From Treponema socranskii subsp. buccale (GTDB lineage Bacteria; Spirochaetota; Spirochaetia; Treponematales; Treponemataceae): a DNA stretch of 64,000 nt. The translations under genes were made by a program, and so were the position numbers. The notes under the pieces were generated by a model. The model made no database searches. It had not been told where the DNA came from and saw only the letters and a program-made list of their open reading frames with translations. Position 1 is the first letter of the stretch; each line of letters starts with the position of its first letter. The stretch is from NCBI RefSeq assembly GCF_024181585.1, contig NZ_CP054258.1:868001-932000 (forward strand). The letters run 5' to 3'. Below, piece after piece: positions 1-64,000 of the stretch.

Positions 1-1168
1 GCACGTTTACGATGACGAAAGCGCCCGCATCTTTTTCTTTTTTGATGCTTTCCAAAAGCTCGTCGCTCTGCCACAAAATACCCGCCCGCGTGTCGGTCGC
101 AGTTGCAGTCGTTTTGCCGTTAAAGCCCGAGCGTTCGACGGGAAAGGCGCCGCATGAGATGATCGCGAACGTCGTGTCTCCGACGGTTTTATGATAAAAC
201 TTTTTTGCCTCGTCCGCATTGCGTCCCGCTCCGCTTGTCGGTATGCCGTACTTTTCAAAAGCGGCGAGCGTGTCCTTAAAACCTTCTTCTCCGAAATCGT
301 ACGAGTGATTATTCGCCTGCATGAGATAATCGAATCCCGCGTCTTTTAAGTGCGGCAGCACTCTTTCGTCGAAACGGAACGTATAAGTTTTTACCGCATT
401 GTTTTTTGAAGACGTTACGACGCCTTCGAGATTTCCGATCGTAATATCGTTTTTTTGCAAAACCGAAAGCGTATTTCCGAATACCGTTTCGAGGCCGTCC
501 GGACGATCGATTAAAATTTCCTGTACACCGCGCGCAACCATGATGTCGCCGACGCTTGCAACGAAAATCGTTTTACATGCGGATGCGTTTTTCGGCGCAA
601 AGAGGGCTTTGCAGAGTGCGGTGAATTTTTCCGCATATCTTTTATCGTATGAGACGCACACGGCGTAGCGCTTTACGGAAAGTGCATAGCCTTCGCTTCC
701 GGCATAGACGCCGTCAACCGGAAGCGCGCGATTACCCTCCGGCATTGAAGCCGCCTCGGAAAAAGAGACGCTCGCATCGGGAGAAAGGAGCGATGCTTGC
801 GGCGTTCCGTCGTTTGTAAAATCCGCTTTTACCGAAGGAAGCAGTTCCGTTTCGGATAACAGATAATAGACTTCGTTTTCGCTTCGTGCTTCTTTTGCGA
901 TCGGCACTTCTGTCCTTTCCGAAATTCGTCCTATCGTAACGGGAACGGCGCCGAAAAACGAGGGGCGCATGTTTTCGCTTTCTTTTATAAAGCGGAACGA
1001 AGGCTTTTCGCTTTGCACCGCTTCGAATTCCGCTTTGTAGGATTCGTAGAGCGCATCCGACACGCGGACGAAAAGTCTTGCAGGACGGAATGCTCTTAGG
1101 GCGAGAGCGATAAAAAAAAGCGATGCGAGAGCAAAAAAAATCGCTCGTATTTTCTTGGGATACATCAT
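1..1168 (-). CDS. CapA-family (PGA_cap) metallophosphoesterase-like protein, 3' end outside the window
   Basis: Reading leftwards from an ATG at 1168 there is one open frame of about 389 codons running off the window. It begins with a lysine-rich, membrane-spanning N-terminus (about residues 5-25). Around residues 215-340 it has the hallmarks of the CapA/PGA_cap calcineurin-like fold: VGDIMVARG, GNLEGVV, ANNHSYDFG and a following TLAAFEKYGI-type helix. Family members are anchored envelope proteins linked to poly-gamma-glutamate or surface polymer metabolism. The exact substrate here is unknown. The start overlaps the stop of the upstream TPR gene as ATGA, so the two are probably translationally coupled. 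The second ATG (1165) is an alternative start. Confidence 0.8.
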   Translation of the reverse strand, partial: MMYPKKIRAIFFALASLFFIALALRAFRPARLFVRVSDALYESYKAEFEAVQSEKPSFRFIKESENMRPSFFGAVPVTIGRISERTEVPIAKEARSENEVYYLLSETELLPSVKADFTNDGTPQASLLSPDASVSFSEAASMPEGNRALPVDGVYAGSEGYALSVKRYAVCVSYDKRYAEKFTALCKALFAPKNASACKTIFVASVGDIMVARGVQEILIDRPDGLETVFGNTLSVLQKNDITIGNLEGVVTSSKNNAVKTYTFRFDERVLPHLKDAGFDYLMQANNHSYDFGEEGFKDTLAAFEKYGIPTSGAGRNADEAKKFYHKTVGDTTFAIISCGAFPVERSGFNGKTTATATDTRAGILWQSDELLESIKKEKDAGAFVIVNV

Positions 1169-2934
1169 TTTATTAATTTTGACAGCTCCTCGTTCAGTTT
1201 CCGCATTTCGGCATTGTTCGGGTCTAAGGCGACGACCTGTTTGAGATAATACTGCGCTTTACGGTAGTCGCGTTTTTCATAGTAGATTTCATAGAGTCTG
1301 AAAAGCGCGTCCGCATTTCTCGGGTTTGCGATGAGGCTCGAACGCAAATCGGTAAGAGAATCTTCTTCCGCCGTATCCAAAAAACTCCTTCGGTAATAAA
1401 AAAAACTCCGCATTCGCGAAGAAGATGCCGGCAGGCGGGAATTGATAAGCGAAAGCGCCTGTGCACTCCGGCCGGTTTTACTCAGCACGACGATGTATGA
1501 CTGCACTATATCGTCGTCGTCGGGATTTTCGGCGTACAGCGGCGAGATGAGATTCCACGCTTCATCGTTCCTTCCGAGTTCGAGGCAGATGCGGATATGT
1601 ACGAATATGTCGCTTCGAATCGCCTCGCTTGAAGCGACGAGCGCTTTGCTCGAATCGTATGCGCTCTTCCATTTTCCGTCGTGCATCAATCCGTCAATTT
1701 CATAACGTTTCGCTTCCGTATTTGCAGGATCGATTTCAAGTGCGCGCTTTGCAAATTCTTCGGCGGTAAAACCCGCAAGCGGAGCGGACGTCGAAGAAGC
1801 CAGACGCGCGGCAAAGAGGAGGACGTCCAAATCGTTCGGATACAGCGAAAGCGCGCGCTCGATCGTTTCTGATGCGGCTGCAAAGTTTTTACTCCACTCG
1901 TACTGCAGGCGGGCGCGGAGCAAAAGATAGGCACGGGAAGACGTATCCTGCCTCGCGTACACGTCGAGGAGGGATGCCGCCCTGATGTAATCGCCTCTGC
2001 CGGCTAAAATGCGCGCACGGAACAAAACGTAATCCAAATCGTTCGGTTCCTGCTGGAGCACGCGGCCGACGTATTCTTCGGCTGCAGAAAAATCGTTAAG
2101 CGCAAACGATGTTTCGGCGCAGAGCTTCAATACGGCGATGTCCGCAGGATAGCGCTGTAAAAGAGAGAGCGCTGCAGTCTGCGCTTCCTGCATTCTGCCC
2201 AGCCGCTTTAAGCAATCCGCTTCGGCGTATGCGATTTCTTTACATGAAAGTGCGGATTTTGCGGCACGCGAAAAATGATCGAGCGCTTTTTCCGTTTGCA
2301 TCGTTTTTATATACAGCACGCCGATAAGGTAATGAGCGAGGGCGGAGTCGGGACGAAGCGCAAGAGAAGCCGTGAGCGCCTGCTCCGCAATCGACGCATA
2401 AGAAGAAACATCGTCCGCTTTAATGACGACGAGAGAGGGAAGGACGAGCGTAAAAAAATCGACGTTTCCGGTACTTAAATCGTAGATGCCCTTTTGCGCC
2501 GATTCGATCGCTCCGAGATACGCGGTCGCTTCGGTTACCGGCGGCGTTTCCCAATCAACGCGTTCGGAAGGCCATGCGATTTTCATGATACCCGAAAGGA
2601 CGTTTAAAAGCACTTTTTCCGCTTCTGTATAATCCTCTCCCGATTTCCGCAAAAGAGAGACGGCGCTCCGTATGGAAGCGGGGGAAGCGTTTTCTGCAGC
2701 CGCCATCGCATCGGGGGCGATGCGAAAAAAAAACGTACGGCGCGTCCGCTTGGGTACTTCTATTGCGATCGCCGTTTTTTTATCGTCTGTCGTTTCGTTT
2801 TCGTAATTTTTTGCCGCGCTTTGCACGGACGGAGCCTTTTTTTTCGATGCCGCGCACGGAGGAGCGGCACAAAACGTACATATTACCGTAACGAGAATTA
2901 TTAATTTTATTCCGCTTCGGAAATATATACGCAC
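1165..2934 (-). CDS. TPR-repeat protein with signal anchor
   Basis: 589 residues. An N-terminal hydrophobic segment (about 8-27) is followed by a low-complexity linker and then many degenerate tetratricopeptide repeats from about residue 190 to the C-terminus. Examples are the segments around ALAHYLIGVLYIKTMQTEKA, NDLDYVLFRARILAGRGDY and NADALFRLYEIYYEKRDYRK. The protein is likely periplasmic or membrane-anchored and a scaffold for protein-protein interactions; no enzymatic motif is seen. It is the middle gene of a leftward operon, 3 bp downstream of the membrane protein gene and overlapping the CapA-like gene. Precise function is not recognisable. Confidence 0.75.
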   Translation of the reverse strand: MRIYFRSGIKLIILVTVICTFCAAPPCAASKKKAPSVQSAAKNYENETTDDKKTAIAIEVPKRTRRTFFFRIAPDAMAAAENASPASIRSAVSLLRKSGEDYTEAEKVLLNVLSGIMKIAWPSERVDWETPPVTEATAYLGAIESAQKGIYDLSTGNVDFFTLVLPSLVVIKADDVSSYASIAEQALTASLALRPDSALAHYLIGVLYIKTMQTEKALDHFSRAAKSALSCKEIAYAEADCLKRLGRMQEAQTAALSLLQRYPADIAVLKLCAETSFALNDFSAAEEYVGRVLQQEPNDLDYVLFRARILAGRGDYIRAASLLDVYARQDTSSRAYLLLRARLQYEWSKNFAAASETIERALSLYPNDLDVLLFAARLASSTSAPLAGFTAEEFAKRALEIDPANTEAKRYEIDGLMHDGKWKSAYDSSKALVASSEAIRSDIFVHIRICLELGRNDEAWNLISPLYAENPDDDDIVQSYIVVLSKTGRSAQALSLINSRLPASSSRMRSFFYYRRSFLDTAEEDSLTDLRSSLIANPRNADALFRLYEIYYEKRDYRKAQYYLKQVVALDPNNAEMRKLNEELSKLIK

Positions 2935-2937
2935 CGA

Positions 2938-3543
2938 TTATAATCCTTTGTCGAAAAGTTCTTCTTCGTCTATATCGATTTCTTCACTTTCTTCTTCGAC
3001 GTAAAATTGATTGTATTTTTGCTGCAGCAAAAAGAGGACAACCATAAAGATTCCGGAACTGATAATAAAGAATGGGATGAACGTGAGGACAAAACTTTTG
3101 AACGAGCCGGGAATGATGCGGAACGAAAACAGCAAAAACACGATACCGAATAAAAGCAGCGTTACCGCCGGAAAGGTATAGGCGATGCGCAGTTTGTGTG
3201 CTTTATAAAATCCCGCCGCTAAAAGCGCAATGGAAGCGAAGACGACCGAAGCCGGCCACCATTCGTGTATCGTTTTCGGAATGACGCCTCCCGTAACGAG
3301 GCCGAAAAAGATTCCCGAAAGAGAGCAGAATATGCCGAGAAAAAGATGGAACGAATTATGCGTAAAAGACAACGTAAAGTATAAAAAGACGGCTCCGAAG
3401 ATGATGCCTACGATGGGCCATGCGGTCATGACGAGGCTGTCCGTCCCGCCGGGTGACAGAATAAACATGATAAATCCGGCAGTGATCAAAAATATCCCCA
3501 ACGCGAGAATCATATTGTAAAAGCGCATACTGTGTCTTTTCAT
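2938..3543 (-). CDS. six-helix integral membrane protein, function unknown
   Basis: 201 residues, with six hydrophobic stretches in three closely spaced pairs. The C-terminal tail is strongly acidic (about residues 180-200, rich in Glu/Asp). The layout resembles small LiaF/DUF-type membrane proteins, but I cannot assign a family. It is the first gene of the leftward operon with the TPR and CapA-like genes, and is divergent from the gene at 3610. An internal Met at codon 6 is an alternative start. Confidence 0.65.
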   Translation of the reverse strand: MKRHSMRFYNMILALGIFLITAGFIMFILSPGGTDSLVMTAWPIVGIIFGAVFLYFTLSFTHNSFHLFLGIFCSLSGIFFGLVTGGVIPKTIHEWWPASVVFASIALLAAGFYKAHKLRIAYTFPAVTLLLFGIVFLLFSFRIIPGSFKSFVLTFIPFFIISSGIFMVVLFLLQQKYNQFYVEEESEEIDIDEEELFDKGL

Positions 3544-3575
3544 GGTATTTTATAGAATACACTTTATACGGCGTC

Positions 3576-3604
3576 TTGCCAATAAGTCCCGCTCGTGCTA
3601 CAGT
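3576..3604 (+). promoter_or_regulatory. sigma70-type promoter, probably giving a leaderless mRNA
   Basis: TTGCCA (3576-3581), a 17-nt spacer and TACAGT (3599-3604) preceded by TGC. The -10 ends 5 nt before the ATG at 3610, so transcription should begin at or next to the start codon. No Shine-Dalgarno sequence is visible. Confidence 0.5.
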
Positions 3605-3609
3605 ACCGT

Positions 3610-4656
3610 ATGTTGAAAAAGGTTTCGTATGCGGCGGGGATCGCCGTACTGCTCGCCTGTATTTTTGCGTTTCCGTCGTCGGTGTCGACTGCGGAGCCCA
3701 AACGCAGAGAGCAGATGCAGCTTATAACCCTTCTCAAAAGACCCGGTCTTGCAGAGGGCAGCCGGTACGCGATCGTCAATCAAATCGCAAACAATATGCT
3801 TTCGGCGAATGACTATCAATCCGCCGTTTTGTTTTTAACCGATTGGGTACAAAAACATCCCGACGACGCATACAATTCGTATTGGCTTTTGATGACCGGG
3901 TACGCATACCTTTCGATGAGTGCGGAGCCCTTTGCGGAATATTATTTCGACCGCATTTTGCGCCATTATCCCGATTTGCTCGTAAAGGGGCGTTCCGTCC
4001 ACTTTTTGTGTCTTAAAAATCTTATCCGCATAAGCAAAACGTCTTCTACGCGTATCGCCTATTTTAACGAAATGATAAACCGGTTTCCGTCAGAAGTCAG
4101 CGTTACGGAACTGTATTACCGCCGTGCGCTTGAATACGAAAAGGACAGCGAGTGGGAAGCGGCTTTGCGTTCTTTTGCGCAGTTTCTCGAACAGCCCGAC
4201 GCTCCGACGATCCAGATTGCGGGAGAGCCGAACGCATACAGCGATGCCCGCCGCCTGGTCGATTTTAATAATTCTTCCAAAGACTGGACATTTGAAAGCC
4301 TCGACGCCCTCGTTACCGCAGTCAAAACTGCGATCACGCGCTACGATTGGAGAGCGCTCGACAGCTATTGCGCAAAGATCAACTTTTTTTATATGTCGTG
4401 GACGCAGGACGAAAACGATCCGAATTCGCAAAAAGAATTTTCTCTGCGCGTGTATATGCGCGGGCAGCGTATTTCGTTCAGTGATAAAATCGAGCAGGGA
4501 ACGACGCCGAACGAAGCGTATCTGCGTACATGGGGATGGACACCCTATTCGCCTGCGTGGTACTTATATTTTCGCAAAGTCGATTTTCCGATCGATCCCG
4601 ACATAAACGGCAACTGGGAATGGGCGGGCATTTACATGGGCGAACGGCTCTTATGA
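3610..4656 (+). CDS. exported protein with TPR-like N-terminal half, unknown function
   Basis: 348 residues from ATG 3610. I preferred this over the ATG at 3595 because that codon lies inside the promoter. A signal-peptide-like segment occupies residues 3-25. Helical repeat-like segments (about 35-200) include VSVTELYYRRALEYEKDSEW, typical of TPR-like solenoids. The C-terminal third is rich in Trp/Tyr and is unrecognised. The stop overlaps the start of the lytic transglycosylase gene (ATGA), which suggests a joint envelope role. Confidence 0.7.
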   Translation: MLKKVSYAAGIAVLLACIFAFPSSVSTAEPKRREQMQLITLLKRPGLAEGSRYAIVNQIANNMLSANDYQSAVLFLTDWVQKHPDDAYNSYWLLMTGYAYLSMSAEPFAEYYFDRILRHYPDLLVKGRSVHFLCLKNLIRISKTSSTRIAYFNEMINRFPSEVSVTELYYRRALEYEKDSEWEAALRSFAQFLEQPDAPTIQIAGEPNAYSDARRLVDFNNSSKDWTFESLDALVTAVKTAITRYDWRALDSYCAKINFFYMSWTQDENDPNSQKEFSLRVYMRGQRISFSDKIEQGTTPNEAYLRTWGWTPYSPAWYLYFRKVDFPIDPDINGNWEWAGIYMGERLL

Positions 4657-5996
4657 CGCGCTCCCTCCGTTCGGCTCTTGTATGCGCGGTTTTCGTTTTT
4701 TCGTTCGCATCCGATGCCGCCGCTGAAGGTCTCGCATCACTCGACAATTCCGCTAAACGTCCGCCGGATGCCGCAGGTGCCGCCGCTGAAGAGCGCACAT
4801 CGCTTGAAGCTTCGGCAAATCGAACCGTTTCCGATTCCGCATCGCTCGAAGACGAACTCGCTTCTCTTCCGCTCGTACAAACGCTCGATACGGCCGATGC
4901 CGACGGAAGCCCGAATCCCCCTTCAAGCGATGTCGAACTTCCGCAAAGTGTGCACGCCTCAAACGGCACGCCGGAGGAGGTCGAAGTCAAACCTGTCGTA
5001 CGAGAGGAAATGCCGCTTTCCGTCGCATATAAGGAGCTCGACATTCCCGGAGCGGACAGACCGTCAGTGCAAAAATACCGCGATTATTATCTTTCGGAAA
5101 AAGCGGTCAAATGGCTTTCCGTCGTTCTCGAAAACGGAGAACAGTATCGACTCTACGTGCGCGAAAAGCTCAAAGAGCGCGGTATGCCGTCCGTTCTCGA
5201 ATATCTTCCCGTCGTCGAATCGGGCTATACGACAAATGCAAAATCGAGGAGCGGAGCGGTCGGCCTCTGGCAGTTTATGGCAAACAGCACAAAACCCTTT
5301 CTCGTCAGAAACGATTTTGTCGACGAGCGGCTCGACCCGTGGAAATCGACCGACGCGGCGCTCGCAAAGCTGCAGGAAAATTTCAATATGTTTCACGACT
5401 GGCTTCTCGCGATCGCCGCGTACAACTGCGGTGCGGGCGCCATGGCGAGAGCGCTTGCAAAAAATCCCGGCAAAGATTTTTGGTATTTGGCGGAACACAA
5501 ACAGCTGCGCGATCAAACGGCCGAATACGTGCCCAAGCTCCTCGCCGTCGCGGACGCTGCGGAAAACGCCGCGTACTATGCGGTCGCCCTTCCGTCGGCA
5601 AAAGACGAAAGTGGCGGGCCCGTCAATCCCCGTGCCGGTTTTTTCGATTACGCCGAAACGAAGGGTGCGATTTCGGTCAAGCGGCTTGCGTACGAATTGA
5701 AGATCGACGAAGACACGCTTTCTTCCCTCAATTCGGCGCTCTTTCGCGGCATCACACCGCCTTCATCCGCATGGCGCATCCGCGTACCCGAAGGTATGGC
5801 GCGCTCGGCACAGGATGCGATCGCCGCGATCGAACCCTATCGTTTTCAAACGCGTTATACGGTACATGAGGGCGATTCGCTGTGGAGCGTCGCCAAGCGT
5901 TTCGGCACGACGGTTGACGCCCTGTGCGATGCGAACAACGTAAAATCGAATGCGGTTTTGCGGATCGGAAAAATTCTCTATATACCCGTAAAATAA
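4653..5996 (+). CDS. MltD-like membrane-bound lytic murein transglycosylase with LysM domain
   Basis: 447 residues from ATG 4653, which overlaps the previous stop. The order is: signal peptide (1-25), an Ala/Ser/Glu-rich linker (to about 110), an SLT/lysozyme-like domain (about 150-300), and a LysM domain at the C-terminus (about 402-446, YTVHEGDSLWSVAKRFGTTV). The SLT domain has the catalytic Glu in PVVESGY (about E189), followed by GLWQFM and AYNCG. Such enzymes cleave the glycan strands of peptidoglycan in the periplasm with 1,6-anhydro product formation. It lies between two envelope genes, in the same direction and probably in one operon. Confidence 0.9.
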   Translation: MTRSLRSALVCAVFVFSFASDAAAEGLASLDNSAKRPPDAAGAAAEERTSLEASANRTVSDSASLEDELASLPLVQTLDTADADGSPNPPSSDVELPQSVHASNGTPEEVEVKPVVREEMPLSVAYKELDIPGADRPSVQKYRDYYLSEKAVKWLSVVLENGEQYRLYVREKLKERGMPSVLEYLPVVESGYTTNAKSRSGAVGLWQFMANSTKPFLVRNDFVDERLDPWKSTDAALAKLQENFNMFHDWLLAIAAYNCGAGAMARALAKNPGKDFWYLAEHKQLRDQTAEYVPKLLAVADAAENAAYYAVALPSAKDESGGPVNPRAGFFDYAETKGAISVKRLAYELKIDEDTLSSLNSALFRGITPPSSAWRIRVPEGMARSAQDAIAAIEPYRFQTRYTVHEGDSLWSVAKRFGTTVDALCDANNVKSNAVLRIGKILYIPVK

Positions 5997-6020
5997 GCCG
6001 ATATTTTTATGTGAGTGCGT

Positions 6021-7403
6021 ATGCAAAAAAAAATTATACTGTCTGTCTGTATTTTTTTCGTTTCAATGGTGAGCGCGTTTTCGCAAAGCGGAGCTATGAC
6101 GTCCGTAAGCCGCGTCGACTGGACAAAACAGCAGTTCGTTTCGTCCGTTTCATTCGATACGGAAAGGGCAGGCATATCGCTGCCTTCGGGCAAAAACGCC
6201 GCTGCGGAATCGATGTACGTAAAGCTTCCCGCATTGATTAAAGATCCGCTTTTATCGCTCTACGTCGATAACGCAAAGCAGCTCGGAGATTTGATACTCG
6301 ACGGCACGCTTACGTTGAAAGAGATCACCGACATCGTTTACGGCGGCAAAATGACGAGTGCGGTTTTTAAAGGCGGAAAACTCACGCTTTCCTTTACCGA
6401 TACGATTTCCATCCCGTCGATAAGCGGTATGCTGCTCAAGCAGCGCACGCCCTACGCGCCCCTCGTTCCGATTGCATCGGCCGCCTCCCGCGCGTATTCG
6501 GGTATCGTCATAGATGCGCGGGGCAAGCTGCCCGTGCACGGCGAATACGTCGAAAGCGTCGTATCGCCCTGCTTTTTTCCGCGCATTTGGGATGAAAATA
6601 TGGATTTGATTTACGAACGCGATATGGCATCATTCGATGCGGCAAAAGCGAGAGGTATCGTCCTCTACGGAGAGTCCGACGATACGCGTGCATATCACGA
6701 ACGCACGGGCTATGATCCGCTGTACATCAAAGCGTATAAAGTGTACGGAAAAAATCGCACCGATCCCGTCATCCGCTCAAGCGATGCGCTTCGCATTCTC
6801 ACCGTAGCGCAAAACCGGGCGCTTTTAAAAGAAGGCAAAGTCGTCGTCATCCTCGACAAAGACGAGCTTGTGCACGATGTGAGCGCACCTCTCAAAGACG
6901 ATTCATACTACGCCGCCTACGATACACTCCGCCGAGAGATTACCGGAGGAGAGAGTGCGGCTGAAACTCAAAACGGCTCAAGCGGCGGCGTTCCCGATAC
7001 AAAAGTCGACGACGGGGTGAGAGGCATCGTCATATCGGTTGCGAACGTAAAGTTTATTCCCGATTCGCCTGAACTTTTGCCGGCGGAAAGAGCGCGCATA
7101 GAACGCATCGCATCGTCGCTCAAAGAAATTATTAAAAACAATGACGGCTATACGATATTCGTCGAAGGCCATACGGCCGATGTCGGAAAACCGGAAGGGC
7201 AGATGAACCTTTCGATCGAACGTACGAAAACGATCATGCACGCGCTCATCGCATACGGTATACCCGCTTCTCTTTTCAGCTACCGCGGTTACGGCGGCAC
7301 GCTTCCCGCCGCTCCGAACGATACCGAAGAAGGCCGCAGACAAAATCGGCGCGTCGTCATCACCGTGCGCCCGAAAGACACGTACATACAGCGGGATCAA
7401 TAA
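6021..7403 (+). CDS. OmpA-family protein with C-terminal peptidoglycan-binding domain
   Basis: 460 residues from ATG 6021; a GTG two codons upstream (6015) is the alternative. It has a cleavable signal peptide (about 1-20), a long unassigned middle region, and a C-terminal OmpA-like domain (about 330-450) containing [23 protein letters not shown] and [10 protein letters not shown]. The Asp and Arg positions that bind diaminopimelate in this family appear as TAD and NRRV. The domain likely tethers an envelope layer to peptidoglycan. It is 25 nt after the transglycosylase and 2 nt before the ABC ATPase gene, consistent with one transcription unit. Confidence 0.85.
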
Positions 7404-7405
7404 CG

Positions 7406-8164
7406 ATGCGGCAAAGCGAAGAGATTATTAAAATAGAAAACCTTTCGAAATCGTTCGGTACGACGGAAATTATTAAAAATATTTCGTTTTCCGTATACAG
7501 GGGCGAAGTGCTCGGTATCATCGGCCCCTCGGGAAGCGGCAAGTCTACGATCCTCCGCTGCATTACGCAGCTTGAAACCGTAAGCGGCGGTTCCGTTTCG
7601 ATATGCGGGCAAAACCTCGTCAAAGACGGCATCTATGCGGATAAAACCGCTCTTCGATCGATAGCGCTGAAAACGGGACTCGTCTTTCAGAATTTCAATT
7701 TATTTCCGCACTATTCGGTTTTGCAGAACGTCGCGGACGCTCCCCGCCGCGTTCTCGGAAAAACTGCGGAAGAAGCGAACGCGCTTGCGGTCGATCTTCT
7801 TTCGCGCATGGGGCTTGCCGATAAAATCGAAAATTATCCTTTCGAACTTTCGGGCGGACAGCAGCAGCGTGTCGGCATTGCGCGTGCGCTTGCGCTCAAT
7901 CCGGAAGTGCTGCTTTTCGACGAACCGACGAGCGCCCTCGATCCGGAATTGACCGGTGAAATACTTTCCGTTATCAAAACGCTTGCCGCGGAAAAGATGA
8001 CGATGGTCGTCGTCACTCACGAAATGGCGTTCGCCCGCGACACGAGCAGCCATATCATATTTATGGACGGAGGCGTCATCGTCGAACAGGGGTCTCCGAA
8101 AGACGTCATCGACAATCCGAGAGAAGCGCGCACGAAAGCGTTTTTGGCAAGATTCAACGCGTAA
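7406..8164 (+). CDS. amino-acid-type ABC transporter ATP-binding protein (GlnQ/HisP family)
   Basis: 252 residues, typical length for polar-amino-acid ABC ATPases. Walker [10 protein letters not shown] (about 39-47), Q-loop FQNFNLFPH, signature LSGGQQQR, Walker [12 protein letters not shown] and the switch His in VVTHEM are all intact. It should energise amino-acid uptake at the inner face of the membrane. No permease or binding-protein gene adjoins it, so its partner must be encoded elsewhere. It starts 2 nt after the OmpA-like stop. Confidence 0.88.
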
Positions 8165-8170
8165 ATCCGA

Positions 8171-8199
8171 TTGCGATAATACCGACTGCATGGTATACT
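8171..8199 (+). promoter_or_regulatory. sigma70-type promoter of the 8229 gene
   Basis: TTGCGA (8171-8176), a 17-nt spacer and TATACT (8194-8199). The predicted start of transcription lies about 20 nt upstream of a GGAG Shine-Dalgarno at 8219-8222. Confidence 0.55.
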
Positions 8200-8228
8200 G
8201 TAATCGACAACAAAAAACGGAGCGTGGT

Positions 8229-9917
8229 ATGGACGAGCAGGAATTGGATCCGTCGATCGCAGCATTGCTTGCGGAAGCGGAAAAGTCGCACCGAATCGGC
8301 GAAGCGGAAATCGATACGGGGCGGGCGGATGCCTCGCCCGAAGCGAAAACGGACAGAGATGCCGAACGGAGATTGCCGAAAGGAATTCACGATGTCGATT
8401 TGGGTGTCAAAGGCTTCGGTCCTCCGGGAAAATCGCTGAACGATGTTCCGTCCGATGTTTTCGACGATCCGCAGTATTATAAAACGGCGCTTTCCGGCGA
8501 AAACGAATCGGCACAGCGCGTACACGTACAGCTTTCAAAATATCTTACGAGTCAGGATCCGAAAGACCGTGCTGTTTTCCGGCAAAATATTATTTCGGCG
8601 TATTGGGAACTTTTGCGCGGTATGGCGGAAAAATCGGGCAATATGCATTTGCCGATGCCCAAGCGCATGCTCATGCGTTTCGGCGTTTTGCTTCCGTCGC
8701 TTTTCAAACCGGAACAAAAAGAATTTTTTTCGCGCATCATATTTGAAAACCTTACGAACGAACCGATTCTCTACATGGACGAATGGTTTAAAGAAGTCCT
8801 CTCGGGGCGCATGAATATTTCGATGACGGACGAACCCGCCTCTTCGCGCAGGATCAGTAAAAATCCCGATGAAGCTCAGATGCAGGAACAGACGCGGCTC
8901 ATGCAGCTGCAGTCGAAAAATTCCGGTAAACTGCAGAGCGCGGAAAGCATGCTTACGATGAAAGAGCACGAGCGCGAAATGCTTGAAATCGAATTGAAGC
9001 GCCTCGTCGACACTATATGTGAACACCAGCCCTGTTTCGGGCTCGAGCCGCATCTCGCTCCGTACACCGACGCGCAAAAGCACGATTTTTCCGAGATAAG
9101 CGACAAACTGCGAAACCTTTCGCGGAACGATAAAGAACTTACAAAAAATTTGCGCGAGTTTGAAGAAGCGAAGGGCATCTTCGACAGCGTACAGGAAAAG
9201 CTCGCCGCGGGGCCCGAGATCGTCGAAATGAATACGGGCGACCTGAAAACCGAATTCGATACGGTGCGTCAGATGGCGAAGATGACGGTCGGCAGGCAGG
9301 GAAATCAGTTTCCCATTTTTACGCGCGAGTTTTTTCACTGCACCGAAAAGGGGACGGGTACGCGTGAAAACGTGCTCGAAGTTATGCGCTGGGTCGAGTC
9401 GATCGATCCGGGCGCGTTTTGCCGCATTCACAAAAGCGTGCCGAACAGAATCATTCCGTATACGCTGCTCGTGCCGACGTACGGCGACCGCGGTTTTTGC
9501 TGGCAGCCCTTCGACCGTTACAATCTCGTGACGAGCCGCGGGCGCATCGTCATTCCGATGTATCCTCGCGATCTGCTGATCGCCGTGCTGACCGCCGTCG
9601 CGGACCTCCGCTGGCAGGTCGCAAAAGAAAAAGCGTCGTATTATTGGATGGAAGAAGGGCTTACCGGTCAATATTATCAATACATCGACCGGCAAAAATT
9701 AAAAGGCGATCTCAAACAATTTTTTATCGAAGATTACGTTTTGTGGATGACGAAAGAATCCTCCGGCGTACAGCGCCTCGATAAAGAAGTGCGCGGCATC
9801 TTTTGGCGCAATATGCCGTTTCCGCAGCCGCTCAAAGAAGAGCTTAGGAAACGGAGCCTCGTGTACGACGAGTTGTGCATCAAAGATAACAACCGCGCGA
9901 TGTCGGACGGATATTGA
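8229..9917 (+). CDS. conserved-looking cytoplasmic protein with coiled coil, unknown function
   Basis: 562 residues from ATG 8229. This start is chosen because GGAG lies just upstream and the promoter is between it and the earlier ATG at 8190. There is no signal peptide or membrane segment. A charged coiled-coil region spans about 255-345. The C-terminal half contains many aromatic and Arg residues. I do not recognise a family. It stands alone, with its own promoter and with the flavoprotein gene following under a separate promoter. Confidence 0.65.
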   Translation: MDEQELDPSIAALLAEAEKSHRIGEAEIDTGRADASPEAKTDRDAERRLPKGIHDVDLGVKGFGPPGKSLNDVPSDVFDDPQYYKTALSGENESAQRVHVQLSKYLTSQDPKDRAVFRQNIISAYWELLRGMAEKSGNMHLPMPKRMLMRFGVLLPSLFKPEQKEFFSRIIFENLTNEPILYMDEWFKEVLSGRMNISMTDEPASSRRISKNPDEAQMQEQTRLMQLQSKNSGKLQSAESMLTMKEHEREMLEIELKRLVDTICEHQPCFGLEPHLAPYTDAQKHDFSEISDKLRNLSRNDKELTKNLREFEEAKGIFDSVQEKLAAGPEIVEMNTGDLKTEFDTVRQMAKMTVGRQGNQFPIFTREFFHCTEKGTGTRENVLEVMRWVESIDPGAFCRIHKSVPNRIIPYTLLVPTYGDRGFCWQPFDRYNLVTSRGRIVIPMYPRDLLIAVLTAVADLRWQVAKEKASYYWMEEGLTGQYYQYIDRQKLKGDLKQFFIEDYVLWMTKESSGVQRLDKEVRGIFWRNMPFPQPLKEELRKRSLVYDELCIKDNNRAMSDGY

Positions 9918-9967
9918 TCGGCAGTCTGTGCGGCGGATTTTACCGAATCCCGCATTTCATTTTCCTA

Positions 9968-10023
9968 TAGACAGATATGGAAAAGCGTGTATACTGTTCT
10001 TGACGGATTAATAATTCTGTCAA
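9968..10023 (+). promoter_or_regulatory. promoter and dyad operator of the flavoprotein gene
   Basis: TAGACA (9968-9973), a 16-nt spacer and TATACT (9990-9995). Immediately downstream is an imperfect dyad at 10000-10023 with arms TTGAC and GTCAA. It sits between the transcription start and the AGGAG ribosome site (10023-10027). A repressor bound there would block elongation or initiation. The regulator is unknown. Confidence 0.45.
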
Positions 10024-10039
10024 GGAGTTTAATATCGTT

Positions 10040-11881
10040 ATGAAAAAGATGTTGATCGTAACGCTTATCATATCGGCGGCGGTTTTTGTATCGGCTTGCG
10101 GAACGAAAAAGCTTTCATATACCGCCGGCACATACGAGGCGACAGTCAGAGGCCACAATGCCGATATCACCGTTTCGGTGACATTCGATAATTCGGCGAT
10201 AAAGGATATCGTCGTAACGGATGCTCACGAAACGAAGCGCGTCGGAGAGGTTGCGCTGAACGAGATGCCCGGAAAAATTATTGCAGCGCAGGGACTCGGC
10301 GTAGACGTCGTTGCCGGCGCGACGGTTACGTCGGCTGCGATAAAGGCTGCCGTCGCCGCGTGTGCAAAACAAGCGGGCGCGGATCCCGAAGCGTTGTATA
10401 AAATCGTGCCCGCAGCGGAAAAGGCGAAAGACGAAACCTACGACTACGATGTCGTCGTTGTCGGCGGCGGCATCGCCGGTATGATGGCGGCTGCAAAAGC
10501 GCACGAGCAGGGTGCAACTGTTGCATTGATCGAAAAGGAAGGGCTGCTCGGCGGAAGCTCGGTCAATACAAGCGGCGTATGGCAGGGAAATCCCGATAAC
10601 AGCGATGATGCGAAAGAGCTCTGGATCAAAGCGTGGCTCAATTCGCAAAACGAAGTAACGGCCGTCGGTTTCCCGAAAGAGGAAATGATACGCGCGACAG
10701 CCGATATCAGCTGCGATTCGATTTTGTTTTTGAAAAGTATCGGTTTGAATTATACGGTGCGTCATCAAATCGGTCTCGATAAAACGGCGCTAAATACAGC
10801 CGGCGGCAGCAAAGCGTCCGGCAGTATCGCGTCTACAACCTACGTTATCCCCGATGTGCAGGATACGAAGCGCGGCTGGAAAATATGCGAAGTGCTCAAT
10901 GATTATCTTGTCAAAGAAAATATTGCCGTCTTTTTGAATACGCCGGGTACGAAGCTTTTGATGAACGGCGACGGTTCCGTTGCAGGCGTCGTTTCGGAAA
11001 CAAAGCGCGGAACGAAAACGTTTAAAGCGAAGGCTGTTATTCTCTGTACCGGAGGCTATCATCAAAACGAAGCGATGATGAAAAAATATATGCCGATTTC
11101 GGCGGGCAATTATTCCGCGAGCGCGATCGGAAATACCGGAGATGCCATCACGATGGGAGAAGCGGTCGGTGCGCAAGTCTATGATAATCAAGTCGTATTC
11201 GGCGGATATTTTGTATTTAATCCGCGCGATGTGTACCGCGGCGGTTACGCATACAGCGATACGATTCCGAACACGCTTTACGTTTCAAAATACGGCGATC
11301 GGCGCTTTAAGGAAGACGGACACGCGTATTCCGCTACGGCGATGTACAATATTTACGGCGAGCCGACCTTTGTGTGGGATATAATCGATAGTGACGCTAT
11401 CGATTCCATCGCGATCCGTACCGATATGTATACTATCGGCGCCGACGAAATTCTTGCAAATAAAAACGGCTTATACGAAGTGTATAAGGCCGATACGCTT
11501 GCAGAGCTTGCGGAAAAGATCGGCGTTATTCCGACGCTGTTTCTTAAAACCGTCGAACACTACAACGATCTGTGCGATCGCGGTGTCGACAGCGACTGGG
11601 GTAAATCGCCGCAGCTGCTTGAAAAGATCGATAAGGGGCCGTTCTATGCGATCAAGGGATATTCCTGCGACCGCAGTACGGTCGGCGGCATCGTGACGAA
11701 CGTCAACAGTGAAGTCATATCGCAAAACGGTGCCGTTATACCCGGTTTGTATGCGGCGGGCGATGCTTCCAATCGCGCATTTTACGGCGGTGCATACTTG
11801 GGCGCGAGCGGTCTTACGGTAGCGAGTACGCGCGGATATATGTCCGGACGCAATGCGGCGCAGTACGCTTTGCGAAACTAG
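10040..11881 (+). CDS. FMN- and FAD-binding fumarate-reductase-like flavoprotein, lipoprotein
   Basis: 613 residues. Residues 1-20 form a lipoprotein signal ending in VSAC, with Cys20 as the lipidation site. An FMN-binding domain (about 27-115) contains the DVVAGAT motif, in which Thr95 would be covalently flavinylated by ApbE. The C-terminal FAD_binding_2 domain has the GGGIAGMMAA dinucleotide fold (about 142-151). This architecture matches periplasmic or surface flavin reductases of the FrdA/UrdA type, which use fumarate, urocanate or related acceptors. Haem motifs (CXXCH) are absent, so electrons must come from another donor. The acceptor cannot be told from sequence. A strong terminator follows. 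Confidence 0.85.
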   Translation: MKKMLIVTLIISAAVFVSACGTKKLSYTAGTYEATVRGHNADITVSVTFDNSAIKDIVVTDAHETKRVGEVALNEMPGKIIAAQGLGVDVVAGATVTSAAIKAAVAACAKQAGADPEALYKIVPAAEKAKDETYDYDVVVVGGGIAGMMAAAKAHEQGATVALIEKEGLLGGSSVNTSGVWQGNPDNSDDAKELWIKAWLNSQNEVTAVGFPKEEMIRATADISCDSILFLKSIGLNYTVRHQIGLDKTALNTAGGSKASGSIASTTYVIPDVQDTKRGWKICEVLNDYLVKENIAVFLNTPGTKLLMNGDGSVAGVVSETKRGTKTFKAKAVILCTGGYHQNEAMMKKYMPISAGNYSASAIGNTGDAITMGEAVGAQVYDNQVVFGGYFVFNPRDVYRGGYAYSDTIPNTLYVSKYGDRRFKEDGHAYSATAMYNIYGEPTFVWDIIDSDAIDSIAIRTDMYTIGADEILANKNGLYEVYKADTLAELAEKIGVIPTLFLKTVEHYNDLCDRGVDSDWGKSPQLLEKIDKGPFYAIKGYSCDRSTVGGIVTNVNSEVISQNGAVIPGLYAAGDASNRAFYGGAYLGASGLTVASTRGYMSGRNAAQYALRN

Positions 11882-11902
11882 TACTCGCGAAATTAAATGC
11901 TG

Positions 11903-11952
11903 TCGGCATCCCGCATCTGCTGAAGTGCAGACGAGGGATGCCGATTTTTTTT
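11903..11952 (+). terminator. rho-independent terminator after the flavoprotein gene
   Basis: Ten-base arms TCGGCATCCC (11903-11912) and GGGATGCCGA (11935-11944) enclose a second small hairpin and are followed by eight T residues. Confidence 0.85.
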
Positions 11953-12006
11953 ATTTTTGTTATCGGACACGCTTTGCTTTCGTTTTGCAAAAAGAGCCGA
12001 TGCCGT

Positions 12007-12621
12007 TTATCGCACGGTTACGATGACTTTATCGACTATCGTTTTCGCCGTCGTCAATTTTGAAACGTCTGTGTAAATCTTTCCGTCGCTGCCGTCTTCG
12101 GATCCCGTTCCCGTAAGCGAAAGCGCGATTTCACCGCCGGCACCCGAAGGAATCTTCGCTTCGTATACGACGGAAGGCTGACCGTTGACGCCGGAATTTT
12201 TCTTCGTATAAAAATCGTTGTAGTCGAAACTCGTGTTGAACTCCGCTTTGATAACGTATGTTCCGTCGCCGATTTCGGCGGTAAACACGACACCTCCTTT
12301 CGGCGTTGCGGCCGTTACGGCGTCCACGTCGGAATTGAGCGGAGCGCCTTTCGCGCTTTCGTAGTGCGCCGCATGGTACCATACCGGAAGCGATTCCGGC
12401 CGGCCGGCTTTCGGACCGACGATCCAATTACGCTTGCTTGCGCGCTGCGTGACGTAAAGCGTGCGCACGTAATTTCCGTTCGCATCTTCAAGCCAAACGG
12501 CGCATTGAGACGCCATCTTTTCTTTCCAATTTTTACCGGCTCCGATACTGACTGTCGCTTCTCTTGCGAAAAGCGCCGTACCCAAAAGCAGGATTCCCAT
12601 AAACGCACATGCTTTTTTCAT
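12007..12621 (-). CDS. DUF2271-type exported protein
   Basis: 204 residues from ATG 12621, which has GGAGG 7 nt upstream, inside the end of the tetR gene. A clear signal peptide (1-19) ends at an ALFA-type cleavage site. The mature part shows the DUF2271 pattern: an Ile/Val-rich strand, the ASKRNWIVG region, a Trp/His-containing WYHAAHY and the terminal NTSFDYNDFY region. DUF2271 proteins are often found with flavin or PepSY reductase systems, which is interesting given the flavoprotein at 10040, but no direct link is shown. It is co-transcribed with the TetR regulator (ATGA overlap). Confidence 0.75.
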   Translation of the reverse strand: MKKACAFMGILLLGTALFAREATVSIGAGKNWKEKMASQCAVWLEDANGNYVRTLYVTQRASKRNWIVGPKAGRPESLPVWYHAAHYESAKGAPLNSDVDAVTAATPKGGVVFTAEIGDGTYVIKAEFNTSFDYNDFYTKKNSGVNGQPSVVYEAKIPSGAGGEIALSLTGTGSEDGSDGKIYTDVSKLTTAKTIVDKVIVTVR

Positions 12622-13217
12622 TGTATACCTCCAAAAATTGCATTCATCCATATAGCGATAAAGCGATCCGTATGCCGCTTTCCGTTATTCCAATATTTTT
12701 TATCGCATTTTTTTAAGATGACCGATTCGATGCAGCCCCACAATCCCGAAACGAGAACGCCGACGTCGAGGTCGGGATTTGCGGAATGCGCGATGCCGCT
12801 TTGAACGCATTCTTTGAGCAGGGCGGCTCCGGTTCTGTTGCACACATAATACTGTTCGATAATTTTATCGCCCGCATCCGATGCCGATTCGATACCCTGC
12901 ATGACCAGCAGCGCTCTCCGCGGATTTTCAAAGCACCATGTGCGGAACGCATCGATCGCGCCGTACAGCCGTTTTTTGCCGGGCCGCGAACCTTTCGCCC
13001 CGTCTGCGATTCGGGCGTTGAGCTCGTTTAAGCAATCGAGACTGATCGCTTGAAAGAGTTCGTCTTTGTCTTTGTAATAGTGGTAGATATTTGCCGCCGT
13101 AATTCCGCAATTCGAGGCAATATCGCGCATGACGATCTCGTCGGGGTTTTTGTGCATGAGCAGTTCAAGCGTTTTCGTCTTTATCGCCGGAACGATTTCC
13201 GGATTCGCGTTCCGCAT
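12618..13217 (-). CDS. TetR-family transcriptional repressor
   Basis: 199 residues from ATG 13217, with AAGGAGG 6 nt upstream. The N-terminal helix-turn-helix is at about 27-48 (MRDIASNCGITAANIYHYYK), followed by the usual KDELFQA segment. The C-terminal ligand domain is divergent. It probably represses its own promoter, where a good palindrome overlaps the -10 box, and thereby the downstream DUF2271 gene. Confidence 0.88.
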   Translation of the reverse strand: MRNANPEIVPAIKTKTLELLMHKNPDEIVMRDIASNCGITAANIYHYYKDKDELFQAISLDCLNELNARIADGAKGSRPGKKRLYGAIDAFRTWCFENPRRALLVMQGIESASDAGDKIIEQYYVCNRTGAALLKECVQSGIAHSANPDLDVGVLVSGLWGCIESVILKKCDKKYWNNGKRHTDRFIAIWMNAIFGGIQ

Positions 13218-13250
13218 GTCGCCTCCTTGTAAGACTTTCGTAAACAATGA

Positions 13251-13280
13251 TAATTTAACGATGTTTAATTATTCCGTCAA
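13251..13280 (-). promoter_or_regulatory. tetR promoter with overlapping palindromic operator
   Basis: On the minus strand there is TTGACG (13280-13275), a 17-nt spacer and TAAATT (13257-13252). A 21-bp palindrome, TAATTTAAC-GAT-GTTTAATTA (13251-13271, 8 of 9 arm positions matching), covers the spacer and -10. This is the expected layout of a TetR autoregulatory operator. Confidence 0.6.
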
Positions 13281-13408
13281 GAGATGCCGTAAAAAAGCTG
13301 TGTTTTCGCGGGCGTTATCGAGCTGCCGCGAGAGCGGGGGGTGAAGGTTTTGATTGATGTTCGGAATATAAAGACTGCCGAAAAAGCCGAGTGCTTTTTC
13401 GGCGATGC

Positions 13409-14617
13409 TCAGTGCGCGGCAAAAAAAGCGCCGAACGATTTTACGATGTCGGCGCCTGCGATAAAGGTACCGGTCGAACTTCCGAGTGTCGAAAGCAAAA
13501 ACACGAGGAGCACGCGAAGGAGGCGGTTGCGGTACCAGCCTTTTATGCTTGTCGCATCGGCTTGGAGATTTTCCATATCGGACACTTTCGGTTTGCAAAA
13601 ATACGCCTGTACGACGCCCGTGACGAGTCCGACACCGATGACCGGAGTGAGAGACGTGACCGGAGCTCCTACGGCTGCAGAGACGATCGTGATCGGATGT
13701 CCGCCGGCTGCAAGCGTACCGAGCGCCGCAAGAGAAGCGTTCCAAAAAATCCAGCTTCCGATCATTTCGCTTCCGATGCGTTTTCCGCCGAGCGCAAAGC
13801 CGAGGGCGACGAGGGCGATTATCGCGATCGGGATGAGCCAACCGGCGTATTTTGAAAGCCCCGTTTTCGGCGGCACTTGATCGATATCGCTCGTATCGGT
13901 CGTTTCGTCTCCGGCTGCGATTTTTTTGAGGTACGCTTCCACGCCGGGAAGGTGCCCTGCTCCGAGGACTGCAAGCACTCTTTCGCCGTTCGCTTCCCAA
14001 ATGCGAGAAGCGAGGTAGCGGTCGCGTTCGTTTATGAGCACTTCTTTTATCGCAGGCAAATATTCTGCAAGCTCCGTCATCATCGAATCCATTTCATTCG
14101 ATTTTTTTAACGCTTCGATTTGTTCGGGCGATATTTTTTCTTTGTCGAATGCGCTTGCGATAAGCGCGGAAATCAATTTGCTTTTTCCCCACAGCGAATT
14201 TTTTACCCATGCGCGCCTCAGCGTCACGGCTATCGGCCGGTCGACCATGACCGACGGAATACCGAGTTCTGCGGCAGTGTTCATCGCGGCGAGCATTTCG
14301 TCTCCGGGTTTTACGCCGACGTTTTCTCCGAGCCGCTTTTGAAAAGATGCGAGCACCAAATTCGCCAACAGTAAAAATCCCTCTTTGCGCTTCAACACTG
14401 CGATGATGTCGAGCTTGCGGTAGCTTTCGGGATCGGTCATGGAGCGGCTGCGCTTTTCGTCGAGTTCGATAGCGACGCAGTCGGGTTTTTGTTCCCTGAT
14501 CGCGTCCGTCACTTCTTTGATGCTTTCGTCTGAAACGTGCGCCGTTCCGAGCAGCGTAATCGTCCGTCCGTTCAGTGAAATCGTTTTTTGTGTGTTGCTC
14601 ACTTTCCGAGGCTCCAT
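13409..14617 (-). CDS. TraB/PrgY-family membrane protein
   Basis: 402 residues. The N-terminal TraB domain (about 12-240) shows LLGTAHVS at its start, IELDEKR and the conserved NERDRYLA and LGAGHLPG motifs. Four or five hydrophobic helices (about 255-400) make the C-terminal half an integral membrane region. TraB/GumN/PrgY-type proteins are suspected metal-dependent proteases or peptide-binding inhibitors; the bacterial role is not settled. It starts inside the end of the TPR lipoprotein gene (19-bp overlap), so the two are translationally linked. Confidence 0.85.
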   Translation of the reverse strand: MEPRKVSNTQKTISLNGRTITLLGTAHVSDESIKEVTDAIREQKPDCVAIELDEKRSRSMTDPESYRKLDIIAVLKRKEGFLLLANLVLASFQKRLGENVGVKPGDEMLAAMNTAAELGIPSVMVDRPIAVTLRRAWVKNSLWGKSKLISALIASAFDKEKISPEQIEALKKSNEMDSMMTELAEYLPAIKEVLINERDRYLASRIWEANGERVLAVLGAGHLPGVEAYLKKIAAGDETTDTSDIDQVPPKTGLSKYAGWLIPIAIIALVALGFALGGKRIGSEMIGSWIFWNASLAALGTLAAGGHPITIVSAAVGAPVTSLTPVIGVGLVTGVVQAYFCKPKVSDMENLQADATSIKGWYRNRLLRVLLVFLLSTLGSSTGTFIAGADIVKSFGAFFAAH

Positions 14618-16287
14618 TCGGCAAGCCGGTATTCGAAAAACATCGGTGCCTGCATTTTAATAATTTTCGAATAATATTCGTTTGCGAGCTTCGTCGAACC
14701 TTTGAGCTCGTAGAACAATCCCATGTAGTACCACATCCTGCCGCGATCGGACGGTTTGTCGATTTTATCGATTTTCAGGCGGAGCGAATTTTCCGCGTTG
14801 AATCCGCCCTGATCGTGATAGAGACGCATCATTTCGTAGGCGAGAGAACTGCGATCCAAGGGACGCATCGCCTGTGCTAAAAATTTTTTACAGTCGATGA
14901 CGTTTTTTTCTTTGAGAAAGGAGGCTGCCGTCATGAGCGCGTAGGAAAAGTCGCTTTTATCGTACGAGTACGCTTTTTGAAATGCAGCCCGCGCTTTCGC
15001 CCAATTCCCTTCGTGCCATTCGAGCAGTCCGATATCTTTGTATGCGAAAAAATAATCGGGTTTCGTTTCGACGACTTTGTAAAAATCGACGAGCGCTTCT
15101 TTGTATTTTTTTTGTTCGTCGTAGAGTTCGGCCCGATATACGTACGCGAGAAAGTACGACGGATCGAGCGCTATCGCTTTTGTCCACGCCGCCTCCGCTT
15201 CTTGGAATTTGCCGCGGTAGCGCAGGTATGTTCCCCAATCGAGGTAAAAATCGTAATCCGAATCGTCGACTGCAATCGCCTTTTCTATGTATGTCGATGC
15301 GCGAAGATAATTTTTATCGTCTGCTGCGATCTTGCCCAAATACGAGAGAGCGAGCGCGTGAGAAGGATCCTTTGCGAGAATCGCTTCGAAAGATTTTTTC
15401 GCTTCGTCCGTGTCGCCGATGTAAAACGCCGTCTGCGCGAAACCGAAAAGCGCGTCGATATTGCCGCTTTCGCTTCGCAGCGCTCTTTTGTACGCGGCGT
15501 TTGCGAGTTTGAATTTACGGGAGAGAGCGTATTGTTCTGCAAGCGCGATGTTCGCCGCCGCATTGTTCGGATCGGAAGCGAGAAGGCGTTTGATAAGAGA
15601 ATCCGCTTTTTTTCTGTCGCCCGACGCAAGAGCCGTGCGCATATTGAGTTCGAGCACGTCGATATTGTCCGCATCCCGTGCGAGCAGCGCCTCTCCCGCC
15701 TTTTTCGCTTCTTCCGTACGCCCCGCCGAAAGGAGGAGCGATGCGCGGAGGATTTCCAGCTGTATGTTTTCTTTGAGCTCATCGGGAAGATTTTCAAACG
15801 ACGCGAGCGCTCCGGCGATATCGTTTGCCGAAAGAAGCGCTTGCAGCTCCCGAACGAATGCGACATCCGCGGAAACGGGGGGGGCTTCCTGCGCCGGAGC
15901 GGGAGGTTCTTCGCTCTGCACTACGGATGCTTTTGCCGCATCGGAAGGAGTCTCCTGCGCTGCGGGCGATTTTTCAGCTGCGGATGGGGAGAGAGCCTCC
16001 CGCGCATCGGTAATTTCGGCTTTGCTTTCCGTGCCGCCCGTTTCCGTTTCGCGTTCCGGAAGAATCGCTTTTGCTTTTGCCGCATCGGATGACGTTTCTG
16101 CGGATTGCTCCGTCTTTTCGGCGGGAACGACTTGCGTATTTTGCGGGACGGAAGGGAGCGTCTGTGCGTTTGCCTGCACGACGTTTGCGCTCTGTCCGCT
16201 TTTCGGCGTACTTGCGCACGACACGAACGATATGATGAGTACGGTCAGGAATATGCCGGCTATAGGGCGGCTGAGGGATTTTTTCAT
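14599..16287 (-). CDS. TPR lipoprotein
   Basis: 562 residues. A lipoprotein signal ends in FVSC (Cys24). It is followed by an Ala/Glu/Ser-rich, probably disordered segment (25-145) and then about ten TPR-like repeats to the C-terminus, for example around ALSYLGKIAADDKNYLRAST and YFLAYVYRAELYDEQKKYKE. It is likely attached to a membrane facing the periplasm as a scaffold. No catalytic motif is visible. It leads the operon with the TraB-family gene. Confidence 0.8.
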   Translation of the reverse strand: MKKSLSRPIAGIFLTVLIISFVSCASTPKSGQSANVVQANAQTLPSVPQNTQVVPAEKTEQSAETSSDAAKAKAILPERETETGGTESKAEITDAREALSPSAAEKSPAAQETPSDAAKASVVQSEEPPAPAQEAPPVSADVAFVRELQALLSANDIAGALASFENLPDELKENIQLEILRASLLLSAGRTEEAKKAGEALLARDADNIDVLELNMRTALASGDRKKADSLIKRLLASDPNNAAANIALAEQYALSRKFKLANAAYKRALRSESGNIDALFGFAQTAFYIGDTDEAKKSFEAILAKDPSHALALSYLGKIAADDKNYLRASTYIEKAIAVDDSDYDFYLDWGTYLRYRGKFQEAEAAWTKAIALDPSYFLAYVYRAELYDEQKKYKEALVDFYKVVETKPDYFFAYKDIGLLEWHEGNWAKARAAFQKAYSYDKSDFSYALMTAASFLKEKNVIDCKKFLAQAMRPLDRSSLAYEMMRLYHDQGGFNAENSLRLKIDKIDKPSDRGRMWYYMGLFYELKGSTKLANEYYSKIIKMQAPMFFEYRLAEWSLGK

Positions 16288-16348
16288 CGTGTGTTCCTTA
16301 ATTGTTTCTCGTAGTTATAATACATAAAAAAGAGGAAAATTACACCGG

Positions 16349-16377
16349 TTGCAATTCCTTGCACCATTGGTTAAACT
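16349..16377 (+). promoter_or_regulatory. promoter of the 16385 gene, probably leaderless
   Basis: TTGCAA (16349-16354), a 17-nt spacer and TAAACT (16372-16377). Seven nt separate the -10 from ATG 16385. No ribosome-binding sequence is seen. Confidence 0.45.
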
Positions 16378-16384
16378 GTCGTCA

Positions 16385-18247
16385 ATGTATAGGAATATTG
16401 TCCGGAAGTCACTTGGGCTCCTTTTTACGTATATCGTTATAATTGTCGGCATTTTTATGCTGCAATTTAGAAGCGATTCCGTTATATCCGAAAGGATCGG
16501 AAATCTCCGCATATCGCTTGCCGAAACGAAGGGCGATGACGGCGGTACTGTTTTGAAAAATCGGATGACCGCATCGTTTAACGGTATCGCCTTTACGGTC
16601 GACGATGCTCATCCTCTCACCCTTTCCGTGCGCGGCGAACGCGGCCGCCGGAATCTTGCGCTCGTGTCATGGAAAAAGCCGAATTCCCGTTCCTGTGAAT
16701 TTGCGTTCAGCGAAGGCGTGTCGCTTTCGTTTGCCGTAGGCGGAAGCGAAGATGCGGAACGTTTGACCGTGCACGCCGTTCTTCCGGAAAATGCGGACGA
16801 CGTGCGTCTGCATTATGAAATCGTTTCGGGTGCGGCCGTCGTTTCGGAAACGGATACGCACGTACAGCTCGATATCAGAAACAGCCGATGGGAATTCGAA
16901 GCTGCGGAAATATCGGGCGGGACTGTTTCGTTCAGCGGACGAGGAACCGTGGCTTCGTATTCGTATTACGATGCGACGAAAAAATTCTCGTTTGACAATA
17001 CGGCTCGTTTCGCGTCTGCGGAGCCCGGCGCGTATTCGACGACGATCGCTTCGTTCAAACAAAATTTAATAACGGCTTTCACTTCTCAGCAGGATATCAC
17101 CGAGCAGGAAGCCGTTTCGTATGTCGCGGCTATGTCCGAGCGCGGCCGTTACAACGATGCGATCAACGCGGTGCCTTCTTCGTTCAGGCGCGGCGTACAA
17201 CGTACCTATCTTTCATCTCCGTATTTCGATTCGCTTGCAACGATGAACCGTTCGCTCGAACAGCAGATGTCGGGCTTCCGCGATATCGTCGCTCAGAATA
17301 CGATCGACGCGTTTACCGTTTCCGGCATCGTCGATTATATGTGTATGCATCCGGGCTCAAATGCGGTCAGAACGCTGCTTTCGACAGGGGCGGCGGTCAG
17401 TGCGAACTCGATTACCGTTTCACAGGCCGCTTCCATTCTTTCGGCCTACGATTCGCTCCTCGCCAAAAATGCCGAGTTTGCGTCGATCCTTCATCCGGCA
17501 GCACAAGTCTGTATCGATAAAATTACCGAAGCCTGTTCGGCTGAAAACGAAAAGATTACGATTTCCGAAAACGGCGCTTTCGTTTCGGTTATCCAGGCGG
17601 CGGAAGTCGGAGATGCCCTCGTGCGTTACGGGCGCGCATCGGGACAGGTGTCGCTCGAGCGGGGCGGCTACGTCATTTTGAATTCGTATCTTGCCGAAAG
17701 CGCTTCGTTCGATCTTCGAACGCTTGCTTCTTTGTATCCGATCGTCGTACACGATAATCCCTATTATCCGCACTTTGCACTTCTCGGTTTCGACGGCGGC
17801 AATGCGGTGTGGGCGTGGACCTGTGCGGCGAATATGACTTATGCGAACGACGGCAGGGGAACGGTTACGGTTACGATCGATTTCCCGCAGTCCTATACGC
17901 ATTACGTTATCATAAACGGCATACAACGGTTCAGAACCATCTATATTTACGATTTGGCGTTCCGTACCGATCCGCGCTTCGAAACGTATAATTCTTCGGG
18001 CTATGTATACCGCGCCGACACGAATACGCTGCTTTTAAAGTCGCGTCACAAATCGCAGATAGAGACGATACGCTTTATCTATTCGGATGCGGCGCGCGAA
18101 GCGGCCGAGCGGCGGACGCTTACCGAAACCGATGCGGCAGGCAACGTCATCGCTCCTCCTCCCGAACCGCGGCTTCCGGCAAGCGCGCTTCCCGAAGGCA
18201 ATATTCCGATGTCGACGGGCAACGCGTCTCCCGAATCCGCAGAGTGA
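16385..18247 (+). CDS. large membrane-anchored extracytoplasmic protein, unknown function
   Basis: 620 residues from ATG 16385; the ATG at 16349 lies in the -35 box. There is one N-terminal membrane segment (about 8-27), and the rest looks soluble and extracytoplasmic. The first third is beta-rich and the middle is helical (about 220-440). The C-terminus after about 590 is Pro/Ala-rich. I do not recognise a family. It is monocistronic by context. Confidence 0.65.
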   Translation: MYRNIVRKSLGLLFTYIVIIVGIFMLQFRSDSVISERIGNLRISLAETKGDDGGTVLKNRMTASFNGIAFTVDDAHPLTLSVRGERGRRNLALVSWKKPNSRSCEFAFSEGVSLSFAVGGSEDAERLTVHAVLPENADDVRLHYEIVSGAAVVSETDTHVQLDIRNSRWEFEAAEISGGTVSFSGRGTVASYSYYDATKKFSFDNTARFASAEPGAYSTTIASFKQNLITAFTSQQDITEQEAVSYVAAMSERGRYNDAINAVPSSFRRGVQRTYLSSPYFDSLATMNRSLEQQMSGFRDIVAQNTIDAFTVSGIVDYMCMHPGSNAVRTLLSTGAAVSANSITVSQAASILSAYDSLLAKNAEFASILHPAAQVCIDKITEACSAENEKITISENGAFVSVIQAAEVGDALVRYGRASGQVSLERGGYVILNSYLAESASFDLRTLASLYPIVVHDNPYYPHFALLGFDGGNAVWAWTCAANMTYANDGRGTVTVTIDFPQSYTHYVIINGIQRFRTIYIYDLAFRTDPRFETYNSSGYVYRADTNTLLLKSRHKSQIETIRFIYSDAAREAAERRTLTETDAAGNVIAPPPEPRLPASALPEGNIPMSTGNASPESAE

Positions 18248-18458
18248 CGGTGCGCCGACTATGCGTACCTTTTTGTCGACTTCCTCACGTATTCATGCGA
18301 TATCGCATATTCGGAGAACGGCACCGAACGCCGCTTTCCGTGCGGGTTTTAACGCGGCGCTTTCGGTTGCCGTTTTGATTTTCTCCGGCATTTCCGCCTT
18401 TTAAAATCGCGGAACGATGCCGTGCGGTAAAAAAAACTCCGTTTTTATAAAAAATATT

Positions 18459-18486
18459 TTGCGTTTTTATAAAAATGTGGTATACT
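18459..18486 (+). promoter_or_regulatory. promoter of the glycosidase gene
   Basis: TTGCGT (18459-18464), a 16-nt spacer and TATACT (18481-18486). It overlaps the ATG at 18475, which excludes that codon as the start from this promoter. Confidence 0.55.
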
Positions 18487-18525
18487 GGTAAGGACTACTT
18501 TCGTACAGCAGTTGCAGGAGCACAA

Positions 18526-19956
18526 GTGAATAAGCATGATTTTCCGAAAATTCATTTTTACGATCAGGATTTTGTAGATATTTATAATAAAACGTGGTCG
18601 ATGCTTGCAGATTTTTGGATCGACCCTGCGACGTCAAAAGACTCGCCGACAGGCTGCTTTTTATATCCCGAAAGCGGAAAGTGTATCATCGATCAATTCG
18701 AATCGATTTTCTCTTCTTTTTTTCTCGTATATTCGAACCGCAATTTCAATGCGAGTCAAAATATCGATTACTTTTACAACAAGCAGGAAAAAAACGGCGC
18801 GATCCGCTGGAGATACGACGCGAAAACCGGAAAACCCGTTCTGCCGAAAACGAATCCCCAGGGCGCGGGTATGCCGCTTTTTGCTTGGGCGGAATTCAAT
18901 CTCTACCACAAATCCGCGAACAAGCGGCGTATAAAAGAGGTCATGCCGAAACTGCAAAAATACATGACATGGCTCGACGAAACGTTTAAGCGGGAAAACG
19001 GCTTATATGCCGTCCCCTTTACTGCAGGCACGATGTTCAACGCTCCGCGCGAAAAAAGCGTATACCCCGTCGATTTCAATGCGGCTATGGCGATCAACGC
19101 GTCTCACATGTCCGCTCTCGGTGATATCCTCAACGATAAGGATTTGAGCTTCCAATATCGGCGCATGTACTTTTCGATCAAAACGCGGATCAATTCGCTT
19201 ATGTGGGACGACGCGACGCGTTTTTACCACGATCTCAATAAAGACGGGAACCGTTTAAGCGAAAAAACGATAGCGGGTTTTTGGCCGCTTCTCGCCGAAA
19301 TCCCGAACGCCGATAAAGCGGAACTGCTCATCTCCCACTTGAGCAATCCCGAAACTTTCGGTACCGATCATCCGTTTCCGACGCTTTCGGCCGACAGCAG
19401 ATCGTTTAAAAAATCGGGTGAAGGATTTTGCGGCAGCGTGTTTCCCGCGTTCAATTTTATGGTCATCAAAGGACTCGAAAAATACCGCCACTACGAACTT
19501 GCGCGCGAGTGTTCCATACGCCATCTCTACTACATACTCGAAGGGCTTATGCCGAACGACCCGAAAGAAAAGGGCGACGTGTACGAAGCGTATCTGCCGA
19601 CGAAAGAAGGCAAAGCGTCCATGTCGAAAGATTCGGGCTTTCCGCGTCCGCACTATCTCATCACCGTCGGTCTTTCGACGATAGCGCTGATGATAGAAAA
19701 CGTCATCGGCCTTTCGATAAGTCTTCCGCGCAAAACGGTCGACTGGATTATCCCGAACCTCGAAATCATGGGCATCGAAAACCTGTCGCTCAAGCGAAAT
19801 CTCATAACGATATTGAGCAACAAAAGCAGCCGCGGCTGGGAAATCCAAATGGAAAGCGAAAAGCTCTACTACTTTACGATCAATATCCTCGATCAAAAGA
19901 AAAAGACGCTGCCCATTCCGTCCGGCAAATGTTCCATGCTTATCGATAAATTATAA
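18526..19956 (+). CDS. MGH1/trehalase-like (alpha/alpha)6 glycoside hydrolase
   Basis: 476 residues from GTG 18526, which has AGGAG 5 nt upstream and lies downstream of the promoter. Recognisable family segments are TGCFLYPESGK, GMPLFAWAEFNLYHKS, MTWLDETFKRENGLY, LNSLMWD-like NSLMWDDATRFYHD, and the C-terminal YEAYLPTKEGKA region before a short beta-sandwich-like tail. This pattern fits the MGH1-like and trehalase/GH63 group of inverting glucosidases and mannosylglycerate hydrolases. No signal peptide is present, so it acts in the cytoplasm. The substrate (trehalose, mannosylglycerate or another oligosaccharide) is not determined. Confidence 0.75.
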   Translation: MNKHDFPKIHFYDQDFVDIYNKTWSMLADFWIDPATSKDSPTGCFLYPESGKCIIDQFESIFSSFFLVYSNRNFNASQNIDYFYNKQEKNGAIRWRYDAKTGKPVLPKTNPQGAGMPLFAWAEFNLYHKSANKRRIKEVMPKLQKYMTWLDETFKRENGLYAVPFTAGTMFNAPREKSVYPVDFNAAMAINASHMSALGDILNDKDLSFQYRRMYFSIKTRINSLMWDDATRFYHDLNKDGNRLSEKTIAGFWPLLAEIPNADKAELLISHLSNPETFGTDHPFPTLSADSRSFKKSGEGFCGSVFPAFNFMVIKGLEKYRHYELARECSIRHLYYILEGLMPNDPKEKGDVYEAYLPTKEGKASMSKDSGFPRPHYLITVGLSTIALMIENVIGLSISLPRKTVDWIIPNLEIMGIENLSLKRNLITILSNKSSRGWEIQMESEKLYYFTINILDQKKKTLPIPSGKCSMLIDKL

Positions 19957-20023
19957 ACGCTTCGGAACACGCTGTATTTTCAAAAGCGTGTGAAATATGC
20001 GGCAGACAAAAATTCCGAATACG

Positions 20024-20572
20024 TCAGCGAATGGCGAAGTGTTTTTGTTTGAACTTTTTCAGCATTGCGACGGCGTTCCGTTTACCGTTAAAGACAAAGC
20101 CGCCGTTCCAGTATTCGACCGCCGCAAAGAGGGCATTTCCGCCGTCGTGTTCGTCGCTCGATGCCGTTCGGAACGAAACGTAGTTTGCGAGGTCTTCGAA
20201 ATTCTGCGTGCGCAGGCATTCGATTCTTTTGCGGTTGAATTCGTTCCATGCCTCAAGATTTTTAAAGCCTTCGCCTTCGTCCTGCACGATGAGATGGGCA
20301 TGGCCGGGACTGAACGAATACCAGACGGTTACCTTTTTGTTCATGTCGCAGCGGTTGCCGTGTTTGACGGCGTTTTTGATCACTTCGCTTATCTGCTGTT
20401 CAAGCAGATTCAGCTCTCTGATTTCCGTCGGCGCGGACTGAACGATGAGGAGCGTAAAATACCTGATCTGTCTGAAATCCGACGGAAACGTTTTTACGAG
20501 CATATTTTCCGTATTGAATAGGGGATCATTGTCATCCGAATGAAGTTCTTTTATCGCTTCTTCGCGTGCCAT
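20024..20572 (-). CDS. anti-sigma-factor-type serine kinase (RsbW/HATPase_c_2 family)
   Basis: 182 residues from ATG 20572, preceded by AAGGAG. The HATPase domain contains the N box EVIKNAVKHGN and the G1 box DEGEGF, as in RsbW/SpoIIAB. Such kinases phosphorylate a STAS antagonist and bind a sigma factor or other target. The start and C-terminal extension differ from sigma-B RsbW, and no sigma-factor gene is adjacent. It is last in the leftward cluster after the phosphatase and STAS genes; the gap of 133 nt leaves room for its own promoter. Confidence 0.85.
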   Translation of the reverse strand: MAREEAIKELHSDDNDPLFNTENMLVKTFPSDFRQIRYFTLLIVQSAPTEIRELNLLEQQISEVIKNAVKHGNRCDMNKKVTVWYSFSPGHAHLIVQDEGEGFKNLEAWNEFNRKRIECLRTQNFEDLANYVSFRTASSDEHDGGNALFAAVEYWNGGFVFNGKRNAVAMLKKFKQKHFAIR

Positions 20573-20705
20573 AGTGTAAACTCCTTTTTTAATTTTCGTT
20601 TTGCAATAAGTTCGTGTAACGGTATTATTCAATGACTTATGAAAGACGAGCGGAAGCGCAATTATCAACCTTCCGCTCTTGTGTCGTATTTTCGCAAGAT
20701 AAACG

Positions 20706-21044
20706 TTATTCCTTCACCATCTGCAACGCGTCTTCGATGCTGTTTGCGATCGGAAAATATCCTGTCAGCTTTGTCAGTTCGATGACTTTTTTTACGGACC
20801 CGTGGATATTCGCAATTGAAAGGCGCAGGTTCATCTTTTTTATCGTAGAGCAAATATAGATGAGCGCTCCGATTCCCGACGAATCGATATAATCGACCTG
20901 TTCCAAATTGATGATGAAAAACTTGACGTTTTTTTCCAGCATTTTCATGACAAGCTCTTTGAGCTTATAGGAATTGTACAGATCCATCTCTCCATTTACG
21001 TCAATGATATAGATGTCGCCGTTTTTTCGGATTTTCAGTTCCAT
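20706..21044 (-). CDS. STAS-domain anti-sigma factor antagonist
   Basis: 112 residues, the usual length for SpoIIAA/RsbV. The conserved phosphorylation loop is DSSGIG (Ser about 57). It is the expected substrate of the kinase downstream and of the PP2C phosphatase upstream. It is 20 nt downstream of the phosphatase gene. Confidence 0.9.
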   Translation of the reverse strand: MELKIRKNGDIYIIDVNGEMDLYNSYKLKELVMKMLEKNVKFFIINLEQVDYIDSSGIGALIYICSTIKKMNLRLSIANIHGSVKKVIELTKLTGYFPIANSIEDALQMVKE

Positions 21045-21064
21045 AAAATACGCTCCTTCCTAAT

Positions 21065-22705
21065 TCATTTAATTTTTATGACCAAAAGGCTTTGATCGTC
21101 GTATTGCTGCGCCCCTTCCGAATGCCGCTTCACATCCGCTTTTACGCGTTCGGCAATCTCCGTCCCTGCAAGCGCGTGATTTTCTTTGATGACTTGCATG
21201 AGGCGCGACGCGGAATATTGTACACCGGATTCGCTTAAGCATTCAAGCAATCCGTCCGTACAGGTTACGAGGATGTCACCTCTTTCGAGCTGTAATAGTT
21301 CATCGGCAAAATCCGAGGTTTTTTCGACGCCGAGCGGTTCGTTTTGTTTTGACAGCTGCGACACTTCGCCGGTTTTCGCCCGGTAGACGAGTACGGGATT
21401 GATGCCGCTCGTCGAAATTTTGGTTTCTCTTGTCAATGGATTATAGTCGATGAGCGCGATACTTGCAAAGTGATCTTCTATGCCGTTTTCCGCACACAGT
21501 CCGCGGTTGATCCATTTTAAAATAGCGGCAGGGCTTTGGGGAGTCGCGGCTGTCATGCGCAGCATCGTGCGAATCATCACCATGACGCTGAACGAGTTCA
21601 TACCTTTTCCGACAACATCCGACATGACGAAAAGCGTACGGTCTTTGCGTACTGCGAGGATATCGTAGTAGTCACCGCACACGTTTTCGTTTTGTACCGA
21701 CCATGCTCCGAGCGATATGCCGGTCATTTCCGGAATTTTTTCAAGGATGAATTTCTTTTGGAATTTCGCCGCAGTATTGCCTTCTTCCGTGAAACTGCGT
21801 TTTTCGCTGTAGTCGAGAAAGCTTAAAAGCGTACGGAGCGCCGAAGCGGCCGCTTCGGTGAGCGTCTTCGCGTGTTCGAAATCGAGTTCCGAAAAGCCTT
21901 CTTTTTTCGGATCCCGCGACAGCGCCGAAACACCGACGATTCTGCCTTGTACGCGGATCGGAACGCAGATATAGCTGCCGCAAGCGAGAAAGTCTTCCGG
22001 TCCGTTTTGATAGATGCGCGGGTCTTGGACGGAATTTTTTATAAGCACCGCTTCGCCCGAAGACGCGACTTCTCCGAAAATGTTTTCGGAAAGCTGGAAT
22101 TGCATATAGCGGAAATTCGCTTCCACCCGTACCGGTTTGTGCGGCAGCGTATCCGGCAGTTTATACGGAGGCGGAAAAGAGCCTTTCATGGAACGGACGG
22201 TGAGAAAGTTGTCGAATTCGTCCGACAGGAGAATGACGCAGCCGTCGGCTTTGACCGCTTCGGTGAGCTTTGCATTGAAGTAGTCGAGAAATTGATTTAA
22301 GCTGTCGTCATGCGAAAAAAGCTCGGCGGCTTTTGCGGCGAATTCTTCGTTTGCCCCGATTTTTTTTTCATACGATATGTTTGCAAGCGACTCGTGTTCG
22401 ACTTTTTCGTGCACTTCGGAAGCTTGTTTTTTTTCCCGTTTTTTCGAATCGCCGAATGCAAGGATGATAAAGTAAGGCAGGATAAGGAGTTCCGAAGCAA
22501 AAAAAGCCGAAACGAAATAGAGGCCGCTTGACGAACGGAACATACGGATGAGACCCGCAAAAAGGATGCCGAGAGCGATATAGAGTACAAAACTTGCTTT
22601 TGCAGTATTTCGACAGCGTATGACGACCAGCAGCGCGAATAAAATTGCGAGCAGCACCGCCGCCCCTATAATCGGAATGTGTATAAACGACTCGATAGAA
22701 TACAA
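21065..22705 (-). CDS. membrane-bound PP2C (SpoIIE/RsbU) phosphatase with GAF domain
   Basis: 546 residues. Three hydrophobic helices at the N-terminus (about 8-90) are followed by a charged linker and a GAF-like sensor domain (about 135-300, with SYICVPIRVQGRIVGVSAL). A SpoIIE/PP2C domain (about 335-545) has metal-binding Asp residues in VCGDYYD, VMSDVVGKGM, CTDGLLE and QYDDQSLLVIK. It should dephosphorylate the STAS protein in response to a signal sensed by the membrane or GAF part. It heads a three-gene partner-switching cluster. Confidence 0.9.
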   Translation of the reverse strand: MYSIESFIHIPIIGAAVLLAILFALLVVIRCRNTAKASFVLYIALGILFAGLIRMFRSSSGLYFVSAFFASELLILPYFIILAFGDSKKREKKQASEVHEKVEHESLANISYEKKIGANEEFAAKAAELFSHDDSLNQFLDYFNAKLTEAVKADGCVILLSDEFDNFLTVRSMKGSFPPPYKLPDTLPHKPVRVEANFRYMQFQLSENIFGEVASSGEAVLIKNSVQDPRIYQNGPEDFLACGSYICVPIRVQGRIVGVSALSRDPKKEGFSELDFEHAKTLTEAAASALRTLLSFLDYSEKRSFTEEGNTAAKFQKKFILEKIPEMTGISLGAWSVQNENVCGDYYDILAVRKDRTLFVMSDVVGKGMNSFSVMVMIRTMLRMTAATPQSPAAILKWINRGLCAENGIEDHFASIALIDYNPLTRETKISTSGINPVLVYRAKTGEVSQLSKQNEPLGVEKTSDFADELLQLERGDILVTCTDGLLECLSESGVQYSASRLMQVIKENHALAGTEIAERVKADVKRHSEGAQQYDDQSLLVIKIK

Positions 22706-22765
22706 TTTTTAACTCCACGTAAAGCTGCAATTATTTTACTATTTTATCATCGAAGGCCTAAGAGG

Positions 22766-23692
22766 TCAAGAAGATTTTATTTTCCATTTAAATATGATGC
22801 GCTCGATTCCGTTTTTTATGCGGGAGACGAAACTCGTGCCCTTACTGCGTGTAAAGGAGCGCACCGCATCGTTGAGCTCCACGTCTTCTCCGAATTTTTT
22901 CCGAAGCTCTTCCCAGTACAGCATGATCCACACATACAGATCGCTTTTCGTATGCGCTCTGAAATAACGCATGACGTGTCCGTCGTCTATCGCTTTGATG
23001 ATCGGGAGATAGACTGCGTTAAACCACGAAGTGATCGCATCTGCAATCGTCATATCGGTATTTTCTTTTTTTTCGACGTATGCTTTATGCGTCAGGATGT
23101 GGTTGTAGACGATATCGTACTGCCCGGTCGACGTAAAATCGAGCGTCCAAAAGTCGGTGATATCTCCGAAATTCGTTTCGGTATAAAAGACGCGTTTTTC
23201 ATACGAGATGATTCCTTTTATCATCGATTTCAACGTATAGGCGGGCTTCAATTTTATTTCGCTCTGCAGCGAAACGATTTCCGCATCGATGAATTCTATA
23301 CCGCGCGCTTTTGCGACCGAAACCCGATGATTGCCGTCGCGCACAAAATACAGGCCTCCGAGTTCGTATACTTTTATCGGAGGAAGAATGATCGATTCGT
23401 ACTGCGCTTCATCGACGTGTTTCCATCGTTCGCGCAAAAATCCGCTTTTCGGAAAAAAACGGTTGTCGAAATCTTTATAGCGGCCTTCGCTCCCGACGAT
23501 CTTGTCGATCGGAATCGTCTGTAAGCCGACGTAGATTTCGTCTTTCGGTTTTAAAATCGATTTTATTTCGGAAAACGAAATGAGGGACGCTTCTTCGGGA
23601 TTTAAAAAATGCTGTATTTCGTTGAAGAGCGCTTTGCTGTGAGCTTTGTTGAAATCTTCATCCGTCTGCAGCGAAAACAATCCTCCGCTCAT
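22766..23692 (-). CDS. ParB/sulfiredoxin-fold protein with DGNHR motif
   Basis: 308 residues. Residues about 55-140 match the ParB/Srx nuclease-like fold, with the signature FVRDGNHRVSVAKARG (DGNHR at 119-123). This motif binds nucleotides in ParB and sulfiredoxin relatives. The remaining helical C-terminal half (about 170-308) is not recognised. No helix-turn-helix follows, so it is not a normal partition protein. Its ATG neighbourhood overlaps the stop of the metallophosphoesterase gene, so the two are co-expressed. Confidence 0.7.
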   Translation of the reverse strand: MSGGLFSLQTDEDFNKAHSKALFNEIQHFLNPEEASLISFSEIKSILKPKDEIYVGLQTIPIDKIVGSEGRYKDFDNRFFPKSGFLRERWKHVDEAQYESIILPPIKVYELGGLYFVRDGNHRVSVAKARGIEFIDAEIVSLQSEIKLKPAYTLKSMIKGIISYEKRVFYTETNFGDITDFWTLDFTSTGQYDIVYNHILTHKAYVEKKENTDMTIADAITSWFNAVYLPIIKAIDDGHVMRYFRAHTKSDLYVWIMLYWEELRKKFGEDVELNDAVRSFTRSKGTSFVSRIKNGIERIIFKWKIKSS

Positions 23693-24396
23693 TGTGTTCC
23701 TCCCGTTTTCGGAAAGTCGATGAGCCAGTGCGCGTATGCGTTTACGACCGTCGTCGCGCCCGTTTCCGTAACGCGCTTCGTGCGTATGTCGTAGAGATGA
23801 ATGTGTCCGTGTACGAGGTAGGCGGGTGAAAATTTTTTTATAAACCAGTTAAAGCATTCGAAACCGACGTGACACGGATCCTCCCTGTCGTGGATGCCCC
23901 TCGGGGACGCGTGCGTCAAAAATATGTCGAGATATCTGCCGTAGCGCAGCTTGTTCCACAGAAGAGAAGGGATCATCGCAATGAGACGGCGCTTCATTTC
24001 TCCTTCGCTGTACTGGTTGAGACCGTTGTTGTATTTCCGAGAGCCGGAAACTCCCGCGATAAGGAGCGGCGTCTTTTTCCCCGTCGCGGGATCGGTAAAC
24101 GAAAGCGCTTTATCGCGGATGACGCGGAAACCGCAGTACGCGGCACCGTGTCCGTGTGCATCTTCTCTTTTTTCCGACGGTGCCGATACACCCGAATGAT
24201 AATAATGAAATTCGTTTAAGTTGTGATTACCGAAAACGAAGTACGTCGGCTTATTAAAAACCGAAACGATAAAATCCACATAATCCATCGGAAGATCGCC
24301 GGCGCATAAAATCATATCGACATCGGAAAAAAACGACGAAGCGTTTTGATTGTAAATGAGAGGATCGATCATATCCGAAACGCAAAGTATTTTCAT
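23689..24396 (-). CDS. calcineurin-like metallophosphoesterase
   Basis: 235 residues. Family motifs are present as LCAGDLP, FVFGNHNL, LTHASPRG and LVHGHIHLYD. The first motif, normally D-x-H, reads SDMID, so one metal-ligand His is replaced. Substrates of this family include nucleotides and phosphoproteins. Its TAATG overlap with a 28-codon ORF and ATGA overlap with the ParB-fold gene define a three-gene operon. Confidence 0.82.
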   Translation of the reverse strand: MKILCVSDMIDPLIYNQNASSFFSDVDMILCAGDLPMDYVDFIVSVFNKPTYFVFGNHNLNEFHYYHSGVSAPSEKREDAHGHGAAYCGFRVIRDKALSFTDPATGKKTPLLIAGVSGSRKYNNGLNQYSEGEMKRRLIAMIPSLLWNKLRYGRYLDIFLTHASPRGIHDREDPCHVGFECFNWFIKKFSPAYLVHGHIHLYDIRTKRVTETGATTVVNAYAHWLIDFPKTGGTQ

Positions 24397-24482
24397 TATA
24401 TACCCGATTTTTTGAGAAACAGGATCAGCTCCGCGATAAAGGCTGTGAGCGCTGCGATAACGGCAATTTGAATCGGCTCCAT
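24396..24482 (-). CDS. 28-residue hydrophobic peptide (small ORF)
   Basis: ATG at 24482, stop TAA at 24398-24396 overlapping the next ATG by one base. CGGAGG lies 11 nt upstream. The product is almost entirely one membrane helix (IQIAVIAALTAFIAELILF) with two Lys near the C-terminus, so it should insert as a single-pass protein. The tight coupling to the metallophosphoesterase gene argues that it is translated. The role is unknown; it could anchor or regulate the phosphoesterase. Confidence 0.6.
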   Translation of the reverse strand: MEPIQIAVIAALTAFIAELILFLKKSGI

Positions 24483-24613
24483 AAATAAATCAATCCTCCG
24501 TACGGCATGCGGGACTGCGGAACATATCGATTTTCGAAAATACCGCATCAGTGTACAAAAACGCATCCGAAAAAATATGTATAAACGGTCTTTTGTAAAA
24601 ACGTAAATTACTG

Positions 24614-24678
24614 TATACTAGATTAGTAGATTTATTAAACTCTGTCAAACATCCGATAATAGAGAGGGAATATCGGAT
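24614..24678 (+). promoter_or_regulatory. promoter -10 and leader hairpin upstream of the TPR gene
   Basis: TATACT at 24614-24619 with weak -35 matches. The leader contains a perfect 8-bp stem, ATCCGATA (24651-24658) and TATCGGAT (24671-24678), directly before the GGGAG ribosome site at 24681-24685. It could modulate translation of the 24693 gene. Confidence 0.4.
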
Positions 24679-24692
24679 ATGGGAGCGGTAGA

Positions 24693-25463
24693 GTGAAGCG
24701 GATGAACGGCGCTGTATTTTTTTTATTGTTTTTCGCAATATCGCTTTTTGCCGAAAGCGAAGGCGAACGTCTCTTTAAATCGAATAACCCGGCGGCCGCC
24801 ATTCCGCTGCTCGAGCGGGAGCTTTCGTCGGGAACGCTGTCGAGCGCGGCGTATAATTATCTCGGGCTTTCGTATTATCAAACGGGGCAGTACGATAAAT
24901 CGGTCGCGGTATTTGAAAAGGGACTTTCCGTACCGGGTACCGATAAAAAAGTGCTCGCATACAATGCGGGAAATTCCGCTTTTGCCGCGGGAAATTATGC
25001 GAAAGCCGACGAGTGTTATTCGCTCGCTCTTGCAGCATCTCCCGATTTTGTAAAAGCGCTTTTAAACCGCGCGAACGCGAGACTCAATCAGATGCGTCTT
25101 CGGGATGCGCTCGGCGATTATGAAACTTATATCGCTCGAGTGCCCGGTGATCCGCAGCGTGCGGAAATAGAGCGCGTCATTGCGCTGCTTCGAGCCGAAC
25201 TTGCCAGAAAGGAAGAAGAAGCGAGAGCTGCCGCGGCTCTCGAGCAGGCGATGAAAGCGGAGGAAGCGCGTATGCGTGCGGAACAGGAGAGGATTGCCGC
25301 CGATAAGGCCAGGCGTGAAGCCGAAGCGAAGGCGGCCGAAGAAGCGCGCAAAAAAAAGCTGCTCGAAGACGTAGCGAATTCGCTTCGAGCGACAAATACG
25401 GAAAATATGTCGGGCGGAGCGGAAGATACGCTCGACTATGAATCGGAACCGGAACTCGATTAA
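24693..25463 (+). CDS. TPR protein with signal peptide and C-terminal charged coiled coil
   Basis: 256 residues from GTG 24693 with GGGAG 7 nt upstream; ATG 24702 is the alternative. Signal peptide at about 1-20. Three TPR motifs span about 25-150, for example AAYNYLGLSYYQTGQYDKSV. A long Ala/Glu/Lys-rich helix follows (about 165-230), then an acidic tail. It is likely periplasmic. It is followed 42 nt later by the Lys/Ala-rich gene, probably in one operon. Confidence 0.75.
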   Translation: MKRMNGAVFFLLFFAISLFAESEGERLFKSNNPAAAIPLLERELSSGTLSSAAYNYLGLSYYQTGQYDKSVAVFEKGLSVPGTDKKVLAYNAGNSAFAAGNYAKADECYSLALAASPDFVKALLNRANARLNQMRLRDALGDYETYIARVPGDPQRAEIERVIALLRAELARKEEEARAAAALEQAMKAEEARMRAEQERIAADKARREAEAKAAEEARKKKLLEDVANSLRATNTENMSGGAEDTLDYESEPELD

Positions 25464-25505
25464 TATTGTTGCGAGTGCGGTATATTTTCAGCAAAGGAAA
25501 GGGAT

Positions 25506-26201
25506 ATGGCTAAGACAAAGACTCCTGAAAAAGCGGCAAGCGCTAAAACGGCGAAAAAGGCGCCGGCGGAAAAAAAGGTAAAGTCCGCCGTCAAAAAAAC
25601 GGCCGAAAAACCGGCTGCAAAAAAAGCCGTTTCAAAAACCGCGGAAAAAGCGGTTGAAAAAAAGAAAAGCGTAAAAACTGCGGAAAAAGCGGTTGCAAGA
25701 AAAGCCGATGTGAAAACGGCGGCGAAAGCGGGCGTAAAAAAAGCCGATACAAAAACGGCTGTAAAAAACGCACCGAAACCGGCTGTTAAAAAAAATGCCG
25801 TAAAGGCTTCCGGAAAATCTGCGGTAAAGACGGCCGTAAAAACGCAGCGTGTAAAGACGGGCGGCGAAAGCGCGCGTTCGAAGTCCGCCGCAGAAAAAAC
25901 TGCAGCGGAAAAATCTCTCATAAGTGAAAAAACACTTTCCGCAAAAATAACCGAAAGTATCGATGCGGTGAAAGTTCCCGCTTCAAAACCTCTCTTTTCG
26001 GATGTAAGCACGGCTTCATCGTATACGGACGAACAAAAGCCGGTTTCCGAAAAAATATCGTTTACGGATTTTTCCGGAGGAAGCAAGCCGGTAAGTCGAT
26101 CCGTTTCCGAAAACGAATCCGAAAAAAAATTGAATAAAAAAATCGTTATCGCAATTGTCTGTGCGGCAGTCATCATCGCCCTTATCGCGGTTTTTTTTTA
26201 A
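25506..26201 (+). CDS. Lys/Ala-rich histone-H1-like protein with C-terminal membrane segment (probable 5' part of a longer gene)
   Basis: 231 residues. Residues 1-150 are made of Ala-Lys-rich repeats (AAKK, TAEK, KTA) resembling H1-like tails. Residues about 150-210 are Ser/Glu-rich, and 212-231 are a hydrophobic helix (KIVIAIVCAAVIIALIAVFF). The stop falls right after nine T residues. In the -1 frame translation continues without a stop into the TPR ORF at 26270, so this is probably the N-terminal part of one cytoplasmic-tail/TM/TPR protein. The basic repeats could bind DNA or the cytoplasmic face of the membrane. Confidence 0.65.
   Translation: MAKTKTPEKAASAKTAKKAPAEKKVKSAVKKTAEKPAAKKAVSKTAEKAVEKKKSVKTAEKAVARKADVKTAAKAGVKKADTKTAVKNAPKPAVKKNAVKASGKSAVKTAVKTQRVKTGGESARSKSAAEKTAAEKSLISEKTLSAKITESIDAVKVPASKPLFSDVSTASSYTDEQKPVSEKISFTDFSGGSKPVSRSVSENESEKKLNKKIVIAIVCAAVIIALIAVFF
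26191..26199 (+). other. T9 homopolymer at an ORF junction (possible frameshift or phase-variation site)
   Basis: Nine T residues end the codons GTT-TTT-TTT, and UAA follows at once. U UUU UUU is a usable -1 slippery heptamer. One extra T would also restore a single frame into the downstream TPR ORF. Confidence 0.55.
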
Positions 26202-26269
26202 ATAAATCCGGTTTACCGGGTTCGACCTCGAACGTCCGGAGCGATACGCTCTCTTCCGTTCAGCTCTAC

Positions 26270-28279
26270 ATGGACGCAGGCGACTACGACCGCGCGCTGG
26301 ATCTGCTCGAAAAGCTGCTTAAAAAAAATCCCGGTGATGCCGAAGCTCAGCGGCTGCTCGACGAACTGCGTACATTGAAGGATTCAAAATCCGGCGACGG
26401 GGCGGTGCAGGACGAGCTTTCACGAAGTACGGCGGAAGCCCGGCGGGCGCAAAAAGAACTCGAAGAATTGATTGCGCGCGGATCAAATTCCACGTCCCCG
26501 CAGAATGCGGCTCCCGGTTCCGTGCAGCGGGCAGGAGAGCGTACTTCATCGGCAGAGACTTCGTCCGACAAAATTGCGGCGCAGCAAAAATTGCGAGATG
26601 CCGAAGAGGCTGCCCGGCGTGCACGGGAAGCGGAAATCGCTGCGGAAAAAGCGGCGGCTGACGCGACGGCGCGCGAACGGAAAGCCGAAGCCGAAAAAGC
26701 CGCTCAAGCGCTTGCAGCGCAAAAGCAAAGAGAAGCGGCCGCACGCAAAGCAGCCGAAGAAGAACTTGCGCGCAAAAATCGCGCGATTCAAAGAGAAATC
26801 GACGGCGTAAACGGCGAAATCGCGCAGGGCAAATCCGATTTGACGGCAAATAAAATCGACTCCGCCCTCAATCATTTCGGCAAAGCGCAAAAGATGCTGC
26901 CGATTTCCGCAGGCGAACCGCTTTTTTCAGGCAGCAAAAATTCCGAAATGGCAAGCGCCCTTTACGAAGCTTTACAAAACGCGGCATCGGATGCCGATAA
27001 AAAAAGACTCCGTGATGCGGCCGTACGCTACGCCGAAGAAGCGATCCGAAAAACGCCGAACGATGCCGCAGCTCACTACGTGCTCGGTATGACGGCGATG
27101 GATGTAAAAAATTATCCGAAAGCGCTCGACGAACTTTCCAAAGCGGTGCAGAACGATCCATCGAATGCCCTCTATCACTATAATCTCGGACGGGTGCAGT
27201 ACCTTTCACGCCGCTACAGCGACGCGCGTTCGTCGTTTCAGAAGAGCGTCGATTTGGACGGACGCTTTGCGCCGGCGCAATACAATCTCGGTCTTGCAAA
27301 TTTGAGAATCGGAAACGAAGCCGAAGCGCTGTCGTCATTCCGCCGCGCACGGACGACCGATCCGAATTACGAAAAAGCCTATCTCGAAGAAGCACGCCTT
27401 CTTTCAAAACAAGGCGATCGAAACGGTGCCGTCAAAGCCTACAACGCCGTACTCCGTATTAACGATGTGAACGGCAACGCGCTGCGCGAACTCGGCTCCG
27501 AATACTACGCGATGGAAAGTTATGCCGCATCCGAAAACTGTTACCGCCGCGCCCTCGCGCTTTTGAGTCCGACGGAAGAAGACCCGACGACGTATTACAA
27601 TCTTTCGGCGACGCTGTATGCGGAGCGTAAAGATGCCGAAGCTATCACCTATGCAAAACGCGCGTACGCTTCGAAGTCGTCGCTCGGCAATACCGCGCAA
27701 GCGAATGTCGTATACAATTACGCGCTTATGCTGCAGGAATCGGGAAAATCCGAAGAAGCGATTCCGCTCTACCTTGAAGCGCTGCGATTGAATCCCGATC
27801 ACGAAAAATCGAAAATCAATCTCGGAAGAATGTACCTCGAAATGAATCCGCCCGACGTCGATACGGCGCTCCGGCTTTTCAAGCAGGCGTACGATGCGGA
27901 CAATAAAAGTTTCGAAGCGAACAATAATCTCGGAAGCGCATATCTCGCAAAAAAAGATTATAAAAATGCGATTAAGTTTTATCAAAATGCGCTGCGTCTC
28001 GATCCGTCAAACAATACGGTGCGCTCGAATCTCGCGCAAACCTATGCAAGCGACGGTCAGTTCGACAACGCGAAAACGACGTATACCGAGTTGATCAGGC
28101 GCGACGGAACGAATTGGGATGCCTATGTGGAGCTTGGAAAAGTATGTATGTCGACGGGAGACGTTGCGGGTGCGGAACGCTATTTGAGCGAAGTGCAGAC
28201 TAAGAGGCCGAATCACCGCCGTGCCGAAGTGACGGAGCTTTTGTCGGCGCTTCGAAGCGGCGGTTTTCAGGCAAAATAG
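26270..28279 (+). CDS. TPR-repeat protein (probable 3' part of the 25506 gene)
   Basis: 669 residues if counted from ATG 26270, but that ATG has no ribosome site and the frame is open upstream to 26198. The content is one TPR at the start (AGDYDRALDLLEKLLKKNPG), a Glu/Ala/Arg-rich coiled coil (about 40-190), then about 12 canonical TPRs to the end, such as AAHYVLGMTAMDVKNYPKAL and ALYHYNLGRVQYLSRRYSDA. With the -1 frame the full product would be about 920 residues, a membrane-tethered protein with an extracytoplasmic TPR superhelix. Alternatively this is an independent, weakly translated cytoplasmic TPR protein. Confidence 0.7.
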   Translation: MDAGDYDRALDLLEKLLKKNPGDAEAQRLLDELRTLKDSKSGDGAVQDELSRSTAEARRAQKELEELIARGSNSTSPQNAAPGSVQRAGERTSSAETSSDKIAAQQKLRDAEEAARRAREAEIAAEKAAADATARERKAEAEKAAQALAAQKQREAAARKAAEEELARKNRAIQREIDGVNGEIAQGKSDLTANKIDSALNHFGKAQKMLPISAGEPLFSGSKNSEMASALYEALQNAASDADKKRLRDAAVRYAEEAIRKTPNDAAAHYVLGMTAMDVKNYPKALDELSKAVQNDPSNALYHYNLGRVQYLSRRYSDARSSFQKSVDLDGRFAPAQYNLGLANLRIGNEAEALSSFRRARTTDPNYEKAYLEEARLLSKQGDRNGAVKAYNAVLRINDVNGNALRELGSEYYAMESYAASENCYRRALALLSPTEEDPTTYYNLSATLYAERKDAEAITYAKRAYASKSSLGNTAQANVVYNYALMLQESGKSEEAIPLYLEALRLNPDHEKSKINLGRMYLEMNPPDVDTALRLFKQAYDADNKSFEANNNLGSAYLAKKDYKNAIKFYQNALRLDPSNNTVRSNLAQTYASDGQFDNAKTTYTELIRRDGTNWDAYVELGKVCMSTGDVAGAERYLSEVQTKRPNHRRAEVTELLSALRSGGFQAK

Positions 28280-28294
28280 CAAGCGGGCATTTAG

Positions 28295-28343
28295 GGAAGT
28301 GCTGATAAAAGCGAGGTGCGCATTTAATCAACACTTCCTTTTT
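28295..28343 (+). terminator. rho-independent terminator after the TPR gene
   Basis: Arms GGAAGTGCTGAT (28295-28306) and ATCAACACTTCC (28327-28338), with one mismatch, are followed by TTTTT. Confidence 0.75.
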
Positions 28344-28409
28344 GTTTCTTATAAGTCTTTAATTACCCATAATATATAGACTTATTACGAAACAAGGAAT
28401 TTCAATGTT

Positions 28410-28445
28410 AACACTGATTAATTCGCATTCGAATTAATCAGTGTT
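28410..28445. terminator. perfect 16-bp hairpin between convergent genes
   Basis: AACACTGATTAATTCG (28410-28425) and its exact reverse complement (28430-28445) around a 4-nt loop, 3 bp before the mutL stop. Only a weak T-rich tail follows on the plus strand and none on the minus strand, so it may protect 3' ends rather than terminate on its own. Confidence 0.55.
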
Positions 28446-28448
28446 TCC

Positions 28449-30473
28449 TTAGGTGCGCTTTACGAGGGCGAAAAGCTCCGCCCTCGTAACCGCCGCCCAC
28501 ACGGGTCTTCCGTGCGGACAGTGCGGGTCGGGGAGGGCGAGAGCTTTTTCCGCCAAATCCGAAGCGGTCGCATCGTCAAGTACATAGCCGTCTTTGACTG
28601 CCGCTTTGCACGCGGTCATTGCGGCGATCTCGGAAATGACGTCTTCCGGGGCGACTCTTTTTTCGAGGAGGGCGCGGTACAGATCGTTTTCGCTTCCTTT
28701 CCAGCGCTCCGGCACCGATCTTATCTCCCACACTCCGTTTCCTTTGTTTTTTGCCGCAATGCCCGCTTTTTTCATCTCATCCCGTATGCGTGTCAAATAA
28801 ATATCGTCCGCGGCATTTTGCGTGATGATTTCATAGGGCACGAGGAGTTTTTGACTTTTTCCCTGATTTTGCATAATGACGTCGTAGAGGAGCCGTTCGT
28901 GAGCCGCGTGCTGATCGATGATATAAAGCGTATCGCCTTTTTCCGCGACCAAAAAAGTGCCGAGCGCGCTTCCGAGAAAGTGAAAGTCTCCGTTTAGCGT
29001 TTTGATTTTTTCGGCTGCGTTTTCGGCGTCGTACAGTTTTGTTTTATCTGCCGCCTCTCTTGCCGAATCATCTCCCGTTTCGCCGAACGAAAGCGCTTTT
29101 TTTGCAAGTTCGAGCGGTACGTCCCGCGCTTCGTGGTTTATCGAATAGCGCGCTTTATATGCATCGGTTTTATATTCGCGGGCATAGGGATTTGTAAAGT
29201 CGCCTGCACCCCGGTGCATGACGATGCGTGAAAAATCTTTCGCATGCCGGATCGAGTCTTTATTTTTCCCGTACGATATGCTTTTTCCTCCGGCCGCATC
29301 GAAAGCGTCCTTTCTGCCGGCGCTCGTATGCACACCGAGTTCATCGTTTTTTCGAAGCGCGTATAAATTTCCGCTTCCTTTGCCGCCCGTACTTTCGGCG
29401 GACGCGTTTTCCGCATCGAAATCGAAAGATTGAAAATTGTTAATTGTATCGTCGCGGTCGTTTTTCATTTCGCGCAGAGTGTATTGATGAAAAAAGTTCC
29501 GCAAAGCTCCGCTTACGCCGTGGTGCAGGCTTGCGATGTCGCGGAAGCGCGCTTCTTTTTTTGCCGGGTGAATATTGAAGTCGACGAGATCGCTTTTCAT
29601 CGTGACGAAGAGGGCTGCAGCGGGATAGGTACCGTTCGGAAAATAACCTTGACCGCCGTACTCGATCGCCTGTACGAGCGAATACTCGGTAATCCTTCTG
29701 CCGTTTACGAAGATGTATATGTCTTTTTTATTTGCGCGCGATACGCCCGGTTCTCCGATGACGCAGGTAAAACTCCAGTCGGGATCTTTTCCGCCCGAAG
29801 AGCCTGAGATTTCGTAAAAGAGAGAAGCGTTTTCGGAAGGGAGCGCCGCTTCTACGAATCGCTTTTTTAAACTCGTGCCCGCTTCGAGCGTTATGCGCCG
29901 CTCGCCGTCCGCGGTAAACGTAAAGGCGATGTCCGGTCTCGCAAGCGTCTTTTCGATAAACGTGTTTTTGCACATGAGCGCTTCGGCTGCCGGGCGTTTT
30001 AAAAATCTTCTCCGCGCGGGAAAGTTTTCAAAAAGACCTTCCGCCTGCACGATCGTACCCGCAGTCGATGCACTCCTTTCGATGATGTGATCTTCCGTTA
30101 CCGATGCCCGCATTTTCCAGCCGCCCGATATGATCGAAAGGCGGCATACGGCGGCGATCGACGAAAGCGCTTCTCCTCTGAAGCCGAGCGTCGAAAGATG
30201 CAACAAGTCGGTTTCCGTTTCGATTTTGCTCGTCGCGTGCGGCCGCGCACAGTTTTGCAGATCGCTTTTCGTCATGCCCGAACCGTTGTCGACGACGCGC
30301 ACTTTTTCGATGCCGCCCGAATCGATTTCGACGGCGATGCTGTCGGCACCCGAATCGACCGCGTTGTCCATGAGTTCGCGCAGAACCGCATTCGGCCGGT
30401 CGATGACTTCACCCGCCGCGATTTTCCTTGCGACTTCGGCGGAAAGCTTGTGTACCGGTTTTGCATCGCTCAT
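28449..30473 (-). CDS. mutL: DNA mismatch repair protein MutL
   Basis: 674 residues. The N-terminal GHKL ATPase has IAAGEVIDRP, ELMDNAVDSGA, VDNGSGM and LGFRGEALSSI. The C-terminal dimerisation/endonuclease part has the metal motif IIDQHAAHERLLYD, with Asp in place of the usual last Glu, plus TACKAAVK and CPHGRP. These support a latent nicking endonuclease as in bacteria lacking MutH. The start overlaps the xseB stop (ATGA), giving an operon xseA-xseB-mutL. Confidence 0.95.
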   Translation of the reverse strand: MSDAKPVHKLSAEVARKIAAGEVIDRPNAVLRELMDNAVDSGADSIAVEIDSGGIEKVRVVDNGSGMTKSDLQNCARPHATSKIETETDLLHLSTLGFRGEALSSIAAVCRLSIISGGWKMRASVTEDHIIERSASTAGTIVQAEGLFENFPARRRFLKRPAAEALMCKNTFIEKTLARPDIAFTFTADGERRITLEAGTSLKKRFVEAALPSENASLFYEISGSSGGKDPDWSFTCVIGEPGVSRANKKDIYIFVNGRRITEYSLVQAIEYGGQGYFPNGTYPAAALFVTMKSDLVDFNIHPAKKEARFRDIASLHHGVSGALRNFFHQYTLREMKNDRDDTINNFQSFDFDAENASAESTGGKGSGNLYALRKNDELGVHTSAGRKDAFDAAGGKSISYGKNKDSIRHAKDFSRIVMHRGAGDFTNPYAREYKTDAYKARYSINHEARDVPLELAKKALSFGETGDDSAREAADKTKLYDAENAAEKIKTLNGDFHFLGSALGTFLVAEKGDTLYIIDQHAAHERLLYDVIMQNQGKSQKLLVPYEIITQNAADDIYLTRIRDEMKKAGIAAKNKGNGVWEIRSVPERWKGSENDLYRALLEKRVAPEDVISEIAAMTACKAAVKDGYVLDDATASDLAEKALALPDPHCPHGRPVWAAVTRAELFALVKRT

Positions 30474-30748
30474 TGACGCGTACCCTCCTGCGGAGCGCCC
30501 GCCGTTCCCGTCGCTTCGTCGGCGCCCGAAAAGAGATCGAGTTCGGGCGTATCCGCGCTTTCGGGTGCGGGCTCGTTCATGAGCATTTGAATTTTTCCTT
30601 CGATTCTGTCGATTTCGGCTTCCATGCCGCGCGCGAGTTTTATACCCGTTTCGAAATCTTTGAGCGCATCTTCGAGCGATATGTCGTCGCGCTTGATGTC
30701 GGCGGTAAGCTTTTCAAGCGTTTCAAGGTTTTTTGCAAAATTTTTCAT
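30470..30748 (-). CDS. xseB: exodeoxyribonuclease VII small subunit
   Basis: 92 residues. The core ETLEKLTADI, LEDALKDFETGIKLAR and the following helix match XseB; the acidic Pro/Ala-rich tail (about 62-92) is longer than usual. It partners XseA, encoded 21 nt upstream, to degrade single-stranded DNA in both directions. Its stop overlaps the mutL start. Confidence 0.9.
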   Translation of the reverse strand: MKNFAKNLETLEKLTADIKRDDISLEDALKDFETGIKLARGMEAEIDRIEGKIQMLMNEPAPESADTPELDLFSGADEATGTAGAPQEGTRQ

Positions 30749-30769
30749 GACGGACTCCTTGTAAAATTA

Positions 30770-32008
30770 TTAATTAATAATGTGCTTTGCCTCTGTGCAT
30801 ACGCTTTTGACGGTCGCCGTAAGTTGACCTTTTGCCGGAACGATTTCAAGTTCCGCTCCGACTGCGACGAGCGATGCATCCCGCACGACTTCTCCGCTTG
30901 CCGTGTCGCGTACCATCGAATAGCCTCGTGCAAAAATTTTTTCGGGACTTGCGCTTTCGAGTACGTGTGTACACAGGGCGATGCGGTGCTTCGCGTCTTT
31001 TAATTTTTCATCGATGTTTTGCAGCAGCGCGACTTTTGCGCCGTCAAAGCGCGCAAGGAGCGGCTGTTCGATAGTTCTAAACTGCAGTTCGAGATTTTCG
31101 GGATTGAATGTGCGCACGATGAGTTTCATGTTTTCGACTTTGCGTTTTATTTCCGTATGGAAGATATCGGCATAGGTTTGCAGCGTACGAATGATATCGC
31201 TTTTGAGCGGAACTGCGGCTTCCGCTGCGGCCGACGGAGTCGAGGCTCGAAAATCGGCTGCGTAATCGGAAAGCGCCCAATCGATTTCGTGTCCGACGGC
31301 GGAAATCACCGGTATGTTCGATTCGTAGACGGCACGTACTACCGCTTCGTCGCTGAAGGGAAGCAGATCTTCGAGGGAGCCGCCTCCGCGCCCGACGATG
31401 AGCACGTCGCAAAGCCTGAAATAATTTGCGACTTTTATCTGCCGCACGATCGTTTCCGCCGCGCCTTCTCCCTGCACCGTTGCGGGCAAAATGACCGCCG
31501 ATACGCAGGGATTCCGCCGCTTCATAATCTGCAAAATATCGCGCAGGGCGGCTCCCGTCGCGCTCGTAACGATACCGACCGTTTTCGGAAAAAGCGGCAG
31601 CGGTTTTTTGTGCGCTTCGTCGAATATGCCTTCGGCGGCGAGGCGCTTTTTGCGCTCTTCGAGCATCTGTAAAATATTTCCCGTGCCCGCCATTTCCATG
31701 CGCGAAATGACGAGCTGGTATTTGCCGTGCGGCGGGTACACCGTAAGGCATCCGGTACAGCGCACGAGCATACCGTCTTTCGGCGAAAACGAAAGAGAGG
31801 GCGTCGCGCTCCGCCACATCGCACATCCGAGCTGCGCACCGGAATCTTTCAGTGTCAAATAGATGTGGCCGGCGCTCGTCAGTTTGCAGTTGGAAATTTC
31901 ACCTTCGACTATGACGGTACCGAACGAACCTTCGATCGTTTCTTTGATGAGATTTGTGATCTGCGTGACGGAAAAAAACGCGGAGGCGTCTTGAGCCGAA
32001 TGTGCCAT
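30770..32008 (-). CDS. xseA: exodeoxyribonuclease VII large subunit
   Basis: 412 residues from ATG 32008; the ATG at 32044 lies in the -35 box. An N-terminal OB-fold (about 10-110, EGEISNCKLTSAGHIYLTLKD) is followed by the catalytic region with VGIVTSATGAALRDI, VLIVGRGGGSLEDL and SAVGHEIDWALSDYAAD, then the helical C-terminus. ExoVII is a cytoplasmic ssDNA nuclease that needs no metal. The promoter suggests a leaderless transcript for the operon with xseB and mutL. Confidence 0.95.
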   Translation of the reverse strand: MAHSAQDASAFFSVTQITNLIKETIEGSFGTVIVEGEISNCKLTSAGHIYLTLKDSGAQLGCAMWRSATPSLSFSPKDGMLVRCTGCLTVYPPHGKYQLVISRMEMAGTGNILQMLEERKKRLAAEGIFDEAHKKPLPLFPKTVGIVTSATGAALRDILQIMKRRNPCVSAVILPATVQGEGAAETIVRQIKVANYFRLCDVLIVGRGGGSLEDLLPFSDEAVVRAVYESNIPVISAVGHEIDWALSDYAADFRASTPSAAAEAAVPLKSDIIRTLQTYADIFHTEIKRKVENMKLIVRTFNPENLELQFRTIEQPLLARFDGAKVALLQNIDEKLKDAKHRIALCTHVLESASPEKIFARGYSMVRDTASGEVVRDASLVAVGAELEIVPAKGQLTATVKSVCTEAKHIIN

Positions 32009-32015
32009 AGCGGTA

Positions 32016-32044
32016 ATTTTATAGCGTATGGAAAAACTGGTCAA
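32016..32044 (-). promoter_or_regulatory. promoter of xseA-xseB-mutL
   Basis: Minus strand: TTGACC (32044-32039), a 17-nt spacer and TAAAAT (32021-32016). Seven nt separate the -10 from ATG 32008. Confidence 0.5.
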
Positions 32045-32170
32045 CGCGTGGGCGAGGTGTTGTCAACATTATAGAATAAAAAGTATTCCGCTGCAGTATC
32101 TTTTTTCCGTTTCACTTTGTACGACTTTTCGTCTAAAAAAATAATTTTTCCCCTTTCATTTTCGATTGTT

Positions 32171-32929
32171 TTACAATGATTTTTTAGTCCCAACGGTAAT
32201 TCCGAATACTACATATAAAACAATGAACGGAAAACTTATTCCTACGACGATAGGAATATTTGAAAAAATTGCCGTTTTTAACAATTCATCTCGCAAAAAT
32301 ATGTCCGTTCCGATTCCGACAGCAAGGTGAATGCAAGTCAAAACGACAAACGCCTCCATACATTTAAAAAGCACGGTAAAATATTCTTTTCGCTTGGAAT
32401 AAAAATCCGCTTCCGCGCCGACTTGCTGCCGTAACTTTTCTGCTTCACTTTTCGTAATCTCTTTTTTAGTCAATTTAGTATCAATGTCAAAAAATTTTGT
32501 ATTCATTGTATTTGATGAAAATCTGCTCTTTGCTTCCGAGATTTCAGCTGTGTTCTTCATAATGAAAAGTGCGATATAGATAATCATAATAAATTGTGAA
32601 AACATCACTAGAGCTTCTCCCTCCAATTCAAGCGACTTTTGAAACAACCTTACAATAAAAAGATGTTCATCGGATTCTTGTGCTAAAAGCGAAATATGTA
32701 TCAACTGAACGTAGAAAATTAAAGAAAATATTGCACAAAATTCTATCCGATTTATCTTTGTTTTTCTGTTCCGAATCAAAAAACACACAGCAATTGAAAA
32801 CAAATAAAATCCTGCCGACAAGATTTCTATCGGCAATTTCGGATAGGCAACCAACAAAAGCGATAACGGAAAAATTATGACCAGCGCAATCGCGAACAAC
32901 GACTTTAAAATATACAAAAATCGATTCAT
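32171..32929 (-). CDS. stand-alone FlhA/FHIPEP-like membrane domain protein
   Basis: 252 residues from ATG 32929, with GGGG about 6 nt upstream. Six or seven hydrophobic helices surround a charged loop at about 129-183. That loop has the spacing of the FlhA signature: ISEAKSRF (FlhA: ISEVAARF), M and FDID (FlhA: M and AIDAD), then EAEKLRQQVGAEADFY (FlhA: EEAxxRRxxIxxEADFYGAMD). The helices before and after also line up with the FlhA membrane part. The large cytosolic C-domain of FlhA is missing entirely. FlhA is the proton-driven export gate of flagella and type III secretion. This short relative is 21 nt downstream of an unknown gene in an AT-rich island, away from flagellar genes, so its role is probably different. 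Confidence 0.65.
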   Translation of the reverse strand: MNRFLYILKSLFAIALVIIFPLSLLLVAYPKLPIEILSAGFYLFSIAVCFLIRNRKTKINRIEFCAIFSLIFYVQLIHISLLAQESDEHLFIVRLFQKSLELEGEALVMFSQFIMIIYIALFIMKNTAEISEAKSRFSSNTMNTKFFDIDTKLTKKEITKSEAEKLRQQVGAEADFYSKRKEYFTVLFKCMEAFVVLTCIHLAVGIGTDIFLRDELLKTAIFSNIPIVVGISFPFIVLYVVFGITVGTKKSL

Positions 32930-32950
32930 GGTTTTCCCCTTAAAATATTT

Positions 32951-33583
32951 TCATAGCAATTTAATCCATTCCTTAAAAGCATCTAACTGCTGCTGATATG
33001 AATCCGCAAATAAAAACGACTTAAACTCGTCAGTGTCGAATTTTGTTTGATTTTCAAAATAATAAAACCATTCACAACAGTTAAATTTATTATATTCATT
33101 CCGGCAATTACTTTCTTCAATAAGACGAATTATTTTATTTTCCATTGAAAAAAAAGCCGGAAGAGATCGATATATGTGATTCGGCAGAGACCAATCAATT
33201 TTACATAAACGCTTTCTTACTTCAGAAAGAACTTTTTTATCACAAACGCTTATTGAAGAATTTTGTAGAGGTATGTAGTACCACCCTTTCCGAAAATACA
33301 GTTTTTTGCCCAGTTTGCTATTATTTCGATTCCCCTCGATCGCAAGGGAAAGAAAAAATTCTTTTTCACAGCAGGGGCTAAATCCTATAAAGAAATTATT
33401 TGATTTGTAAGTATAATAAAAACCGGCGCCATATTCATCTGCCTTTTTGGTTGTACTGTCCCGTTTGTAGGCTATCAGACTTTGGTCTATTTCGCCCAGA
33501 AATATTTCTTTTATTGAAAATAGTTCTCTAAATAAAGACGGTACAGCGAACAATACTGTTTCCTCACGAGTTAATAATGTCAT
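32951..33583 (-). CDS. unknown accessory protein of the WYL island
   Basis: 210 residues from ATG 33583, which has AAGGAG 8 nt upstream. There is no signal peptide or membrane helix. Many aromatic residues and several Cys occur (CCEKE, NCRNEYNKFNCCEWFYYF). No family recognised. It is co-transcribed with the FlhA-like gene and is preceded by one copy of the CTATC-N7-GATAG palindrome at the likely -35 position. Confidence 0.6.
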   Translation of the reverse strand: MTLLTREETVLFAVPSLFRELFSIKEIFLGEIDQSLIAYKRDSTTKKADEYGAGFYYTYKSNNFFIGFSPCCEKEFFLSLAIEGNRNNSKLGKKLYFRKGWYYIPLQNSSISVCDKKVLSEVRKRLCKIDWSLPNHIYRSLPAFFSMENKIIRLIEESNCRNEYNKFNCCEWFYYFENQTKFDTDEFKSFLFADSYQQQLDAFKEWIKLL

Positions 33584-33633
33584 TTTTATCTCCTTCAGCG
33601 GCTGACTGTTTATAAAAAATATAACACAGGCGG

Positions 33634-33650
33634 CTATCATAGCGTGATAG
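33634..33650. promoter_or_regulatory. palindromic operator copy 1, CTATC-N7-GATAG
   Basis: CTATC (33634-33638), seven nt, GATAG (33646-33650). It lies in the last codons of the HD gene and covers the -35 position for the TATATT box at 33623-33618 that would serve the gene starting at 33583. Confidence 0.6.
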
Positions 33651-34212
33651 CGGAAAAATTATTTTGAAAAAATAATCGTTTGTCGGAATCTCTTGCGATT
33701 GCTTGAATGACAGTATCCAAGGAACGGAAAACTTCCCAGCGTTCACGGTTTGTTACGGCTGCGATTTTTGCGACCGCCAAATCTTCCAAATCCGGCACAC
33801 GACTGCCCTTCCAGATTTTATCGGCAAGTGAAACCGCAAGTTCTTCAAGCGTTGAACTTTCGGACCACAAAGCATGAGAGGCGGCAAATTGTGATTTTTC
33901 TTCGGAAAAACCGAGAGACCGTAAAAGGCGAAAACCTTCCCGTTCGTGCCTATGCCCTTCTTCCGAAAGTTCGTTGATGTAAACGCTTTTTCCTATGTCG
34001 TGACCGGCTGCACCGAATAAGACGAGATCTTTATTGATGTTCAGATTTTTCCACGTACCGTTTAGCTTTTCAAGCAATTTATTTGCAACATCGTGAACAA
34101 GCAGCGAATGAGCGTATAACCTTGGCGGAACTCCGAGAGTACTGAAAACGGATGCAATCTCATTCGGAAGAGAAAGCAGATTTCGACAATTTATATACTG
34201 ATATTCCGCCAT
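33637..34212 (-). CDS. HD-domain phosphohydrolase-like protein
   Basis: 191 residues. All HD-superfamily metal ligands are visible: H40 (LLVHDVAN), H71-D72 (GHDIGKS), H89 (HRHEREG), H113 (ASHALW) and D131 (LADKIWKG). The family hydrolyses phosphate esters of nucleotides or second messengers; the substrate is not predictable. A degenerate operator copy lies at the -35 position upstream. Another palindrome copy lies in its last codons and serves the next gene. Confidence 0.8.
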   Translation of the reverse strand: MAEYQYINCRNLLSLPNEIASVFSTLGVPPRLYAHSLLVHDVANKLLEKLNGTWKNLNINKDLVLFGAAGHDIGKSVYINELSEEGHRHEREGFRLLRSLGFSEEKSQFAASHALWSESSTLEELAVSLADKIWKGSRVPDLEDLAVAKIAAVTNRERWEVFRSLDTVIQAIARDSDKRLFFQNNFSAITL

Positions 34213-34282
34213 TCGAATTTTGTCTTAATGAACAGAGAGTTGATTCCCCTGTTAAGATTTACAGATATAGTAACAGGGGAGA

Positions 34283-34299
34283 ATATCAGATCACGATAG
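34283..34299. promoter_or_regulatory. palindromic operator copy 2, ATATC-N7-GATAG
   Basis: Nine of ten arm positions match the other copies. It is placed about 17 nt upstream of a TATATC -10-like box (34269-34264) for the HD gene. The spacer AGATCAC is close to that of copy 3 (ATATCAC). GATAGCGG followed by AAAAATTATTTT is shared with copy 1. Confidence 0.55.
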
Positions 34300-34307
34300 C
34301 GGAAAAA

Positions 34308-35120
34308 TTATTTTCTGGCTTTATTAAACAAAATCTTCATAACGGGATTGTAATAACAGTACTCGTCGCTCTTGTTTGCGGAGAAGTGAAACAAATCGAT
34401 ATAATCTATTTCTTTGCCGTTCAGATTATATTTGCCGTATGCGGCGACGCCTTCTTTGTTATGAGTAAGTGTTTTATTTTTTGAAAATTCACCGGGGAAG
34501 CATAAATTTATGTAGTTTTCAGCAATCGTACCGTCCCATAAATTGGCTGTTATGATTATATCGGGGTCCAATATTTTTAATTGCTCTTGAAAAAAGTTTG
34601 TTTTTTCCAACTCCGAATCTTTTAAGAAACGATCAACCAAGTCTGTATTAGTCTCCCAATTATCAGGATCGTCATTACTGTATTTTGAAATATTTATACA
34701 GGCGAATCCGAAATCATTAGTTTCACGCATTTTATTCAGTATTTCCAAGGCTGTCGGAATATTTTCGAATGGGAATTCCCCCTCGGTTTTAATGCCGTAT
34801 ACGATATAAAGAATATGGCGCCACCATGAATTTTTGTTGCTAAAATCCTTGTCAAAAAATTCTTTTGTCGTATCTCTAAAGTCATAACCTCCGATGTTTC
34901 TCGTTTCACGACCTATAAAAACCGTTTTTCTTTTTTGATCGAAATATCCGGGGAAAAAACCGTCTTTTGCAAAACAATCTTGAGGGGTTGTTGTTTCCTT
35001 ATTTCCGTTATCAATGGGAGTTTTATTCTTTGATAACTGTTCTATCCATTCGTTCATTAACTTGTCCAATTTAAAGTTTTTTCGTTTTTCAAATTCTGAA
35101 TATTCAAATGTTGAAAGCAT
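34308..35120 (-). CDS. unknown accessory protein, possible uracil-DNA-glycosylase fold
   Basis: 270 residues from ATG 35120, with AGAGGT upstream. It has no signal or membrane segment. The order of predicted strands and motifs is suggestive of the UDG-like fold: TVFIGRETRN, FACINISKYSNDD, then LKILDPDIIITAN, and IDYIDLFHFSAN near the C-terminus. No canonical UDG catalytic motif is evident, so this is a weak structural guess. It is divergent from the WYL regulator gene, and palindrome copy 3 covers its -35 position. Confidence 0.55.
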   Translation of the reverse strand: MLSTFEYSEFEKRKNFKLDKLMNEWIEQLSKNKTPIDNGNKETTTPQDCFAKDGFFPGYFDQKRKTVFIGRETRNIGGYDFRDTTKEFFDKDFSNKNSWWRHILYIVYGIKTEGEFPFENIPTALEILNKMRETNDFGFACINISKYSNDDPDNWETNTDLVDRFLKDSELEKTNFFQEQLKILDPDIIITANLWDGTIAENYINLCFPGEFSKNKTLTHNKEGVAAYGKYNLNGKEIDYIDLFHFSANKSDEYCYYNPVMKILFNKARK

Positions 35121-35141
35121 AGTCTTTTACCTCTTGTTTAA

Positions 35142-35175
35142 ATTATACCACACATTCTCTATCATATCACGATAG
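35142..35175 (-). promoter_or_regulatory. promoter of the 34308 gene with operator copy 3
   Basis: A perfect TATAAT (35147-35142, minus strand). The palindrome CTATC-ATATCAC-GATAG at 35159-35175 covers the spacer and -35 region, so binding there should block polymerase. Confidence 0.6.
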
Positions 35176-35200
35176 TTTCAAAAAAAATAAAAATTATTCA

Positions 35201-35233
35201 CTATCACCGAATGATAGTAATTTATGTTATAAT
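35201..35233 (+). promoter_or_regulatory. promoter of the WYL gene with operator copy 4
   Basis: Palindrome CTATC-ACCGAAT-GATAG at 35201-35217 and TATAAT at 35228-35233, only 6 nt before ATG 35240. The operator sits on the -35 and spacer, which predicts autoregulation and a leaderless transcript. The centres of copies 3 and 4 are 42 bp apart, four helical turns. Confidence 0.6.
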
Positions 35234-35239
35234 ATCATT

Positions 35240-36268
35240 ATGAAGCAAGAAAACAAAAAACAACAGACACGGCAGCTGAACAGAAAAATACTTGAACGGA
35301 TAAATATCATCCATAGAGCAATTAAATCCGGAACTTATCCCGATAATCTGAAGTTACAGCGGCTTTACTGCGAGACGACAGGCTACAGCAAAGTCGGCGA
35401 AGCTACAATTAACCGCGATATCGATATGCTTCGTACTTATTTTCACGCACCTCTGGAATTTGACAGACACAAAGGCGGCTATTATTACAGCAATGCCTTT
35501 GAATTCCCTTTGAATGATATTTCCGCAGAGGATGTTTTTTATCTTTCGGCAGCAAAGACATTACTCTCAAGTTTTGAAGGAAGTCCTATTTATAAATCGA
35601 TTTCCGAAGTTATTGATTTTGTAACGGACACACAGGGCTTGAGCAAAAGTTCTCTTTTAAAGAGAATCGCCATTCCGCCCGTTCCGAAAGTCGTAACAAA
35701 TGAAGATGTTTGGAAAAAAGTTATACGTTCTTTGCAGGAAAACGCAGTTGTCGATTTTGAGTATAGCGGCAGGTGGAACCCGAAATCCGCACGGCGCCGC
35801 GTCGCGCCGTATCAGATCCTTATGGATGAGGGGCTTTGTTTTTTATTCGGCTATGATTTGAATAAAAAAGCTGTGCGCCTTTTCGCTCTGAACCGAATGA
35901 AGAACTATGTTGTTACGGACGAGCATTTTGAAATCCCCGATGATTTTGAATTTTCTGTCTATTGCGGCGGCGGAAAGTTCGGCGCATTTGTGTCGGAAGA
36001 TCCCGTCGATTTTATAATCGATTTTTACGGAGACGCTCGGCCGTATGTAAAAGAGCGTCTTTGGGCGGACAATCAGAAACTTACTGATTTTGAAGATGAA
36101 GAAAAAACACGGATAGAATTTTCTTCAACGCAAGTCCTGAAAGTTATGGAATGGATTTTAGCGCAGGGAGCAAATGCCGTCCCCCGAAGTCCGCAGTGGT
36201 TTGTGGATGATTGGAAGAAGATCGTAAAAGCTATGATGAAAAGGGCGAAAAGCGATATTAATAATTAA
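35240..36268 (+). CDS. WYL-domain transcriptional regulator
   Basis: 342 residues. An N-terminal winged helix (about 12-90, with QRLYCETTGYSKVGEATINR and DIDMLRTYF) is followed by a WYL ligand domain (about 165-240, RRRVAPYQILMDEGLCFLFG and RLFALNRM) and a C-terminal WCX-like extension (to 342). WYL regulators sense ssDNA or nucleotides in DNA-damage and anti-phage settings (PafBC, DriD, BrxR and CapW are known examples). It is the only regulator in the island and the obvious candidate to bind the four CTATC-N7-GATAG palindromes. Confidence 0.85.
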   Translation: MKQENKKQQTRQLNRKILERINIIHRAIKSGTYPDNLKLQRLYCETTGYSKVGEATINRDIDMLRTYFHAPLEFDRHKGGYYYSNAFEFPLNDISAEDVFYLSAAKTLLSSFEGSPIYKSISEVIDFVTDTQGLSKSSLLKRIAIPPVPKVVTNEDVWKKVIRSLQENAVVDFEYSGRWNPKSARRRVAPYQILMDEGLCFLFGYDLNKKAVRLFALNRMKNYVVTDEHFEIPDDFEFSVYCGGGKFGAFVSEDPVDFIIDFYGDARPYVKERLWADNQKLTDFEDEEKTRIEFSSTQVLKVMEWILAQGANAVPRSPQWFVDDWKKIVKAMMKRAKSDINN

Positions 36269-36514
36269 TAAATTTTTACAAGCCGGTTTCGTTCGAACGC
36301 TTTCTGGGGCTGCTGCCTATTGCAGCGAAAATCCCCTTGTCATAAAACGCGGCTGCCGTTGTGTATATCAGCTGCTGCAGAGCCGCGCTGCGCCCGCGGT
36401 TGTGCGGTACAATGTACATGCGCTGCCTGCCGAATGGGGAACAGCCGTCCTGTCGGGGGACGGGAACTGAGGAAAAACTCTGAAAAATGTTTGCAAAGTG
36501 TTGGGGTGAAGTAC

Positions 36515-36544
36515 TTGACAGGGAGTGGGAAAAAGTAGTAAATT
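36515..36544 (+). promoter_or_regulatory. rRNA operon promoter
   Basis: TTGACA (36515-36520), an 18-nt spacer and TAAATT (36539-36544), about 160 nt upstream of 16S. The region 36269-36514 shows no gene. It contains GC-rich hairpins only. Confidence 0.6.
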
Positions 36545-36702
36545 ACAAGCTACCCGCTCAAACCGCGGGTGCGCTGTTTGACAGGCAAAGGGAAGGAAAG
36601 AAAGCAAGACGCATGCGGAGATATAAAAGTCTCCCGAATTAAGCGAGAGCAAGCGGGGACAAACGAAACGTAATTAGCCCCGGAGCAATCCGGGAAAAAT
36701 AA

Positions 36703-38238
<1,536 letters not shown>

Positions 38239-38380
38239 TCCAAGGGAAGAGGAGCGCGCAGTGTACGCGCGCAACCCGCATGCGTCAGGCTGTTCGAGCC
38301 GTATCGGTTTGAACAGCATTCGCTTTCTTTCTTTCCCTGTGCCCCTTGAGCAGCAAGCACGTGCGGCTATTATCAAACAC

Positions 38381-38454
38381 GGGACAGTAGCTCAGTTGGT
38401 TAGAGCACCGCTCTGATAAGGCGGGGGTCAATAGTTCAACTCTATTCTGTCCCA
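38381..38454 (+). tRNA. tRNA-Ile (GAT) in the 16S-23S spacer
   Basis: 74 nt. Acceptor GGGACAG pairs with CTGTCCC. The D-arm is AGCTCAGTTGGTTAGAGC. The anticodon loop CTGATAA gives GAT. The CCA end is not encoded. Confidence 0.95.
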
Positions 38455-38517
38455 GATTCAAAAAGGACAGATGTGAGAGGGCCGTCTCAAAAGTCGATTA
38501 CTTTTTCGACAGCCTTA

Positions 38518-38549
38518 TGCTCTTTGAAAATATAGGGAAGGGAAGAAGG
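38518..38549 (+). promoter_or_regulatory. boxA-like antiterminator and 5' arm of the 23S processing stalk
   Basis: TGCTCTTTGA at 38518-38527 resembles boxA. The purine tract GGGAAGGGAAGAAGG (38535-38549) is complementary to the pyrimidine tract at 41634-41650 after 23S. Confidence 0.5.
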
Positions 38550-38596
38550 TTTGAGCGCTGGAGCGGTTGGAAGCTTTAGGCGCGGGAAAGAGAATA

Positions 38597-41545
<2,949 letters not shown>

Positions 41546-41666
41546 ATCGTTCCCGTGCTATAGCGCGAAACACTATACATACAGCACATAAAAGCTCGTG
41601 TGAAACGACGGCAGGTGCTTTGTTTTACCCCTGCCCCTTCTTCCTTTTCTTTTTTTACGGCAATTA

Positions 41667-41788
41667 TTGCCCGGTGGCCATGGCGGGGAGGAAATACCCG
41701 TTCCCATTCCGAACACGGAAGTCAAGCTCCCTTGCGCCGATGATACTGCTTCCAAGCGGGAAAGTAGGTAGCTGCCGGGCTTTTTTTT
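41667..41788 (+). rRNA. rrf: 5S ribosomal RNA with terminal T-run
   Basis: About 112 nt (41669-41780). GCCCGG at the 5' end pairs with CCGGGC at the 3' end. CCCATTCCGAACACGG and the GGGAAAGTAGG loop are diagnostic. Eight T residues follow directly, so the closing helix plus T-run also acts as the operon terminator. Confidence 0.93.
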
Positions 41789-41824
41789 ATCCCCATGCCT
41801 TTTTGATAATGCCCTTTTGACTGC

Positions 41825-41853
41825 TTGACATAAAAACGCAAATCGGGTAAAGT
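41825..41853 (+). promoter_or_regulatory. promoter of tRNA-Phe
   Basis: TTGACA (41825-41830), a 17-nt spacer and TAAAGT (41848-41853), 10 nt before the tRNA. Confidence 0.75.
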
Positions 41854-41862
41854 AAGCGATAT

Positions 41863-41935
41863 GCCGCTATAGCTCAGTTGGTAGAGCAATGGACTGAAAA
41901 TCCATGTGTCGTTGGTCCGATTCCAACTGGTGGCA
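41863..41935 (+). tRNA. tRNA-Phe (GAA)
   Basis: 73 nt. Acceptor GCCGCTA pairs with TGGTGGC through two G-U pairs. The anticodon loop CTGAAAA gives GAA. The T-arm is GTTGG/CCAAC. No encoded CCA. Confidence 0.95.
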
Positions 41936-41939
41936 TACG

Positions 41940-41966
41940 AACGGCAGCACAGCTGCCGTTTTTTTA
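41940..41966 (+). terminator. terminator of tRNA-Phe
   Basis: ACGGCAGC (41941-41948), loop ACA, GCTGCCGT (41952-41959) and a run of seven T residues. It ends only 12 nt before the murG start. Confidence 0.85.
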
Positions 41967-41978
41967 TTTTTAAACTAT

Positions 41979-43124
41979 ATGAAAAACGATACATCGATCA
42001 CAGCGGTATTTACGGGCGGCGGCACGGGCGGCCACATCTATCCGGGACTTGCAGTTGCAGACGAACTGCGCAAAAAGGCTGCGGCGCGAGGAGCTGCCCT
42101 TACCATCTGCTGGATAGGATCTTCTTCCGGCATGGATAAAACTGTCGTTGAAAAAAACGTCGACGAAGCGGGGCGGAAAAGTGCGGACGCGTTTTACGGA
42201 ATTCCTGCGGGAAAACTTCGCCGCTATTTTTCTCTGAAAACCGTTTCCGATATGTTTAAAATCGTCGGAGGTTTTTTTGCCTCTCTTGCGATTTTAATAA
42301 AATTAAAACCCGCCGTCCTCTTTTCCAAAGGCGGTTTTGTGAGCGTCCCGCCGTGCGCAGCCGCAAAGCTGCTCGGCATTCCGGTGTATACGCACGAATG
42401 CGATTTTACTCCGGGACTTGCGACGAAAATCAACAGCATCGCGGCAAAGCGCATCCTCGTGTCATACAAAGAAACCGAAAGATTTTTTAAGGCGGCATAT
42501 CGCAAAAAGATAATCGTAACGGGGAATCCCGTCAGGGAAGCTTTTTACCGCGCTTCACCCGAACGCGGCCGCGCGTTTTTAAATAGCTCCGGCAATACAA
42601 AGCCCGTTCTCCTCGTTCTCGGCGGAAGTTCCGGAGCCGTGCAGATAAACGAACTTGTCAGAGAAAATCTCGACCGCTTGTGCGCGTCATTTTTCGTCGT
42701 ACATCAAACGGGAGTAAAAAACGCCGACACTGTCCGGCACGCGGACTACGCTCAGTATCCGTTTTTGTATTCCGAAATGAGCGATGTGATCGCATCGAGC
42801 GATATCGTGCTTTCCCGCGCGGGAGCGAATTCGATTTGGGAATGCGCCGTTTTAAAAAAGCCGCTCGTGCTCATCCCGCTTACCGGTTCCGGTACGAGAG
42901 GCGATCAGGAAGACAACGCGCGCTATTTTGAGGAGAGGGGGGCGGCGATCGTGCTTTCGCGGGAAAAAGCGAATTCGGAAGAACTTTTGCGTGCGCTTGA
43001 AAAACTTTCGTCGAGCGAAGAGAGGCGTCTCATGAGCGAAAACTGCGCCGCCCTTGTCGGATGCGGAAAGCCTAGTGAAAAGATTGCCGAAATCGTGTAT
43101 ACTGCGATATTCGGAGGATCATGA
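41979..43124 (+). CDS. murG: UDP-GlcNAc:lipid I N-acetylglucosaminyltransferase MurG
   Basis: 381 residues from ATG 41979. N-terminal GGGTGGHIYPGLAVA is the signature loop. IGSSSGMD, SKGGFVSVPPCAAAKLLGIP and the C-terminal LVLGGSSGAVQIN, SRAGANSIWECAVLKKPLVLIPL follow the family order. It makes lipid II at the inner membrane face. The 41904 start suggested by the open frame lies inside tRNA-Phe and is unlikely. No Shine-Dalgarno is seen, and a terminator precedes it closely, so its expression signal is unclear. It overlaps or abuts the cvpA start region. Confidence 0.95.
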   Translation: MKNDTSITAVFTGGGTGGHIYPGLAVADELRKKAAARGAALTICWIGSSSGMDKTVVEKNVDEAGRKSADAFYGIPAGKLRRYFSLKTVSDMFKIVGGFFASLAILIKLKPAVLFSKGGFVSVPPCAAAKLLGIPVYTHECDFTPGLATKINSIAAKRILVSYKETERFFKAAYRKKIIVTGNPVREAFYRASPERGRAFLNSSGNTKPVLLVLGGSSGAVQINELVRENLDRLCASFFVVHQTGVKNADTVRHADYAQYPFLYSEMSDVIASSDIVLSRAGANSIWECAVLKKPLVLIPLTGSGTRGDQEDNARYFEERGAAIVLSREKANSEELLRALEKLSSSEERRLMSENCAALVGCGKPSEKIAEIVYTAIFGGS

Positions 43125-43127
43125 GCG

Positions 43128-43616
43128 ATGCCGTATTCCTATGCGCCGGTCGATATCGTTTTTTTATTGATTTTGCTTTTTTTCGTCATAACGGCGGCTT
43201 CCCGCGGTTTGATAAAAGAATTTTTCGGCAAAGCCGCCTTTGTCGCAGGCATCGTCGCTGCGGTTTTGTGTACGCCGCTTCTCGAACCCTTTGTCCGCGA
43301 CGGCATCCCTAACGCGCTTTTGGCAAAAGTCGTTTCGTTTTTATTGATTTTCGTTATCGCCTTTCTCGTCGTAAAGATCGTTCAGGAAATCGTCAGCCGC
43401 ATCTTTTCGGGAGAGATTTTGCAGGGACTCGACCGTGCGCTCGGATTTGTGTTCGGTATCGTCGAAGGGTTTGCAGTCATCTCCCTCATCATCGTCGCAC
43501 TCAAAGTGCAGCCGTGGTTCGACACCCGTCCGCTCTTCGATTCGAGCATCTTTTACCGGCTGCTCGACGGCGTTATCAGAGTTTCGGAAACGAAGCTTCA
43601 GGAGCTGCCTGCCTGA
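43128..43616 (+). CDS. cvpA: CvpA-family membrane protein
   Basis: 162 residues with four membrane helices. The N-terminal PVDIVFLLILLFFVITAASRG and AVLCTPLLEPF motifs match CvpA, as does the amphipathic EIVSRIFSGEILQGLDRALG segment. The family is implicated in envelope homeostasis and colicin V production in E. coli; the biochemical role is unclear. It starts 3 nt after murG with GGAGG upstream. Confidence 0.85.
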   Translation: MPYSYAPVDIVFLLILLFFVITAASRGLIKEFFGKAAFVAGIVAAVLCTPLLEPFVRDGIPNALLAKVVSFLLIFVIAFLVVKIVQEIVSRIFSGEILQGLDRALGFVFGIVEGFAVISLIIVALKVQPWFDTRPLFDSSIFYRLLDGVIRVSETKLQELPA

Positions 43617-44845
43617 TGTTTGAAAACATTATCCTGCAGGAAGCATCTTCGCTTCTTGAAAATGACATACGTTCATCGTCCCTTCCGGGCGCTCTTCTTT
43701 TTTACGGCCCCGCCTCTTCGGGAAAACTTTCGTGCGCGCTTGAGTGTGCCCGCGTTCTTTCGTGCACGGGGGAAGAAAAAGGCGCGTGGCAGTGTACGTG
43801 TCCTTCGTGTCTCCGTCATAAAGCCCTCGTCCATCAAAATACGATACTCGCAGGCCCACGCGACTGCACGCTTGAAATCGCTTCGTGTCTTTCGGTTTTT
43901 CTTTCGGCGCACAAAAAGCGCGCGCCCTATGAACGAAGCGCCCGCTATCTTTTTTTGCGCAGCGTGAGAAAATTGACGATGCGATTTAATCCCGTCGTGC
44001 TGCAGGACGACGACAAGCTTTCGAAGATCGCACCCATCATCGCTTCCGTAGACGAATATATGGAAACGATCGATTTTCCGCACGAATTGCCGGATGTCGA
44101 AACGCTTGAAAAGACGTGCGGCGAAATACAAAAACTGTGCCGAAAACTCGAATCCGATTTTTTGCCGGATGCGATTCCGATCAAACACATACGTGCCGTT
44201 TCCGCATGGGCGCATATAAAATCGTCCGAAGGAAAAAAGACGGTCGTTTTGGAAAACGCCGAGCGCATGAACGAAAGCGCGCGGAACGCGCTGTTGAAAA
44301 TTCTCGAAGAGCCGCCGGAAGACGCGGTTTTTATTTTGACGACGGAAAAACGTTCGTCCGTCATGCCGACGATCCTTTCCCGCGTAAGACCGTATCGATT
44401 CCGCGAGCGGACGGCTTCCGAACAGCTTGAAGTCGTACGCCGTATTTTTCACGACGATGCGTGGAACGGAACTCTCGGCGAATACTTTGAAACCTTCCTT
44501 CCCGTGGCTCCCGAAAAAATCAGAGATTGTGCGGCATCTTTTTTCAAGAGCGTCGCATCGAACGCGATACCCGACTGCGCAAAGATCTTAAAAGACTGCG
44601 CTTCTTTCGAACCGCGTCTCATGTTCCGCATCTTCCTCGACGGCATCGCGCGCGCGCAAAAGCCGCTTGCAAAAAGCGCTTCGGGCGCCGAAAGTTCTGC
44701 CGAATGTATGGCATCTCTCAGGGAGTGTTGGCTCGCCGTTTCCGTCTACAACGAGTCTCCCCTTGCCGCATTGGAAAACCTCACGCGGACGTTTTTTAAA
44801 ATCAACAAAACGCACGATTTCGTCTTTAAGGCCGCCTATGAGTGA
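43616..44845 (+). CDS. DNA polymerase III delta-prime/gamma-like clamp-loader subunit
   Basis: 409 residues from ATG 43616 (TGATG overlap with cvpA). FYGPASSGKLS is a degenerate P-loop. A Cys pair CTCPSC falls in the usual zinc-module position. VLENAERMNESARNALLKILEEPPED and LTTEKRSSVMPTILSRV correspond to the Walker B/sensor 1 and SRC-like regions, here with the arginine-finger Cys replaced by Val. These points fit HolB-type (delta-prime) subunits with weak or no ATPase. An internal insertion (about 90-170) is longer than usual. Confidence 0.85.
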   Translation: MFENIILQEASSLLENDIRSSSLPGALLFYGPASSGKLSCALECARVLSCTGEEKGAWQCTCPSCLRHKALVHQNTILAGPRDCTLEIASCLSVFLSAHKKRAPYERSARYLFLRSVRKLTMRFNPVVLQDDDKLSKIAPIIASVDEYMETIDFPHELPDVETLEKTCGEIQKLCRKLESDFLPDAIPIKHIRAVSAWAHIKSSEGKKTVVLENAERMNESARNALLKILEEPPEDAVFILTTEKRSSVMPTILSRVRPYRFRERTASEQLEVVRRIFHDDAWNGTLGEYFETFLPVAPEKIRDCAASFFKSVASNAIPDCAKILKDCASFEPRLMFRIFLDGIARAQKPLAKSASGAESSAECMASLRECWLAVSVYNESPLAALENLTRTFFKINKTHDFVFKAAYE

Positions 44846-46124
44846 TTATTTCAGACGCGTCAGCGAAAAAATCGCAAAGCTTCCTTCCGAGCAGGTAAAA
44901 GAATTCCTAAAAGACGTATGCAGCGAAAATGAAATTTTCGATTCGGTTTTGGAATCTCTTTCGACGGGGCTCGTCATCGTCGATAAAGATTGGAAATTGA
45001 TTTTGACGAATAAAGCGGCCGAACGCTATGTACCCTTTTCGATCCGCCCCGACGATCCGAAAGCGGAAAGCATTCCGCTCCCGCGCCTCGTCGACAATGC
45101 CGAAATCGCAGATTTTTTAAATGACTGCAGAGAACACAACCGATCGAACGTTTCCGACGAATTTACGACCGAGACGGCAGGCGGCAGCGTGCGCTTTATA
45201 ACGCTTACGGTTTTGCCTCTTGTTAAAAAGAGAGAAGTATCCGGCTCCATCGTTACCGTGCGCGACATCACCGAAAAACGCAATCGGGAAATACTGCTTC
45301 GCCGCATGGAAAATCTTGCGGGCTTGACGAACCTTGCGGCGGGCATGGCGCATGAAATCAAAAATCCGCTCGGCGCCATCGGTATTCACGTACAGCTTGT
45401 GCAAAAAGCGGTAAAAAAAGCGAGAGAGGGAAGCGGCATACTGCCCGATAAAAAATTCCTCGAAGCGCATCTCGATACCGTAAACGAAGAAATCGATAAC
45501 CTCAATAAAAAAGTGATGGACTTTCTCATGGCCGTCCGTCCGGTGAACGCAAAGCTCGAGCTCGTCGATATCGGAAAGCTTATTAAAGAGACGACCGCTT
45601 TTATCGCGCCGGAATTTCACGACAGCTGCATTACGGTCAGTGTGCGCGTAAACGAAAAAACGGTGCGCCTTCTTATCGACGAAAAACTTTTTAAAGATGT
45701 GTTTATCAATATGGCGCAAAACGCTCTTTCGGCGATACGGGAAAAATATTCCGACTGCACGGCAGCAAGATCGGACGCTCAGTGTCCGGGACTCTTCGCC
45801 GTCGAAACCTTTGTAAAGGACGACGCTTACATCATAACGATTTCGGACAACGGAATCGGCATGAGCGAAGAAACCGCTTCTCACATCTTCGAACCCTATT
45901 TTACGACGAAAGCGAAGGGGACGGGGCTCGGCATGACGATCGCGTATAAAATTATTAAGGAATTTTCAGGCGATATTCAAGTTTCATCCGTCGCGGGCGA
46001 AGGCACCGTTTTTACGATAACGCTTCCCGTGCCGCAGACGGACAGAAAATTGCTCGGCGAACATAAAACGCAGCGGATCAAAGACGATTCGGCAAAGATT
46101 GCGGACAAGATGGCGAAAAAATGA
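44838..46124 (+). CDS. soluble PAS sensor histidine kinase of the NtrB/AtoS type
   Basis: 428 residues from ATG 44838, overlapping the previous stop by 8 nt. PAS domain at about 40-150, HisKA with the phospho-acceptor in GMAHEIKNPLGAI, HATPase with NMAQNALSAI (N), DNGIGMSEE (G1) and GTGLGMT (G2). No membrane segment, so the signal is cytoplasmic. It should phosphorylate the NtrC-type regulator encoded 4 nt overlapping downstream. Confidence 0.9.
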   Translation: MSDYFRRVSEKIAKLPSEQVKEFLKDVCSENEIFDSVLESLSTGLVIVDKDWKLILTNKAAERYVPFSIRPDDPKAESIPLPRLVDNAEIADFLNDCREHNRSNVSDEFTTETAGGSVRFITLTVLPLVKKREVSGSIVTVRDITEKRNREILLRRMENLAGLTNLAAGMAHEIKNPLGAIGIHVQLVQKAVKKAREGSGILPDKKFLEAHLDTVNEEIDNLNKKVMDFLMAVRPVNAKLELVDIGKLIKETTAFIAPEFHDSCITVSVRVNEKTVRLLIDEKLFKDVFINMAQNALSAIREKYSDCTAARSDAQCPGLFAVETFVKDDAYIITISDNGIGMSEETASHIFEPYFTTKAKGTGLGMTIAYKIIKEFSGDIQVSSVAGEGTVFTITLPVPQTDRKLLGEHKTQRIKDDSAKIADKMAKK

Positions 46125-47479
46125 AATTCACGATCCTTATCATCGACGATGAAAAAAATATCCGCGAAGGGCTCGGCGCCGCTTTCGAAATGGAAGGCTA
46201 TGAAGTGCGCCTTGCGGCAAACGGAAAAGAAGGGCTCGATTGTATCGCAAAGGGCGACATCGATTTGGTTATCACCGATCTCCGCATGGATGGTATTTCA
46301 GGCGAAGAAGTGCTCCGCCGCGTGACGACGGAAACGCCCGGCATACCGGTCATCGTGCTTACGGGACACGGAAGTATCGACGCGGCCGTCGATGCGATGA
46401 GAAACGGCGCTTACGATTTTTTGACAAAGCCGCTCAACCTCGACCGGCTTTCGATGCTTGTCAAGCGCGCTCTCGAACGGAGAGAGCTTTCGCTGCAGCA
46501 CACGCAGCTGAAAGCCGAAGTTTCAAGCGCTCATACGCTCGACAATATGATCGGCAAAAGTGCTGAGATGCAAAAAGTGTTTACGCTTATCAAAAAAGTC
46601 GCACCGACGAAAGCGTCCGTTTTGATAACCGGCGAAAGCGGCGTGGGAAAAGAACTCGTCGCAGATGCGATCCACAATCTCTCTCCGCGAAGCGCTCACG
46701 AAATGATAAAAGTGCACTGTGCGGCTTTGAGCGAAACGCTGCTCGAAAGCGAACTGTTCGGTCACGAAAAAGGCGCGTACACCGGCGCCGAAAAAATGCA
46801 AAAGGGGCGTTTCGAACTCGCGCACGAAAGCACGATTTTTCTCGACGAAATCGGCGAAGTCAACGCGAGCGTGCAGGTAAAACTTTTGCGCGTGCTGCAG
46901 GATCATAAAATCATCCGTGTCGGCGGAGAAAAGACGATCGACATCGACGTGCGCGTCATCGTTGCGACGAACCGCGATATGGAAAAAGAAGTAAAAGAGG
47001 GAAGATTCCGTGAAGATTTGTATTACCGGCTCAACGTCGTACACATAGCCGTGCCTCCGCTTCGCGAACGGCGTGACGATATTCCGCTTTTATTGAATGC
47101 GTTTTTAAAAGAATATGCAAAAGAAAACGGCAAAAACGTTACGGGCATCGATAACCGTGCGCGTGCCCTCCTGTACAAGTACGATTGGCCGGGCAATATC
47201 CGAGAGCTCCGCAACTGCATCGAAAGCGCTGTCGTTATGTGCGGCGGAAACGAAATCACTCCGGAAGATTTACCGCCGACGGTGAGCGCATCGATCGCCG
47301 CGCCATCGATTACGATACCGGTCGGTACGACGCTCGACGATGCGGAAAAAGCGATCATCTGCGAAAACCTCGCCGCGAACAAGGGAAACAAAAGCAAAAC
47401 GGCGGACATTCTCGGCATAGGCCGGAAAACACTGCATCGAAAACTGCAGGAATACGGCGTAGGGGAAAGCGGAGTTTAA
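46121..47479 (+). CDS. NtrC-family sigma54-dependent response regulator
   Basis: 452 residues. The receiver domain (1-120) has the acceptor Asp in LVITDLRMDG. The AAA domain (about 140-380) has GESGVGKE, the sigma54-contact loop GAYTGAE, and the Walker B FLDEIGE. The C-terminal Fis-type helix-turn-helix is at about 420-447 (NKSKTADILGIGRKTLHRKL). It activates sigma54 promoters when phosphorylated by the kinase in the same operon. In treponemes RpoN typically serves flagellar or stress genes; the targets here are unknown. Confidence 0.93.
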   Translation: MKFTILIIDDEKNIREGLGAAFEMEGYEVRLAANGKEGLDCIAKGDIDLVITDLRMDGISGEEVLRRVTTETPGIPVIVLTGHGSIDAAVDAMRNGAYDFLTKPLNLDRLSMLVKRALERRELSLQHTQLKAEVSSAHTLDNMIGKSAEMQKVFTLIKKVAPTKASVLITGESGVGKELVADAIHNLSPRSAHEMIKVHCAALSETLLESELFGHEKGAYTGAEKMQKGRFELAHESTIFLDEIGEVNASVQVKLLRVLQDHKIIRVGGEKTIDIDVRVIVATNRDMEKEVKEGRFREDLYYRLNVVHIAVPPLRERRDDIPLLLNAFLKEYAKENGKNVTGIDNRARALLYKYDWPGNIRELRNCIESAVVMCGGNEITPEDLPPTVSASIAAPSITIPVGTTLDDAEKAIICENLAANKGNKSKTADILGIGRKTLHRKLQEYGVGESGV

Positions 47480-47604
47480 GCGGCTCGTCATTCGTGCGAG
47501 TTTTAGCAAAGAGTACGAAAGCGTGTTTTTACACCTGATTAAATTCCTGCGCGCGCATATCGTATCGCTTTGTATTTTTTTACTCGATGGCAAAATCGTC
47601 GCGT

Positions 47605-48171
47605 TTAACGGATCGAATTTTTATACGCGAGTATCGCTTTATACGCTTCGACGATTTCTTCGGTCTTTTTGTGTGCGACACGCTGTACCGTTTCGTTTTC
47701 GCTGTTCGAATCGGGATGAAAGAGTTTGAGCTTTTTACGGTACGCGCTCCGTATTTCGCTTTCGTCCGCACCCGCTTTTACGCCGAGCGCTTCATAGGCT
47801 TTTTGGATGTGAGCGGGCAGCGATTCGAAAGGAAATGCCCTCTCGGCTCCGTTTTCGCTTTTGAGCACTTGGCCGATATTTTTTTTATCTTTTGTATGTA
47901 AGATATTTTCAATTTTGAGCTTTGTGCCGCCCCTTTTTCCGCCGTGCATTGCCGTACGCTGCGCTTTAGTTTTGTTTTTTATCCGCTCTCCGCCGTTTGA
48001 CGCATGAAGCATATCCGCTTCTCCGGATTTGCTCCGCGTTTCGAACCCGTGCGGGCGCTCGTTCGTACCTGCATTCGCTTCGGCTTTTTTTTCACCGCGC
48101 TTCGGAATCTCTCCTTTTTCGAGGGCGGCTTTGAGCAAATCGCCGAGCTTATCGTACATCGAATCCGTCAC
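47605..48171 (-). CDS. protein with C-terminal J-domain
   Basis: 188 residues from GTG 48171; ATG 48159 is the alternative. The first 110 residues are charged and probably disordered. The last 70 form a J-domain with the HPD motif in KLKLFHPDSN, so it should stimulate an Hsp70 (DnaK). There are no zinc or substrate-binding domains, which makes it a type III J-protein. It follows glgC by 13 nt. Confidence 0.8.
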   Translation of the reverse strand: MTDSMYDKLGDLLKAALEKGEIPKRGEKKAEANAGTNERPHGFETRSKSGEADMLHASNGGERIKNKTKAQRTAMHGGKRGGTKLKIENILHTKDKKNIGQVLKSENGAERAFPFESLPAHIQKAYEALGVKAGADESEIRSAYRKKLKLFHPDSNSENETVQRVAHKKTEEIVEAYKAILAYKNSIR

Positions 48172-48184
48172 GAAAACGCCCGCC

Positions 48185-49474
48185 TTAAATCACCGTATTC
48201 GAAGGGATGACCGCGCCCTTTCTGATGACGATGATACCGTCCGCGTAATAAAACAAGCCGTGGTCGCCTTCTTCATACTGATTTCCGCTTACGTTGATGG
48301 AGCAGTTGTCGCCGATGTGCACGTCTTTATCGATTATGGTACGAGCGATGCGGCAGTTTTTTCCGATGCCGAGATCCGGTATATTGTGTTCTGCATTCCA
48401 GCGTTTGGACGCTTCGGTTTCGTAGGCATCGGCGCCCATCATAATCACCCCGTCGAGAGAACTTCCCGCTTCGATGATCGAGCGGATGCCGATGACACAG
48501 TGATTGAGGCGGCTTTCGGTGATGATACATCCTTCCGCCGTGATCGAAGCGTTTATATCGGCTTTATTGATTTTCGACGGCGGAAGGTTCGGAATATGCG
48601 TATAGATCGGCTCGTTTTCATCGTAGATATTGAACTGCGGAGTCGTTTCGGTCAAATTGATATTCGCTTCGTAAAAACTGCCGATCGTTCCGATATCTTC
48701 CCAATAGCCGTCGAAGATGTACGAATTGATCTTTTTCGTTTTTATCGCCGCGGGAATTATCTCTTTTCCGAAATCGGTCATATCGTTGTCGAGCATTTCA
48801 TCCATGACGGGAGCGTTGAAGATATAGATACCCATCGATGCGAGGTATTCTTTTTCCGGAGGCAGATTGCCGCGCGAGCTTTCGGGAATTTTCCAATCGT
48901 CGATATTCATGTCCCGTGCGGGCTTTTCCATGAATTCCGTGATGCGGTTTTCGCCGTCGATCTTCATAATGCCGAAGCCCGACGCGTCGCTCCTGTTTAC
49001 CGCCGTCGTCGCAATCGTTACGTCGGCACCGCTTTCGAGGTGAGATGTCATAAACGTGCGCAAGTCCATGCGGTACAGCTGATCGCCTGAAAGGATGATA
49101 TAGTGCGTCGGTTTTTGCGGTTTAAAGTGCGGAAAATTTTTCCGCACCGCGTCGGCGGTTCCTTCGTACCAGCCGGTGTGTTCGAGCGTCTGTTCTGCGG
49201 CCAGTATTTCGACAAAGCCGTGTGAAAAGCGGTCGAAGTTGTACGAATTGCTTATGTGCATGTGCAGCGAAAACGAATTGAACTGCGTGAGCAGGTATAT
49301 TTTTTTGTAGCCTGAATTGATACAGTTTGAAATCGGCACGTCGACGATGCGGAATTTTCCGCCGAACGGAACGGCCGGCTTCGAGCGGACTTTTGTGAGC
49401 GGAAAAAGCCGCGTTCCTTTTCCGCCTCCGAGAATGATCGAAAGAACGCATAAATCTTTTTCTTTATCGGGCAT
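48185..49474 (-). CDS. glgC: glucose-1-phosphate adenylyltransferase
   Basis: 429 residues from ATG 49474; the ATG at 49477 is too close to GGGAGG (49484-49479). The N-terminal nucleotidyltransferase has LGGGKGTRLFPLT, VRSKPAVPFGGKFRIVD and SGDQLYRMD. The C-terminal half is a left-handed beta-helix (ITAEGCIITESRLNHCVIG). It makes ADP-glucose for glycogen synthesis. It leads the leftward unit with the J-domain gene. Confidence 0.93.
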   Translation of the reverse strand: MPDKEKDLCVLSIILGGGKGTRLFPLTKVRSKPAVPFGGKFRIVDVPISNCINSGYKKIYLLTQFNSFSLHMHISNSYNFDRFSHGFVEILAAEQTLEHTGWYEGTADAVRKNFPHFKPQKPTHYIILSGDQLYRMDLRTFMTSHLESGADVTIATTAVNRSDASGFGIMKIDGENRITEFMEKPARDMNIDDWKIPESSRGNLPPEKEYLASMGIYIFNAPVMDEMLDNDMTDFGKEIIPAAIKTKKINSYIFDGYWEDIGTIGSFYEANINLTETTPQFNIYDENEPIYTHIPNLPPSKINKADINASITAEGCIITESRLNHCVIGIRSIIEAGSSLDGVIMMGADAYETEASKRWNAEHNIPDLGIGKNCRIARTIIDKDVHIGDNCSINVSGNQYEEGDHGLFYYADGIIVIRKGAVIPSNTVI

Positions 49475-49601
49475 CATACCTCCCGTGCTTTGAATCGCTG
49501 TAAAATCAAAGCATATCTGTAATTCAGTATAAAGCATGACTGCGTATTTTGCAAATTATTTTTGCTAAACACGGCGTTTTTCTTCGCCGATACAATAATA
49601 A

Positions 49602-49744
49602 GAGGAATGATAAAAAGCACCGTCTGAAATATCGCCGTCGCTTTTTATCTCGAGTTTGCATTGCAAACTCGATTATTTAACATGTGCGCTCTCGCGCACG
49701 GCTAAAAACTTTTTCGGAAGTTGCAACTTCCTGCAAAAGTTTTT
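49602..49744 (+). repeat. palindrome-rich repeat element, copy 1
   Basis: About 143 bp ending just before the flgF ribosome site. It contains successive hairpins: GCGACGG-like, CGAGTTTGCA/TGCAAACTCG, GTGCGC/GCGCAC, the perfect palindrome GGAAGTTGCAACTTCC, and AAAAACTTTT/AAAAGTTTTT flanking it. About four fifths of positions match copy 2 at 51812-51954. Confidence 0.7.
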
Positions 49745-49757
49745 ATGAGAGGCAGTT

Positions 49758-50558
49758 ATGATACGCGGTTGGTATATAGGTGCAAGCGGCATGAACGGCG
49801 AGCAGAACAGACTCGATGCGATTTCGAACAACCTTGCAAACGTGGATACGACGGGCTACAAACGGGATGTCCGCGTGAGCAAATCGTTTTCGGAACTCCT
49901 TTTACGGCGGACGAACGCCGACGGTGTTTACGAAACGCCCTTCGGCAGCGCGGACGCCGCTCCGATTATCGGAAAGCTCGGACTCGGTATCGAAACGAAC
50001 GAACAGTTTACCGATTTCGAACAGGGTTCATTTAAAACGACGGGTACGAAAACCGATTTTGCGCTCGGAGGCAAGGGATTTTTTACCGTGCAGACGCCGA
50101 TCGGCGAGCGCTATACGCGGAACGGAAATTTTTTTATCGGTAAAGAGCGCATCCTCGAAACGAAAGACGGTTATCCCGTTATGGGTGAAAAAGGCATCAT
50201 CACGCTTGAAAACGATCGGTTTACCGTGCGGGAAGACGGGAAGATCATCGACGAAGAGGGCAACGAAATCGACAGGCTGAAAATCGTGCGCTTCGACAAC
50301 GAGCGCTATTTGAAAAAGATGGGAGAGAGCCTGTACAACACGAACGATATCGCAGGTCCCGCCCATATCGCCGAAGGAAACGAACGCCCGCGTGTTTTGC
50401 AGGAATACGTTGAAACGTCGAACGTAAACGTCGTCAACGAAATGGTGCGGATGATCGAAGTGAACCGCGCGTACGAAGCGAATCAAAAGACGATTCAAAG
50501 CGAAGACTCGATGATGGAAACGCTGTGGTCGCGCGTTGCGCTCTATCAGCACGGATAA
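49758..50558 (+). CDS. flgF: flagellar rod protein FlgF
   Basis: 266 residues, with GAGAGG 5 nt upstream. N-terminal MIRGWYIGASGMNGEQNRLD and ISNNLANVDTTGYK, and C-terminal SNVNVVNEMVRMIEVNRAYE and the LWSRVALYQH end, are the paired D0 helices of rod proteins. FlgF is a proximal rod component, here inside the periplasmic flagellum. A repeat element sits in its leader. Confidence 0.92.
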   Translation: MIRGWYIGASGMNGEQNRLDAISNNLANVDTTGYKRDVRVSKSFSELLLRRTNADGVYETPFGSADAAPIIGKLGLGIETNEQFTDFEQGSFKTTGTKTDFALGGKGFFTVQTPIGERYTRNGNFFIGKERILETKDGYPVMGEKGIITLENDRFTVREDGKIIDEEGNEIDRLKIVRFDNERYLKKMGESLYNTNDIAGPAHIAEGNERPRVLQEYVETSNVNVVNEMVRMIEVNRAYEANQKTIQSEDSMMETLWSRVALYQHG

Positions 50559-50592
50559 AATAGGATGATTTAATAAGGACAGCGAGGACGAT

Positions 50593-51387
50593 ATGGTCAG
50601 AAGTTTATGGACGGCTGCGACGGGTATGAACGGTCAGCAGACGAATATCGATGCGATTTCTCACAACCTCTCAAACGTCAATACGACCGGCTACAAACAG
50701 CAGCGCGTCGAATTCGAAGATTTGATATATCAAACGGCAAAGCTCGCAGGTACGCCCGCGACCGAAGACACGGTGACGCCCGTCGGCATCCAGCAGGGGC
50801 ACGGCGTCAGAGTCGGCGCGACGCAACGCATCATGCATCAGGGCTCGCTCCAGCACACCGGAGTTTCCACAGACGTCGCCATCGTCGGAGACGGATTTTT
50901 CCGCGTGCAAAAATACGACGGCAGCTACGCCTATACGAGGGACGGTTCGTTTCAAGTCGATTCGACCGGCCAGCTCCTCACATCCGACGGTAACCGCGTT
51001 ATGCCGGAGATCATTTTACCGGAAGGCTACGACGTGCAGACCCTCGTCATCAGTCAGGACGGAAGGGTCGGCGTAAAGATAAACGGAGAGACGGAGCCGA
51101 CGGAAGTAGGACAGCTCGAACTCTACCGCTTTCCGAACGAAATCGGACTCGAAGCCGACGGCGACAACCTCTTTAAAGTGTCGAATGCGTCCGGCGCTCC
51201 GATCGCAAGCCGCCCGGGCTTTGAGGGTATGGGAAAACTCGAACACAAATTCCTTGAAATGAGCAACGTATCCGTCGTCAACGAAATGGTCGCGATGATC
51301 GTCGCGCAGAGAGCGTACGAGTTTAACAGCAAAGCGATTCAAACGTCCGACACCATGCTCGGCACTGCGGTGAGCTTAAAGCGCTAA
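50593..51387 (+). CDS. flgG: flagellar distal rod protein FlgG
   Basis: 264 residues. MVRSLWTAATGMNGQQTNID and ISHNLSNVNTTGYKQQRVEF at the N-terminus, and SNVSVVNEMVAMIVAQRAYE with SDTMLGTAVSLKR at the C-terminus, match FlgG. It is 34 nt downstream of flgF, presumably in one operon. Confidence 0.95.
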   Translation: MVRSLWTAATGMNGQQTNIDAISHNLSNVNTTGYKQQRVEFEDLIYQTAKLAGTPATEDTVTPVGIQQGHGVRVGATQRIMHQGSLQHTGVSTDVAIVGDGFFRVQKYDGSYAYTRDGSFQVDSTGQLLTSDGNRVMPEIILPEGYDVQTLVISQDGRVGVKINGETEPTEVGQLELYRFPNEIGLEADGDNLFKVSNASGAPIASRPGFEGMGKLEHKFLEMSNVSVVNEMVAMIVAQRAYEFNSKAIQTSDTMLGTAVSLKR

Positions 51388-51431
51388 ACCGCGTCACTTG
51401 AACGAGCGCGGAGCGCGAAGTTCCCCGAGCA

Positions 51432-51528
51432 AACGGCAGTGTTGCTGCCGGGAATGTAGTTGATTTTTTATGTTACACGTTATTTTTAGAAAATAGCGTG
51501 TCTTATGCGTAAGACGTGGGATATCCGT
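51432..51528 (+). repeat. 97-bp direct repeat, copy a
   Basis: From AACGGCAGTGTTGCTGCCGG to GACGTGGGATATCCGT. The same 97-bp length recurs at 51694-51790 with small substitutions. No credible ORF. The segment 51388-51964 as a whole holds only repeats and hairpins. Confidence 0.7.
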
Positions 51529-51639
51529 GATGGGTTACGTATGAGAAATGTGTACATAGAAAAGAAGCGTATATACATAAAAAAAGGCGGAACGCGAGGC
51601 AGCGGCAATGCCGCCGAGCCGCTCAGACCGATGGCAAGC

Positions 51640-51664
51640 AAAATTTCGAAGAAATTTTGCGCAG
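51640..51664 (+). repeat. perfect hairpin between the direct repeats
   Basis: GCAAAATTTC and GAAATTTTGC are exact reverse complements around a 3-nt loop. It lies between the two 97-bp repeats. Confidence 0.5.
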
Positions 51665-51693
51665 TCCGATTCCGATTACGGTCTGCCGCGGTG

Positions 51694-51790
51694 AACGGCA
51701 GTGTCGCTGCCGGGAGTGTAGCCGATTTTTTACGTTACACGTTATTTTTAGAGGGTCGTGTGTCTCATGCATAAGACGTGGGATATTCGT
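51694..51790 (+). repeat. 97-bp direct repeat, copy b
   Basis: From AACGGCAGTGTCGCTGCCGG to GACGTGGGATATTCGT. Same boundaries and length as copy a. Confidence 0.7.
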
Positions 51791-51811
51791 ACTTTGCGCA
51801 AAAGTTTTTTG

Positions 51812-51954
51812 GAGGAACGATAAAAAGCGGTGTCTAAGATATCGCCGCCGCTTTTTATCTCGAGTTTGCAAGGCAAACTCGATTATTCGACGTGTGCGCT
51901 TATGCGCACGTCAAAAAACTTTTTCGAAAACTGAAGTTTTCTGCAAAAGTTTTT
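51812..51954 (+). repeat. palindrome-rich repeat element, copy 2
   Basis: Same order of hairpins as copy 1: CGAGTTTGC/GCAAACTCG, GTGCGC/GCGCAC, and AAAACTGAAGTTTT. Preceded at 51798 by GCAAAAGTTTTTTGGAGG, which recurs at its right end (51942), as if a further copy had been joined there. Confidence 0.7.
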
Positions 51955-51964
51955 TGGAGGGAAG

Positions 51965-52489
51965 ATGAAGATAAGCAGCGTCAACTCGTCGTTATTGAAC
52001 GGAACGGAAACGATGCAAAAAGCGCGGGAAGCGGGAGAGGGCGCTTCTTTTTCCGATTTGGTAAAACGCATACGCGCATCCGCTTCCTTTCAAAGCGCAT
52101 CCGTCGCATCCGAACGGGTTGTCGAAGACGGGCGGTTAAACGGAGATTTCGCTTCGGGCTTTGCAAATACGTTTACGAACGAAAGCGATAAAAAAGCGCT
52201 TCCCGTCGGAGCTGCGGCAAACGGCGCGGGTGTTCACGCAAAAAGCGCGACGATCGACAGGACGAGCAAACTCTACGAAAAATCGCTCGAACTCGAATCC
52301 TACATCGTCAAAATCATGGTGTCGTCGATGCGCAGCACCGTTACGAAGACTTCTCTTTTCGGCGGCGACAGTTTTGCTTCTCAAATGTACGAAGACATGA
52401 TGTATGACGAATACGCGACACAGCTTACAAAAAACGCCGGTTTCGGTTTGGCGGATCAAGTGTACTTACAGCTCAACGTGCAGGCGTAA
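51965..52489 (+). CDS. FlgJ-like rod-binding protein
   Basis: 174 residues with a disordered N-terminal half. The C-terminal rod-binding domain (about 98-172) includes LYEKSLELESYIVKIMVSSM and MYEDMMYDEYATQLTKNAGFG. The muramidase domain of enteric FlgJ is absent, as in other spirochaetes. GGAGGG lies just upstream, directly after repeat copy 2. It follows flgG in the usual order, but separated by 577 bp of repeats. Confidence 0.88.
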   Translation: MKISSVNSSLLNGTETMQKAREAGEGASFSDLVKRIRASASFQSASVASERVVEDGRLNGDFASGFANTFTNESDKKALPVGAAANGAGVHAKSATIDRTSKLYEKSLELESYIVKIMVSSMRSTVTKTSLFGGDSFASQMYEDMMYDEYATQLTKNAGFGLADQVYLQLNVQA

Positions 52490-52532
52490 TTTTTTCGATA
52501 TTTTCATTGCTCGGTAATATAAAATCTCCGCA

Positions 52533-52561
52533 TTGTGCGTTTTTTGCGCTTGTGCTAAAAT
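52533..52561 (+). promoter_or_regulatory. murC promoter, probably leaderless
   Basis: TTGTGC (52533-52538), a 17-nt spacer ending TGC and TAAAAT (52556-52561), six nt before ATG 52568. Confidence 0.55.
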
Positions 52562-52567
52562 AGCGCC

Positions 52568-54070
52568 ATGTCACAAATCTCTCTTCCGAAAGATTTTACC
52601 GGCGTTCGCGTTCACTTCGTCGGCATCAAAGGCACCGGTATGGCAGCCCTCGTCGAAATCCTCAAAAAACGCGGCGCCCTTATAACCGGAAGCGATGTTG
52701 CGGAAAGGTTTTACACCGACGCCGTCCTCGAAAAGCTCGGCATACGCGCCCAAGCGTTTTCGGAAAAAAACATCACAGACGATATCGATTACGTCATCTA
52801 TTCGTCGGCGTACGATCCTGAAAAAAATCCCGACTTAATCGAAGCGCGCTCTCGCGGTATCCCCTGTCTTTTATACACCGAAGCGCTCGGAGCAGTTTCC
52901 GCGCAGTCTTACAGCGCCGCCGTTTCGGGCGTCCACGGTAAAACGAGCACGACCGGAATCGTCGGAACGATTTTCGAAGAAACGGATATCCCCGTGCAAG
53001 TGCTTGCGGGCTCCGCCATCGCCTCTTTCGGCGGAAGCTGCACGATGACAAGCGAAAACTACGACATAAAAAAATCTCGCAATTATTTTGTCGCGGAAAC
53101 CTGCGAATACCGGCGCCACTTTATGTCCTTCCATCCTCAAAAGATAATTTTGACGAGCGTCGAAAGCGATCATCAGGATTATTATCCGACCTATGAAGAC
53201 ATCAAAAATGCCTTTATCGATTTTATCTGCAAGCTGCCGTCAGGCGGCACCCTCATCTACTGCGCGGACGACAGGGGCGCCGCCTCCGCGGCCGAAGCGG
53301 CATATAAAAAGAGGGGCGACATCGAAATGATCCCCTACGGGGAAAAGGCGCAGGGCGATTACCGCTTGACGATCGGTAAAACCGAAAACGAAGCGCAGCA
53401 TTTTTCGATCGGCTTTTTGGGAGAGGCTTCTCTTTACGTTCCCGGAAAACACGAAGTGCTCGACGCGTGCGCGGCTTCCGCCCTCGTGCGGGAAATTATT
53501 AAAAGCGACGGAAAAGATCCCGATCTCTACCGCGAACGGATCGTACGCGGCCTTGCAAATTTCAGAGGCGGAAAGCGGCGGAGCGAAGTTATCGGAAAAG
53601 CGTTCGCGGGCAAAAACTCCGTCGTCTTTATCGACGATTACGGTCATCACCCGACGGCGATCAAAACGACGCTCAAAGGTTTCCGTGAATTTTACGGCGG
53701 CAGAAAAATCATCGTCGATTTTATGTCGCACACCTATACGCGCACTTCAGCTCTCCTCGAAGAATTCGCTTCGGCTTTTTCCGATGCCGACGAAGTGATC
53801 CTGCATAAAATATACGCTTCCGCGCGTGAAAGCGCCGAAGGGATGAGCGTTACCGGAAAAACGCTTTTCGAAAAAACAAAAGCGCATCGCGGAAACGTTC
53901 ATTATTTTGAAGAAGTGCTCGACGCGAAAGACTTTGCGCTTTCAGAATTGGCAAAACCGCTTTCAGCCGATTTTCCGAACGGCTGTCTTTTCGTAACGAT
54001 GGGCGCGGGTGACAACTGGAAACTCGGCACCGCTCTTTTTGCCGCGTGCAAGGATGCGGCAAAAAAATGA
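52568..54070 (+). CDS. murC: UDP-N-acetylmuramate--L-alanine ligase
   Basis: 500 residues. HFVGIKGTGMAAL at the N-terminus, the P-loop GVHGKTSTT, the DYGHHPTAIKTTL region and HTYTRTSALLEEFA follow MurC/Mpl order. It adds L-Ala to UDP-MurNAc in the cytoplasm. The length slightly exceeds E. coli MurC and an Mpl-like role is not excluded. The stop is 11 nt from the yicC start. Confidence 0.88.
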   Translation: MSQISLPKDFTGVRVHFVGIKGTGMAALVEILKKRGALITGSDVAERFYTDAVLEKLGIRAQAFSEKNITDDIDYVIYSSAYDPEKNPDLIEARSRGIPCLLYTEALGAVSAQSYSAAVSGVHGKTSTTGIVGTIFEETDIPVQVLAGSAIASFGGSCTMTSENYDIKKSRNYFVAETCEYRRHFMSFHPQKIILTSVESDHQDYYPTYEDIKNAFIDFICKLPSGGTLIYCADDRGAASAAEAAYKKRGDIEMIPYGEKAQGDYRLTIGKTENEAQHFSIGFLGEASLYVPGKHEVLDACAASALVREIIKSDGKDPDLYRERIVRGLANFRGGKRRSEVIGKAFAGKNSVVFIDDYGHHPTAIKTTLKGFREFYGGRKIIVDFMSHTYTRTSALLEEFASAFSDADEVILHKIYASARESAEGMSVTGKTLFEKTKAHRGNVHYFEEVLDAKDFALSELAKPLSADFPNGCLFVTMGAGDNWKLGTALFAACKDAAKK

Positions 54071-54080
54071 GGACTGCGCT

Positions 54081-54947
54081 ATGACGAGCATGACCGGTTA
54101 TGCTTACAGTGAAGCGGATAGCGGAGACGCTTCCGTTTCGGTCGAAATAAAATCCGTAAACGCGCGTTTTTCGGACGTGACGATAAATCTCCCGCCGTAT
54201 TTGAATCGACTCGAAAAGCGTTTCCGCGAAGCGATCGCCGAAAAAGTCGTGCGCGGAAAAGTCGATGTCTTTATCCGCGTAAAAGAAACGAACGCCGACT
54301 GTACCGTTACCGCCGACATTCCCGCCGCGAAGTTTTATGCCCGTGCGATTTTAGATATTGCATCGGCTGTCGGTGCGCAAAAGAATGACATCCTTTCCAT
54401 CGTCGCCTCGCAGCCCGGCGTACTCAAAACCGAAATGACCTATGACATGGAAAAATATCGGAATATGATTTTTCCGGTCTTTACCGACGCTCTCGAATCC
54501 TTTTGCGATGACCGAAAACGGGAAGGAGAAAACCTCGCCTGCGACATAGAAGAAAAACTCGAAACGCTTTTCCAAGCCGCGGATTTTTTTAAAAAGCGCC
54601 AGGGCGAAATGGAGTCTCTTTTTAAAGAGCAGATTGCGCAAAAATTCAACGAACTTTTGGGAGACGCTGCCGACGAGCAGCGCATCATGACCGAAACCGC
54701 CGCCATGATCGTAAAGTATACGATAAACGAAGAAGTCGTCCGCCTGCAAAGCCATCTCGAAGCGCTTAAAAACGAAATGTTGACGAACGACGCTCCCGGC
54801 AAAAAAATCGATTTTTTGTGTCAGGAGATAAACCGTGAAATCAATACGATCGGCAGCAAAAGCCAATTCGCCGACGTCAGCGCCCAAGTAATCGCCGCAA
54901 AAGACGCCCTCGAAAACATACGCGAACAGGCTCGAAACGTCGAATAA
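54081..54947 (+). CDS. YicC/YloC-family endoribonuclease
   Basis: 288 residues from ATG 54081. N-terminal SMTGYAYSE, IKSVNARFSDV and RGKVDVFIRV, with C-terminal EVVRLQSHLEALKNEM, GKKIDFLCQEINREINTIGSK and DALENIREQARNVE, match the family end to end. YicC-type proteins cleave or promote turnover of small RNAs. It lies in an operon from murC through mutY. Confidence 0.9.
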   Translation: MTSMTGYAYSEADSGDASVSVEIKSVNARFSDVTINLPPYLNRLEKRFREAIAEKVVRGKVDVFIRVKETNADCTVTADIPAAKFYARAILDIASAVGAQKNDILSIVASQPGVLKTEMTYDMEKYRNMIFPVFTDALESFCDDRKREGENLACDIEEKLETLFQAADFFKKRQGEMESLFKEQIAQKFNELLGDAADEQRIMTETAAMIVKYTINEEVVRLQSHLEALKNEMLTNDAPGKKIDFLCQEINREINTIGSKSQFADVSAQVIAAKDALENIREQARNVE

Positions 54948-54983
54948 ATTAATAATCGACAAAAGGAAAATATAAGGAAATGT

Positions 54984-55553
54984 ATGGCACGGTATAAAAT
55001 TAAAGACGGCAGGGAACTCCGCATTGCGGTTTCGGGAAAATCCGGCTGCGGCAATACGACGGTGAGTTCTCTCCTTGCGCGTTCTCTCGGCATCAAACTT
55101 GTCAATTATACGTTCCGTCAGCTCGCCGAAGAAAGAGGGCTTACGCTCGAACAGGTTATCGAAAACGCGAAAAACGACGACGGCTATGACAGATATATCG
55201 ATACGCATCAAGTGGAACTCGCCGAAAAAGAATCCTGCGTACTCGGCTCTCGCCTTGCGATTTGGATGCTCGAAAAAGCCGACATAAAAGTCTATCTCAA
55301 AGCGAGCGACCTCGCGCGTTCTCGGCGCATCTTCAAACGCGAAGGAGGCGATTTGCAGAGCATCGCCGATTTTACTGCGATGCGCGACAGAGAGGATACG
55401 AGACGCTATAAAAAAACCTACGGTATCGACAACGACGCCTACGAAAAAGTCGCCGATATCGTTATCGACACCGAACGTAAAACTCCTGAAGAGATCGCGG
55501 ACGATATCCTTGCAGAGCTGGTATCGCGCGGCTTTGTCGAAAAAATCGATTGA
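54984..55553 (+). CDS. cytidylate-kinase-like P-loop kinase
   Basis: 189 residues. The P-loop reads SGKSGCGNTTVS, with Asn where Lys is usual. VLGSRLAIWML and REGGDLQSIADFTAMRDREDTRRYKKTYGID follow the archaeal-type CMP kinase pattern. The function is probably phosphorylation of (d)CMP, or of another small molecule given the P-loop change. It follows yicC by 36 nt and precedes mutY by 22 nt. Confidence 0.75.
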   Translation: MARYKIKDGRELRIAVSGKSGCGNTTVSSLLARSLGIKLVNYTFRQLAEERGLTLEQVIENAKNDDGYDRYIDTHQVELAEKESCVLGSRLAIWMLEKADIKVYLKASDLARSRRIFKREGGDLQSIADFTAMRDREDTRRYKKTYGIDNDAYEKVADIVIDTERKTPEEIADDILAELVSRGFVEKID

Positions 55554-55575
55554 GCGGCTGCGGGACGAAAAACGC

Positions 55576-56403
55576 ATGACATTAACTCAAGACGCGGTCG
55601 ACGATTTTCGAGCGGTGATTATTAAAAATTATAAAGAGCGAGCGAGGGTTTTTCCGTGGCGGAAAACGCGCGACGCGTACAAAATACTCGTTTCGGAAAT
55701 GATGCTGCAGCAGACACAGACGCTTCGCGTCGTTCCGAAATACGAAGCGTGGATCGAAGCGTTTCCCGATGCGCCCTCTCTCGCTTCGGCGCCTTTTTCG
55801 GATGTGCTTGCGCATTGGAACGGACTCGGCTACAACAGGCGGGCGAAGTATCTGCAGGAAGCGTGCAGAGAAGTATGCGCTTCTTACGGCGGAAAATTTC
55901 CGCGCGAGAGAAAACTCCTCGAATCTCTTCCCGGGATCGGACCGTATACGGCGGGCGCCGTAGCGGCCTTTGCGTTTAACAAAGCCGAAGTCTTTATCGA
56001 AACGAATATCCGCTCGGTGTTTATTTTTTTCTTTTTCGGAAACACAAACGAAAAAGTATCCGATGCGGAAATTCTTCCTCTCGTCGAACTGACGCTCGAC
56101 AAAACGAATGTACGCGAATGGTACTGGGCGCTCATGGATTACGGAGCCGAGCTTAAAAAACGCGTGCAAAATCCGTCGCAAAAAAGTGCTCACTACGTGC
56201 GGCAGTCCCCTTTCCGCGGCTCTCTCCGCGAAGCGCGCGGCGCCATCGTTCGGCAACTTACCGAAAAAAAATCGACCACGCTTTCTGAAATTGCGCGCTC
56301 GGAGGGCATCTCTCTTTCGCGCTTGGAAAAAGCCGCCCTTCGTTTGCTCGAAGAACGCTTTGTGTGCGAAACGAAGGGCGTGTACCGCGTGCGGGAAGAA
56401 TGA
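55576..56403 (+). CDS. MutY-like HhH-GPD DNA glycosylase without iron-sulfur cluster
   Basis: 275 residues from ATG 55576. FPWRKTRDAYKILVSEMMLQQTQ carries the MutY catalytic Glu region, and LPGIGPYTAGAVAAFAF the helix-hairpin-helix. The catalytic Asp in the usual D-x-N-V-x-R-V reads ETNIRSV, so Glu replaces Asp. The four-Cys cluster loop and the C-terminal NUDIX-like 8-oxoG recognition domain are absent. A shorter helix-turn-helix-like tail (about 215-270) ends the protein. It may still remove adenine opposite 8-oxoG, or may have altered activity. Confidence 0.8.
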   Translation: MTLTQDAVDDFRAVIIKNYKERARVFPWRKTRDAYKILVSEMMLQQTQTLRVVPKYEAWIEAFPDAPSLASAPFSDVLAHWNGLGYNRRAKYLQEACREVCASYGGKFPRERKLLESLPGIGPYTAGAVAAFAFNKAEVFIETNIRSVFIFFFFGNTNEKVSDAEILPLVELTLDKTNVREWYWALMDYGAELKKRVQNPSQKSAHYVRQSPFRGSLREARGAIVRQLTEKKSTTLSEIARSEGISLSRLEKAALRLLEERFVCETKGVYRVREE

Positions 56404-56552
56404 GCGGGAGCCGGTTGTCGAGCAATAAACCGTATATTTATGCAATGACGCGGACAGCAAAAATTAATAATTTTTTTCCGAAATTTGCAAAAAAGTACGG
56501 AAAATCGACCTGTTTTGAGACGGGCGGTGCGATTTTCGCCCGGCGATTTAAT

Positions 56553-56587
56553 TGTATAAATATGCGATATTAAAGTATATTTATACA
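56553..56587. repeat. perfect 11-bp inverted repeat between convergent genes
   Basis: TGTATAAATAT (56553-56563) and ATATTTATACA (56577-56587) around a 13-nt loop. A GGGCG/CGCCC hairpin lies just upstream (about 56522-56541). The interval 56404-56662 has no gene. Confidence 0.5.
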
Positions 56588-56662
56588 GCTGAAACCGATC
56601 CGTAAAGCGATGCGCCCGCTGACATTATGCGCGAAGCGCTCAGCGTTTGCACCCGCCGTGCT

Positions 56663-57490
56663 TCACTCGTCCAAAATACGGCCGTCGCATGAAACGGTGA
56701 CGACTCGCCACGGAATAAATTTTCCGCTCGCTTTAAGCGCGTTTACCGCAGCGCTTTCGATGCCGCCGCAGCAGGGCACTTCCATGCGGACGACGGTGAG
56801 GCTTTTGATATTGTTTTCGCCGATAATCGCAGCAAGCTTTTCCGTGTAGTCGCCTTCGTCGAGTTTCGGACAGCCGATGAGCGTCGTTTTGCCTTTAATA
56901 AAATCGTTGTGAAAATTTCCGTATGCGTAAGCGGTGCAGTCCGCCGCGATCAAAAGGTGCGCGCCGTCGAAATACGGAGCGCGGAGAGGGGCGAGTTTGA
57001 TCTGTACGGGCCACTGCCGAAGCTGCGATGAGGGGACGGGCATAGCTTGAAAAGACGGGGAGTGCGGAGCGTCGGCTCCTTCCCGGTCAAACGATCGGAG
57101 TGCGGAACCCGGACAGGCAGTCGGACGGTACGCATGCAGGGGAGATGCGGCATTTCGATCGAAGGTGCGCGAAGCGGATCCGGGACATCCTCCCGCACGA
57201 TGAAAACTTCTTTCGCCGCTGCACTCTCCCTGCCGCGCGTGAAGAGCGGCGCGCGAGGCTTTGTGAACTTCGACCGCTTTTTGATCGTAGGCTGCGGCTT
57301 CCCGTTCTTCAAACGTGATAGCCCCCGTCGGGCATTCGGGGAGACAGTCTCCCATACCGTCGCAGTAATCGTCGCGGATGAGTTGCGCTTTGCCGTCTAC
57401 CATGGCGATAGCTCCTTCGTGGCATGCGGTCACGCAGGCGCCGCAGCCGTTGCATTTTTCCCGATCGATATGAATGATCTGCCGTTTCAT
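56663..57490 (-). CDS. two-cluster 4Fe-4S ferredoxin-like protein
   Basis: 275 residues. Two ferredoxin motifs lie at about 13-23 (CNGCGACVTAC) and 43-53 (CDGMGDCLPEC). The C-terminal domain (about 155-275) has CTAYAYGN, IGCPKLD and VPCCGGIE, typical of a widespread family of anaerobe ferredoxins of unknown partner. A central Pro/Ser-rich stretch (about 80-155) contains two copies of a CPGS-x-x-R-x-FDR unit. It likely relays electrons in the cytoplasm. It is monocistronic and convergent with mutY. Confidence 0.8.
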   Translation of the reverse strand: MKRQIIHIDREKCNGCGACVTACHEGAIAMVDGKAQLIRDDYCDGMGDCLPECPTGAITFEEREAAAYDQKAVEVHKASRAALHARQGECSGERSFHRAGGCPGSASRTFDRNAASPLHAYRPTACPGSALRSFDREGADAPHSPSFQAMPVPSSQLRQWPVQIKLAPLRAPYFDGAHLLIAADCTAYAYGNFHNDFIKGKTTLIGCPKLDEGDYTEKLAAIIGENNIKSLTVVRMEVPCCGGIESAAVNALKASGKFIPWRVVTVSCDGRILDE

Positions 57491-57599
57491 AATTTTTCCG
57501 TAAAAGTTTCCGTGTGATAAACGCGCGTTTTTAAGCGAACGTTGTTTTATCGGTATAATTCAATCTTGTTACATTATATCGTTTTTTATAAAAGGAATA

Positions 57600-57615
57600 C
57601 GTTGTAAAAACAACG
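57600..57615 (-). terminator. hairpin after nrdG
   Basis: On the minus strand CGTTGT-TTTT-ACAACG is followed by a T-rich tail. A short stem, but well placed after the nrdDG stop. Confidence 0.45.
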
Positions 57616-57662
57616 CATTTTGAAAAACGCGACATTCGGCCTAAAAATATGCGGACGGCAAT

Positions 57663-58157
57663 TTACCGGCTGCGGTTTTTCAAATACAGGATGCGCTGGT
57701 TCCGTGAGCCTCGGAACGCGAGCGTTATGTCCCGCTCTTCTTCGATAAAAGGTCCGTCGATGAGTACATCGATGAGGGAGAGCATTTCGTCCGTCGCTTC
57801 GCAGTGTTTCCGTCCGCCGGAAAGCAAATCCGATTCGTACACGTAGCCCGTGTAGCACCATATCGTTTTGTGCGGAAAGACTTTTTTGACGCGGCGCAAA
57901 AAGGGGAGGATATCCCGCTGGTTTTCTTCTTCGAAGGGCTCTCCTCCGAGTACGGTAAGACCTGCGATATAATCGGGTTCCAGGGCACGCAGGATTTCGT
58001 CTTCGGTTTCTTTTGTGAATTGCTTACCGTAGAGGAAATCCCACGTTTCTTTTTGAAAGCATCCCTTGCAGCAGTTGCGGCAGCCGGAGACGAAGAGCGA
58101 AACGCGTACTCCTTCTCCGTCGGCCACATCCGTTTTTTTTATGGCGCCGTAGTACAT
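57663..58157 (-). CDS. nrdG: anaerobic ribonucleotide reductase activating protein
   Basis: 164 residues from ATG 58157, overlapping the nrdD stop (TAATG). Radical-SAM cluster motif C26-x3-C30-x2-C33 (SGCRNCCKGC), TVLGGEPFEEEN and YTGYVYE match NrdG. It generates the glycyl radical on NrdD using S-adenosylmethionine. Confidence 0.95.
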   Translation of the reverse strand: MYYGAIKKTDVADGEGVRVSLFVSGCRNCCKGCFQKETWDFLYGKQFTKETEDEILRALEPDYIAGLTVLGGEPFEEENQRDILPFLRRVKKVFPHKTIWCYTGYVYESDLLSGGRKHCEATDEMLSLIDVLIDGPFIEEERDITLAFRGSRNQRILYLKNRSR

Positions 58158-60319
58158 TACAAGTGCAGCACGCGCTCTTTTATTTCCTGCGTGCGTCCCT
58201 GATTCCAGTACTGCGTGCCGATATAGCCGCAGGTACGGCGTGCCACGTTCATCTTCGCCTGATCGCGGTTGCCGCAGTTGGGGCATTCCCACACGAGCTT
58301 GCCGTCGGTATCGGAAGCGATACGGATTTCGCCGGTAAAGCCGCAGCTTTGGCAAAAATCGCTTTTCGTATTGAGTTCGGCATACATGATATTGTTGTAG
58401 ATGTGTTTTAAAAGCGCCATAACCGCTTCCATATTGTTTTCCATATTCGGCACTTCGACATAGCTGACCGCACCTCCGGGAGAAAGCTCTTGGAACTGCG
58501 ATTCGAATGTCAGCTTTGCAAACGCGTCTATCGGCTCGGTGACGTGCACGTGGTAGCTGTTCGTGATATAGTTTTTATCGGTGACGCCGGGGATGATGCC
58601 GAAGCGCTGTTTTAAACACTTGGCGAATTTATACGTCGTGCTTTCAAGCGGCGTGCCGTACAGCGAAAAGGCGATAGTCGTTTCTTTTTTCCACTCGGCG
58701 CACGCATCGTTTAAGCGGTGCATGATAGCAAGCGCAAAAGGCGTCGCTTCGGGATCGGTGTGCGATTTTCCCGTCATATAGCGCACGCATTCGCAGAGTC
58801 CCGCGTATCCGAGCGAAATCGTCGAATAGCCGTTGAACAAAAGCTTATCGATTTTTTCACCCTTTGCGAGGCGCGCTATAGCTCCGTTTTGCCACAGGAT
58901 CGGAGCCGCATCGCTTTTCGTTCCGAGAAGGCGTTTGTGACGGATCATGAGTGCGCGATAGCACAGTTCAAGCCGCTCGTCCATGATGCGCCAAAATTTT
59001 TCCGTATCGCCGCCCGAAGAGCAGGCGACGTCGACGAGGTTCAGCGTAACAACTCCTTGGTTAAAGCGGCCGTAAAATTTCGGCTTGCCGTTTTCGTCGC
59101 GATAAACCGTGAGAAAAGAGCGGCAGCCCATGCACGGATAACAGTTGCCCTCTTTGAGTTCGAGCATTTTCTTTTCGGAAATATAATCGGGCACGAGACG
59201 CCTGGCCGAACACTTCGCCGCAAGCTCGGTGAGATAATAATATTTCGAATTGCGCGCGACGTTGTCGTCTTCGAGCACGTAGATGAGCTTCGGGAAGGCG
59301 GGCGTGATCCATGCGCCCGCTTCGTTTTTGACGCCCTGATAGCGCTGTTTGAGCGTTTCTTCGATGATGAGCGCCAAGTCCGCTTTTTCCTGCGCGTTTT
59401 TCGCTTCGTTCAGATACATAAAGACCGTGACGAAGGGCGCCTGTCCGTTCGTCGTCATCAGCGTAATCACTTGGTATTGGATCGTTTGCACGCCCCGCTT
59501 TATTTCATCGCGCAGACGGTTTTCGACGATGTACGAAAACTGTTCATCCGTTACGGAAAGCTTTGTCGTCGCGATCATCTCTTTCGTTTCTTTTTCGATT
59601 TTTTTGCGGCTCACGTCTACAAAGGGCGCGAGGTGTGCGAGCGAAATGCTCTGGCCGCCGTACTGACAGCTTGCAACTTGAGCGATGATCTGCGTCGCGA
59701 TATTGCACGCGGTCGAAAACGAATGAGGCCGGTCGATTTTCGTATTGCTGATGACCGTGCCGTTTTGCAGCATGTCTTCGAGATTGACGAGATCGCAGTT
59801 GTGCATGTGCTGCGCAAAATAGTCGGCGTCGTGAAAGTGGATGATGCCTTCGGCATGCGCTTTGGCGATATCTTCGTCGAGCAAAAATCGTCTCGTGATG
59901 TCTTTGCTCACTTCGCCTGCCATATAGTCGCGCTGGACGCTGACGACTGTCGGGTTTTTATTCGAGTTTTCCTGTTTGACTTCTTCGTTGTTTTCATCGA
60001 GCAAACTTAAAATCTGCGCGTCCGTCGTATTCGCTTTTCTCATGAGCGCGTGACGATAGCGGTACGTGATATAGGTTTTTGCGACATTGTATGCGCCGCA
60101 CCTCATGATACCGTTTTCGACGCGGTCCTGAATCGTTTCGACGTCGAGCGCGTGTCCGCTTTTCGCACATTCGATTTCTATGTCATCCGCGACGGAATCG
60201 ATTTGAGCTTGCGTGAGCCGCTCGGTTTCCGGTACCTGTTCGTTCGCTTTTGAAATTGCAACCGTTATTTTCGATCGGTCGAACGGAACTTCCGCGCCGC
60301 TTCGTTTTATGATTTTCAT
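58157..60319 (-). CDS. nrdD: class III anaerobic ribonucleoside-triphosphate reductase
   Basis: 720 residues. An N-terminal ATP-cone (about 1-90, IKRSGAEVPFDRSKI) precedes the barrel with SCQYGGQSIS and GNCYPCMGCRSFL. Near the end a four-Cys zinc site (CQSCG and CPNCG) is followed by RRTCGYIG, with the radical Gly at about 698. It makes dNTPs anaerobically. Two NrdR-type boxes precede it, so it is probably repressed by NrdR with dATP. Confidence 0.96.
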   Translation of the reverse strand: MKIIKRSGAEVPFDRSKITVAISKANEQVPETERLTQAQIDSVADDIEIECAKSGHALDVETIQDRVENGIMRCGAYNVAKTYITYRYRHALMRKANTTDAQILSLLDENNEEVKQENSNKNPTVVSVQRDYMAGEVSKDITRRFLLDEDIAKAHAEGIIHFHDADYFAQHMHNCDLVNLEDMLQNGTVISNTKIDRPHSFSTACNIATQIIAQVASCQYGGQSISLAHLAPFVDVSRKKIEKETKEMIATTKLSVTDEQFSYIVENRLRDEIKRGVQTIQYQVITLMTTNGQAPFVTVFMYLNEAKNAQEKADLALIIEETLKQRYQGVKNEAGAWITPAFPKLIYVLEDDNVARNSKYYYLTELAAKCSARRLVPDYISEKKMLELKEGNCYPCMGCRSFLTVYRDENGKPKFYGRFNQGVVTLNLVDVACSSGGDTEKFWRIMDERLELCYRALMIRHKRLLGTKSDAAPILWQNGAIARLAKGEKIDKLLFNGYSTISLGYAGLCECVRYMTGKSHTDPEATPFALAIMHRLNDACAEWKKETTIAFSLYGTPLESTTYKFAKCLKQRFGIIPGVTDKNYITNSYHVHVTEPIDAFAKLTFESQFQELSPGGAVSYVEVPNMENNMEAVMALLKHIYNNIMYAELNTKSDFCQSCGFTGEIRIASDTDGKLVWECPNCGNRDQAKMNVARRTCGYIGTQYWNQGRTQEIKERVLHL

Positions 60320-60385
60320 ATATTCCCCTTATTTCCCCGATATTTTCGATGAAATCGATATAAAATTGATATTGTTATAATTTTA

Positions 60386-60433
60386 ACACTATATATAGCG
60401 CTTTATCGCTAATTAATCTACCAGATATAGCGT
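60386..60433 (-). promoter_or_regulatory. tandem NrdR boxes upstream of nrdD
   Basis: ACACTATATATAGCGC (60386-60401) and a weaker second box (60418-60433) sharing ATATAGCG. The shared cores are 32 bp apart, three helical turns, the standard NrdR arrangement. A half-box GCGCTATATAT at 60461-60471 lies nearer the divergent gene. Confidence 0.7.
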
Positions 60434-60488
60434 TTTTAGTCAAGTGAAATATAAAAAATCGCGCTATATATTAAAAAAGATCGATTTT

Positions 60489-60497
60489 TGCTATACT
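60489..60497 (+). promoter_or_regulatory. extended -10 of the kinase gene
   Basis: TGC followed by TATACT (60492-60497), six nt before ATG 60504; no Shine-Dalgarno. The NrdR half-box lies 20-30 nt upstream. Confidence 0.5.
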
Positions 60498-60503
60498 TGC
60501 CGT

Positions 60504-61415
60504 ATGGACGAAGCATTTTTACGCTATACGTCGCTCGCGCATGCGCTCACGGATATCTTCGGGCGCGGCATTTCGATTTTGCATACCGAGCGGCTTTCGG
60601 GCGGCGACATAAACAAAGCGTACGCGCTCATCCTTTCAAACGGTAAGCGCGTTTTTATGAAAGCGAACGCAAAAGAAAACGCCGCTTTTTTTACCGCCGA
60701 AGCGGCAGGTCTTTTTGCGATCGCATCGACGGGTACGATCGCCGTTCCGCACGTTTTGGGCGCGGGTACGGACGACGGAGAGACAGCCGGTTATTCTTTT
60801 TTGCTCCTCGACCATATCGTTTCCGGCGAAAAAAACGCTTCATATTGGGAGACTTTCGCCTGCTCGCTCGCAGCTCTGCATAGGGCGGACTGCACTTCTT
60901 TTTCTTCCGGTAAAAAATTCGGCTTTATCGAAAACAATTTTATCGGAGCGTCCGAACAGATAAATGTGCCGTCCGATTCATGGGTCGATTTTTTTCGTGA
61001 ATGTCGTCTCGCTCCGCAGTTTAAAAAAGCCGCTCGGTATTTCGATACGGCGATGAACGGAAAAATCGTTACACTGCTCGACCGTTTGGAACGCTTTATC
61101 ACGGAACCCGCGTCTCCTTCGCTTTTGCACGGCGACCTGTGGAGCGGGAACCTTATGTGCGATTCCCGCGGCAAAGCGATGCTCATCGATCCCGCATGCT
61201 ATTGCGGAAACCGGGAAGCGGATATTGCGATGACCGAGCTTTTCGGCGGATTTCCGCGCGCATTTTACGATGCGTATAATGAAGCATTTGCGTTTGAAGA
61301 AGGCAGGGAAGAGCGGCGCGATCTGTACAATCTCTATCATTTATTGAATCACTTGAACCTTTTCGGCAGGGCATATTTTTCCGCCGTGTGCGACATCGTA
61401 AACGAATATGTTTGA
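60504..61415 (+). CDS. fructosamine-kinase-family protein
   Basis: 303 residues from ATG 60504. LSGGDINKAYAL, VFMKANAKEN, the catalytic SLLHGDLWSGNLM and LIDPACYCGNREADIAMTELFGGF follow the fructosamine/ketosamine-3-kinase family. Members phosphorylate glycated amines so that they can be deglycated. It is divergent from nrdD. A small membrane protein gene follows after 85 nt. Confidence 0.88.
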   Translation: MDEAFLRYTSLAHALTDIFGRGISILHTERLSGGDINKAYALILSNGKRVFMKANAKENAAFFTAEAAGLFAIASTGTIAVPHVLGAGTDDGETAGYSFLLLDHIVSGEKNASYWETFACSLAALHRADCTSFSSGKKFGFIENNFIGASEQINVPSDSWVDFFRECRLAPQFKKAARYFDTAMNGKIVTLLDRLERFITEPASPSLLHGDLWSGNLMCDSRGKAMLIDPACYCGNREADIAMTELFGGFPRAFYDAYNEAFAFEEGREERRDLYNLYHLLNHLNLFGRAYFSAVCDIVNEYV

Positions 61416-61500
61416 TATGCAAACATATTTGACATGATTTGAAAATGCAGTTATGATAAGAAATCAGCTTATGCTGAAAATCATCTTGAGAGGTATAGAT

Positions 61501-61689
61501 ATGAAAACGAATGCACCCAAAACGACGACGTGGTGGATCGCCGTCATCTTACTGGCCGTCGGCTTTGTCAGCGTCATGTTGATGGGTCGTGTCAATCTCG
61601 GCTTTTTGCAGCAGGGGCGCTGTTATTATTGGCTTACTTTTGCGGGCGGCGCTTTGCTTGCGTTGAGTACGGTTTTTAAAGGTCTTTAA
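61501..61689 (+). CDS. small two-helix membrane protein
   Basis: 62 residues from ATG 61501 with GAGAGG upstream. Two hydrophobic segments (about 10-28 and 40-58) are joined by a short polar loop. No family recognised. It precedes bacteriohemerythrin by 17 nt, so the two are probably co-transcribed. Confidence 0.6.
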   Translation: MKTNAPKTTTWWIAVILLAVGFVSVMLMGRVNLGFLQQGRCYYWLTFAGGALLALSTVFKGL

Positions 61690-61706
61690 ATTAATGGGAG
61701 TATGGT

Positions 61707-62132
61707 ATGGAAAAGGTTGCAAAGGTTCAGTGGGACGATTCCTATCTTTTGAATATACCGGAGATAGACGCTCAGCATAAACGGCTGCTCGCTATTGCAA
61801 ACGAGCTCTATGACGCTGCGACGGGATCTCCCGAAGATTATAAACTGAAGATGTCGAAGGTATTGAAATCGCTGACCGATTACACCGTTTACCACTTCAC
61901 CGAAGAAGAAAAATTTATGGCGAAATACGGTTATCCCGCGACGAGCACGCATAAGGTTGCACACGATGCGTTTGTGCGCGAAGTCGAAATACAGATTCGA
62001 AGGCTCGACGGCGGTACGCAGGATGATGCGCTCAAACTTTATTCGTTTATCGTAAACTGGGTTTTAATGCACATCGCGCGCGCAGACCGTATCTGGGGAA
62101 AATTCGTTTCGCAAAAATTGGAGCAGGAATAA
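61707..62132 (+). CDS. bacteriohemerythrin
   Basis: 141 residues. Di-iron ligands H24 (DAQH), H63 and E67 (HFTEEE), H82 and H86 (THKVAH), and H122 with D127 (MHIARAD) are all present. Single-domain hemerythrins bind oxygen, and in microaerophiles and anaerobes act as oxygen sensors or scavengers. The small membrane gene just upstream may be a partner. Confidence 0.93.
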   Translation: MEKVAKVQWDDSYLLNIPEIDAQHKRLLAIANELYDAATGSPEDYKLKMSKVLKSLTDYTVYHFTEEEKFMAKYGYPATSTHKVAHDAFVREVEIQIRRLDGGTQDDALKLYSFIVNWVLMHIARADRIWGKFVSQKLEQE

Positions 62133-62154
62133 AAGCGTCGGAAAAAACCGGCAC

Positions 62155-62219
62155 GCTTACGGGACAAGGAATCGGACATTTTACGATCCGTGTTCCGTAA
62201 GCGTAAACGTCGTAAAATG
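62155..62219. other. interleaved inverted repeats between convergent genes
   Basis: Arm A (62155-62166) pairs with A' (62191-62202) over 12 bp with one G-T. Arm B CATTTTACGA (62177-62186) pairs with B' TCGTAAAATG (62210-62219). The order A-B-A'-B' permits a pseudoknot or two exclusive hairpins. A further stem, CCGGTTC with GAACCGG, follows (62221-62254). Confidence 0.55.
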
Positions 62220-62258
62220 GCCGGTTCAAAAGGCTGTTGGTTTTTCGCGAACCGGAGG

Positions 62259-64000
62259 CTACGAGCCGTATTGATTTTCGATGTCGCGTATTTGATCGCG
62301 GATGACGGCGGCCTTTTCGTATTCGAGGCGGTCGGCTGCTTCCGCCATTTCGTTTTTAAGAGCGGCGATAAGCTTTTTACGCTGCGAAGGCACAAAGAGG
62401 TTCGCGCTTTTTTTGAGGACGGCCAGTTCGACCGCCGCCGTTTCTTCGGCTTCTTTTTCTTCATGCACTAAAATATCTTCGACCGCTTTTGCGATCGTTT
62501 TCGGCGTAATGCCGTGTTCTTTGTTGTACGCTTCCTGAATTTCCCGCCGGTGCTTCGTTTCGTTCAGCGCTTCCTGCATCGCATCGCTCATTCTGTCCGC
62601 ATACATGACGACCGTCCCGTCAGCATTGCGCGCCGCCCGCCCGATGATTTGGATCAAGCTCGTCGCCGATCTCAAAAATCCGATTTTATCGGCATCGAGG
62701 ATCGCGATAAACGATACTTCCGGCAAATCGATCCCTTCGCGCAAAAGGTTGATGCCGATGAGCACGTCGAACTCTCCCGCACGCAGCCCTTTTAATAATT
62801 CGACGCGCTCGAAGGTTTCGACTTCGGAGTGGATGTATTTTACTTTGAGCGAAAGACCGAGCAGGTAGTCGGTCAAATCTTCGGCCATTTTTTTTGTCAG
62901 CGTCAAAACGAGACTGCGTTCGTTTTTTGCGATGCGCTTTTTGATTTCGTTGTAGATATCTTCCATCTGGCCTTCGCTCGGCCGCACTTCGACGATCGGA
63001 TCGAGAAGACCGGTGGGTCTGATGAGCTGTTCGACGACTTGCGTGCTCTGTTTTACCTCTTCTTTGCGGGGCGTTGCGCTCACGTAGATGACTTGGTTGA
63101 GCTTTGCGGAAAATTCGGCAAACTTGAGCGGGCGATTGTCGAGCGCGCTCGGCAGGCGGAAACCGAAATCGACGAGGTTTTGTTTTCGGCTCCGATCTCC
63201 TTCGTACATTGCGCCGAGCTGCGGGACGGTGACGTGTGCTTCGTCGAGCATGCACAAAAAATCGTCGGGAAAATAGTGGAGGAGCGTCGCAGGAGGCTCT
63301 CCCGTCTTCCGCCCCGTGATCGGTGCGGAATAGTTTTCGATGCCGGGACAGTAGCCCATCTCTTTCATCATTTCGATATCATACGTCGTGCGCGTTTTGA
63401 GGCGTTCGTATTCGAGCGGTTTTTTTTGCGCTTCAAGTTCGGCGAGGCGAGCGTCGAGTTCCCTTTGTATGCGTTCGGTTGCGGCGACGAGCAGTTCGTG
63501 CGGCACGACAAAGTGACGTGCGGGATAGATGACCGTTTCGTCCAAATCTTCGATCGTCTTTCCCGTCATCACGTTGAAGCGCTTTATCTTTGCGACTTCA
63601 TCCCAATCGAATTCGATTTTATACGCTTCGTCCGTTTCCATGTATGCCGGAAAGATTTCCATGACGTCGCCGCGGATTCTGAAATTGCCCCGCTCCAATA
63701 CGGCGTCGTTGCGCTTGTACTGCAGCGCGATGAGTTCTTCCGCGATCGTATGCGTAGTGCGCGATTCTCCCTTTTCGATGTGTACGCGCATCTCTTTGTA
63801 TAAGTCCGGCATACCGAGGCCGTAGATACACGACACCGTTGCAACGACGACGACGTCGCGCCGCTCCATAAGGCTGTACGTTGCAGCCAAGCGCATCCGG
63901 TCGATTTCATCGTTTATCGACGCATCTTTTTCTATATATAAATCCCGTGCGGGCACGTATGCTTCGGGTTGATAATAATCGTAGTACGAAACGAAGTATT
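62259..64000 (-). CDS. uvrB: excinuclease ABC subunit B, 5' end outside the window
   Basis: More than 565 residues. The readable N-terminal edge is the YYDYYQPEAYVPARDLY segment. VSCIYGLGMPDLY, LLREGIDLPEVSFIAILDADK, QIIGRAARNADG and the C-terminal UVR motif (EYEKAAVIRDQIRDIE) are present. It verifies damage and loads UvrC in nucleotide excision repair. The frame continues to the end of the window with no start seen. Confidence 0.96.
   Translation of the reverse strand, partial: YFVSYYDYYQPEAYVPARDLYIEKDASINDEIDRMRLAATYSLMERRDVVVVATVSCIYGLGMPDLYKEMRVHIEKGESRTTHTIAEELIALQYKRNDAVLERGNFRIRGDVMEIFPAYMETDEAYKIEFDWDEVAKIKRFNVMTGKTIEDLDETVIYPARHFVVPHELLVAATERIQRELDARLAELEAQKKPLEYERLKTRTTYDIEMMKEMGYCPGIENYSAPITGRKTGEPPATLLHYFPDDFLCMLDEAHVTVPQLGAMYEGDRSRKQNLVDFGFRLPSALDNRPLKFAEFSAKLNQVIYVSATPRKEEVKQSTQVVEQLIRPTGLLDPIVEVRPSEGQMEDIYNEIKKRIAKNERSLVLTLTKKMAEDLTDYLLGLSLKVKYIHSEVETFERVELLKGLRAGEFDVLIGINLLREGIDLPEVSFIAILDADKIGFLRSATSLIQIIGRAARNADGTVVMYADRMSDAMQEALNETKHRREIQEAYNKEHGITPKTIAKAVEDILVHEEKEAEETAAVELAVLKKSANLFVPSQRKKLIAALKNEMAEAADRLEYEKAAVIRDQIRDIENQYGS

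Follow-up and report, generated by a model that had tools for sequence, protein, structure and literature searches.

The window analysed here, a 64,000-nucleotide stretch of the Treponema socranskii subsp. buccale genome, contains an island of five genes and four palindromic sites (Table 1), with a GC content of 0.32–0.44 over most of its length versus 0.48–0.59 in the flanks, bearing out the AT-rich block described in an earlier sequence-only reading. The WYL regulator and HD phosphohydrolase recognised in that reading were confirmed at the domain level, WYL and WCX domains being detected by profile in the former (the WCX match lying 0.3 bits below its cut-off) and an HD domain by Pfam in the latter (E=1.6e-11).

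Table 1. Genes, operators and -10 boxes of the island, in window coordinates
Feature	Position	Strand	Remarks
FlhA-like membrane protein fragment, 252 aa	32171..32929	-	FHIPEP residues 92-163 matched
Protein without profile match	32951..33583	-	Start revised via promoter and ribosome-binding site
-10 box TATATT, 32951..33583 gene (extended, TGtTATATT)	33618..33623	-	10 nt past operator
Operator, promoter of 32951..33583 gene and membrane gene, CTATCACGCTATGATAG	33634..33650	-	Exact
HD-domain phosphohydrolase, 191 aa	33637..34212	-	Homologues present in other WYL loci
-10 box TACTAT, HD promoter (extended, TGtTACTAT)	34267..34272	-	10 nt past operator
Operator of HD promoter, CTATCGTGATCTGATAT	34283..34299	-	One arm mismatch (ATATC..GATAG)
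Conserved 270-aa protein, no assigned fold	34308..35120	-	Members in ~10 WYL loci
-10 box TATAAT, 270-aa gene (extended, TGgTATAAT)	35142..35147	-	11 nt past operator
Operator of 270-aa gene promoter, CTATCGTGATATGATAG on minus strand	35159..35175	-	Exact
Operator of WYL promoter, CTATCACCGAATGATAG	35201..35217	+	Exact
-10 box TATAAT, WYL promoter (extended, TGtTATAAT)	35228..35233	+	10 nt past operator
WYL-domain transcription regulator, 342 aa	35240..36268	+	wHTH - helical bundle - WYL - WCX

A possible UDG fold had been proposed for the 270-aa protein and is unsupported: Pfam, NCBIfam and PDB sequence searches gave no match, and the top UDG fold match of its structural model (pLDDT 74) reached only E=0.09 and TM 0.24. 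The likeness of the 252-aa membrane protein to FlhA holds for a fragment that lacks the FlhA cytosolic half; the FHIPEP/FlhA-like match covers only ~70 residues (E=3.6e-8), the NCBIfam FlhA score is 26.6 bits versus a cut-off of 772, the chain stops at 252 aa, and an FlhA-C domain is absent according to Pfam and NCBIfam profiles, with ~19 members of this fragment family present in the fetched loci. The product of the 32951..33583 gene shares its C-terminal domain with larger proteins of three other loci (L051, L046 and L043), whose N-termini, judged from the sequence by eye, look like PD-(D/E)XK nucleases, with no profile match. The probable start of this gene is 33583 rather than 33640, as the longer open reading frame contains the promoter and a GGAG stands ahead of 33583. 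The membrane gene lies 21 bp downstream and probably shares its operon, so that five genes would form four transcription units.

The positions of the CTATC-N7-GATAG palindromes (three exact, at 33634, 35159 and 35201, and one with a single mismatch at 34283) are as previously read, as is their placement where a -35 box is expected. At all four promoters the palindrome spans -39/-40 to -23/-24, no -35 hexamer is found, and an extended -10 box follows 10–11 bp downstream; the palindrome therefore replaces the -35 box. The resulting portable promoter consists of A/T tracts, an operator whose improved consensus reads CTATCA-N5-TGATAG, 10–11 bp and an extended -10 box (TGnTATAAT), and the full pattern is matched in the organism's own genome at G000:C1:903201-903233 (WYL gene), 903142-903175 (270-aa gene) and 901618-901650 (32951..33583 gene). 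The ATG of the WYL gene follows its own operator at 22 nt, a spacing also seen in over a dozen homologues, and the mRNA is probably leaderless, since the ATG coincides with the expected transcription start.

Within the 2,805,741 bp genome the exact palindrome occurs six times, three of these within 1.6 kb at the island, and the reversed control pattern does not occur; assuming three background sites per genome, the probability of at least three exact sites in 4.1 kb is ~1.4e-8. The three exact sites outside the island do not have the full CTATCA-N5-TGATAG form and are likely to be background. The palindrome is far above the random frequency that had been named as a possible refutation.

The module recurs across Treponema-type genomes; this was assessed in 274 genomes, where exact operators number 243 versus 14 for the reversed pattern, and the full promoter pattern gives 80 matches in 49 genomes versus 1 for the reversed control. 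The best -10 box falls at 10 or 11 nt in 91 of 146 site–gene pairs, compared with a shuffle mean of 19.6 and maximum of 32, and a -35 match of at least 4/6 is present in only 5 of 81 promoters. Of 33 WYL homologues at or above 50% identity, 25 carry the module in their own promoter, so homologous WYL genes do not, as had been considered, lack the palindrome; some homologues, several at 38–40% identity among them, have no operator in theirs, which counts against the model. An exact operator is present in 48 of the 62 genomes with a close WYL homologue versus 51 of the 212 without, an odds ratio of 10.8 (p=4e-14, with kinship among genomes ignored). The regulator, operators and gene families are also found in other spirochaete families (L127, L128 and L129, where the sites were detected by the promoter pattern alone). 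The complete five-gene set, expected in relatives, is seen only in a near sister (G057, locus L040); elsewhere the set changes, and subsets of the genes do co-occur in other loci. No clean empty site was found at xseA, because its neighbours vary between species. Such comparative evidence strongly supports the proposal of a single self-regulated WYL regulon with shared operators, and the WYL protein of Treponema-like bacteria appears to govern varying accessory genes through one portable promoter.

The operator-driven genes include exonucleases, PD-(D/E)XK nucleases, AAA+ ATPases and helicases, together with partial copies of core machinery: an FtsZ GTPase domain that lacks both the C-domain and the catalytic T7 loop, the AAA+ domain of DnaA only, the C-domain of DnaB only, a DnaE shortened at the C-terminus, FliG missing the N domain, SMC heads devoid of coiled coils, and FlhA membrane fragments, the FlhA-like gene of the window among them. 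A tentative and rather doubtful proposal is that the regulon delivers inducible ‘poison subunits’ that, once the WYL protein is triggered, would enter the cell's own assemblies and block division, replication and flagella, or decoys for phage inhibitors, beside the nucleases. The stress or defence role suggested earlier is reasonable with respect to stress; a defence role is plausible but weaker than claimed. PADLOC returned only generic WYL and weak HD matches among the window proteins, with no confident defence model, and by number of families its matches were no more numerous among genes behind operators (97 families) than among control genes flanking them in those loci (96), a crude comparison, as the flanking stretches are island-like too.

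The AlphaFold model of the WYL protein (pLDDT 87.5) places a wHTH, a three-helix bundle, WYL and WCX in a single chain, and its seven top PDB matches by Foldseek are all DriD (E to 2.9e-15, TM 0.59–0.61, at a sequence identity of only ~15%), followed by PafBC (TM 0.39–0.43) and by BrxR and CapW (TM 0.29–0.36). The window holds a single WYL gene, where PafBC is marked by two WYL chains in an operon or fused; the palindromic operator suggests that the protein acts as a homodimer. Pocket arginines are conserved among homologues (R186 in 39/39, R213 in 37/39 and R219 in 34/39). PafB needs two arginines to bind ssDNA; at the position of one of them, R211, a small residue is present here (A216), and Ala, Ser or Asn across homologues. 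The claimed response to stress or ssDNA is a reasonable inference, DriD and PafBC being the closest structural neighbours. Searches of plasmids, viral contigs and phage records yielded no close relative of the regulator, and a phage or plasmid origin was rejected; a role as stand-in for a missing SOS response was likewise discarded, LexA being present in this genome and above cut-off in 54 of 58 relatives.

DriD binds ATACGAC-N7-GTCGTAT; these sites overlap the -35 box, keep a constant distance to the -10 box and occur at promoters that match the -35 consensus poorly (PMC12340889). The division inhibitor gene didA is one of the targets known for DriD. The wHTH–helical bundle–WYL–WCX fold, the N7 between palindrome arms, the site over the -35 box at constant -10 distance with poor -35 sequences, and a regulon of multiple promoters are common to both systems, whereas the operator arms here are CTATC/GATAG, the operator lies in the WYL gene's own promoter, and the regulon comprises changing accessory genes in islands. 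Promoters without a proper -35 box are also served by the mycobacterial WYL activators PafBC and SiwR, of which PafB acts at -26 and SiwR at an imperfect palindrome located between the two promoter boxes (-35 and -10); however, PafBC, a heterodimer, makes contact with a half-site only when RNA polymerase is present, and SiwR governs one operon.

We consider it fairly probable that the island belongs to a spirochaete regulon built on this portable promoter, in which a DriD-type WYL homodimer, triggered by nucleic acid, activates promoters without a -35 box. Computation establishes the promoter module, its recurrence, its tie to the WYL clade and the DriD-like predicted fold; we infer that the homodimer most likely binds both palindrome arms, flanking the -35 position, and would thereby aid initiation by the housekeeping RNA polymerase. 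The trigger would be nucleic acid bound in its WYL pocket, probably ssDNA that arises through damage or replicating phage; the triggered protein would also boost its own expression, and the outputs (nucleases, ATPases and partial core-machine copies) may serve to arrest the cell or to shield it during attack or damage.

Repression in the manner of BrxR or CapW, in which a WYL dimer over the -35 region keeps its own gene and the rest of the island silent until released by a ligand that stems from phage or damage, is an unlikely but serious alternative, since the extended -10 box and upstream A/T tracts could be active alone. Both repressors are structural relatives with the same domain order, BrxR-family genes adjoin diverse defence genes (PMC9122601), and CapW releases CBASS upon infection (PMC9122588); as is proposed here, BrxR regulates itself through inverted repeats beside varying defence-like genes, and CapW acts as a homodimer on a palindrome at divergent and own promoters. 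In the island the operator overlaps the core promoter, that of the regulator included. However, the 11-bp BrxR repeats lie downstream of the -10 box and the CapW palindrome, in a system tied to CBASS, overlaps it, whereas the palindromes here lie upstream over the -35 position; a repressor would require a promoter complete in all other respects and could act without fixed spacing, yet these promoters have no -35 box and keep 10–11 nt across unrelated genes. BrxR controls its own island, no portable module over many scattered gene types having been reported for it; it gave no match to the WYL protein in the profile search and ranks structurally below DriD and PafBC (TM ~0.3–0.36 versus 0.6). 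DriD-like activation is judged likelier than BrxR- or CapW-like repression because the model of the WYL protein matches DriD best, an ssDNA-activated protein that binds over the -35 box.

It is improbable that the palindrome marks another regulator or an alternative sigma factor, with the WYL gene merely one target. WYL binding to the palindrome is a prediction, operators occur far from any WYL gene (L322), and the 51 genomes noted above have exact operators without a close WYL homologue, but more distant WYL genes and incomplete assemblies can account for many such exceptions; no other gene stands behind the module nearly as often as WYL (27 loci, the runner-up 13, in loci selected around WYL genes), and co-occurrence with its clade is strong and reaches other families. 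That the palindromes lie merely by chance around an ordinary AT-rich island gained through horizontal transfer, a reading that the short (5 bp) arms and one imperfect site might invite, is already refuted by the comparative counts and scarcely credible given genome-wide rarity, the reversed-pattern control, constant spacing and cross-species conservation.

No such regulon was found described for spirochaetes in the literature searched. The portable promoter provides a searchable tag, any gene behind it being predicted to be co-regulated, and hence a practical route to undiscovered Treponema genes for stress or defence, most of which lack annotation. It suggests that DriD-type activation, hitherto described in Caulobacter, operates in a further phylum, there on a gene set that varies, and truncated core-machine copies acting as dominant inhibitors, if true, would represent a new general way to stop a cell under infection or damage.

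Exact copies of the palindrome CTATC-N7-GATAG lie at 33634, 35159 and 35201 and a copy with one mismatch at 34283, as the sequence-only reading had reported, within an island that is indeed AT-rich (GC 0.32-0.44 over most of it versus 0.48-0.59 in the flanks). Random occurrence is not what was found: three of the six exact sites genome-wide fall in the island, the reversed pattern has none, and at background density three sites would fall within 4.1 kb with a probability of about 1e-8. Placement of the operator at the -35 box also held, with a spacer of 10 nt (11 nt for the 270-aa gene) separating the palindrome from an extended -10 box in the direction of the gene; this fixed spacing sets the palindrome at about -39/-40 to -23/-24, with the -35 hexamer position inside N7. 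Because its promoter lies inside a longer ORF, the start of the unknown gene is probably best set at 33583, behind GGAG. The WYL operator lies 22 nt from an ATG placed at the expected transcription start (window 35201-35240), a distance usually kept to the nucleotide and repeated in over a dozen WYL homologues, and the WYL mRNA is therefore probably leaderless, a trait that is probably conserved.

Features of the island and paralogues at loci fetched from other genomes (L handles)
Feature	Location	Strand	Promoter or basis
WYL regulator	35240-36268	+	CTATCACCGAATGATAG-taatttatgt-TATAAT
Unknown protein	island	-	CTATCACGCTATGATAG-ccgcctgtgt-TATATT
HD phosphohydrolase	island	-	CTATCGTGATCTGATAT-tctcccctgt-TACTAT
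270-aa conserved protein	island	-	CTATCGTGATATGATAG-agaatgtgtgg-TATAAT
FlhA-like membrane fragment	island	-	
Short FtsZ paralogues, 215-234 aa, GTPase signature intact	L065:2734-3381; L070:5399-6046; L322:7996-8700		in WYL-operator islands
DnaA AAA+ domain-only paralogues, 220 aa	L065:3520-4182; L068:15381-16043		two-mismatch operators, correct -10 spacing
FliG paralogues without N domain	L134:8237-9264; L143:7639-8208		exact operator promoter
Full-length FlhA paralogue, 677 aa	L129:6724-8757		one-mismatch operator promoter
Small repeated zinc-finger-like proteins (CxxC..C..H, 60-130 aa)	L090:4966-5298; L047:4912-5139; L128:11516-11845		

Loci L005 and L006 place this group in Treponema/Spirochaetaceae. 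Genomes of the family commonly carry WYL homologues, and comparison of the surroundings of about 60 of these, with 20 further operator sites, refined the operator to CTATCA-N5-TGATAG. A gene starts within 220 bp of 110 of 125 distinct sites (at most one mismatch), and in 91 of 146 site-gene pairs the best -10 box is 10 or 11 nt away (shuffle mean 19.6, maximum 32); among the 81 promoters with TAnnnT at that distance, TGn is also present in 50, and a -35 match of at least 4/6 in only five. Across 274 family genomes, exact operators number 243 versus 14 for the reversed pattern, and the complete promoter pattern gives 80 matches in 49 genomes (control, one match). Of the 62 genomes that have a close WYL homologue, 48 contain operators, compared with 51 of the 212 that lack one (odds ratio 10.8, kinship ignored), and homologous WYL genes do carry the palindrome, in their own promoter in 25 of 33 with at least 50% identity. 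These counts ignore kinship throughout, gene calls are longest-ORF calls and many genomes are fragmented metagenome assemblies. The five-gene set recurs complete in the sister genome G057 (locus L040), and the full set only there. Two different WYL genes lie close together at five loci (L065, L070, L095, L140 and L045), one of each pair sharing just ~30% identity with the WYL protein of the window; these are possibly paired or rival regulators.

Repression of these promoters would follow the precedent of BrxR and CapW, whose sites overlap the -10 box or lie downstream of it (PMC9122601, PMC9122588), unlike the operators here; PafBC and SiwR are WYL activators that act in the same promoter region (PMC11804915, PMC10693628). 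The promoter anatomy of the island fits the activator class. The predicted WYL structure (pLDDT 87.5) best matches DriD (seven top matches, TM ~0.6), followed by PafBC, with BrxR and CapW lower, and profile searches return PafB, DriD and CapW. Activation is judged about twice as likely as repression. Pocket residues R186, R213 and R219 are conserved arginines, but a residue other than arginine occupies the PafB R211 position, which makes single-stranded DNA a plausible ligand rather than an established one. Binding by the WYL protein, the sign of regulation, the ligand and the effect on cells are what we infer.

A UDG fold, proposed earlier for the 270-aa protein, found no match by profile or fold, and a count of matches to known defence models among operator-driven as against flanking genes lent no support to a defence role. 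Substitution for SOS was rejected, LexA being present. Phage, viral-contig and plasmid collections hold no close relatives of the WYL regulator; promoter-pattern matches in viral contigs (L181-L260, among the matches listed) resemble the background of a huge collection.

The gene most often found behind the promoter is the WYL gene itself (27 loci); a DnaQ-like exonuclease comes next (13), then an AAA+ ATPase (7). Also behind it are, among others, PD-(D/E)XK nucleases, a metallophosphoesterase, a SNF2 helicase, an AddAB-like helicase-nuclease pair, RtcB and DUF2779. Small zinc-finger-like proteins recur at the fetched loci.

Partial copies of core machines are a striking theme among the operator-driven genes, and the FlhA-like gene of the window is part of it. 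FtsZ-like proteins match TIGR00065 positions 18-197 of 353, DnaA-like 109-323 of 437 and DnaB-like 149-433 of 435, while a DNA polymerase III alpha copy reaches ~773 of 1022 and a FliG copy spans 100-338 of 338; an SMC head, and FlhA as fragments or a full paralogue, are also represented. FtsZ-, DnaA-, DnaB-, DnaE-, FliG- and FlhA-like genes are immediately preceded by operators whose -10 box follows after 10 or 11 nt, although not every member of these families has one and some operators carry two mismatches. The FtsZ-like proteins, confined among 195 genomes to G098 (one copy) and G105 (two copies), are ~45% identical to ordinary FtsZ and retain the nucleotide-binding domain, with the T7 loop and C-terminal domain absent in alignment. 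The copy at L322 stands behind an exact operator promoter with no WYL gene nearby, consistent with WYL action in trans. At L134 an N-terminal FlhA fragment comes next after the FliG-like gene; one would not expect a WYL regulon of this kind to include flagellar parts.

The full-length FlhA paralogue belongs to a genome of another family in the same order. Its locus, L129, and two others outside the family (L127 and L128), all detected solely through the promoter pattern, each have a WYL homologue together with operator promoters and members of the same gene families; the module has therefore moved, or persisted, across spirochaete families.
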